A stretch of DNA of 48,400 nt from Pigoraptor vietnamica (Eukaryota > Opisthokonta > Filasterea). The notes beneath the pieces are model-generated. The model ran no database searches, was not told the origin of the DNA, and was given only the letters and a program-made list of their open reading frames with translations. Position numbers and translations under genes: made by a program. This document shows, piece by piece, positions 1-48,400 of the stretch (positions are counted from its first letter, which is position 1; every line of letters begins with the position of its first letter). The stretch covers positions 1 to 48,400 of the forward strand of contig CALSCQ010002619.1 of assembly GCA_943704525.1 (NCBI GenBank), in the 5' to 3' direction.

Positions 1-465
1 GCATCGAGACCCTCTGCGATTTAAAAGTTGGGCAAACAATTAGGTAGCAAGGCAACAATACGAAGAGGAGAGAGAGAGAGAGATGGGAACGCAACACGCC
101 CAAAACACAACAACAGGAGGCAGCAAAAGCGCACCCGTCAGGTAACTGCATCCCGGGCAACTGCACACCCCCCTCCCTCTCGCCACTGTTCCAAACGAAT
201 ACACATCCCGCACAAACACTCCACGGTGCCGCCGTCCACACGCGCCTCCACTGCCATACCTTCGCTCGTAATGGGCGTCAGGGACACGATGGGCGGCATC
301 GTCGGATCCTCCCCAGGGAACCAAAACTCGTGCACAGCAAAGTCGCCCACAGACGCGGTCACCGACGGCACATCTTTCGCGTCGTCCGTGGAGAACAACG
401 CGTCCCGCGGGGGAATAATGGACGGCGCAGCGTCGTCGGGAGAGTGATAGGGCGAGTCCAGCGGA
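1..465 (-). CDS. partial gene of unknown function, running off the left edge
   Basis: An open minus-strand stretch from 465 to about 260 looks like an internal exon. It follows a good acceptor (pyrimidine-rich, ending CCCAG at 470-466) and ends at a strong donor (AAG|GTATGG at 259). Within it are SPLDSPYHSPDDAAPS and then HEFWFPGEDPTMPP, with no stop. A possible next acceptor (TCGCAG) lies at about 14-19, so a further exon could start at the window edge. I do not recognise the product, and the 5' exons are not identified. An alternative reading keeps the frame open past 259 to a stop near 138. Confidence that this is coding is moderate to low, because it rests on splice signals and non-repetitive composition rather than on homology. 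Confidence 0.33.
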
Positions 466-1224
466 CTGGGCGAAGGAAGATTAGACAATTCACGATTAAT
501 TGTGCTGTGACGAGTCTCTAGAGACAATATACGGTCGGATGTGGATGTAAGAACCACGAACACCGTTTTGCGTGTGTGCATGTGTGTGCACCCATGTCAT
601 GTGTGCGCATATGTCGGCAAACTGTGCGTGTAGAGATCTCATTTGCAAACGCACCTCCCTACAGTCGCCATGGCCTTCTCGCTGTTTGCCCACACACACA
701 CACACTATCGACCCTTTCCGATTTGCCAGCAGGAATGCATGGACGCGCCCTTTGTCCGTGCGCAAAAGTGTGCCCGCGTGTCGTGTCACGTCAATTATTG
801 GACGGTATTCGCAACGCGAAAACAAACGCGAGAGAGAGATCAAAGAGGGACCGCCAACACTCTCCTTTTCCCTATACACACTACGAGGGCCCAACAACAA
901 GGACACAGAGTGAGAACGGTAGAGAGAGAGAGAGAGAGTGTGTGTGTGTGTGTGTGTGAAAAGATGCGACAGCACGCATCGTCACTCGACCACAATGGTT
1001 CAAAGCGCCTCACCCCAAGGTGGGTGCGCACATGGTGCCAGACACATCTCGCGCCAAATTTAAATTGAACAAGGGGCAAATTTTCACACGAAATTCAGGG
1101 TAACGCCAAATAAAGAGTCTCCAGGCGTTCCCTGTACAACGGAGGGTGGGGGTTATGTCGCACACTCATCAACACACGACAGCTTTGCAGCGTTAACGGC
1201 CGTTTACTTGAACCTCGGCAAGCC
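466..1224. other. no supportable gene; simple repeats
   Basis: This stretch holds CA/TG-rich and GA/TG microsatellite patches, for example (GA)n followed by (TG)n at about 923-957. It may contain the 5' exons of the gene at the left edge, but I could not define one. A GCGCCAAA octamer at 1051-1058 matches the general E2F site consensus; this is weak evidence on its own. Confidence 0.5.
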
Positions 1225-2452
1225 TCAGCCCTCCGCCGTGGGGACGATCGCAATGGGCACAATGGGCGCGCTGCTCTTCGGCGGGGAACCGACGAGCGCT
1301 GCGCTCACAGGCGAGCCCGAGTCGACGATGGAGAGTTGCGGGAGCATGTCGCCAAGGGATCCTGCACCCGCAACGCACCCCACGTTTAGAAGCTCCCAAC
1401 GGTCAAAAAATGCATGTGAGTTCGCAGAAAAGTTGCCATCGGGAGAAGAGAGCAACAAGAAAGAAGACATCGCCACGAGTGGTGTGTTGTTGTGATACAC
1501 AAAGAGGATCAGGGCTGCAAGCAAAACATTCTAGACGCACCGACAGAGGGGGTCGCGGGAGGCGAGTTGCCGGGCACGCCGAGCATCACGTCTTGGAAGC
1601 CGTCACTTCCATGAGGCGCAATTGCGACAGGCGCCGAGGCCGACATGGGATCCACGAGAGGAGCGCCGGAGGGCGAGACGAGGGGAATGTGCACAAAGTC
1701 TCCAGCGTGGTCGTCGTGAGAGTGGCCGTGGTCCCCGCCGTCGTGCGAGTGGCCGTGATCATTACCGTTATGCGAGTGCGAGTGACCGTGATCGTGGGAG
1801 TGCCCGTGATCGCCGTGCGCGTGAGAGTGCCCGTGATCGCCGTGTGCGTGCGAGTGTCCATGGTCGCCGTGTGCGTGAGAGTGCCCGTGGTTCTTGCCGT
1901 CGACGACGACGGGCACAGCGCCAGAGGGAATGCTCGCTTTCCGCGTGGGGATGCGGTGGAGGTAACCGTACCCAATGCCGCATCCGAGGCTGCGTTTGGA
2001 AGGAGAAGAAGAGGGGGGTTGAGCAGCCGGGAACGGACGCACGAAAGTAACTGCATCCCAACACTGTCATACGCAATCACCGGAACAGACACCTCTCGGT
2101 GTGCACTTACGAAAAATCAGCAAGGCAACAATCCTGTTGTGTGGACACATACTCCACGGGCAGCACACATGCACGCACGCGCGCACACGCACCTGCCGCC
2201 GCCTCCCCAGTCGCGATTCGGCATGATGGTGACCTCGCGCACTTTGTTCGACTCTGCGCTGTACACATAGAGCTTGAGCGGCTTCTTGTCGTGCTCTGCG
2301 ACGAGCGCGTAAAAGTCGTTGGGCTCGTGCAGCTGCGAATCCGCCGAGCCAATAATGTAGTCCGTGTTCGACTGGAGGCCCGCAGACGCCGCGGGCGAGT
2401 TCGGGTGCACGTCCTGTGTTGCAAAGCGAAGGTAGCGATAAAGTGAGACGTT

Positions 2453-2528
<76 letters not shown>

Positions 2529-3285
2529 AAAACTTCCGCATAACAAACGCAAGAGCGCAAAAACACACACGAACAAATGTGCGAGCGCCAACGCAATCGT
2601 GCATTCGACCGCTCGCTCAGTTTCAACAAAACCGCCTGTCGTCCCCACAACGCCGCCAAACCAGTCGCGTGCACTCCCGTTACGCACCAAGACATGCCAC
2701 ACATTCTCGTTTGCGCCCTCGAACGAACAGAAGCGAATGCTGACGCCGAGAAGGCCACTGCCGCCCCACATGTCGCTCGGGGTGAGCGAGAGCTCTGCGC
2801 GCCCACGGGCGTAACGTCAGCACCAAACAGCGCGCATGCTCAAGGCGCGAATGATATGCATGCCCGCACGGGAAAAAGCAGGATATGTGCGCCAGTGTGT
2901 GGGCCGCGTGCTGTCTTTGACTTTGCGCGTGTGCGTGGAGACGGCAAACGTACGCTCACGGTACCAATGGGACAGTCGCGCGCCGACAATAGCAATAAAC
3001 GCACTGCAACGTGCAAAACACCGACGAGCGCACGCCCAGTGTCGCAATACGCACCGCGAATGGACATTGACTTTGAGCTGTACACGGTGAGCGTGATGGG
3101 CCGTTCCTTGTTGCTTGTGAGAATGCTCACGAGCTGAGAGTCCTCCTTATCCTGCGTGGAGGGAATATGGGCTCAGACACGAATAACACAGAACACACAC
3201 GTAGACAACACAACTCGCAACGCCAAAACGCACACGCACATACAAACACGGACACATAAACACGCACACACACCCACACACACAT

Positions 3286-3344
<59 letters not shown>

Positions 3345-3745
3345 CGCACGCACGCACACGCACGCACACGCACGCACGCACCAACCAAGGGCACTCCTCA
3401 CAGACACTCACCAAACGCACTCCGTTCGCCGCAATGATGAAGTCGAAGAAAGGCTCAATGCCTGCCTTGTCACCAGGAGACCCATCTTGGACCTGTCGGG
3501 TGCAGATGAGCACACACGCGCAAGCAAAACACAGACGACTGAGAGTGAGAATCGCAATTGCCGCCTTCGCAGCCCTCGCCAATCTCAGGCGGGTGTGGAG
3601 ATGCGCCAGTCCTCGCAGACTTACGCCAGTGCAGACAGTCACGAGCGCCAGCTCCCCCCTCCCCACACACACAACGCACCTTGAGGACATGGTAGCCCTC
3701 CGTGCCCTCGATGTTGGTCACGGGCACAGACTGCTGCCCACCCAT
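1225..3745 (-). CDS. GORASP: GRASP55/65-type Golgi reassembly stacking protein with His-rich tail
   Basis: Seven exons: 3745-3680, 3492-3412, 3151-3055, 2794-2688, 2413-2193, 1989-1541 and 1361-1225. They give 385 residues. The N-terminus MGGQQSV with TEGYHVLK is the family's myristoylation and first-PDZ start. [15 protein letters not shown] and [20 protein letters not shown] follow, then the second PDZ ([24 protein letters not shown]). The domain ends with the hallmark [14 protein letters not shown] at about 192-205. GRASPs tether Golgi cisternae and act in unconventional secretion at the cytosolic membrane face. What follows is unusual: residues 225-285 contain 26 histidines in repeats of GHSHAHGDH, then a Ser/Pro-rich C-terminus. 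Five of the six introns start with GTGCGT. The GRASP identity is near certain; the role of the His tail is unknown (metal binding is inference). Confidence 0.93.
1806..1886 (-). repeat. 27-bp coding minisatellite in the GRASP His-rich tail
   Basis: Three near-identical 27-bp units at 1806-1832, 1833-1859 and 1860-1886 encode the HGHSHAHGD-type repeat. Shorter degenerate units flank them on both sides (about 1707-1889 in all). In-frame unit length explains how the His tract can grow or shrink without a frameshift. Confidence 0.85.
2455..2526. repeat. 72-nt uninterrupted poly(A) tract (poly(U) in the GRASP transcript)
   Basis: The plus strand has 72 consecutive A residues inside GRASP intron 4. 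In the sense strand it is a poly(T) run ending about 40 nt upstream of the acceptor at 2414. There are no flanking target-site duplications or element body that would mark it as a retroposon tail. Confidence 0.95.
3290..3341. repeat. (CA)n microsatellite in GRASP intron 2
   Basis: About 25 CA units, with degenerate CA-rich sequence on either side (3225-3390). In the sense of the GRASP transcript this is (TG)n. Confidence 0.95.
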
Positions 3746-4721
3746 CTGCGCACAACGCCTGTTCGACAAAACCATCAGATGAAATGAGTCGAACACCAAC
3801 GACCAAAGACGCGAGGGGAAGCACTCGCTACTTGCAGGCACACCACACGTTTCGCAGGCAACGAACTCAGCTCCAGAGGGGAGGGTGTGTGTGTGTGGGT
3901 TGCGCACGTACCCGTTTCGGGCTCTTTGACTCGATTTCCAACCGACAGTGAAGATGCACAGGCGGCGCTGAGAGTGCTTATTATAAGTTATGACTCGGAC
4001 ACTCGCGAACACGCGCAGCGAATAGAAAAAAACGAGAGGTTTTTTTTCTTGCGTGTGTGGGATGGAGGGTGTGTGAGACACATGCACACACTCCACAGAC
4101 TTACTAAATTTTGTGTTCATTGACATCGGGACTCAATGAGAACCATTCGATAATAGTAGGAATTCAAATAAGATATGGGACATTCCTGTGTTTCATGGTT
4201 TTTGCGCCACAATCTGCTATTGCCTCTACGTGTGTGTAGGCGTGTGGACGCCGCCAAGCGCAGAGACATCGCGAACGTTGCGACATGCCGTCAGAGAGAG
4301 CTTATGAACGCGGCCTAGCGCAGTCACGTCGCACACCTCGCAAGAATAAGCGTATGAACATCGCCGCGCGCCGAAACGTCGGACACATCCCGGCACTCTC
4401 TGAGGATGAGCGTGTGGACGCGACCGTGTGTCGGTGTGTGCAGAGAGGGAGAGAGTGCGTGCGTGTTTACGTGGAGAGTGTGTGTTTGGATGTGTATGGA
4501 CGTGCGGGCTCGAAAGCCGAGCAGTTGTGCTTGTGAAGGATGGAAGAGCGCTTACCGTTTGAGTTGTTGCAGTACATTGGCTTTAATCTCTTTTCTTGCC
4601 AAGGTCCTTCTGTCTTATTCACGGCATGGATTGCACTGTCACTCTCAAGCGCTCGGCAATTGCAATGGAGAAGAAAGATCAAACTGCGCACACCGCAGAC
4701 CGAACATATTTCCATTCACGT
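3746..4721. other. intergenic region upstream of GRASP, no gene seen
   Basis: This is the promoter side of GRASP and the 3' side of the small gene at 4722. The open frames here are short and lack family motifs. The stretch 3960-4160 is relatively AT-rich. The main structure is the diverged tandem repeat at 4240-4425, listed separately. Confidence 0.5.
4240..4425. repeat. diverged 50-60 bp tandem repeat
   Basis: Related segments begin at 4240 (GCGTGTGGACGCCGCC), 4300 (GCTTATGAACGCGGCC), 4350 (GCGTATGAACATCGCC) and 4410 (GCGTGTGGACGCGACC), so the spacing is 60, 50 and 60 bp. The middle of each unit also resembles the next, for example GCGCAGAGACATCGC against GCGCAGTCACGTCGC. It lies upstream of the GRASP start. 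Confidence 0.6.
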
Positions 4722-5018
4722 CTACCAAATTCCGCACCACTTCTTGTCCCAACAGCTCTCCTGCGCCTCCTCGTTGCGTGCGTCTGCGTCGGACTGCAGG
4801 CCTTGGGGATCCTTTTCGCGCTTGGCAATCAGTGCAAAGTGTTCCCTCCACGGCATCTTGAGCGGGGACAGAGGCGTGGCGGGTCGCGCACACGGCCTGT
4901 GCCAGTAGCTGCTGCCCTGCTGCGACAGCGTTCCGAACTTGCCGTTTCGCACGCAATAGACCTTCCCGTCCTTGTCGATCACGACGGACGCGTCGTCAAT
5001 GCCGCTTGCGTCGGCCAT
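4722..5018 (-). CDS. small protein of unknown function
   Basis: An ATG at 5018 opens a 98-residue frame. It starts MADASGIDDASVVIDKDGK, continues with VYCVRNGKFGTLSQQGSSYW and KMPWREHFALIAKREKDP, and ends with SCWDKKWCGIW. Charged and aromatic residues are well mixed and it does not look like a shadow frame. There is no membrane segment or signal peptide. The 3' end is uncertain: GTGCGG at 4734 (within the KKW codons) is a plausible donor, and the frame could continue through an open stretch at about 4690-4560 ending at a GTAAGC donor. I do not recognise the family. A strong 16-bp palindrome lies about 160 bp upstream of the start. Confidence 0.5.
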   Translation of the reverse strand: MADASGIDDASVVIDKDGKVYCVRNGKFGTLSQQGSSYWHRPCARPATPLSPLKMPWREHFALIAKREKDPQGLQSDADARNEEAQESCWDKKWCGIW

Positions 5019-5173
5019 CGGCAGCCGGATTGCGGCCGGGCTCGACCGAGCTCGGCGGACCGAGACTGGTTCGGTGGCAGGCAGTGTGCTTCTCCGTCTG
5101 CTATCGCTGGCCCATAACTTGGAAGACAACGGCGCGTGAGCGTAGCGTGAAAGAGTGCGCTGTTTTTGTGGGG

Positions 5174-5209
5174 ATGCACACGTGTGCATTTACCGTTAAC
5201 TTGGTTAAC
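5174..5209. promoter_or_regulatory. 16-bp perfect palindrome and GTTAAC pair
   Basis: ATGCACACGTGTGCAT at 5174-5189 is a perfect palindrome centred on a CACGTG E-box core. Six bases later, GTTAAC occurs twice separated by TTG (5195-5209). The site is about 160-190 bp upstream of the small gene starting at 5018, followed by an AT-rich stretch (5210-5310). A transcription-factor site is inferred from symmetry and position only. Confidence 0.45.
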
Positions 5210-5388
5210 AGTCGTTTCCCTGTTTATCGGAAATTAAGTATTAGATCTCTCTTTTTTCTATGGCACGTATAGTTGTGATTCACCTCAAATTTACTTTATA
5301 CTCATATTCGTGAATCCCACAGACCTCTCCTTCTGACAGGCGCATCGCTCGAGGCCCAGTCTTATGCTGCGAATGAGCGCGCCAGGCC

Positions 5389-5520
5389 GGTGACCGACAG
5401 GACACTCGGTCGCCGCGGTAGCGGGACGGGGCAGGCCAGCCTGCCCGATTCGACCCGGTCACGCCGAGCGCCGTTGCCCAGTGACCGGGCCCTCGGCTGC
5501 AACGCCTGTTTGGCCAGCCG
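5389..5520. ncRNA. candidate structured RNA: four consecutive hairpins
   Basis: Four stems lie in a row. The first pairs 5389-5397 (GGTGACCGA) with 5406-5414 (TCGGTCGCC), with one G-U pair. The second pairs 5429-5435 (GGGCAGG) with 5440-5446 around a CCAG loop. The third pairs 5454-5462 (CCCGGTCAC) with 5481-5489 perfectly. The fourth pairs 5494-5499 (CGGCTG) with 5515-5520. A weaker fifth (GGAGA/TCTCC) is at 5545-5563, and a T4 run at about 5670 could be a Pol III stop. The overlapping reading frames on both strands look non-coding. It does not match spliceosomal RNA, SRP RNA or RNase P motifs that I know. The strand is undetermined. Confidence 0.35.
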
Positions 5521-5981
5521 GGCCGTTACGGAACATATGCACGGGGAGATGGACACAGTCTCCGAGAGTTCAACTGTTAGTCTGCTGTAAGCCACGGGGG
5601 AGCCGAGCAGTGAACTCAAGGGCGGGCAGGCATGCAATGCAGCACTCAGCGCCGGCCCGGCTCAACCCGTTTTCTGCAAACTCCGGCGACCTCCCGCGCG
5701 CTCTACTCGCACAATCCGCTCCCTCATCGATTTTGCCTCAGCGCTCCCTGACGGGCACAAGTTCCCGCCGTCCGCTTTTTTCTCGACAACATGCATCAGG
5801 CCGGCGCTGACACATGGCGGCCCACTTTGCGCATTGTATTGGACACGGAACAAATGTCAACACCGGCAACGAAGTATTCTTCCGAGTGCATTGCGACAGC
5901 TTCCACAGCCGCCCCACGCGCTCACTCTGAGTCATCTCCCCACACTCTCAGCATCTCATGCCGTACACAACACAGCGGCCG
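5521..5981. other. intergenic, no gene seen
   Basis: This lies between the hairpin cluster and the 3' end of the YAR1-like gene. Short frames on both strands show no domain or splice support. If the hairpin cluster is transcribed, its 3' part may extend to the T-run near 5670. Confidence 0.45.
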
Positions 5982-6833
5982 CTATTTCTCGGCCTCGTCG
6001 TCCTCTTCCTCTTCACCCGCGGCGTCCCCTGCGCTGGCGGTTTCGTCCGACTGCACTGCCGCAAGAAGCACTTCGGCGACGCCGTTGTCCGCCCTGTTCA
6101 TGGCCTCGAAAATGGGCGAGCGACCGGCCGCGTTCTGGGCCTGCGGGGGATTGACACGCGTGTGAAAACACAGTGCAGGCCTCCGTTTCTCTTCTTCGGT
6201 TTCCCGTCACAAAACTCCAGTTGAACAAAGCAGGTTGAATGCATTGGTAGAGACCACACAGACGACAAACGTGAAGATTCGCGCGTGACGGTGCTCGCAA
6301 TAGAGGCAAGCAGGTTGAATGCGTTGGTAGACACCACGAAGACGACAAACGTGAAGATTTGCGCGTGAAAGTGCTCGCAATAGAGGCGACATACCTCTGG
6401 ATCCGCTTTCGCAGCGACAAGCGCGCGAGCGACGTCCACGTGTCCGTTGAGTGCCGCCCAGTGAAGCGCCGTGTTGCCCGCCGAATTGCGCGCATCCACC
6501 TCGCTCGCGGGCCAGTGGCGCAGAAGCACTTCCACGACGGCTACGCCAACAACACACAAGTACACCGTGAGACAGTGTGCTTATTTGGTGCCGGCAAACA
6601 CACGCGACAGATGTCAATCTCTTCCTCTCACTCTTTTCTTCTTCTCATAATACAATACATAGAGGTCTCCAGCACACAAACGCACACAATCACGCACCTG
6701 TGTGCCCGTTCGCAGCGGCCATGTGTAGCGCCGTATTGCCGTTCGCATCCCTCAGCGAATGTGACTCTGGCGTAACAAGCTGCGTGACATCCTCCACGTC
6801 GCCGTAGCGTGCGGCGGCAATGATCTCCGCCAT
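5982..6833 (-). CDS. YAR1: YAR1-like ankyrin-repeat protein
   Basis: Three exons: 6833-6698, 6540-6395 and 6140-5982. They give 146 residues. The order of motifs follows yeast Yar1: an N-terminal helix pair (MAEIIAAARYGDVEDV), TALHMAAANGHT, then NTALHWAALNGHVDVARAL, AKADPE, and a third repeat with AQNAAGRSPIFEAMN. It closes with an acidic tail (EEEEDDEAEK). Yar1 is an ankyrin chaperone that holds newly made ribosomal protein uS3 during nuclear import and 40S assembly. At 146 residues it is shorter than yeast Yar1 (about 200), mainly in the C-terminal tail. Intron 2 contains an 80-bp tandem duplication. Generic ankyrin proteins can look similar, but the FEA-type third repeat and acidic tail favour this family. 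Confidence 0.75.
6231..6390. repeat. 80-bp tandem duplication in YAR1 intron 2
   Basis: Positions 6231-6310 and 6311-6390 are two copies differing at roughly eight to ten positions. Each starts CAGGTTGAATGC and ends near GCTCGCAATAGAGGC. The second copy stops four bases before the donor at 6394, so the duplication lies almost wholly inside the intron. Confidence 0.85.
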
Positions 6834-6999
6834 TATCTTCCTTTCACAGCTCAACGTTAAACAAGGGCGTGTGCGTGTGCGCGTGTGCAAAGTGTCACGC
6901 ACGTCTCGAAAGTCGTGAATGCGATTTCCCAATTCTCAATAGTGAAATTCTTGGCGTGTCATGCACGTGCCCCAAGTGGAGCAAGCCCCGTGGCTGGTT

Positions 7000-7011
7000 C
7001 CGAGATCTCGA
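7000..7011. promoter_or_regulatory. CCGAGATCTCG palindrome in the YAR1/Sel1 divergent promoter
   Basis: CCGAGATCTCGA at 7000-7011 matches the 12-bp palindrome found three times at 18223-18301 in 11 of 12 positions. It lies 167 bp upstream of the YAR1 start and about 120 bp upstream of the Sel1-protein start, between two divergent genes. Confidence 0.5.
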
Positions 7012-7129
7012 CAAAGCGTGCGTCAGCTGTCGAGTGCCAATCGTCATGTGCGCCGTCTCCTCTTCAACTCTCACCCTCACGCGATTCCAAGGGGGCTATC
7101 GCAGAGTGTCGCCTGTGTCCCACGCCGCC

Positions 7130-8211
7130 ATGTCCACCCAAGGCATGCGGCACCTTGCTGCCGCACTCCGGCGAGCGTGCGTGTCCTCGCGCGCAACCGT
7201 CCGCGCTAGTATCGCACCTTCGCGATCGCTCTCTCTGCTCGCTCCCAAAACGACACGATCTGTGTTGTCGTCGACGTCTCTCTCTCGTACAGTGCGCCCG
7301 CTGCTTGTTGGGTCGGCGGCCGTTGCGCGAAACGCACCGCAGGGCGCGCGATTCAGCCACGACGGGCACGACCACGACCACGACCACGTGTGCTCGTGTG
7401 AGTGTGCTCGCACTTGGCTGCTGTAACGCACTCTTCTCGCCCTCTCTTCCTCGATCGCTCACTCTCCTCTCGATCTGTCTCTCCTTGTTGTTTCCCTCTC
7501 GTTTCGATTTTCTGGTCACGTGTGCTCGTGTGAGTGTGTGCCCATCACTTGGCCAGCTGCATTACTCACACACCCCACAGAAAAAGAGTAACGCACTCTC
7601 TCTTTCCTCTCTCCCACTCTTCCTCGATTGCTCACTCTCCCTTCGATCTTTCTCTCTTTGCCGTCCCCTCTCGATTTAATTCTGATCGCCCCGTGTCGTT
7701 TCACCGCACGCAGTTGAGGGTCATCGCGATGCCTTCCGCAAGAGCTTCGTGGACGGTCTCGTTGCCTCGGGCCGCGTGGAAAGGGAGCGCGCGGAGGCAA
7801 TCTTTGAGAAGTCTTTTGCCATGATTCAGAACCCGAACGACCGCCGCTTGGGGGATGAGCTCGTGGCCGAAGATGCCGACGTGGTGACTATTCTCGGCCA
7901 GACGGCCTTCCTTGCGGCACGCGGACAGCACGGCGAGGTGGCTGCGTTGGGCCTTCGCCTCGCCGCGGCGTTCTTTGAGGTTGGGGCGAAGCGCGATCAC
8001 AAGGCCGCGACGTACAGCTTTGCGCAGATGCTGTCGCAGGGCGTTGGGATGGAGGCGGACGTGAAGCGCGCCGTGTCGCTGTTCGAGTCGAATATCGCGA
8101 AGCACAAGGATCCGCTGTCGATGTTCTCGCTCGGCGCTCTCCTGTACGAGGGCCTCGCGGAGGGTGAGCGCACGCCTCACTTGTCATACTTTTTGTGTTT
8201 GTGTGCCTGTC

Positions 8212-8266
<55 letters not shown>

Positions 8267-8899
8267 AGTGAGTGCAGCTTTGGCGCTTACTTCTAGAGTG
8301 CTGTCCCTTGCACGATTTTCCAATACGTGCACTGTGTTCCCATGGTTTGTGTCTGCCCTCCCGTCCCCCCCTTACGCGTGTACTGTGCGCAGAGAACATC
8401 CCCGCGGATCCCAAGCGTGCCGTCGAGCTTCTCACGGAGGCGGCGAACGCGGGCGTGCACCAGGCGTACGCTCTCATCGGCCGCGCACACCTCGACGGAA
8501 AGGGCGTCGGGAAGGACTTGGCAAAGGTGCGTCGCATGCGCAGTTGTTCTTGTTGTGACTGTGCATCGCTGGCGTTTTGCGTGTGTAACGGTAACGCTGG
8601 CGTTTCCTCAATTGAGCACCACTTTATAGTTTCTTATTCCCCTTCACATATCTTTAGTGCTCATGCGCTCGTCCCTCGCATGCTGTTCGAGAAATTGGAG
8701 TCGGGCGTAACTCGTTTGCACGCCGCGCAGGCCAAGGAGTTCATCGACAAGGGCATCGAGAAGCAGGATCCGTATGCGCTGATGACGGCGGCGCAGGCGC
8801 ACTCGCGGGGTGAGGCGGGCTATGCCAAGGACGACAAGAAGGTGCGCCTCTCGTTTCAATCTGTGGCTGTGTGTGCGTGTGTGTGCTTGTGTGAAAGTT

Positions 8900-8956
<57 letters not shown>

Positions 8957-9833
8957 ATGTGTGTGTGTGTTTGTGTGTGTGCTTGTGTGAAAGTTTGTGT
9001 TGTATTGTGTGTTTGCGCGTTACAGTCGTTATTGATTGTATGTGCGCTTGTGCTGTGTTCTGTCGCAGGCGTTCGACTACCACGTGATGTCGGCTTCGGC
9101 GGGTCTCTCTGAGGCGGCGCACAACGTCGGCGTGCATTACCTCACAGGCCGTGGCACCGAAGTGGACCCGCGCAAGGTGCGTCGCCGCTGACACGTTGTC
9201 ATCATGTCGCGTATTAGTTACTGCAGCATTTAAAGGCAATGCATGTGCGTGTGTGGTCGCATGCATGAGCAGTTGATGTAGTGGCACTCATTCCGTGTGT
9301 GTATGGTCGCATGCATGAGCGGTTGGTGTGCAGTGCCACTCACCTCCGTGTGTGCGCGCAGGCTGCGTCGTACTTTGAGCAGGCTGCCGTGGGGGGCTTT
9401 GTGCCGTCCCAAACAAACCTCGCCGCCATGTACCTCCGGGGCATCGGCGTGCCCAAGGACCAAGAGCGCGCGCGCCAGTGGTGCGTTTGTGCCGCCGTTT
9501 GTTGACTGTCGTCCATTGTGTGAAGAGTTCAGTCTCTCTTCGTCCCTCGCATTATCTTGGACAGCCACTGTGAGGAGGGTTCTACCTCGTTCCAATTAGC
9601 AATCGTCCGCTTCTCGGGGGGGGGGGGGGTCTTTTCTTCTTCTCGCCTTCTACTTGCCTCGATTACTTGTTTTCGTTGTTAGTGTGCGATGTTTCGCTGA
9701 CGCGGGTTGCTGTGACTGCAGGTTTGAGATTGCGGCGATGGTCGACGAGAAGTCCAAGCACATTCTGGCCAATTGGGACGAGGCCGTCAAGCGCATCGAC
9801 GAAGAGAGCGAAGCCGAGGCAAAGGCACAGTGA
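7130..9833 (+). CDS. mitochondrial-type Sel1-like repeat protein
   Basis: Seven exons: 7130-7387, 7719-8163, 8393-8526, 8731-8841, 9069-9176, 9362-9480 and 9722-9833. They give 428 residues. The ATG at 7130 sits in GCCGCCATGT and opens an Arg/Ser/Ala-rich, acid-free leader typical of a mitochondrial presequence. A HDGHDHDHDH stretch follows. From about residue 200 on come Sel1-like repeats: DPLSMFSLGALLYEG, HQAYALIGRAHLDGKGVGKD, AAHNVGVHYLTGRGTEVDP and SQTNLAAMYLRGIGVPKDQE, then a charged helix ending EAEAKAQ. Sel1 repeats form alpha-solenoid scaffolds. Exon 1 to exon 2 is the least certain join: acceptor 7718 keeps the frame, while the better-looking CGCAG at 7713 does not with this donor. 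The specific partner is unknown. Confidence 0.85.
7388..7690 (+). repeat. tandem duplication of Sel1-gene intron 1
   Basis: Both 7388 and 7519 begin with GTGTGCTCGTGTGAGTGTG, and both continue with a TCTCTTCCTCGAT..GCTCACTCTC pyrimidine-rich stretch. The intron therefore looks like two diverged copies of about 130-170 bp, each carrying a copy of the donor. Confidence 0.7.
8215..8259. repeat. (TG)n microsatellite in Sel1-gene intron 2
   Basis: About 22 TG units starting some 50 bp after the donor at 8164. A second run of about 23 units is in intron 4 at 8907-8953, and a run of 14 G residues is in intron 6 at 9616-9629. Confidence 0.95.
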
Positions 9834-10102
9834 GAGGAATACACGCACTCAAAGCGAAAAAAGTGTGTCGTTCTAGTTTGCTACACCTGGGTGCTGCGAG
9901 ATGGAGTGGAACGACGACGCATGGACACCGTCCTCTAGTCTGTCGCAATGAGGGTGAAAGTGCAGAGGGATGGGACGTACGCACACCGTGCAACAGAGAC
10001 GCACACTACAGTGCCTGCGACGGCGAAACCGCACACAAAGAAGGCCACACGCAAGAGCACAGTGCTATATATTCCGCACTAAAGAGCTTCCGTGGGCAGT
10101 GT

Positions 10103-11058
10103 TCAGATGTCGGCGATCGTGACCTCGACCTCGACGCCGGGCTCAATATTGATCGACGTCTGTTGCGGGAGATGCGGTCAAGGGAAACACAAGAGTGCGT
10201 GCGATGAAGCGATGCGGCAGATGCCGTGAGGCTGTAACAATGGCCGCTCCAAATCAATAACCCGCCAAACCACATTAGAAACGTCGACGCGATCTCTGCA
10301 TCCACGTCACACACAAAGCCGCGCAAGAACGCCTCGGACACAGGACGTCAGCCGAACAAAAGTAGTGCACACACACACCCAGACTCAACGAGACATTGGA
10401 ACAGAACACGGAATCGAATTAGGGGCAGCGACACATATAGGCCACAATGACGGGCGGATACAATCTGCTTGACAACCTCCGACGGCGAGTGGAGGTCGAT
10501 GAGGCGCTTGTGGATGCGCATCTCGTAGCGGTCCCACGTCTTCGAACCCTCACCGCAGGGCGTCTTGCGCGTCGTCAGGCGGAGCGTCTTGGTGGGGATG
10601 CGCACGGGCCCCTTCACCTTGAGCTGCTTGTCCTTGGCACCGCGGATGAGGTCGGCGCAGACTGCGGGAGAGACAACGGTGGAGTGCGCTCAGACCATCT
10701 ACTCGCATCTAAATCAACGGACCATAGGAGAGGGTGTGCAACAGGAGAACAACGACCCGACAACGGCACGGAAACCCAAGACGTCACCCGAGCGATAAGG
10801 ACAACAGTGGCAGAGCAGCCGACAGGCGAATACCCCGCACAAACGGCGAGCACTCCTATGGCTACCGTTGACGAGCAGATGTCCAAGTCGACGAAGTGAT
10901 CAAACTCTGCCCATCCAATGTGCCAAGAGACTAACACTAACGGTCGACAGAGATGCCCACCCTTCTCGAGGTTCTTGACATTGCGGCTGCTGAGCGTGAT
11001 GCGGATGCGGTGCACGCGCGGCTCCTCATAGCCGGCCTTCTCCTTGAGAGACGCCTGC

Positions 11059-11125
<67 letters not shown>

Positions 11126-11324
11126 GCGCGCGCGCGAAAAAATGGCACAACGAATACACACAGAAGACAACGATCAGCAAACGTCCCCGCCGTAGCCTCG
11201 TAATTCACATCAGAACGCTACCAATCGTCGTTGCAGCCGCGAAAACTGAAGCACATCGCGATAAGACTGACACTATCGCACAACCGGCAAACGAACTAAT
11301 CGGCCGTCCACATATGCGCACCAT
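10103..11324 (-). CDS. RPS20: 40S ribosomal protein S20 (uS10)
   Basis: Four exons: 11324-11322 (ATG only), 11054-10961, 10661-10462 and 10159-10103. They give 117 residues, the normal length. Conserved motifs are [64 protein letters not shown] and the terminal [17 protein letters not shown]. The protein sits in the head of the small ribosomal subunit. The start codon at 11322-11324 is followed directly by a GTGCGC donor, so exon 1 contributes only methionine and exon 2 starts with [12 protein letters not shown]. That arrangement is common in ribosomal protein genes, but here it is inferred from splice sites. Intron 1 carries a long (CA)n run. It diverges from the splicing factor at 11871. 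Confidence 0.95.
11062..11123. repeat. (CA)n microsatellite in RPS20 intron 1
   Basis: About 31 CA units, beginning only eight bases from the acceptor of exon 2. In the transcript it reads (UG)n directly before the 3' splice site, followed on the far side by a (GC)n patch (11124-11136). Confidence 0.95.
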
Positions 11325-11417
11325 TTTCAAGAGAGGTCTTTGCGGTCCTGACGACGGGACAGAGAAAGAGGAAGAACACGTAGCGACGCCGCGTCTCTCT
11401 CATGAACGCTCGCACGC

Positions 11418-11479
<62 letters not shown>

Positions 11480-11870
11480 CACGAGACTGGTCTGTATGGC
11501 CCACTATGGGCGCATCAAAATAAATCGCCTTGACTATGAAAAATGTATTGCCACAAACCACGCTAATTTACGCCCTGCCACGCGGTTGTAGATTGGCGAG
11601 TAACAAGGAGTAACCGAGAGTATCACGAGAGTTTACTCCCATTTAATCCCCGCAACGCACGTGCCGCAAAATTTTAGACTGAAGTAAGCTCGCATTTTGT
11701 GGCGAATTTTGCGTTCTTTTCAGTCTAAACGGCCCGAGAGATCCAGTCAAGCGCCCCAATACAAGCCACGTGCATTGAACAATAGTGGCGACACATGGAT
11801 GCTAAGAATCGAAGATTAGGGCTCTGTGCGCACAGAGGACAGCGTATTCTCTTTGTGTGCGCGTGAGAAA
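11325..11870. promoter_or_regulatory. divergent promoter between RPS20 and the splicing factor
   Basis: This 546-bp region holds a (GA)n tract (about 11421-11480) and two direct GAGTAAC motifs at 11598-11604 and 11608-11614. TTTACTCC follows at 11632-11639. An 11-bp inverted repeat pairs TTTAGACTGAA (11673-11683) with TTCAGTCTAAA (11719-11729) across 35 bp. Two A/T-rich AAATTTT-type elements lie between the repeat arms. A shared regulatory role is inferred from position. Confidence 0.5.
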
Positions 11871-14051
11871 ATGGAGTCGGATGGAGCGCCCCCGGTGCCC
11901 GAGGCGGGCGTGGCTGACTCGCGCAAGCTGTACTTGGGAAATTTGAATTCGCGTGTGGAGAAGGCGGACGTCTACACGCTGATTGGGCATAAGTACGGCC
12001 GCATTGAGAACGTCGAGTTCAAGACGGGCTTTGCTTTTGTGGTGCGTAAAGCAGAGTCCGTCGAGGGGTGGAAATCTTATGTGTCGGTGCACCTATACGA
12101 GTGGCTGTGGCGACCCTGCATCTAGTAGATCTGACAGTGTGTGTGTGTGTGTGTGTGTGCAGATGTTTGATGACGACCGAATGCTGGACCAAGCCGTGGA
12201 GGAGCTCCATGGGAAGGATCTCAAGGGACAGCCTGTGAAGGTCGAGGTGTGTGGATGGTCTAAGTGTTCAGCAGTGCGGCTCTCGTTGCGCAATTGTATG
12301 AATTTCGTCTAATGTATTCCCGCGCGATTTTAGCGTGCTCGTGGTCGCAACACGGCGTATCCCATTGCTCCCGGCAGCAGCCGTTGCTTCCGTTGCCACA
12401 AGGAGGGACACTGGTGGGTGCTTGCGTCTCGTCCAAGTGGATTCAATTGTATTTTGCCGTTGCGTTGCGCTGACACTTTGACGCTGCTTATCGCGCAGGG
12501 TCCGCGAGTGCCCACTGTGAGTGCTATGGACTGTCGCCTGTTAATTTGCATGACTGTCGCCTGTAGATTTGCTTGTCCCTCTGTGCATGTGGCAGGCATG
12601 GTCCCCAGGTGAGAGAAGAGCTGTGGCTCACATGTGTGTGCGTGCGTGCGTGTGTCTGCAGCAACCAAGAGGGCGCCGATTTCGCCGCCGATGGCCGCGA
12701 GGAGACGCGCGGCTATGTGGACCGGCGGCAGTCGTACGAGGCACGCTACCACCATGACGACCGCGATAGGGAGCGTGAGCCGCGCGAGCGTGAACGTGAG
12801 CGCGAGGTTGCGCCGCCACGTGCGAGCGGTGATTATGGGCGCTACGACACCCGCGCTAGCGATTACCCGCCGTCATCACGTGGCTATCCGTCCGAATCGC
12901 GCGGCGGGTACGAGGAAAAGTACAGGCACGAGGTGCCGCGTCCAACGGCGGTGGAGCGGGAGCGGGAGGCGCGGACGTCGTATCCCGAGTCGCGTGGCTA
13001 CGAGTCGTCGCGTGGGTATGAGGGTGCGCGGGGTTACGAGAGCTCGCGGAGTGGCGGCGCCGGTTACGACAGCCGTTACGAGAGGCCCGTGGAGAGCCGC
13101 ACGTCGGGAGGGTACGAATCGCGCTCGGCCGAGTATCGCTCGTCGCATTCTCACGACGCGAACAAGACTTACCCGCCGGCCAAGTGGGTTTTCACTTGCG
13201 TTGCGTGTTTGCTAGTGGACGCGTTGTATGTCGGCCTGAAAAGTCTATAACTTTGCGCGGTGGTGGGTTGGTTTCGTTGCTGCTTCGTCGCGAATCTCAT
13301 GCCTTGTTTGATTTCTCCACAGGTACGAGTCGCGCCCGCAGTATTCGAACGGCGCGTCGTCCCGCCCGTACGAGCGAGAATACGAACAGCGCCCTCCGGC
13401 CGAATACACGCGCGCGCGGTGTGTACCTTTCTGCGCCGGGTTTTTTGTTGTAGTTGCTGTTTTACTTTCAGGTGTTGACGGAGATGTCGCTGTTTGCAGC
13501 TCCCCCGGGTATGCCAATGCGCAGTACACGCAGCGCGCGGCAAGCCCCCGTCGGTGAGGATATTTGGTCATTGTGTTTAAAGAGTCTTATTTGTGTTCCA
13601 CGCATCTAGTGTGCGTGCCCACGTGGCTAAATGCGCAATACGCAGGACCGGTTACGTCGAGAGCGGCCGCACGAGCGGCGGCTACAGCGAATCTTCGCGT
13701 GCGTACGAGAGCCGTGGTGGCTATGAGACGAGTCGTGGGGCTGCTTACGCTGAGTCTGGTCGCGGCGGCGGTTACGTGGAGAGTCGGGGCGGCTACGAGT
13801 CGCGCGGGTATGAGGGAGGCCGGGGCGGTTACGCACCCGCGGAAAGCGCGCGTGGGTATGACAGCGGGCGATATGAGCGGTCTCCACCCCCGCCGCGCTA
13901 CGACACAAGGTTGGTGCTGAACGTGTGGGACTGTGCGCGGGAGTCTTGAGTACGTCATGTCTGGCGCATGTGCGAGTCCCGCGTGCACACGTGATATGTG
14001 ACTCAACACGCAACGGTGTTGCGCAGGGCCGCAAGCCCTCGGCGGCGGTGA
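11871..14051 (+). CDS. SR-type splicing factor: RRM, CCHC zinc knuckle, Gly-Tyr-Glu-Ser-Arg tail
   Basis: Nine exons: 11871-12041, 12163-12246, 12334-12413, 12499-12516, 12662-13183, 13323-13418, 13500-13553, 13646-13909 and 14027-14051. They give 437 residues. The RRM runs about 17-85, with RNP2-like KLYLGNL and RNP1-like TGFAFVMF. A zinc knuckle C-F-R-C-H-K-E-G-H-W-V-R-E-C follows, split by two introns. The rest is low complexity: a DRDREREPREREREREV stretch, then many GYESR/RGYES repeats, ending ASPRRR. This layout matches SRSF7 and plant RSZ proteins, which bind RNA and recruit the spliceosome. Here the RS domain is largely replaced by Tyr/Gly/Arg/Ser repeats, more like FUS-type tails. 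Exon 4 is only 18 nt. The stop in the last exon depends on the GTTGGT donor at 13910; reading through would instead end at 13949. Confidence 0.85.
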
Positions 14052-15493
14052 TGTGATGTGTGGCTCCTCACTTGCGGTGCGGTTGTTACTCGGCAATCGT
14101 CCGATCTTGGGCATGTCATTCTGAGTCGCCTTCGGTTGTTTGCGCGTCGGCTGGGCGTGTCGTTCATATTCTATTAGCGAGGCGGTCTTCGTGGCAAGCC
14201 AGCGCTTGTGGGTTCGTCGGCTTCCTTGCTCTCCGCGTTGTCGCCGGCGGGTTCCTCTGCGCTTTTCGGGATCGACTTTGGCCGCGAGATGGTGTGCTCT
14301 GGGCCGCATGAGGGGGGAATACACGTGCTTCGTTGCCTGCAGCCACTGGCTGGTTTCGCTCGATGCCGTTGCGGGCCTGTTGCGGGCCTGTTCTCGGAAC
14401 CCTTGTGTGTGTGCGAATGGCTCAATGTGCGCCGGGGCTCCGCAGTGGGCGGTGTCGGGTCCCCGAATGCGAGGGTCTGTGGCGGTGTCCGTGATGTTGG
14501 TAGCAGCAGGCCCCTCCCACCGGCTTCGGTTCGATGCTGTCTTCATTTCACATCACACACAGGTGCAACGCGCTGCAAATCTTTCGTCGATGTGCCCGTC
14601 TTCGTGGCCGCGTTCTTCTCGCGAAAGGGTTCCTGTTCCACAGCACACAGACGCAACTCGGCGCAAAATGCCACGGCACTTCGTCGATGTACCCACTTCG
14701 AGGCCGTTCCATCTAAGTTGGGGTTCGTCCGTCCGTCGTTAGAGGATCAACATTCTCTCGAGTGCCAAGGCATGCCAATTATTTGCTTGCACTGCGAGGC
14801 TTCTTGCGAACTGGATGGCCGTGGATGGAGTGGGTATTATTTGGAACTGTGCTGTAAGTTGCGTCCGTTGGATTGTGAACGTGATGATGTAGGTACCAAA
14901 AGACGGATTTTGGGATTTCGGTGCGCGCCCGGCGAGTCTCGACGTCATATGGCAAGGAATATCGTCGTTCGCGTGGTGACGAAGCCCTTCCGCGAATGCA
15001 TAGCGACGTCGGCGATTCCTGCGAAGGCGGTGCGCAGGCTTCAGCAGTCGATGGGCAAGTCGATGTCCAACGGCCTTGCGGCAACAGCGCGGGTACGCGC
15101 GGCTGGAAGGGCTTTTCGGGCGCTGTTCACCACCGTACGCGATTCGTCGACGTCCGTCGAAACTCATTTCACGCGGCGCTGTCGAGGGTGTCTCTTTACC
15201 GCGGTGGCACGTGATTTGCCGGGAGTGCGTTTACGGCGCGGGACAGGCGAGCGAGTGTGAAGGACGTTGTGGCAACGACTAGGGTGTACACATTCGTTGT
15301 CAACGCCAAAATACATGGACGGGATATTAATTTAGCAGTAACCATTTCAATTGCACTCTCACGCCTCGCACGCCACACCCTGCCAGGGCTCCAGGCTCCT
15401 CGCATCGTGCGTGTGCTTGTTAACGCTCGTTTCCAGCGTTGAGTGCCCAAGCAACACAAGTGCCAGTGCTGTCGTAGGCCAATTTTCGACGGC
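14052..15493. other. 1.4 kb without a supportable gene; one long open frame
   Basis: This lies between the convergent 3' ends of the splicing factor and the HROB-like gene. A 350-codon plus frame (14208-15260) is open but has no recognisable domain. It is Cys/Arg-rich in the way of GC-rich shadow frames, and it competes with a 142-codon minus frame. Unlike almost all other spacers here it has no TG/CA microsatellite. Diverged internal repeats of TTCGTCGATGT-CCC occur near 14587 and 14680. It could be a decayed gene, a long 3' UTR or a lineage-specific gene. Confidence 0.35.
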
Positions 15494-17955
15494 TCAGCAA
15501 ATGCGCTGCCGTTTGGCGTCGGGAACGCCTTCGTCATCCAGCGGATCGTCAAACGCGGAGGGATCGAGCCCGTCGAAGAGCTGGTCGGCGTCGTCGGCGT
15601 CGTCGTCTTCTACTGCGCCAAACGCTCCTCGTCGCAGACCGGCGATTGCTGGCGCTGTGCGCACCACGCCCGTTGCGTGCGACGACACGAGTGAGGGCAT
15701 ATGCGCAGCCGGAGTGGCGAGTACCGGCGCAATCGATGGTGCAGCGGGTGCCGCCGGCGCAGTTTGTGCCTTCCATGGGTTCTGCGCCTGTGTAGGTGTA
15801 GGCTGCACACCCGCTTGTGCGGCCACGAGGGTTGGGCCGCGCATCGCGTTGTTGGGACCTCCCAGTGTCCGCCCCTTCGGCGCAAACGCCTGCGCCTGCT
15901 GTTGCGGCTGCGCAGGCGTATTTGCGCTCGGCGGAACCGCAATCGTCGACAGTGGAGATCGCGCGGGCGCAGACGATCGGTAAGGGTTTGGGGTTGCCGG
16001 GACAGCCGGTGTAGTCTGCCCCATCGGTTGCTGCAGTGAGGGGCCACCTGCACCCGAGGTAGGCGCTGGGGCGTGCGCCGCGCCCGCAGTCCCAACGGGT
16101 GTGGCAGTCGCTCCTGGCGGAACGGGTCGAAGGGTTGGGCTCGCGGTCGTCGCCGTGGTGGTCACAGTAAGCGTACGCCCCGTCTTGTACGCGTTCGTTG
16201 GGGCAGGGGGAGCACTCGCGGGGTCGCCAGGGACCGCATGCGGCTGCATTGACCGCTGTAAGTGGCACGGGGGCCAAAAATGAGTACCGGCAGTAAGGTT
16301 TCGATCGGGCACGTGCAGTAGACATTGTTCCAAATGCACAAGCACAGCAATTACCCACCGCCACGTCCGTGTACGACGGGCCGTCTTGCGATGGAGCGTG
16401 CGTCGAAAAATGCGTCGCTTGCGCGTGTCCGATGCTATGAGGGACGGGTCGAGGCGGGGGTGCGGCAGAGACCGTCGCGTGCGCCAATTGCGCGGACAAC
16501 TGCTGTTGTGATGGGACTTGCTGCACAGCCGAGAGGATGGCTGTGTGGCGGGTCGCTTGGGCGGCGCCGTGTTGTGGTCCAGTCGCTTGATTCCCTGTGC
16601 TTTGCGGGACCGTCGCGTGCGTCGTGACCGTGGGCGCTGGCGGTCGCGCGGGCTGCGCTTGCGCCTGGCCATATGGATTTGGCCGCGCGCTCGCGGGCGC
16701 GCCATTGAGCGACGGGGAGCGAAATGAGGCGACACTGGCCGGCGGATGCCGCGAGTGTGCGTCGTTGTGTGTGTCACGCGCGGGCACAAGCATCGCGGCT
16801 TGTGGTTTGGGAGGAATCGGCGTGATGACAATGGGTTTCATCGGTGATTGCTGCGAGCGAGAGAGATGTAAGATATCGTGCAATACGCAGTGTGGTCGGT
16901 CGCCAAGTGCGTGTGTGGAGTACGCGTCGCGAGAGCGTCGTGAGGGACAGGGCTGGAGGGGGGGGGGGGGCTCACCCTTCCGTCGAGGCCATACACTTGC
17001 ACAATGTTGTCGCTCGTGATGTTGAGGTAAACATTTCGCGGCGATGGCATGAGGACAGAGACCTATGAACGAGCGTTTCTACCAAAGTTAGGCAGCGGTA
17101 CTGACGCTATATCGCTGGTCGACGTACCCAAGGGCCCATCCATACAAGAACACGCCCACACCACAACAAAACTCACCGCCTGCAGCAGCAGAGCACAACC
17201 GGGCGCGAGTATGCCGTCGTACTCCGCCAAGGCCTTCGCGTGGACAGAGCCGAGAATGGAACCTGACATAATGTGCCAAAGCAGAAAATGCATGAGATGC
17301 AATGCCAGTTCGTGTGCGCAGGAGAAGGGGAGGGGAGGGTGGTGGGGGGTCGGTTGAGCCCAACGAACCAGAGGGGTCGGCCATGGTGGCACGCGCGTTT
17401 GGGTCGCCCGCAGAGAGCTTCGTCACGACGACGGCGACGAGGGGGATCTTGTCTGGGGACCGCTTCTTCTTGATATCAGACACCTTCATGGTAACTGCGA
17501 GCGTGCACAGACAGGCGACCGTGAGTGAATCCCGCAATAGATAGGCGCACACCCGCACAACACGCGCAACCCTCAACGCGCGAACCCCAGCATAAGCATG
17601 CTATCCACGCACTTTTCAGCAAGCCGCCGTGGGCATCGCTCATAGCCACCCATGGCCCAGCGTTGAAGTCAATCGTCGTGTTGGACACAAGCGGACTGCC
17701 GGGCACAGCGCCCACGGCGGAAGATGCCACATTGAACGGAGAGACAACGGCGTCGTGCGGCAGCTGATCAAGCGACACCGTCTGAAGGGCCGCAACATGG
17801 CAGATAGCACGCGTATTAGCATGAAGTCGCAAGCAGGCGTTTGTGAGCTAGTTGCTTAACGCGCCGGAATGAGCAAAACACACCAGCGGCGGCAATGCAC
17901 CGGCGGGACCGGGAAATCTCCTCGGCGCGGTGTGTCTCGTTGCGGGGCTGTCCAT
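15494..17955 (-). CDS. HROB: HROB-like OB-fold protein (homologous recombination, MCM8/9 pathway)
   Basis: Seven exons: 17955-17884, 17781-17613, 17494-17369, 17262-17177, 17062-16976, 16850-16359 and 16255-15494. They give 597 residues. The first exon holds RRFPGPAG, the short motif I recall upstream of the fold in C17orf53/HROB proteins. The OB fold at about 82-180 reads DKIPLVAVVVTKL, ATMADPSGSILGSVH, LAPGCALLLQAV and SPRNVYLNITSDNIVQVYG, which follows the HROB/DUF4539 pattern closely. After it comes a long Pro/Ala/Thr/Gln-rich disordered region, then an acidic patch (EDDDADDADQLFDGLD) and a basic end, KRQR. In animals HROB loads the MCM8-MCM9 helicase for DNA synthesis during recombination. 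MCM8/9 are not in this window. Function is inferred from the fold. Confidence 0.78.
16958..16970. repeat. G13 run next to the HROB exon 5 donor
   Basis: Thirteen consecutive G on the plus strand (C in the transcript) start five bases downstream of the GTGAGC donor at 16975. Such C-runs right after a 5' splice site are unusual here. Confidence 0.9.
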
Positions 17956-18747
17956 TGTCTGAGGCGACCAACCCCTTCAAGGGGCGAAGCTCAACATGGG
18001 ACGCTAATAAGCAAGCGCAGTCGGTCAGAGGGATTACACAACACACACACAGAGCTGCTTGTCTTGACGCACGGAGAAGGGGTGGGAGAGCGCGCGCGCG
18101 AGAGAGGAAGCCTGAGAGCGTATGAGTGGCTCGAGAGTGGACGATGGGGGTTTGTGTGGGAGACAAAGAGAATAAGAAACTCTGCACGGCAGTTCAAAAG
18201 AGAAATTCGCGCCAGTCAATTGCCGAGATCTCGGCCAAACAATCCTTCCATTTCACCGAGATCTCGGCAAAATTTTCCATTCAATTTCACCGAGGTCTCG
18301 GAAAAAAATTTTGGTGCGATTTCTCGCTTGGTACGTCACTATGCCATTGACAGCTCTCGCTCTCTTTTGCTTTTTCAAAAATAATCGTTTCCCGCCTTTC
18401 GCCATTCCTTGCGCCGAGCACAACGCACAGACACAGACACGCAAGCGCTTTCCCACACGCGGCGCTAAGCGCGTTTTCACAAGCTGTTTTGCCTCTGTGT
18501 GCTGGCGATCTCACGCCACTGTCCGTTCCGAGCCGTCGCTTTGCCGCAATTCGCAAACGGTCGACGACGTCACTCTCTCGTATTCGACGATCGTTTGTCA
18601 CATGCAAGCGGCTCGCAGCAGGGAGACGGTCAGCGGCGTTGTCTTATACGACTTGCGCCTCTCTAAGTAGGCAGAGCCCGATTCGCTGGATGTAACTGGT
18701 GCTCACTTGCGGGCGTTAACAGGGGCACACCGACCCCACTCGACGCC
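17956..18747. other. divergent intergenic region between HROB and KDM4
   Basis: No gene is supported. The middle (18222-18301) holds three palindromes, listed separately, with AAATTTT-type AT tracts between them. An AATTCGCGCC stretch at 18204-18213 resembles an E2F site. Confidence 0.5.
18222..18301. promoter_or_regulatory. three tandem CCGAGATCTCGG-type palindromes
   Basis: CCGAGATCTCGG occurs at 18223-18234 (extended to a 14-bp palindrome by flanking G and C) and at 18256-18267. CCGAGGTCTCGG is at 18290-18301. Spacing is 33 and 34 bp, about three helical turns, and the last two units share TTTCA before and an AAAATTTT-type tract after. The array is about 270-350 bp upstream of the HROB start and 450-525 bp upstream of the KDM4 start. 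Symmetry and phasing suggest binding sites for a dimeric regulator; the factor is unknown. Confidence 0.65.
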
Positions 18748-21700
18748 ATGTCTGTTGAACCGGCGCCGTATACGCTGGATCCCGGCGGCGTCCCCGTGTT
18801 TCGCCCGTCGATGGACGAATTTCACGACTTTATGGGGTACATTCGGCGGATGGAGGCGTCTGGCGCTCACGAGATTGGCCTCGCCAAGGTCATCCCGCCC
18901 GAGGGGTGGTATCCGAATCGCGATTACTCGTCGGCAGGGGACATTAAGATCACGAGCCCCATACAGCAGCTCGTGACGGGGCGGCAGGGCGTGTACACGC
19001 AGGTCAACATGGTCAAGCGCGCGATGACGGTGCGCGATTTTGAGAAGCTCGCGAATTCGGAGCGGCACAAGACGCCCAAGCACAAGGACGACGAGGAATT
19101 GGAGCGGATATTCTGGAAGAACGTGTGCTTCATCGAGCCCATCTACGGCGCGGATCTGCCTGGGTCGCTCTTTGACCCCTCTGTGACGGACTGGAACGTG
19201 AGCAAGCTCGACACGATCCTCAACGTGCTGTCGGAAGACACCACCGGCGTGCGCATTCTGGGCGTCAACACGGCATACCTCTACTTTGGGATGTGGAAGG
19301 TGCGTGTGCGCGTGCGTGCGTGCGCCGCGCGCGCGTGTGTGTGTGTGTCTGTCTGCCTGTCTATGTGCGTGTGCGTGTGCTCGCGTGTCGTTGTACGCTC
19401 CAGCGCTGACTCGCGCTCTGCGTCCCACTACAGGCGACGTTCGCGTGGCACGTGGAGGACATGGACCTCTACAGCATCAACTACATTCACTACGGCGAGC
19501 CGAAGACGTGGTACGCGATCCCGCCCTCGCACGGGGCGCGCGTGGAGCGGCTGGCGCAGGGGTTCTTTCCCGACGACTTTCGCGCGTGCCCTCAGTTTCT
19601 CCGCCACAAAATGAGCCTCATATCGCCGAGCGTCCTCCGTCAGTACTCGATCCCCTACAGCCACATCACCCACCGCGCGGGCGAATTCATGGTGACCTTC
19701 CCCTACGCGTACCACGCGGGCTTCAACCACGGCTTCAACTGCGCAGAGTCGACAAACTTTGCGACGGACCGATGGATCGACTACGGCGTGCGCGCTCGCC
19801 TCTGCCACTGCTCGAAGGACAGCGTCAAGATCGACATGCGCGTGTTCCTGCGTCGCTTCAGGCCGGGCCAGCGCCTCCCCGGCGAAGTGTCCGACGAGTC
19901 GGAATCGGACACGAGCGACGGCGAAGACAGTTCCGATGTCTCCGAATCGAAGCCGACCGTCAGTCGCGGGCCGAAGAAGGCGAAGCGAAAGGCGCGCCCG
20001 CACGAAATGGCGCCGCGGCAGAAGCGCCCGCGCACGGAGGAGCAGAAGACCGCGGAGCGCGAGCGTCGCCTGCACGCGAAAGCGCTCGCCGCGGAGCGAC
20101 AGGCGGCGGCGGAATTTGCGCGGGAAGTGGAGGCGAACATTGCCTTGTCGCGCGACACGCTGCGTGGGACGCCGCTGTGCTGCGTGTGCGGACAGACGGG
20201 AGACCTTCAGCTGTGTGGAGACGATCCCGAGGAGGAGGCGCTGTCCCACAACATTGCGGCAGTGCGCGTGGCGGCGTGGCACCGCGGGCGCGCGTGGGAT
20301 TCGAGTGGCGACGTGGTCGTCGAAGACACGATGACCGAGGCGGAGCTCCAGAACGAAATGCGGTGGCGCGAGGCCATTGGCGCGCGCTTGGTGCGGTGCG
20401 GGTCGTGCAACGTGACGGTGCATCGGGGTGCGTGGGAAGCTCGGAAAGCCGTTGTTGTCGTGCGCGTGTGGCATGCGGCGTGTGAGTTGCGTATGGATTG
20501 TTGAAAGTGCGGCCGTTCTCTGAACACATGCGTCTCTGCAGATTGCTATGGCGTGGTGAAGGCCGAGTTCCCCTGGCGTTGCGCGCGGTGTGTCGCCGTG
20601 GGAGAGCGGCCCGTGTCGTGTGCGCTCTGCCCCACGCAGGGCGGCGCCCTTCTCCCCGCCTTCTCGTCGCACGTGGACGTCTCGCCCGAGGACGTGAAGA
20701 ATGGCGCCATTGTCGGTGAGGTGGCCTCGTCGTGGTGCCACGTCGTGTGTGCCGCGGGCATCGCCGAGGTCAAGTTTGCGGCGCCGCTCTTCCTGTCGGC
20801 CGTTACGCACCTCGACGCCGTTGTCAAGGCTCGCAAGAACTTGGTGCGTTGTATGGTCCTGTTGATCGCATGGGACGCCCTTGCGACCTACACTGCTCAC
20901 CGGTGTGTGCCCCGCGCAATCGCAGATATGCGTGTACTGCCGTCGTGACTACGAGGCGTCGTTGAGGGACGTGTCGAAGGAGAGGCCGGCGCGACCTATT
21001 GGACCCCGCGGTGCGTGCATGCAGTGTGCCAAGGGCAAGTGCGCGATTGCGTTCCACGCGTCGTGCGCGCTCAAGCAAGGACATGTGCGCGTTGTGTCGA
21101 CGGACGCGCTTGTGAAGAACGGGCTCCTCGCGGAGGGATTCTGCTCGGCGCACGTCCACAACGACAGGGCGGTGCGTGCAATTGTCGCTTTGGAGTGTCG
21201 CAAATGTTTTGCCATCGTATGGAAGAGAATAAGTTGTCTTCGACTTGGAGCATGTGCCGAGTTGATTCACGTGTTTGTTCATGCCTTAAGCGCTTTGCTG
21301 TTTGGTACGCACTCCCTCACACTCGTCGTGGCGTAGGGCTCCAAAGTCTATCGGGCGCCCGTCACTGTCGGCGATTCCATATGGGCCAAGTGGTCCGGCG
21401 ACGGCCTCTACTACCCCGGCACCATCGCGAGCGCGAGCGGCGTGGGCACAACTGTGGACGTTCTGTTTGAAGACGGCTCCGTGTCGTCTGCGCTCCCCTT
21501 GACCGAGCTCGCGCCTTATGGCGCAGAGAGGGTGCGTGTGTGCGTGCGACATGTGCGCGTGTTTTGTGGTCTTGTGTGCAATTGTGCCGTTGTGTCGCGT
21601 TAACTCTCGTTCCGTGGCTGCCCATTGCAGCGTCGGCAGTTCGCGGCGGCGATAGGGGAGATCGTCCCGCCCGAGCAGCTGCGCGTGGAGGCGCGGCAGG

Positions 21701-22260
21701 GTGTGATCGCGGAAGTCCTCTGGGACGACGGGGCGATCTACGCCGTCAAGATCATCGAAGTCCACGACAACTACACGTACGAAATACGGTGCGTCGGAGT
21801 GGCGCTGCCTGCTGTGTCTCTGTGTGCAGTCGTTTGGGTTTGTGAGGTATGCCGCAGTTAAGGTTAGGGTAAGGGTTGGGGTGATACTGAGACAGGGAGG
21901 CGCGCCGCAGGTTCGCGGACGGTTTCGTGCGCAAGGCGTGCCCGCGCTCCGACATTCTCACGGAGGAGGAGAAGGCGCAGGCCATTGAGAGGAAGCCAGG
22001 GATGGCGGTGCGTGCTTTCGATTCGCGTGTGTTGCGTGCAGCATGTATTGTGCGCGTTTGTGTTGGTTTCGTGGATGTCTTCCGTGAACCGAGCCTCATT
22101 ATCTTTGCGCTTGTTACAGACCCACTTTGTAACGGGTGAGAGTGCCGCTGCGTTCTGGAGCTACCCGCACGAGGCAGCCACAAATTTGGCGGCAACGGAG
22201 GCTGTGGCCCGAAAGCGCGCGCGAAAGCCGACCAGCTATCGCAGCATGCTTCAGGCGTAG
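18748..22260 (+). CDS. KDM4: KDM4-type JmjC histone lysine demethylase with PHD and Tudor domains
   Basis: Eight exons: 18748-19299, 19434-20427, 20542-20843, 20926-21171, 21337-21531, 21631-21788, 21911-22007 and 22120-22260. They give 894 residues. JmjN is at about 14-54. The JmjC iron ligands are visible as H190, E192 (WHVEDMD) and H278 ([14 protein letters not shown]), in the same spacing as KDM4A. The family zinc site is present too: C236, H242 (FLRHKM) and LCHC. A basic linker precedes a PHD ([29 protein letters not shown]) and an extended PHD ([25 protein letters not shown]). Two Tudor units follow ([17 protein letters not shown] and [14 protein letters not shown]). KDM4 enzymes remove di- and trimethyl marks from H3K9/H3K36 using Fe(II) and 2-oxoglutarate. 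All seven donors are GTGCGT. Which mark it removes here is inference. Confidence 0.95.
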
Positions 22261-22649
22261 AAGTCACGGACTGCTTGGCATTCACGCGTGCGTGCGTGCG
22301 TGCGTGCTTGCGTGCGTGCGGTCGTTTCAATTGCGTCGTGCTGTGTCGCCTGTCCTTTTTGTATTTTCGTGTGTAGACGTCGTCGTCTCATTAATGCAAC
22401 ACTGGACCCCAAGATACCCTCTGCAAGCGCCAAAGCGTGGCCGGCTGTTCCAATCAGCGGGCCGCCTGCAGTGCACATTCCGAGAGCAATGAGTACGCAC
22501 GCAAAACAGCCAGACACTCACACACACACAATGCAAACCTTTCTGCTAGGACGAGACTGTGGAGGCCGATGTACCGTTCGCATGCGTGAACACTAACTCG
22601 AACGCACACGAGCGCAGCGCACATCCAGCACAGTCACCTTGCCACCCGT
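22261..22649. other. convergent 3' spacer, no gene seen
   Basis: This lies between the 3' ends of KDM4 and the epimerase. It has a short (CGTG)n patch at 22287-22320. Open frames crossing it are extensions of shadow frames. Confidence 0.6.
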
Positions 22650-23027
22650 CTACGATTTCGCGGCCCCCTTGAACGTCCCCAGCGTGCGCACGCGGTCGCG
22701 CATGTGGTCCATCGTCTCGCGCGGGTCCTTGCTCCGAAAGACAGAGCTGCCGGCAACGATGAAATTGGCGCCCGCCTTCGCTGCGGCGTCAATGGTGGAG
22801 GGGCCAAGTCCGCCGTCGACCTCAATGTCCTTGAGCGGCCAGCGCGCGCGGAGAGCCTCAACCTTCACCGCGATGGATTGTCAAAGAGTTGCCAATAATG
22901 CACGGATGGTGGCAGGCACGCAGGCAAATGCAGACAATGTCCTTGATCGCATGCAACGCACACACACTTGCAGCGCATGCACGCGCGCGCACACTCACTT
23001 TACATGCACAGCAAGCGACGCAGGGCG

Positions 23028-23064
<37 letters not shown>

Positions 23065-24551
23065 GTGTGTGTGCGTGTGTGTGTGTGTCTGTGTGTGTGC
23101 ATGTGTGTGACGTGAACGTTGACACCAATCGAAGCGCACCTTGGGCATCATGTCGGCCATGAACTCCTGCCCGCCGAAGCCCGGCTCGACGGTCATCACG
23201 AGCACCATGTCGGCGAGATCGACAAAGGGAAAGACGCTCTCGACGGGCGTCTTGGGCTTGATGGCGACGCCCGCGCGCATGCCGGCCGCGTGGATCTTCT
23301 CGATAAGACCAATGGGGTCCGCTGGAGGTGTCAAGATGGTACGAGTTGTGGGGTGTGAATGTGCATGCACGACGGGCACGTGCACACACTGCCCTATTAT
23401 TCTACGAACAATTGCACAGACGCGGACATGAACGCGACGCACACACGCATGTGTAAGCACGCTTGACACACGACAGGCGCGCCGTGCGCTCCTGTGTCAG
23501 TAGCTCGTCCTCCCAGCGGTAAACGCACACGAACACACAACGCACCTAGATAACAAACTAACACATGAACACATGCACACACGCCTACCCACAGGTGGAC
23601 TCGAGGTGAAACGTGAAGATGTCGCAACCGGCGTCGGTCATGTCCTTCACCCACTGCGCATGGCGATGCGCTTCAGCAGCGATCAAGGACAGAGCGGCAA
23701 TCTCACAATAGGACACGCACACGAGGCACACAATTCTGCACGGCATGTTGGAAACACAAGCACGCGGCCACAGCAAACATTACCACGACGCACACGACGC
23801 ACACAATTCTGCACGGCATGTTGGAAACACAAGCACGCGCCACAGCAAACATACCACGACGCACACGACGCACACAATTCTGCACGGCATGTTGGAAACA
23901 CAAGCACGCGGCCACAGCAAACATTACCACGACGTGCACAACTCTACACGATGTTGACAAACAAAAGGGCTCGCTCACCTGTTCGGGGTGCGAGACCATC
24001 ATGTGGCAATCTGTCAAAAGGAACAACGAAAGGATGAATGTCAGAATTTGGTAAACGGCGCGCACTTTGGCGGGAATGCAATTTAGGTTACCGAAGACGG
24101 CCTTGGAGTTCTTGCGAAGGCTCTTGATAACGGGGGGACCCATGGTGATGTTGGGGACGAAGTGGCTGCGTGTGTGCGTGTGTGCGTGTGTGCGTGTGTT
24201 GTGTGAGATCAGCGTGACAGTTCCTTGCACACACTGCGCACACAAATACAACCACGCACAAACACACAACACACACACACAACACACTCACACGCTCACG
24301 CACGCATACGCACGCATACGCATACGCACACGCACACACGCACACGCACACATACGCACGCAAGGCACACAGATCATTGCGTCTCACACACGCGCGCGCC
24401 AAACACATTCTTCCCACCCGTCCATAACGTCGAGGTGAAGGTAATCTGCGCCGGCGTCCACAACTCGCTGCGCCTCGTCCGCCAAACGGCTCATATCGCT
24501 CGCAAGGAGCGACGGCCCAATGCAACAGCTGCACTGCCCAAAGATCGTCAT
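22650..24551 (-). CDS. RPE: ribulose-phosphate 3-epimerase
   Basis: Six exons: 24551-24418, 24165-24092, 24010-23979, 23653-23593, 23321-23140 and 22862-22650. They give 231 residues, normal for the cytosolic enzyme. Family motifs in order: [87 protein letters not shown] and [12 protein letters not shown]. The metal-binding H and D residues of LHLDVMDG and CHMMV and the DGG loop are intact. The enzyme interconverts D-ribulose 5-phosphate and D-xylulose 5-phosphate in the non-oxidative pentose phosphate pathway. No plastid or mitochondrial leader is visible. Intron 3 carries a 71-73 bp tandem repeat. The gene diverges from the glycosyltransferase at 25235. Confidence 0.95.
23033..23104. repeat. 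interrupted (TG)n microsatellite in RPE intron 5
   Basis: TG repeats with single C and A interruptions. In the sense strand of the epimerase it is (CA)n, opposite to the usual orientation here. A large CA-rich tract of mixed ACGC and ACAC units fills intron 1 (24262-24360). Confidence 0.9.
23729..23935. repeat. about 72-bp tandem repeat, three copies, in RPE intron 3
   Basis: Copies start at 23729, 23802 and 23873 with CACAATTCTGCACGGCATGT and run through AACACAAGCACGCG and CAGCAAACAT. Unit lengths are 73 and 71 bp, and the third copy is cut short at about 23935. There are no unique spacers, so it is a minisatellite. It lies entirely between exons 3 and 4. Confidence 0.9.
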
Positions 24552-25234
24552 TCCCGGTTGAGACAATGTGTGTGTGTGTGTGTGTACGTGCGTTCTTGGT
24601 GGAAAGATGTGAGTTGTCTGCCGATTCGTGCGCTCGCGATTGAAAAAGCCTTGCACGTGGGATTGTTACAATCCAAAAAAAATCCAGTAACAACTGTTTA
24701 TCAATTGAGGTGCCCCCAAATTAAAAATGACCACAAAAATTTGACCTAATTTGCCCACTTTTTCACATTAAATGCACGGCTGTCTGCGGGCGTGACGGGC
24801 AGCTGTCAAGAGCAAGCCCTCATCCAGAAGTGTGTGCCCGTTGCGCTGTTGGTATTGCCCACGCAAGCGCTCTTCGCGAACACGCACACACCCATAAGAC
24901 ACACACTCCAACCACACACGCCGACGCGCGCGTATACGCACTCTTATTTCAACGAAAACAGCCGGAGCCGGCACTGAATCCTCCTCCCTAAACCCCCGGT
25001 TCGGCTTGAAGCGCTTTGACCGACACACCGTGTTGGACTGCTGACCGTGAATCCGCCCCGATTGCGTTGGCGGGATTCTCCAACACGTTCTCTGAATCTC
25101 GCGATCTGCGCCGCTAGTGCCGCGCAAATGCGAACGCTGTTTTGAAGCGGGCGCCGGCGGGTGACGTCGTCACGGGTGCCCTGCGGCGCCGCTGCTGATA
25201 ATCGGCTGCGCTTCAGTCTGATGCGAAAGGCATC
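24552..25234. promoter_or_regulatory. divergent promoter between RPE and the glycosyltransferase
   Basis: A (TG)n patch lies at 24567-24585, just upstream of the epimerase start. A 15-bp inverted repeat, GGATTGT-T-ACAATCC at 24660-24674, is followed by an AT-rich stretch to 24775 that stands out in this GC-rich DNA. No gene is supported inside. Confidence 0.45.
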
Positions 25235-28200
25235 ATGGCGACGTTTACTCGCGCTTTCACAGACGGCCCCAACTACCGTCGGCGGCAGCTGATCAAGCGG
25301 GCGCTGCTGCTGCTCGTCGCGGCGAGCGTGGCGTGCGCCCTCCTGGCATTCTCCACGGCAGCGAACTACGTTGGCAAAACCGCCTCCATCAGACTCAAGC
25401 CACCATCGACGCGGGCGAGAGAGCCGATCGAGCCCAATCTGTTCGCTGACGGTGGGAGCGATCCCGACCCGCCGCAGGTTTTCAGGGGTATTGCTCTTGA
25501 CGGCGACGCGTTCTTGGACGTCGACGCCGGCGCACGAAACCCGGACGGGGAAGCCGCCGCGTTTGCGCAGCCGCAACAGGCGCGCGATGCTCCGGATGCC
25601 CGCGTGGGAGCACGACGAGATGGGGACGCGCACGCGCAGGGCATGGCCCCTGACACCGCCCCTGGACAAGAGCGCGCGCAACAGCCGCAGCGGGTCGCCG
25701 ACACTGCCCCACCGCGCAACAACGACGAGCGGCGGAGAGACGCGCCGCAAGCTCCGTTGGACCACCGAGCTGCTGTTCCGCCCGACAGTTCGCAATCGGA
25801 CAGGCCCCCGTGGCAGTCGCTGGGCGAGACAATGGTGGAGGTCCTTGGGCACGTGACCGAGCAGGCGATGAACACGGGGACGGCGCTCGAGGGCATGCGC
25901 GTGTGCTTCCTCACGGCGGGACTCGCGGGTCCCGTGCGCTACGGCGGCGTGGGACAGGCCGTCCTGCGACAGGCGGTCCTCTACGCCGAGCACGGCGCGA
26001 CCGTCGACGTCGCGTACGCCGGCGGACCTGCCGAGGGGACGCTTCCGAACTGGCCCGACCACTTTGCGCGCATGGGGCTCAACTACTACTTCGTCCCCCG
26101 CGGCGATCCGAACGGCGCGTACGGGACGCCGGGTATGCGGCGCGCCTTCGATTCGTATGTTTGGATGCGCAATCGGTCGCGGGAGGGCGTCGACTACGAC
26201 CTGCTCGTGTTGCACGACATTCGAGCGGTTGGGCTGTACATCCAGTACGCGCGGTTGACGGGCGTTGCCTTCACGAACAGGCGCATGGCGATAATGACGC
26301 ACTCACACGGGTCGCTGCGCCTCTCGGACTTTCTGAATGCCCGGTTGCCGCTCGACGGCGACGTCGGGCTTGTCAATTATGCGATGGAGCGACTCACCAC
26401 GGAACTGGCCGACGTGAGCCTTGCGCCGTCCGAGTTCTACTACTCGTGGATGCGCGCAAACGGGTACGACCTCGGCCGCAGGGACGCGTGGACGCGGCGG
26501 TGGACGATGCACCTTCTCACCCCGCACGAGGACGACTACGGCCAGAGGGTGTTTGACAACGATGCGCGGTACGGCACGCGCGTGGTCTCGCGCAAGTTCG
26601 GGTTCTTTGGGCGCATCGACCGGCTGAAGGGCGTCCTCACGCTACTCGCCGCGCTTGATCACCTCGTCGCGCACGCGGGCGTCGACGATTCGCTTCCCGA
26701 AGAAGTACTGTTCGTGGGCGACGCGGCTATCCTCCGTGTTGAGGGGATGGTGCTCAACGCGACCGACTACATCAAGCGACGGCACAGGCTGGGGCAGTGG
26801 CCGTTTCCCGTGCGCTTCGCCACCGAACTAGACTCGGTGCAGGTCGCGCGCAAGTTCGTGTCGGAAAACTACATCTTCGTGAACCCAACGAACGGCGAAA
26901 CGGCGTCAACGGTCACTGTGGAGCTCGTCAGCGCCGGCGTGCCTGTCATAACGACCAACGTGTGCGCGCTTCCCGAGCTATTCGCGGACAAGGAAATGTT
27001 CCGCGAGTGGTCGTTCGCGCGCGGCGAATACCTCGAGCTCGCACATCTCATGCAGCAGGCGATGAAGGTCGGCGTGCCCGTCAACAAGCCGCGCCTCTCC
27101 AACAAGCGCGCGTCGAGGCTCTACGTCGCCGCTGCCGTCGCCGCCGTCAAGTACGCCGAAGCACGTGAGCGCGACGCGGCGGAACTGAAAGCGAGGGAAG
27201 GCAACGAAGGCTCTGCATCGTCGTCGTGCCCGCTGACGATTGGCGTGGCCACACGCGACCGCCCCGACTACTTGCACGAGCTGCTGAAGAGCCTCCTCGC
27301 ACAACGATGGTACCCGCCCGGCACCGAACTGATCATCCTCGACGTGGCCTCGGTCAACGTGACCGACGTGGCAAAAGTCGTCGAGTCCTTCAGCGGCCCG
27401 CTCGGCAACAGGGGCGTCAAGCTGCGGTTCGGGCGGTGGGACCGTCCCGCGCACATTTCCGTCGCGCGAAATGCCATCATGAAGCAGGCGTCCGGCACGT
27501 ACATCCTCTACATTGACGACGACGACGTCGCAACGGTGCGGATGGTCGAGCGCATGTACGGCGCCGCCAAGCGCACGGGCGCAGACGTCGTGACGGGATT
27601 CGCGTACAATTTCGATGGGCCGGACAACAATCGCGTGTACCGGCGCGTGTCACTGGCCGTGGGTGCCGCGCAGGAGAGCACACTGTTCGTGCACCACGCA
27701 GGCAAGTCGAACGTGCTCGTGCGCGCAGAGACGCTGCGCCGCGTCGGCGGGTGCTCGCTGGACGACCTCACGACGCCGACGCCGTTCGTCGACTGGGACA
27801 TGTACGGGAAGCTCCTCGCGAAGGGCGCGCGCGTCGTCGTCGTCCCCGAGGCGACGTTCCTCTATCGCATGGAGAGCCGCAACAGCATCTACTACGGGTC
27901 TGTCGGGCAGGATGACCGCACGTTCTTTGCGCACGCCAAGCGCGCTCGCGGCGTGTGCGATGCGTATGGAATTCCGCACCACGCGTGCGCCGGGATCACT
28001 GCTGCCATGCAGCTACTTGCGCGTCCGGGCGGTCACGGTCTCCCGTCGAATGGGCAGCCCGTGCTCACGTGCCGCGGATCTTCACCGGCGCCACCACGTA
28101 ACACGCTCGCGCCGACATCCACTCTTCCCGCCTCCCCCTCCCCGACACACATTGCGGCCGAACATGCGTCGCAGCAGAACGCTGCAGTGAGTCAGCGCGG

Positions 28201-28831
28201 GGACGCGTCGGGGCCCAACGCCGCAGCGGGTCAGCGCGGCGCCTTCAGGCAGCTCGTCGATTTTGCGAGAAGGCAGCGCGAAAACAGAGAGCCCGCAAGG
28301 CCGTTCGGATTGTCGCTCGATCGCGCCATTGATGTGCCGGCGAAGGGGGTGGATGAAGCTCCTAACGATGACGAGCGCGACGAGAGGGTCGCGGACGACC
28401 CTGCCGTCTACGTCGCTCGCGAATTGCGACCGCAGGGCCGCGGGACAGGCAGACTGCAAGAAGAGACTCGCGCCGGTCGTGACAGCGAACGGCCCGCAGG
28501 GAGGGCGCAAGAGCCGCTGCGAGACGTGCGCGGACACGCCGAGGAACGGGCGCCAGAGAACCGCGCCGTTGTGATTCCGGAACAAAGGGCGCGTGACGAT
28601 ATCGCGCCTGACCCGCCAGAGAAGCGATGGCTGGACAGCCGCAACGCAGAACAGCGGGAAGGGGGGATGGTGGGCGACGGAGAGGCGCAGCAGGACGTGC
28701 GCTTCCGAGCAGACGCGCGGCAGGGCGTGCGCATGCCGTCCGCTTTGCTGCGCGTGAAACGAGACGAGAACTCGCTCTTGGACCCGCTGAGGGGTCGCCC
28801 GCGGAGAGAGCGGCCGCCGCGTCAAGGGTAG
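25235..28831 (+). CDS. type II membrane protein with fused GT4 and GT2 glycosyltransferase domains
   Basis: A single uninterrupted 1198-residue frame starts at ATG 25235. Basic residues (RRRQLIKR) precede one membrane span at about 22-44, giving a type II, probably Golgi, topology. A variable stem follows. From about 222 a GT-B, GT4-like domain has FLTAGLAGPVRYGGVGQAV, MTHSHGSLRLS, FGFFGRIDRLKGV and a C-terminal PTNGETASTVTVELVSAG. From about 665 a GT-A, GT2-like domain has LTIGVATRDRPDYLHELL, ISVARNAIMKQASGTYILYI with a DDDD metal-binding motif, and a DWDMYGKLL region. The last 260 residues are Arg/Ala/Glu-rich and probably disordered. Two sugar-transferring folds in one chain suggest synthesis of a two-sugar repeat or coupled additions. 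Substrates cannot be told. The complete lack of introns sets it apart. Confidence 0.88.
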   Translation: MATFTRAFTDGPNYRRRQLIKRALLLLVAASVACALLAFSTAANYVGKTASIRLKPPSTRAREPIEPNLFADGGSDPDPPQVFRGIALDGDAFLDVDAGARNPDGEAAAFAQPQQARDAPDARVGARRDGDAHAQGMAPDTAPGQERAQQPQRVADTAPPRNNDERRRDAPQAPLDHRAAVPPDSSQSDRPPWQSLGETMVEVLGHVTEQAMNTGTALEGMRVCFLTAGLAGPVRYGGVGQAVLRQAVLYAEHGATVDVAYAGGPAEGTLPNWPDHFARMGLNYYFVPRGDPNGAYGTPGMRRAFDSYVWMRNRSREGVDYDLLVLHDIRAVGLYIQYARLTGVAFTNRRMAIMTHSHGSLRLSDFLNARLPLDGDVGLVNYAMERLTTELADVSLAPSEFYYSWMRANGYDLGRRDAWTRRWTMHLLTPHEDDYGQRVFDNDARYGTRVVSRKFGFFGRIDRLKGVLTLLAALDHLVAHAGVDDSLPEEVLFVGDAAILRVEGMVLNATDYIKRRHRLGQWPFPVRFATELDSVQVARKFVSENYIFVNPTNGETASTVTVELVSAGVPVITTNVCALPELFADKEMFREWSFARGEYLELAHLMQQAMKVGVPVNKPRLSNKRASRLYVAAAVAAVKYAEARERDAAELKAREGNEGSASSSCPLTIGVATRDRPDYLHELLKSLLAQRWYPPGTELIILDVASVNVTDVAKVVESFSGPLGNRGVKLRFGRWDRPAHISVARNAIMKQASGTYILYIDDDDVATVRMVERMYGAAKRTGADVVTGFAYNFDGPDNNRVYRRVSLAVGAAQESTLFVHHAGKSNVLVRAETLRRVGGCSLDDLTTPTPFVDWDMYGKLLAKGARVVVVPEATFLYRMESRNSIYYGSVGQDDRTFFAHAKRARGVCDAYGIPHHACAGITAAMQLLARPGGHGLPSNGQPVLTCRGSSPAPPRNTLAPTSTLPASPSPTHIAAEHASQQNAAVSQRGDASGPNAAAGQRGAFRQLVDFARRQRENREPARPFGLSLDRAIDVPAKGVDEAPNDDERDERVADDPAVYVARELRPQGRGTGRLQEETRAGRDSERPAGRAQEPLRDVRGHAEERAPENRAVVIPEQRARDDIAPDPPEKRWLDSRNAEQREGGMVGDGEAQQDVRFRADARQGVRMPSALLRVKRDENSLLDPLRGRPRRERPPRQG

Positions 28832-29252
28832 CCGATACCTCAAAGAGCGTGTGCGCTTTACATCGTGCGTGGCGTGCGCGGCGTTCGTTCGCAAAAAATA
28901 TGTGTCTTACTCACAACAAACGCAACACTGGTGTTGCGAATAACAAAGGAAAAGAAAACGCTGTGACATGGCAGGCGCGAAAAGTGTCGCACAGTGGGCG
29001 GTGGGAGTTACGGCAGGTTAGTCAATGGGCGTCGACGCAAAGAACAGCCGACGTGAAGAAAAGGGGACAAGATAGATGTGCCAGCAACACAAGGCGTTTT
29101 GCACCACGTCACGAAATAACGAAGAGTGGGAGTGAAAGTCGGCCGCTCCATCGATTTTACGCGCACGTGGGGACAGTCGATAAGACGCACAAACGCACGC
29201 AGACAGCAACACACGCACGCAGACAGCAACACACAGCGACGCACGGCAAGTC
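28832..29252. other. convergent 3' spacer, no gene seen
   Basis: This lies between the glycosyltransferase and PEX19 3' ends. A short direct repeat of ACGCACGCAGACAGCAACAC occurs twice at about 29190-29235. Confidence 0.6.
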
Positions 29253-30973
29253 TCACATCATCTTGCAGGGGTCAACGGCGCGGTCGTCGTCGGGCAGTCC
29301 CTCGGCGCGAGGGAGGGATGGCGCCCCGTTCTCGTCAAACTGCACGCCAGGCAACTGCACGAGGTAGAAAAGTGGAGAAGGGGGGTCAGTGGTCTGCGCC
29401 AAGTACACCGTTCGTCGCAGAGTCGTGTGCGTTGTGACTTTCGTGTGCGCGTGCGTCTCAATGTATGAGTGAAGACGAATGCGCGTGTGAGAGGGTGTCG
29501 TTGCTCTGGGGACAACCCACCAAGTCGCCGAGAATTTCCTTTGGCGGCTGGCCCAAATCTTGCATCTGCGACGTGCATCGATGTGAGCGACAAGAGCAAT
29601 ATCCTTGCCTTACACGCACGTGAACACTCTCACACGTGCACGTGACCACGCACTCAACGCCATCCTGCCGCTGTCCCACGTTTCGCACGCACGCTCTCAA
29701 ACACGTACACGCACGCATACGACGCTCGCCCCCCACGCTCAACACACATCGGGGCCTTGTCCCAAACGCAGGCGCACCTCCTGCAACAGGTCCAACACCT
29801 CCTTAAAGCGCCGCTTCTTCGTCTCTTCGCTGTCCGATTGCGATTCAGACTCAAATATGGCGACAATTCGCGTCGAGATAGTGTGCTGCGAGCGGTACTT
29901 CGCCACTTCCGTCGGCGAAAGCGACGCCTCGTTCGCGGAGAGCCATCCGGGGTACTGAGGTGGGTGAAACAGACGTGAGCTCCATTCCATCGTCACAATC
30001 ACCCGCACTCCTTCACACACGCACGCACGTGCACGACATCTTCCGCAGGCAATCATACGGAGAACTACAACAGCGTCCGGCACACTCATTGTGCGTTCGC
30101 GGTTTGCGTGTGTGCGTGTGTGCGTCTGTGTACGCGTCCTTGAGCACGACCGTTACGTATACGCATGCGTGCGCATGAAGCAGAGGAGGACACACTGACG
30201 CACCTTGTCGGCGAGGTCCTTGAACGGCTGGTAGAGCATCTCGCGCGACAACAGACCCTGCAGCATGTCGTCCATGCCCGGGAGTCCCGTTCCAGAGCCC
30301 CCCATCATCTTCTCGAGTTCGTCCATGAGCGACGACACAAGCGCGTCCTCGGCAGACAAGTTCGACTCGCCGCCCTCCTGCACACACCACACAAACGCAA
30401 CTGAGCGTCTCGGGCGAGCAATGGCACGCAGCGCCACACAAGCACGCACGCCCGCACGCGTACACACACGCACACACGCACACACACACATACACACACA
30501 CACACACAAGCACAGAAGCACGCCATCGCAGGCACTTGAGGCCTGGCCGTACCTCCAGCGACTTGGCGTTCTTCGCGAGCTCCTCGAGTGTCTGTGCCAC
30601 ACTTGACTGCACGCCAGCGCCCTGCGGCGCGGGTCCCTTCCCGCCCGCCCTTGCGCCCACTTCCGTGTCCGCGACGATTTGTTGCGCGACCTGCGCAAGC
30701 GATTCCCTCAACGAAGGGTCGGTCGTAAGTCCCGCCATCATTTTCTCCAACTCCCGCGAAAACTGATCCGCGAATGCCGACTCGTCGAACGCTGGGTCGG
30801 TGGAAGACCCGCCAGCACTCGATGCAGAGCCACCGGCGGGCGCAGAAGACGCGGGTGGTCGTTGCGGTGTCTTGCCAAAGTCATCGAGCGCGTCTACGGA
30901 ATGGCACGCGAGTATGCGCGTGTGTGAGAGAGATGTCGGATCGGCTTGAGTCATATGTACGTCGATCGACGCC

Positions 30974-31030
<57 letters not shown>

Positions 31031-31193
31031 GTGTGTGTGCGCGCTACAGGATGTGCATTCATGTTATATAACGTATGCATGTGCCTGCGTGCACGTTGCA
31101 GATTGGTATCAAAGCGCAACTCATAATCGCACTGCGATTTCACAAACCGTCAAGAAGGTCGTCAAGCTCGGGATCTGCGGCGGGGTCTGCCAT
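29253..31193 (-). CDS. PEX19: peroxisome biogenesis factor PEX19
   Basis: Six exons: 31193-31148, 30893-30553, 30377-30204, 29954-29778, 29565-29521 and 29354-29253. They give 294 residues, like human PEX19. The N-terminus MADPAADPELDDLLDDALDDF is the PEX3-binding type start. Helices FSRELEKMM and ALVSSLMDELEKMM follow, then the cargo-binding core YPGWLSANEASLSP with RFKEVLDLLQEMQDLGQPP. The protein ends CKMM, a CaaX box with terminal Met, so farnesylation is expected. PEX19 is the cytosolic chaperone and receptor that delivers peroxisomal membrane proteins to PEX3. Finding it implies that this organism has peroxisomes. Exon 5 is only 45 nt and exon 1 only 46 nt. Confidence 0.94.
30978..31025. 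repeat. (TG)n microsatellite in PEX19 intron 1
   Basis: About 24 TG units on the plus strand; (CA)n in the transcript. A CA tract with the more usual (TG)n sense is in intron 2 at about 30470-30508. Confidence 0.95.
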
Positions 31194-31579
31194 TGTCTCT
31201 TATCTCGTCGTCGCCTTGGGCGCTCTCTTGAGGAAAGTGAAACAGACTCCCACCGACACGGTCAGCAGGAATACAGAAGAATACTCGCAACAAGGTCGAT
31301 TTCAACTGAAGACTTCTTTCTATGGTACACACACACAGACACATGTACACACGCGTGTGGGTTCAAGAACGCCTTGCACAACAACGGACGACAGGCACAC
31401 ATTAATAAGAGCTTCTTCAACACTCTCAATGCGCGGTGCCGTCGGAGCCGCTCTCACGTGCAAATGTCACGTGCCGAGTAACACAACGGTAACAAGCGGG
31501 ACTTGTTTCCCTCCTGACGAACTGGCCGCCGTTGTCTTGTTTTCTTGCTTTGTTTTTTATCTCTCCGGCAAACATCCAA
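31194..31579. other. spacer between the PEX19 start and the MEIS 3' end, no gene seen
   Basis: Both flanking genes read leftward, so this contains the PEX19 promoter and the end of the homeobox gene. No repeats or conserved motif stand out. Confidence 0.5.
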
Positions 31580-33527
31580 TCAGCCGTGAGGTCCGTTGAA
31601 CCACATGCGCTGCACGCCATACGCGCCCGTGGGTGCGCCGAGGGGACCGACGCCCGGCGGAGGGTGCGCCGGTGCACGCACGCCGGCACCACCGGGTCGC
31701 TTCTTCGGGTCCATGGCAGGGTGGAGTATGCGACGACGCGCGTTCACAAACCTGCACACATGAGGGACGTTCAGTACGACACAATCGTTGGCAAAAGTGA
31801 AAAAATGTGACAAACGAAATGCCATCGCATTTCATCTTAGAGGTAAGAGTGGAGGCACGCAGCGCTCGGCAGAAGGAACTGATATGCGTCACTGACCAGT
31901 TGTTGAGTTGGTTCATGGAGATGCCCGTCTGCGTTGCAAGGGCGCGCTTCTCGTCCTCCGAGGGGTAGGGCGCCTGCACATTATTTTGACGTTGAGTTAT
32001 GCCTCGTCATCACACACACGTGGCACACAGACGACACACACACAACACATACTCGTAACCCACCGAAGTGTGCGCAAACAGCCACTCCTTCAGCACTTGA
32101 ATCGTCTGCTTCGGAAGTGCCCTCCTTGTCCCATTCGCGCGGTCCCGCACTCCGACGCCGCCCTCTTGTCGCCCCGGCACGGCAGTCCCCTCACTCGGCT
32201 CATCATCGTCGTCAGTGCGCGACGGCGCTGGAGATCGCGACTTCCGCTCCTGCGACGGCTGATCAAGCACAGGCCCACCCGCCGTTGCCTTCGATTCGCT
32301 GGCGGGGAGCGAAGTCTTCCGCACAACGGTGCGTCCGCTCTCGTTACCGCCGGTTGTTGTCGCCATCGAATGTCCACCGTCCACGCGAGCGTGGTGCTGT
32401 TGCGAGTTGTCGTTGGGCGCGTTGTGTGCGGGCACGGCGACCATTGCGGTGCCCGGCACAGACGATGTGTGAAGGGAAGGGGGCGCAGGGGCGGCGAGAT
32501 GTCCAGCGACAGGAAAGGGGTTGCCGGTCGCGGGAGGCGGCGCGTATTGCACGGCGCTGTTCTGGGAATGTGCTCCAGCGGGAAGGGTCGCTTTCGAGGG
32601 TGCGAGTGAGGCGATGCCGCCGTGCATAAGCCGATAGCGCGCGTTTTCCATGAAGCGATCGCAGAAGGTGTCGCAGAGCTCATCGAGACGCGAGAGCTCG
32701 GCCGCGTGGATGCGGTACACACGGATGGCGCGAACCACCTGGAAGTTGGGTGTGCGTGTTATGCACTTATTCCCAAACGCACACACAAAGGGCACGCAGA
32801 GGACACCCTCTCGCCACTCTCCCTCCGTTCCCCATGCACTTTGCAACCACGCGGCACGTTGCACACTCACGAGTTCGTCCACTTCGTGGTCCGCCGTGAA
32901 CATCGGCACGCCCCGCAGCGCCTGTTCCGCCGCATATTCTTCGATGAGCTCATCGACGTCTTTCGAAGACGACGACGTCGCAACCGCCGTCTCGTCGCGC
33001 GTCACTTGCGAGAGCTTCGTGTGGACGATGGCGTCGCACTTCTCCCGCAACGCCACGAGCAATGGAAAGAGCGGGTGCGACTCGAGCGCCTCCTTGAGTG
33101 GGTCTTCCCTCGGTGCGTCAATCTGCATGGGCACCCCCACGTGCTCCGACGACGTCGACGTCTGAGAGACGTCCGAGTCTGACGTCAGATCGGAAGAGGG
33201 GTCCATCGGGCGAGGCAACTCGGTAATTGCGCGAAGATCCGCAGAGAAACTCCCATGGCTGAGCGTCGGCAGGCGCTGCTCGGCCGCTTCGTCCGGCGCG
33301 TCTCCGTCGGTGTGTGCAGAAGGCGCAACGAACGTGGCAGGCGCCACAGGCGGGATGTATGGGGGTGGAGGGGGCGCAGCGTCGCCGGCTGTACCAAGGG
33401 GCTCGACAGGCCCTTCGGCAGCAGTGCCCGAGAAAGCGCCATCGTGAGAGAGAGCAAGTGCATGCGCGTCCTCGTGTGAAGGAGCGGGATGGGGCGAAGC
33501 GGAGGGCGCCATTACGGCGTCGTCCAT
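31580..33527 (-). CDS. MEIS/PREP-like TALE homeodomain transcription factor
   Basis: Four exons: 33527-32871, 32738-32064, 31973-31897 and 31751-31580. They give 526 residues. The first MEIS block is at 151-167 (HPLFPLLVALREKCDAI). The second begins exon 2 (VVRAIRVYRIHAAELSRLDE, then LCDTFCDRFMENAR). The homeodomain starts RRALPKQTIQVLKEWLFAHT, has the three-residue TALE extension APYPSEDEKR, and ends QLNNWFVNARRR with the invariant W, F, N and R of helix 3. ILHPAMD follows, as in animal Meis. MEIS proteins bind DNA with TALE partners in the nucleus. Low-complexity Ala/Pro regions separate the domains. Plant KNOX proteins share the MEINOX blocks, but the residues here look closer to MEIS. Introns split the homeodomain before APYP and inside the W codon. 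Confidence 0.92.
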
Positions 33528-33986
33528 CCGCCGGCCACTCGCTCAGAGTTATGTTCGCGCGTGCATGCCGGTTGTATCGAGCGCACCCAGCAGACCAAAA
33601 CGACAGGCGCGCGCGAGGATATGTCGTGTGACGGCACACACACGTCACAGCAAGGTGCGACACAAGTGAGTGGGTGAATATCTCACGAGATGTGTTTTGC
33701 TGTAAGAGTGACCACCGGCCAAAACCGCACGGCCGCAGCCAAAGTCTGTGTGAGCCTCAACTGCACCAACACACACGTAGTTGCGGTGCTCGTACACAAG
33801 GACGTGCACGTACGCACACACACGCACACAGGCACGCACACAATACGAGCCATTTTTATAGGTAGAGAGCTTGTCGCTGCGGGAGCTGGGTCTCGGAGTG
33901 ACAGACGACTGACAGCGAAGGGTGACATGAAGGTCGTCAGAGTGACGTCACTACCACCTGTTACATTGTCCAGACATCATGTGTTC

Positions 33987-34023
<37 letters not shown>

Positions 34024-34124
34024 TTTGTGTCTATGTGCGCGCGTCGTTGTGGAGTACAGAAGGAGTGCGACCCAATTCGGCGTTTATGTGTGTGAGTGCC
34101 CGTGTGGTTGCACTTGCGTGTAGG
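33528..34124. promoter_or_regulatory. divergent promoter between MEIS and THID-THIE
   Basis: It holds a (TG)n tract at 33989-34022 and a CA-rich patch at 33810-33845. I looked for a TPP riboswitch upstream and in intron 1 of the thiamine gene and saw no CTGAGA-type element. Confidence 0.45.
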
Positions 34125-35909
34125 ATGCCGCGACCGATCGTGTGGACTGTCGCGGGTGAGTCTGTGTTATCGCACATCGACACTCACACGACTCACATGC
34201 ACGGACGGCACTCACACTCACACTGACATGCATGCACACTAATAGTCACACGCATTAGCTCGCTCGTACAGACAACTCACACGCTCTCTCGAACGCTCCC
34301 CACATATGCAGGGTCCGACTCCGGTGGCGGCGCGGGCATACAGGCCGACATGCTCGCAATCCACGCACTGGGGGGCCACCCTTGCACAGTGGTGACCGCA
34401 CTCACGGCACAAAACAGCGTTGGCGTGTCGCGCATCGAGTGTTCGTCCCCGGAAATGGTGCGCGCGACGTTTCATGCGCTGCTGGACGACCTCCCACCTC
34501 TCGCCGTGAAAACGGGAATGCTCGGAAGCGCCGAAGTCGTGCGTGCGGTGGCAGAGGGCCTTGCGCGCCTGGGCGGGAAAGTGCCGGTGATTGTGGACCC
34601 CGTCATGGTGTCGACGACGGGTGCCAGCCTGCTCGCATCACACGTGGGCGGCGAACAGGACGACGACCCCGTCCACATGCTCAAGACACACATACTCCCG
34701 CACGCAGCGCTCGTGACGCCGAACATTCCCGAGGCAGCGCGGCTGTGCGGATGTGCGGAGAGCGACCTCGCCGATCCCGCGGCCATCGAGGCGTGTGCGT
34801 GGAAGATACTCGCCATGGGACCGCACGCCGTGCTCGTGAAAGGGGGCCACGCGAAGCATGCCGATTACGCGAGCGACTGTTATGTCGATGCCGAGGGCGT
34901 CACATGGCTGTCGCTTCCCCGGGTCGACAGCACCAACTCGCACGGCACGGGCTGCACTCTGTCGGCTGCGATCGCGACGTGCGTTGCGTCCGGTATCGCG
35001 CGCAGCAACCCGCACGTGCCGCCGGGAGTCGCTGCGAACATCTCTCTTCTGGACGCCGTCGTCGTTGCGAAGGCGTACGTGTGGAACGGCCTGTGCCGGA
35101 GCGAGCAGTACGGGAAGGGGCCGGGTCCAGTCGCACACACCACGTGGCCGCGTGAGCCAAAGTCCATCCCGTGGGCATCGCGCACTCCGCCGATGACTGG
35201 GCTCAACAGGTGTGTGCCGGGGCCGTCGGAGTGGTCGGAAGTGCACGTTGCGCCGTTCCCTCCGTGTGGGGACGCCCCGCTCGCGTTCTATCCCATCGTA
35301 CCCACGGCCGCCATGGTGGAAACGATGGCACGCGCCGGTGCGACGACGGTGCAAATTCGCGCGAAGGCGTCGGGTGGAATGACGGAGAAGGACGTCGAGC
35401 GCGAGGTGCGGGCGGCGGTCGAAGTGTCGCGCCGCTATCCCTCTCTGCGCCTGTTCGTCAACGACCACTGGCGCATGGCCATCGCATGCGGCGCATACGG
35501 CGTGCACATCGGACAAGAAGACCTCGAGAGCGCCGACGTCGACGCCATTCGCGCTGCCGGGCTGCGGCTGGGCGTGAGCACGCACTCGTACGTCGAGTTT
35601 GCGCGCACGAAAGCGCTGCGGCCGTCGTATGTATCACTCGGTCCCGTGTTTCCGACGGCGTCGAAAAATGTGCCGTTCGCACCGCAGGGTGCCGAGACGG
35701 TGCGGCACTGGCGCGAGCTGATCCCCTCCGAGACCCCCCTCGTGGCGATTGGCGGCATTACGCTCGCAAACGTGCGCGAGGTGATCGCAGCGGGCGCGTC
35801 GGGTGTGGCGGTGATATCCGCGGTGACGCAGGCGGCGGACTTGAGGGCCGCCGCGCGCGAGTGGACGCGCGTCGTGGGCGAGGCACTGCCACGTGCGAAA
35901 TTGGAATGA
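34125..35909 (+). CDS. bifunctional HMP(-P) kinase / thiamine-phosphate synthase (ThiD-ThiE)
   Basis: Two exons: 34125-34155 and 34312-35909. They give 542 residues. ThiD half: TVAGSDSGGGAGIQADML with the split GSDSGGGAG motif, ALTAQNSVGV, AVKTGMLGS, VIVDPVMVSTTG, VTPNIPEA, VLVKGGH and the anion-hole STNSHGTGCTLSAAIA. ThiE half from about residue 350: TTVQIRAK, LFVNDHWRMA, GVHIGQEDL, VSTHSYVEF, SLGPVFPTASK, LVAIGGIT and GVAVISAV. ThiD makes HMP-pyrophosphate and ThiE couples it to HET-phosphate to give thiamine phosphate. The ThiD-ThiE order is that of plant TH1; fungal THI6 instead has ThiE-ThiM. I infer that the organism makes thiamine from its precursors. No targeting signal is visible. 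The neighbouring gene is TenI-like, tail to tail. Confidence 0.95.
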
Positions 35910-36191
35910 GGGCGTCGGGAGAGTGTTTCTGGCGTGTGTTTGAGTGCGTGTGTCTGTGAGCCGACGGGCGCTGCTGGCCAGTTCCCGGGCTACACCACGT
36001 GCAGTACAAACGTTTATATCGTCGATGAGAAGCCCCTTTACTCCCTCGTGGTAGCTGTTGTTGATGTGGCCGATATGGTATTGGCGCTTGCGAGAGGAAG
36101 TAATGGCGCACGCGACTTCTTGTCTGACGTCGTGTGCCGTGCGCAAGACTATTCACCCATTTCGTGTTGCCGGAAACGCACGTACTCGTCC

Positions 36192-36905
36192 TCATGGCGG
36201 TTGCTCTCCCTCGCTCCACGCGCGCGCCACCGCCGACACAGCGCTCAGCGGCTCGTCCGCCTGCCAAAACGCGCTAATGGCGGCAATGCCGTGCGCCCCG
36301 TGTGAGCGCGCGCGCGATGCATCCCCAGGCCCAACACCGCCGAGTGCATACAACAGCGGACAATCAACCCCCATCTCCGCCGCCGTGCGCTGTGCCGCTG
36401 CGACAACGCGCCCAAAGCCGTCCCAGCCGAGAGGGTGCTCCGTGGGACAGGACACGCTCTGCCGCACGGGCGAAATCACGGCATAGTCACAACCGGCGCG
36501 CACTGCCGCACACGCTTGCGTCTCGTCATGGCACGAGGCACCGACCACGAACCCACGCGGCAATGGACGCTCTCGTGAGGACATGAGACGATCGCCCGTG
36601 AGATGGACGCCCACGCCACACGCGCGCGCGACGGCGGCGTCCGCATTCACGACAAGCCGCTCGCGGGCACCTGAAAGTGACGCCGCGCGACGCACGATGG
36701 CGAGGAAGGGTGCGTCTCCCTCTTCCTCCACTACGGCGCTGTTGTGTCTGTGCTCGAGCGCTTTCATGCGCAGCTGAACGAGTGCACCTGCTTCGAGAAA
36801 GAGGGCGACGCGGGAGATTAATGTGGCAGCGTCCGCGTCGCACACGCGACCGTCCGTGCGTAGGGTCACGTCGGGCGTGATGACGAGCGCACGTGGCAGC
36901 AGCAT
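36192..36905 (-). CDS. TenI/ThiE-superfamily protein
   Basis: An uninterrupted 237-residue frame from ATG 36905 starts MLLPRALVITPD, a natural first strand for this TIM barrel. Motifs in order: ALVQLRMKA, LVVNADAAVARACGVGVHL, VGASCHDETQACAA, DYAVISPV, a proline/His segment before LGWDGFGRVV, LLYALGGV and GAHGIAAISAFW. This resembles the TMP-TENI domain of bacterial MutT-TenI fusions more than true ThiE. TenI aromatises the thiazole or acts as a related thiazole-phosphate enzyme. The fusion's Nudix half is absent. The stop is only 282 bp from the ThiD-ThiE stop, facing it. A longer upstream frame with a possible acceptor (TTACAG) near 36947 could indicate a 5' exon or 5' UTR intron. The exact reaction cannot be assigned. 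Confidence 0.82.
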   Translation of the reverse strand: MLLPRALVITPDVTLRTDGRVCDADAATLISRVALFLEAGALVQLRMKALEHRHNSAVVEEEGDAPFLAIVRRAASLSGARERLVVNADAAVARACGVGVHLTGDRLMSSRERPLPRGFVVGASCHDETQACAAVRAGCDYAVISPVRQSVSCPTEHPLGWDGFGRVVAAAQRTAAEMGVDCPLLYALGGVGPGDASRARSHGAHGIAAISAFWQADEPLSAVSAVARAWSEGEQPP

Positions 36906-37299
36906 GTGTGCGAATGCGAGAAAGAGCCCCAAAGGCAGAAACTGTAACAAAAAGATGAACACTTGGGTTGCATGCTTCATGCAGACCAACGGGAGACGTG
37001 GAGCAAATGTGGGTGTGACCGGACACTCCCCACGGTGGGTGACCGCGACGGCCGAATGGGCTATCAGTCGGCAGTGATTTGCGTGGCATGCATCCCCTTT
37101 CCCTCTTACAACGCATGGAACTCTGTGCGCATGAAACGACGCGCACTCACTCACCCCTGTGGAGCCCAACAGGAGAGAGGGGGTCATTGCGAGCACTGCA
37201 CGTGACAATATGGAAGGGGCGCTGAAGTGAGATTCGTCGAATGGCTCAACGATTTTGGCGCACCTGCCCATCTCAAGCGTCGTTCACGCGTTCCGCGCC
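36906..37299. other. divergent spacer between the TenI-like gene and the membrane-protein gene
   Basis: This promoter-type region has no conspicuous repeat. A TTTTGGCGC stretch at 37252-37260 is E2F-like but isolated. Confidence 0.45.
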
Positions 37300-39788
37300 A
37301 TGACGGACTTGGAAGGCGCGCCGTTCGTGCTTGCTACCTCGCAAGAACTCGCGGCGTCGTGGCGATGGACGCTGAGGCAGCAGGTGAGTGCGACAGAGTC
37401 GTGTGCGCGGTGTGCTGTGACTGCCGGCGTCTGCGAACTGTATGAAGTGGTGCTTCTCACTTGATTGACTTGCGTGTGTGTAAGTTTTAACGACAATTGC
37501 CTCAACAGCTTGCTACGCGAGATCGAATTCAGCTTCTCCCCTTTCTGGAGAGGGATGGTACGTAGGGGCGCCTCTTGTGTAGGACGTGTGTGTGCGCGTG
37601 TGCTGTTGGTGGCTCTATGCTGTTGGCGACTTTGTGCAACGTTGTTCATGTGTCTCAATGCCTCTTCCTCTCAAACACTTGCACGCATGCACGCACACAT
37701 GCGCACATATACGCACACACGCACACACACGCACACACGCACGCACACACACACACACGCACGCACGCACGCACGTCCGCAGAATTCGCGCGACGTTCTT
37801 CGCAAGCACCAGCGCCCGAGACAAATGCTCTCACCGCGCGGCTGCTGGACCTCGAGGCGCGCCTGCGCCGCCGCATAAAGCTCTCGCGGCGTCAGCTGGT
37901 CGGCCTTGTCCTCTTTGCAGCCTTTCTGTTACTCGTGGCCATCATCCTCTCGGTCGCGCTCGGCATCGTCGTAACGTCCCCTCCCCCCGACCCATGCCTC
38001 TCGACCATCGAAATCACCTCCACAGAGTCGCTCGCATCCTTTTACGCGCTGCAGTGCGCGGCCGTCGGCGCTCTCTCGCTCGACGGCTCGCGCTTCGGGA
38101 CGTCCGCGCCCAACGCGACCTTCGCGCAACTCGAAAGCGCCGACAGCATCGCGATATCTCACTGGAATGGCGCCGCGTCCATCCTCGCCTTTCCCCTGCT
38201 CCGGCGCGTGGGACCGCTGTCCCTTCGCTCCGTCACATTGCACGCGCTTTTGTTCCCGTCCCTCTCCGTCGCCGGCGACACGTCCGCGTTTAAGTTCTCG
38301 CTCGGCACCGGTCTGTCGTTCCCCTCGCTGGAGGCGGCCGCGTCGCTCGTGCTCATCTCCGCAGACGTGGGCGGCGTCCTCGATTTCCCGAGACTTGAGA
38401 CGGTGACGGCGAACCTCACGCTCCGCGCGGCGCTTTCCCACGGCGACGTCGACTTTCCGCGCCTGCGCAATGCGAGCATTATCGACATAACGGGCCCTCT
38501 TAAGAAATTCGTGGGACTTCCGCCACCGACGGCGCCGCTAATTGCGTTTCCTTCGCTTCGCGTCGCTCGCGGTGTCATGCTGTTCAGCATTGCGTGGGCG
38601 GGGGGCTTGCTCGTTCCCTTGCTGCAGGACGTCGACGTGTTCTCCGTCAGCGGCGTCACGTTGCGGAGTTTCACGCCCAACGGCACGGTCATCGTCGATA
38701 ACTTTGACGTCTCTTCACTCGAGAGGGCCACGACCGTTCTCCTCCGCGCGACTTTCGGCATATCGCGCGCGAACTTTGCGAGCCTCGAGCACACCGACGT
38801 GCTCACATTCGACGGCAACACGTTTCTCACGCGCGCTCTTTTCCCACGCCTCGCTTCTGCCGGCGACATGCTCTTCTCGACAAACACGAATCTCGGCGAG
38901 GTCGCCCTCCCCACCCTCGCGCTCGTCACGCAGGGCCTCCGATTCGTTGGAAACTCGGCCGTAACGGAAATTGCGGCGCCGGCGCTTAAGGCGGGCGTGG
39001 TGCTGCTGTCCCTCAACGTCGCACTGCGGTCCGTGTCCCTTCCAGCTCTGGAGACCGGCAGCGTTGCGTTTGTGGCGAATCCCGTCCTCCGCGACGCCTC
39101 CTTTCCCGCGCTGCGCTCGCTTGGTGTCGGCACCTTTGCGAAAAACGACGCGCTCTCTTCAATCTCCATGCCGCTGATTGAGACAATGAGCGAGGAGGGC
39201 TGGGTCGAGGGGTCGCCGCCGAGCGCTGTGTACTGGGTGCTTGTACGGGACGCCAGCGGCACGGCCCCAAAGCACGTAGACGCGGGCGAGCTCGCGCGCA
39301 TTCTCGCGTTTGCGCTGGGTTCTCTGACGGTGGTGGCGAACCCCAACCTCACGCGGGTGGACCTCGGCGCGTCGCTGGTGGGCGGCAACACGATGTTGAT
39401 TGACGACAACGCTCTTCTGTGCCCTGCGAACGTCACCATTGCGTCGAACGCGTCGTTCGCCTGCGGTTGCTTTGACGGCGTGAACGGGTGGGAGGTGCCC
39501 AACTGCAACGCGACGGGCCCACTCGGCGGGCAGTTCGCGTGCCCTTCGTTCAACTGCTCTGTTGCTTCCCCTGCCGCAAGTACGCGCCGGTCGCTGCCGA
39601 ATGGCTGGGAAAGCGAGGCCCTCGGCTTTGACGTGTGGAAGGGATACGCGGCTTCTGGGGTGCGCCCTCCGCGCGACACAATGGACGCCACCGGCGTTCT
39701 GAGGACTGTCCGGCGCCTCGAATCGGAAGTGGAGAGCCTCAAGCGGGCGTTGCGACGCGAGCGGGCGCGAAGGAGAGAGGATGGATGA
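37300..39788 (+). CDS. single-pass membrane protein with receptor-L-like repetitive ectodomain
   Basis: Three exons: 37300-37383, 37509-37557 and 37783-39788. They give 712 residues. A short cytosolic N-terminus with a coiled-coil-like LLDLEARLRRRIKLSRRQ leads into one strong membrane span at about 83-108. The basic side is N-terminal, so the topology is type II and the bulk lies outside. Residues 110-640 are built from about 20-residue leucine/phenylalanine repeats (SFPSLEAAASLVLI, DFPRLETVTANLTLR, SLPALETGSVAFVANPVLRD, SFPALRSLGVGTFAKN). Such repeats are typical of the receptor L-domain and Ecm33-like solenoids. NxT/NxS sites are frequent. A Cys-rich end (CGCFDGVNGWEVPNCNATG) and a C-terminal coiled coil (LRTVRRLESEVESLKRALRR) follow. 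No kinase is attached. A cell-surface recognition or wall role is inference. Confidence 0.82.
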
Positions 39789-40435
<647 letters not shown>

Positions 40436-41434
40436 TCACGGCTTGAGCTGGATGAACGCCAGCTTGCTCTCACGAGGGAACACGTTCGTAATCGAATACT
40501 GGTTGCCTGCGCAGCCGCACAAACGTGCAAAAGGCATGACAGCGTCAGGGGAAGGCGCACAGACGGTGCGGAAGCGACAACGGCGAATGAGCGAAAGTGC
40601 ATGCGATGGTAGAAGAGAGGTCCCAATGAATGCTACGCATCCCATGCGCACGTACGCACCTGGCGGCACAAAGAAGTGGGACCCGGCCTTGAGGATAAAC
40701 GACGTCTTGTGGACTGTCACTTGCACGCGGCCCGTCGAGACAAAGAACACCTGCGAGAGGGAGCTTGTCAGCCAGCCTGGCCGGGGAACATCCACACTCT
40801 CCGTACACATAAAGAGCGAGAAAATCAAATACAAGGCGTGCACGGGACAACGCCGGAGGCACTCCAGGGGCACCCACGATCGTGTATCCGGCCGAGCTCT
40901 GGTTTGGCTTGACTGCGTTGGGGCGCATCACCAGCGAACCACTGCGGAAGACGTCCGCGTTGAAGGCGCGGCCGATGAGAAGCGAGCCGTCGTTGCCGTC
41001 GCCGCCGGTCACCGCCTTGTACTTGAGCATTGCGTCCGACTTGGCGATGGCTGCAAAGGGAGGGGAAGAGAGCAAGTGAGTCTTGTGGTTGAGTTGATGG
41101 TAATGTTGCGACGGATGGGAAAAGGACAAAGTGGCAGAGAGAAAAAGACACGGCCATGTTACGGCGAGTGAAAACACGAGTACACAATTGAGATCCAGCC
41201 GAGATGTGTGAGAGATCACAGCACTTGCACAAAGAGTGGCAGGAAACGTACCAAGCTCGAGCTCTTGCGACCCCTCCGCGTCCAACACAACGGCCAGCGG
41301 GTTCTCGTCGACACTGAAGCCGGCAGGCTGCTCATAAAAATTGCGCGTAAGAAAAGTTCGAAGTAACCAACCGCAGTCACGTGAGAAGAGCTATCGACAG
41401 TCTCGAACTTGCCGTCTCAATCGCGCGCACACAC

Positions 41435-41477
<43 letters not shown>

Positions 41478-43807
41478 CACTTCAAACGCAACACAAACAA
41501 GAAAGGCAATACGCACAATGACAGTGTCATCGACGACGTCCGGCTCTGCGGGGCGCTGGCGGGGCTTGCGCGGCCCTGTGTGTGCCCTGCGGCGCGGAAT
41601 GTCCTCGACGTCCTCGCGCTTGACCACCTCCATAATGATGGGACCAGAGCCTGCGATGCGATTGGTCCGTTTGAACAGAGTGCATCGGACGGCATCTCGC
41701 CAAACGACAGGAATCAAGCGCGCACGAGGGCATTTGAGCGCCGCGCGAAAGCTTGACAAGCAAAGAGAGGGACGGTTGCACACCCACCCGACTTCCGACG
41801 GTCGTACACGACGCGCTCGTTCTTCCAGAACTCGAGCGGGGCGACTTTTGTCCGCTTCGATCGCCTGAGGCCGCTGTCGTCCTCGTCGGCAAACCGCACA
41901 AAGCCCTCCCCAACTACGCGCTCAATTTCACACAGCGATGCATGGTGAGTGCCAGAACACACGCGCACGCAAGAGCACATCCAACACCGACGATGCAGCG
42001 TGCACAACATGCATGAGTGGAAACTCGAACGCGCAGTGCCGCTGCAAGTGTCATAATGAGCACTCTCGACCCACCGGGAATTTCCCGCAACGCGAGCGGG
42101 TCTCCACGCTTCCGCTTCGGCGCCTTCTTGCGCTGCGGTACAGGGGCCTCAGCCGCCGCCTGCTCCACTTCGTCATCGCCACGCGCGACCTCTTCCTGCT
42201 GCTCGGGAGCGTCGGCGGCCTGCACAACATCCTCCATCGGCGCATAGTCATCAAATCCAGCGTCGCCGCCCTCGTAGTCGTCGAGCACTGGCGCCTCTTC
42301 TTCGGCTGCTGCGGGAACAGGAGCGGGCGACGCGACGGCTCCAGTGCTGCGGCTCTTACGCGAGCGGCTCGCACGGGGCACGTCGTCCTCGGCCTCGGGC
42401 GCCCGCACAGACGTGACGGCGGGCGACTCGAGCCTCCTCGAAGACCGCCGGGGCGTCAGCACGCCCTCCTCCGCCACGCCCACGCGGCGCGCGCTGCCTG
42501 GTGTGTCGGCCTTGCGTGCCACGAGTGGGCTCATGGGATCTGTTGCGACGGCAATCGACTTGCGAAGGGCTGACCGGGTTAGCCGCTCGCTCGCCGGCTC
42601 CGAAAAGTCCTCCGGCTGCTGGCGCACGGGGCTGGCCTTGACGGCGGACGCGGCAACGGCGCGCTTGCGGGCGCTCTGCTTCGTCTCGGTCACGGGCATG
42701 GGCAGCTTGGCCACTTGCTGCGCGTGGTCGTCCGTCTCCGAATCGGCATCGTTGTCGACGGCAATGTCAAAGTCTGGTGGAGGCGCAAGTGTGTCACTCG
42801 TGCAATCATACACGCTCGCACATATGCATGTGCGCGCACATATATGCGCCCACATTATTAACACACATGAGCACACACACACACACATGCACACACACAC
42901 ACGCACACACACGCACACACACACACACACACATGCACACACACACGCACACACGCACACACATGCACATGCACACACACGCACAAGCAGACACATGCTC
43001 AGCACACCTTCCGAGAGCCGCTTCGCGACGTCCTTGCGCGTGACGACAAACCCATCGGGGACATCCGCGTTGCTCTTTCGCACGGAGCGACGCGCAGACT
43101 TCGAGGCCGACTTGATCGCCGATTTGGGAGCGAGCGACTGTCGCCGGGAGGCCTTCTGCTGACGCGCATCTCGTCAGAGAGCTGCACGTGCAACTGACAG
43201 AGATTGCAGCAGGCCATCACCAACACACCGCGTACCTCCTCGAGATTGCGCTCGCTGAGCGGCGCGCGCATGCTCTTGGCAGAAGAAAGGCGGTTCTCGA
43301 TGGCGACGGGCATCACTGCATGAGATGGGTGCGTGCGTGCTTTCACATAAGCCATTGTCATAACGGCAAGCGGCCCATACATTCACTCCGCCCATTAATT
43401 TAGAGACTTCGCCAAGGAAGAACAGGCTGCAAGGCAACGCGGGCGCAACACGTTCACATAAGAAGTGCCCCACCATTCTCGTCCTCCTCGGAGAATTCGC
43501 TTCCGCTCGATGTGAAAAACTCATCCACGTCGTCCATGTCGTATTCATCCTGCGAGCACACACGACATTGAGTGGCTATTTGTGCCGCCCACTCATCATC
43601 TATCCCTGTACGCGCAGGGTGCCCTCACTCCAGCACGCCCCGCTACTCAGACCCATCGCCCCAAGTGTCACGTCTTGAAATTGCATATACGAAGTCACTG
43701 TCCCCTACCTTGCGGACGTTTTCCTTCGGACGGAAACCCGTCTTCCGTCCCACAACACCGACTTGCTGCAGGAACGCAGGCTGTATGTTCCGCGCACGCG
43801 CCTCCAT
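40436..43807 (-). CDS. CENPC: CENP-C / Mif2 centromere protein
   Basis: Eleven exons: 43807-43709, 43549-43474, 43315-43236, 43158-43008, 42773-42075, 41913-41788, 41650-41517, 41327-41252, 41050-40878, 40750-40660 and 40506-40436. They give 591 residues. The N-terminus has VGRKTGFRPKENVRK then DEYDMDDVDEFF, as in the Mif2 N-terminal region. A long Ser/Ala/Glu/Arg-rich middle carries many basic patches. The CENP-C motif is RRSKRTKVAPLEFWKNERV at about 385-403. The C-terminal cupin runs from about 480 to the end (LLIGRAFNADVFRSGSLVM, VFFVSTGRVQVTVHKTSF, GSHFFVPPGNQYSITNV). CENP-C bridges CENP-A nucleosomes and the inner kinetochore, and the cupin dimerises it. Three donors are GTGGGT. Keeping both N-terminal block and cupin makes it a complete family member. 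Confidence 0.95.
42866..42990. repeat. CA-rich microsatellite in CENP-C intron 4
   Basis: (CA)n with regular G and T interruptions; (TG)n in the transcript sense. A shorter CA run is in intron 7 at about 41437-41476. Confidence 0.95.
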
Positions 43808-44618
43808 TTCTCGCTGTGTACTGCTGCGCGCAGCAGAGTTGCAGCAATATGGAGATTTCAGATGCACCTCTGCTCAACGATCGACACGCGATTTCGAGAA
43901 AAAACGACGAGTAAGACGCGCACGGCCGTAAAATTGCGCGGGGATAGAAGGGAATTAGGGAGTGTGCGATTATAGCGATTAAGTGTTGGTGTTGTGGCGA
44001 ATCATGGAAAATGCGCGCCCAAATTTGAATGGATGGGAAAAAAGGCGGGCGAAATTTTACTCCGAGTTACTCCGAGTAGCGCATTGTTACTGCGCAAATG
44101 ACGACATTTGGATGTATCGTCATTGCACTTGATGTCGTCACACAAGGGGAAGGACACGTCATAATGTAAATAAATAATATTTTGTATGAAAATTGTATGG
44201 GAAAGTAAGACAGTAATAAATGTCAATCAATTTGTTTTTTGCATGGCGAAACGAGACTCACGTGTGCCAGTGTGGCTCTGCTGTTGCGCACGAGTGTGCG
44301 TTAGTGTGGCTCCTTGGCCTCCAAACACACAAAGACCTTCGCAGCACACACCGCCCGCACCTATTGCGTAGCCCCTTTGTATGTGCCTGTGGCACTCAGC
44401 GGACGGCTACAGCAAGCGCTTGCGACACTGCGTACCAACCCACTGTTGTCCTCATACCATTCATTCTCACACCGGACACTCGTACAACGCCCCTTGTTGC
44501 GACACTCGAAACAGCTGGTCGCCGCCAGCCGAGCTAGAAAAGTCTCTTCGTCCGCTGTGCAGAAGAGCTGCCAAAGTGGTCTTCTTGCTGGCGATTTGGA
44601 CTTTAATCGCGCGCGAAG
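43808..44618. promoter_or_regulatory. divergent promoter between CENP-C and the PRELI-like gene
   Basis: TTACTCCGAG is directly repeated at 44057-44066 and 44067-44076, preceded by GGCGGGCGAAATTT (44043-44056) and followed by GTTACTGCGC. The GAGTAA core is shared with the RPS20 promoter. The stretch 44137-44240 is AT-rich. No gene is supported inside. Confidence 0.45.
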
Positions 44619-45485
44619 ATGGTCAAGATTTACAGCGGCTCGCACGTCTACTCGACCAAGTGGGAGGACGTGACGTGCGCGTTCTGGCGCAAGTACTCCG
44701 TGTCGAATCCACAGACGAAGCACGTGACGTGTTCGGACGTGATTGAGCGCCATGTGGACCCCGCGACCCACTGCCTGCACACGCGGCGTCTCCTCGTCAA
44801 GACGAATGCGAAGCCCAAGTGGGGCGAGCTGGTGAGTGTCCGCGTGGAGTGTGTCGGTTGAGAGGACGACCACTTCTTTGTATGCGTCCTACGCGAGGGT
44901 GCGTTCGTAATGTTCTCGACACCCGTGTCGTGGCTGTAACGCTCGAGTTGGTATATTCACATCGTTCTATGGTCACTAAATTTTGTCGTTGCTGCGAGCA
45001 GATTTCGCCGGCCAAGTGGGTGTATGTCGTGGAGGACTCTGTGGTGGACCCCCTCAACAAGGTCATGACGACGCAGACGCGCAATGTCATGTACACGGGC
45101 ATCCTCTCTGTCAACGAGAAGTGCGTCTACACCGTGTCCGAAAAGAGCGCGGACATGTGGGTGTTGCCAGCATACACGCCCGTTTGTGTGCCATCGGCGC
45201 TGTTTAAGTGCCGGCGGCGGTGCTTGTGTTCGTGTTCGCTGTGCAGCTTTCTGTTTGTTGTTGTATTGGCTCTCGGGATTTGTCCTAATACTCTTTGCCT
45301 CGTGCTCTAGGACGGACTGCAAGACGACGGCGACCATCCACGCGGGCGTGTGGGGCTTTCGTTCGCGCCTCGAAAACTTTGCGTTTGAGCGCTTCAAGAA
45401 CAACGTCGGCCAGGCGAGGCAGGCGCTGCAGCACGTGATTGAGCTGATGAAGACGGACCACTCGAAGCCCGACCACCGGCAATAG
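44619..45485 (+). CDS. PRELI/MSF1-domain protein (mitochondrial phospholipid transfer)
   Basis: Three exons: 44619-44831, 45002-45156 and 45311-45485. They give 180 residues, typical of Ups/PRELI proteins. It starts MVKIYSGSHVYSTKWEDVTCAFWRKY, then VIERHVDPATHCLHTRRLL, KWVYVVEDSVVDPLNKVM, TTQTRNVMYTGILSVNEKCVY and RSRLENFAFERFKNNVGQAR, all in the family order. PRELI-domain proteins with Mdm35/TRIAP1 carry phosphatidic acid or phosphatidylserine across the intermembrane space for cardiolipin and phosphatidylethanolamine synthesis. Exon 2 uses the GTGGGT donor at 45157, which is needed to keep the frame. Which of the PRELI or SLMO subfamilies it belongs to cannot be settled by eye. Confidence 0.92.
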
Positions 45486-45853
45486 CGGAAGGCGCCATGC
45501 GCGGTGTCACGTGTCGATCGCTGGGAGGCGAACGGCGTGTGTTATGGACTGTCGGTCGTACTCTGGCGCGCCATTTTTTCGGACCGGTGCTCTCTTCGGG
45601 TGGCTTATGGCGCAAGTGCGGTGGTGCGGGATCATGGCGGTCCCTCACGCTGCCTGTGCGTGCCTGTGCGTGCGGCGTGCGCGCGTCTGTTGTACAATAC
45701 TATACAGTCGTGAATTCTGTCGTAAAGGACACAGATGGTCTGTGTCTTTGTCTTAGTTATCTTCAGTTCGCATGCACACACTAAAGCAGAGTGATGCGCG
45801 CGCATGCACACGCGCAACGGAAATCGATGGGCAGCGTTTCGCTCGGCGCCTTT
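45486..45853. other. convergent 3' spacer, no gene seen
   Basis: This lies between the PRELI-like gene and the FERM-MYND gene 3' ends. Short frames only. Confidence 0.6.
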
Positions 45854-46046
45854 TCAGTAGTCTTCGTCCGACATGGCGTCGACGTACTTCTCGAGGACAG
45901 ACGAAATTTCGCAAATCTGGTTGGCGAAATTGAGTCAGAACACTCCGACGAACCCGTTGCAATACATGCAGAGCATGCATGCACCTTTGCTGACGCACGC
46001 GCACAACCTAACGTTCAAACCAACACATGCACGCACACGTACACGC

Positions 46047-46093
<47 letters not shown>

Positions 46094-48279
46094 GCGTACC
46101 TCCGGGGACCCAAAGCGGACCGACTTGGACTTGCCCATGTTGTCGCTGATCTTGAGCACAAGGCACGGCGTGTCTGACGTCATGCGCGTGTCCTTACCCT
46201 CGCGCCAGTTGGCAAGTGCAGCATAGTCAAACTGCTCAATGGGCCTCTGCAGCGACACCAGCGGGGGGGGGGGGGGGGGGGGGGGGTCAGAACAAAGGGC
46301 CGTCGCGTGCACACAAGAATGGGGATGTATCGCACGTCCACACACAAAGAGATGAAAAGCCGACGCACCTTCGTGCGCGGGTCGAGGAACGCCGTGTAGT
46401 GCTTGTTGATGGCGAGAATGGCCTCCTTGTACTCGACGCCCTTCGCGTCCTGCAGAGCGATTGCGATCACACGTGCGCGTGAGTCCCAGAGCAGAGAAAA
46501 GCGGCGCAAGTTGCCATGCAGAGAGCAATAAGCGACAACAGAGGACGCCATGAGAGAGGGTGAAACGGCAGAGATGTTCGCAAGTGTGACCCATGACTCA
46601 GGACAGAGGGATGCACACAATGGGCAGACAACCTCAACCACGATGACCCACAGAGGGATGTGCGCAGAAGACAGCCGCTCAGATCATGCGACCCACCGTG
46701 TAGTTGACAATGTCGTAGAAGGACGACGCGACCGACGGCCAGTTCATGACGCGCTCCAGGAACTGCCGGCGCGCCTCGTCGCCTGTCTTGGCCTCGACCG
46801 ACTTCATCGAATCCTTGACGAGCTTGTCCCACTGCGCGCCCGTCTTAGAGTCCCACAGGTCCTTCGGGAAGTAGCCCTCGAAGCGAGAGCGCCTACGACA
46901 AGAGACACATGTCGGATCAGCTTAAATCATAGACGGTTATCCACAGAGGCGTGCGCGTCGTAGTTGGTGCGAGTACGTTCGTGGCGCCGACCAACAAGTG
47001 CGAGTGTGTGCCGTGTGTGAGGCCACGCACAAACGGGCGCGCCACCCACTTTCCCTCGGACTGCAGGCGGAAGCAGAGGGGCGCGTGGTCCTTCCAGTGG
47101 CCCTGCTGGCACTCCTTGCTGCAGTACGACATGATCTTGCACCCGCCGCACGTCTTCTGCCCGGGCTTGCCGCACACGCACAGCGCCTTCTCGCTGTCGC
47201 AGTTCGTGTCGACCTGCATGTGCGATGGCGTGGTTGTGAGCGAGAGCGGACATGCGGGGCCGGTAATGGATGTCAAGCAACGAATCCAACAGTGTCAGTG
47301 AGCTGAGAGCGCACGGGTTACACGCACCTTGTGCTGCAACACGGCGAGCAGCACGGCCTCTTCGACGGGGCAGCGGTGCTTTCCCTCTCGGTATGCCTTG
47401 AGAATCTGCGTTGTGGGTTTAGAGAGAATGAGCACGCCGCACGCACCACCCACACACGCCAGAGTTAAGAGGAAAGCATTCAATGCACAACGAAAGGGGT
47501 GTTTTCGCCTCAAGTCGGCGCACAACAATCTCGCGTCACGTGCCTGGTAGTAGAAGATGTCGGCGACGCCACCGCCCATGCGCCACTCGCTCTCCGAAAT
47601 CCACAGGCGCTTGCGAAACTCAATGTAGCAGCATCCGGGGTACTTGGCCTCGTACTTGTTGAGCACGTCCAGCACATACTCATCGTCCTGGATGGGCCAC
47701 TCGAACGCTGCGCAGCCGCAGGGAACAAGAGTGAGCCTTGTAGAAAACACGACTCAAGAAGGGAAGGTGCGCAAACGCGCGCGCATTGCACGTCGTGCAG
47801 AATGAATCAAGAAGTGTATGTTATGTGTGCGTGCGTGAGCGAGTGCAAGGTGTCCTTCGAGCCCCATTGCGGCAATTGCGGCAATTCGTGCATCCCACCA
47901 TTGTGCTCCTGGTCGGTTCCCGTGACCCACACGCCGTACTCAATGTAGTTGCGCAGGTTGATGCGGGAGGCGACCATGAAGACGAGCTCTCGGCCGATGA
48001 TCGTGTTGTGTATGATGCAGTTCTTGGTCACACGACCGCCGGGGAAGTGTACGCGCAGCGAGAAGGGCTTCGTCTCCTGCGAGGCGCAAGAAAAGAGTGG
48101 GCGTTGAAGGTGAGCTTAGCAATAGATAGGAGGGACGTGAGTTAAACAAGGAGTAGGACCCGCGGTGTCTGCGGGCGGAAGGGTGTACACACCTCGTACA
48201 CGGTGCACTCCTCGGGACTCGGAATCTGCGCATCGCAATGCATGCACACCGTGTGAGTCTCTTGACACAACGGCTCCAT
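45854..48279 (-). CDS. myosin-type FERM protein with an internal MYND zinc finger
   Basis: Nine exons: 48279-48193, 48076-47899, 47707-47544, 47405-47328, 47213-47050, 46892-46697, 46449-46369, 46246-46100 and 45916-45854. They give 385 residues. F1 (about 31-85): FSLRVHFPGGRVTKNCIIHN and IGRELVFMVASRINLRNY. The F1/F2 join has DDEYVLDVLNKYE. F2: FRKRLWISESEWRMGGGVAD, AYREGKHRCPVEEAVLLAVL, then DEARRQFLERVMNWPSVASS with FYDIVNYT. F3: AILAINKHYTAFLD, LVLKISDN, ending ICEISSVLEKYVDAM. This order matches the FERM of MyTH4-FERM myosins. Between the F2 helices, residues 181-216 form a MYND finger with CVCGKPGQKTCGGC, YCSKECQQGHWKDH and a final C; its first Cys pair is CxC, not CxxC. The finger fills exon 5. 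Intron 3 must be GC-AG (CAG|GCACGT) to keep the frame. It has no motor or kinase domain. Partners are unknown. Confidence 0.82.
46263..46286. repeat. G24 homopolymer in FERM-MYND intron 7
   Basis: Twenty-four consecutive G on the plus strand, so a C24 tract in the transcript, 15 bp upstream of the acceptor at 46247. It could act as an all-C polypyrimidine tract. A (CA)n run fills intron 8 (46038-46091). Confidence 0.95.
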
Positions 48280-48305
48280 TGAACGTGTTGTTTGGCGTGT
48301 TGTCG

Positions 48306-48308
<3 letters not shown>

Positions 48309-48395
<87 letters not shown>
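48309..48395. repeat. (TG)n microsatellite at the right edge
   Basis: About 43 TG units lie 30 bp upstream of the FERM-MYND start codon and run nearly to the window end. Confidence 0.95.
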
Positions 48396-48399
<4 letters not shown>

Positions 48400-48400
48400 G

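Follow-up and report, generated by a model that had tools for sequence, protein, structure and literature searches.

Two described protein groups provide precedents for a folded domain lodged inside another. In kindlin-3, a PH domain is reported to lie in the F2 lobe of the FERM domain, between helices 2 and 3 (PMC7373317), and in SMYD enzymes the MYND finger is described as splitting the SET domain, the parts of which rejoin in the fold (PMC9221539). For the FERM domains of myosin tails, the groove of the myosin VII MF2 FERM is reported as the binding site for harmonin's C-terminal tail (PMC5493754), and for MYND fingers, the DEAF-1 study names Gln529 and Trp533 among the residues involved in peptide contacts (PMC3555993). 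In addition, a survey of myosins reports that some in filastereans have acquired a zf-MYND, without placing the finger in the passage cited (PMC3942036).

The gene described here lies on the minus strand of the window, i.e., the whole stretch of 48,400 nucleotides that was analysed, which is the complete contig C1090 of a 32.5 Mb assembly of 1395 contigs. As a gene model, the nesting of a MYND finger within a FERM domain is real and goes beyond chance. The product is probably a soluble adaptor of 385 residues, in which a FERM domain of the MyTH4-FERM-myosin type would carry a MYND finger in the F2 loop that links helices 2 and 3.

Rebuilding the gene from the raw sequence gave nine exons from position 48279 to 45854, with 1158 nt encoding 385 amino acids and a stop. 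The frame, its span (45854-48279), and the location of the finger in an exon of its own (47050-47213) were thereby reproduced as set out in the original prediction. Exon 1 (48193..48279; residues 1-29) contains the start codon and weakly resembles the region preceding F1 in myosin VIIa. Exon 2 (47899..48076; residues 30-88) probably encodes the F1 (ubiquitin-like) lobe, an assignment based on a Pfam RA match, and exon 3 (47544..47707; residues 89-143) the end of F1 and the start of F2. Exon 4 (47328..47405; residues 144-169) supplies the first helices of F2 up to LLAVLQHK, exon 5 (47050..47213; residues 170-223) the MYND zinc finger, and exon 6 (46697..46892; residues 224-289) the remainder of F2. 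The putative F3 lobe starts in exon 7 (46369..46449; residues 290-316), as indicated by a phmmer alignment to myosin VIIa/b that reaches residue 334 and stops there, inside the F3 half. It continues in exon 8 (46100..46246; residues 317-365), on the basis of a Pfam IRS match below the cut-off, and exon 9 (45854..45916; residues 366-385 plus the stop) includes the end of this weak match and presumably the last F3 helix. On the same strand, the upstream stretch (48280..48400) is almost all CA repeat to the contig end, and the frame is open.

Intron phases are consistent across the nine stop-free exons. Seven of the eight introns are GT-AG, and intron 3 is GC-AG (CAG/GCACGT), giving exon 3 a GC splice donor. 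A GT donor for exon 3 at 47539, four bases 3' of the GC, was considered and rejected, since it breaks the frame and leads to a stop at codon 241. Codon statistics were calculated from a usage table of 711 codons taken from a single further gene in this genome (the myosin L041), and the proposed frame ranked first of six in all nine exons. Scores were positive in eight exons, including exon 5 (0.71; best rival frame, -0.07) and exon 9 (0.26). Exon 1 was the weakest, at -0.50 bits per codon, and its frame led the next best by no more than 0.02. In the introns, each of the 24 frames on the same strand (three for each of the eight introns) scored negative.

Several other genes were noticed in the window. 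A PRELI-like gene on the plus strand (44607-45485; 42.2 bits for the frame 44607-44858, the remainder judged by eye) is convergent with the FERM-MYND gene. Adjoining plus-strand frames at 18739-20504 match JmjN (49.6 bits) and JmjC (128.5 bits) and form a histone-demethylase-like gene, and a plus-strand frame of 1209 codons (25202-28828) has group 1 (38.2 bits) and family 2 (59.7 bits) glycosyltransferase matches in one protein. A plus-strand fusion of phosphomethylpyrimidine kinase and thiamine-phosphate synthase (34227-35906; 230.6 and 162.1 bits) is adjoined on the opposite strand by a separate thiamine-phosphate-synthase-like frame (36195-37283; 85 bits). At 32013-33542 on the minus strand, a Meis/PKNOX N-terminal domain (61.4 bits) is found in this protist, in a frame whose end resembles, by eye, the start of a TALE homeodomain. 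An Rfam search of the window found nothing.

In a Pfam search of the 385-residue protein, FERM_M matched residues 138-283 as one stretch (51.1 bits; cut-off, 23.8), covering positions 13-112 of the 112 in the profile, and the zf-MYND match at residues 182-216 (35.5 bits; cut-off, 22.7) falls within it. The two halves of F2 are also recognized separately, each just above the cut-off, with 25.1 bits for a 56-residue piece from exons 3-4 (FERM_M positions 13-43) and 24.5 bits for exon 6 alone (positions 57-112). In an exon-by-exon search of the genome, the FERM_M pieces of the same gene scored 17.9 bits (exons 3-4) and 22.7 bits (exon 6), under the cut-off. A MYND finger between two F2 halves in a single frame had been proposed from the letters and the translations, and these profile matches bear it out, as FERM_M spans the finger and each half passes the cut-off. 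The placement of the finger at the loop between F2 helices also stands, but the description of that loop as a short turn does not, as the loop covers about 13 Pfam positions (44-56). Deletion of residues 180-216 gave a FERM_M score of 52.8 bits, and deletion of residues 170-224 lowered it to 42.8 bits. From the loss with the longer but not the shorter deletion, the regions flanking the finger seem to make up part of the normal loop.

The outer lobes are less sharply defined by Pfam. In F1, RA matches residues 33-105 just above the cut-off (23.6 bits; cut-off, 21), RA_2 (23.7 bits; cut-off, 27) and FERM_N (14.7 bits; cut-off, 22.7) are both below theirs, and myosin VIIb gives a weak alignment over residues 37-178. 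In F3, IRS (PTB) matches residues 295-377 below the cut-off (17.6 bits; cut-off, 22). Among PDB sequences, the best matches of the whole protein are the myosin VIIb and VIIa tails (E of 4e-13 to 1.7e-12), followed by the MYND fingers of DEAF1, ETO (CBFA2T1), ZMYND10, and SMYD. When residues 170-224 were deleted, five myosin VII chains were retrieved (E of 6e-14 to 0.005) in a search with E up to 10; the sixth chain was a ribosomal protein at chance level (E of 1.4). The Pfam and PDB matches make chance resemblance unlikely on both the FERM and the MYND side. They also support assignment of the FERM sequence to the myosin type, closest among solved structures to MyTH4-FERM myosin tails, with the FERM of the plant kinesin KCBP outside the comparison.

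The finger itself scores higher when exon 5 is searched alone (40.6 bits). Its ligand set is C181 C183 C191 C194 C200 C204 H212 C216, i.e., seven cysteines and one histidine in C4-C2HC order. The first pair of MYND fingers is usually C-x2-C, and C-x-C is unusual for MYND generally. Here, the first pair is C-x-C (C181-V-C183), with no other departure from the usual MYND spacing. The fetched loci of the genome provided 24 distinct fingers (27 pattern matches minus one case of repeat noise and two second readings of the same finger), 22 of which have C-x2-C. The C-x-C pair, singled out in the original prediction as unusual, is thus present and uncommon in this genome but not unique, being shared with a finger on contig C1154. 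It could weaken the first zinc site, and C174 may act as an alternative zinc ligand. In our alignment, Q205 and W209 fall on Gln529 and Trp533 of DEAF-1. When exon 5 alone was modelled with AlphaFold from the single sequence, the prediction was not usable (mean pLDDT, 44.1; pTM, 0.23).

Profile searches of the genome, in which the counts are lower bounds and contig ends may cut genes, found at least 56 zf-MYND matches on 35 contigs (E up to 0.001) and at least 21 FERM_M matches on 14 contigs (E up to 1), with 14 FERM_M matches passing the cut-off. C1090 is the sole contig common to the two lists. Three other FERMs of the genome (on C137b, C934, and C71), in which the F2 loop could be followed within a single frame or as far as an intron, have a short linker of the ordinary kind there. 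When the protein was searched against its own genome (E up to 1), matches outside C1090 were to MYND fingers only, with no FERM among them. Similarly, a tblastn search of 16 loci around other FERM or MyTH4 matches, made with the protein either complete or stripped of its finger, gave nothing significant (best E, 0.23); the weak matches included one of 22 residues at L049, where a genuine FERM is aligned at the corresponding F2 helix (E of 0.28-0.36), and one of 69 residues across F2 at L044 (E of 0.40). An origin as a recent copy of another FERM in the genome was rejected, as neither the genome search nor tblastn of the 16 loci found a FERM close in sequence, and for the same reason a recent break-away from the organism's own myosins is unsupported. 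No viral contig matched any of six peptide patterns derived from the protein.

The best-scoring other finger of the genome is that on C1154 (L017 and L056), with 44% over 41 residues (E of 5.2e-7). At L056 (C1154:24500-27000), a frame weakly resembling PH (17.2 bits; cut-off, 25.1) is followed downstream on the same strand by a C-x-C MYND; the two possibly form one gene, related to the source of the C1090 finger. Elsewhere in the genome, six zf-MYND matches on one strand of C686 (27297-49318), spaced about 4-5 kb apart, are perhaps a tandem family.

The strongest alternative to a free adaptor is that the gene represents the 3' end of a longer MyTH4-FERM myosin and that the finger serves as an extra cargo site on a motor, which we consider unlikely but deserving of real weight. 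Only 121 bases separate the ATG from the contig end, and no stop interrupts the frame over that distance, so that a further upstream part is possible. Furthermore, a weak phmmer match to myosin VIIa (3pvl_A; residues 9-161; E of 0.021) starts before F1; the region around residue 9 is one that we take to correspond to the linker between MyTH4 and F1 of a MyTH4-FERM tail, and the match fits descent from such a tail. The survey of myosins, in the passage cited, presents zf-MYND as one of the domains newly found attached to myosins in filastereans, and the myosin concerned could have the same architecture as the C1090 gene (PMC3942036). However, the 121 bases upstream of the ATG contain no AG acceptor, and no motor, IQ, or MyTH4 was found in them up to the point where the contig stops.

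The MyTH4 matches elsewhere in the genome (eight, on six contigs) also argue against a longer myosin. Three of these contigs (C934, C137, and C899) have FERM_M matches of their own downstream, two (C835 and C126) extend 13.9 and 8.9 kb, respectively, beyond the MyTH4 match without a FERM_M match, and the sixth (C926) ends 519 bases after MyTH4, where its own F1 start and poly-proline can be recognized by eye. C926 was rejected as the missing 5' part on account of that F1 start. Nevertheless, the partner MyTH4 may be absent from the assembly. The C926 locus (L041; C926:17000-19517) is a myosin with MyTH4 in which a motor, IQ-like helices, and an F1 start running into a long poly-proline stretch at the contig end were identified by eye.

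A second alternative, which we regard as quite improbable, is that exon 5 is an alternative cassette and that the main product is a FERM domain free of the finger. An acceptor at 46876 is in phase and would join LQHK to GYFPKDLW in an open frame of 325 residues, but its context (CTTCGAG) looks poor by eye, and the finger-free form would be expected to keep about one residue for FERM_M positions 44-58. Skipping of exon 5 with use of the ordinary exon 6 acceptor leads to an early stop, and plain skipping was rejected on this ground (stop at codon 185). Finally, an annotation artefact, in which exons of two genes or of a decayed gene were joined and the nesting is not expressed, is highly improbable: the GC donor, the C-x-C pair, and the negative codon score of exon 1 in this gene, predicted from genomic sequence, could be read in that way, but the nine exons are free of stops and in matching phase, each has the proposed frame in first place, and both FERM_M halves and the finger each exceed their Pfam cut-offs.

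On the preferred reading, the product of the gene, to the extent that the contig reveals it, is a soluble 385-residue adaptor. In its three-lobed FERM, the F2 loop leading from helix 2 to helix 3, if the helices are numbered correctly, would hold the MYND finger in intact form. By analogy with kindlin and its PH domain, the F2 bundle would close round both ends of the insert and fold as one unit, leaving the finger to project from the FERM. The FERM groove would then engage one partner, membrane or cytoskeletal, by its tail, and the finger, provided that it binds zinc, would take up a proline-rich peptide from another and so tether the two. Such a role as a free two-ligand adaptor is the likeliest reading and is plausible. 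That the adaptor was freed from a myosin tail, as the original prediction had it, is a conjecture: outside C1090, the genome search with the protein (E up to 1) yielded MYND matches only, and the contig end truncates the upstream side.

A broader proposal can be put forward tentatively, although we lean slightly against it in its full form: the loop between F2 helices 2 and 3 may be a recurrent insertion port that has been used at least twice, by the PH domain in kindlins and independently by a MYND finger in a motor-free FERM of the myosin type, the latter defining an undescribed family of FERM-MYND adaptors for a cargo tail and a proline-rich partner. If true, this loop tolerates unrelated folded inserts, and the kindlin layout would be one case of a general route by which a FERM domain acquires a second ligand. 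It would also provide a small protein (385 amino acids) in which two-ligand coupling via an F2 insert could be measured directly.

The MyTH4-FERM myosins (classes VII, X, XV, XXII, and XXV) have a FERM sequence like that of the C1090 protein, but in the alignments the matched myosin VII stretches lack a finger in that F2 loop. The fingers of DEAF-1, ETO, and BS69 share its ligand order and the Gln and Trp of the peptide site, and spacing after the first pair is identical in the DEAF-1 alignment; these fingers have C-x2-C and lie outside a FERM, whereas the C1090 finger has C-x-C. The MYND protein of C1154 shares C-x-C but is encoded on a contig without a FERM_M match. SMYD lysine methyltransferases, as described in the source cited above, resemble the C1090 protein in having a MYND nested in another domain, and no SET domain was matched in the latter by Pfam at E up to 10.

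In the kindlins (kindlin-1, -2, and -3), as in the C1090 protein, the F2 lobe of the FERM is split by another globular domain. The finger follows the presumed second F2 helix (PVEEAVLLAVLQHK) and therefore appears to occupy the same loop as the kindlin PH domain, judging from the protein sequence and the published helix numbering. No PH domain was matched in the C1090 protein by Pfam at E up to 10, and searching PDB sequences with the finger-deleted protein (E up to 10) retrieved no kindlin chain. The original prediction that no described protein has this nesting holds for the exact pair, in that no description of a FERM with a MYND inside was found among the matches listed from the open-licence literature (titles and the starts of abstracts). 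The plan, however, is already present in the kindlins as reported (PMC7373317), and both this PH domain in F2 and the MYND within the SET domain of SMYD enzymes are precedents that the prediction had missed. The insert is what differs, being a PH domain described as involved in membrane-lipid binding in kindlin (PMC7373317) and a zinc finger in the C1090 protein. The C1090 protein is thus best read as using the F2 loop in the manner of kindlin but for another insert, i.e., what would be a known plan realized with an unreported pair of domains.
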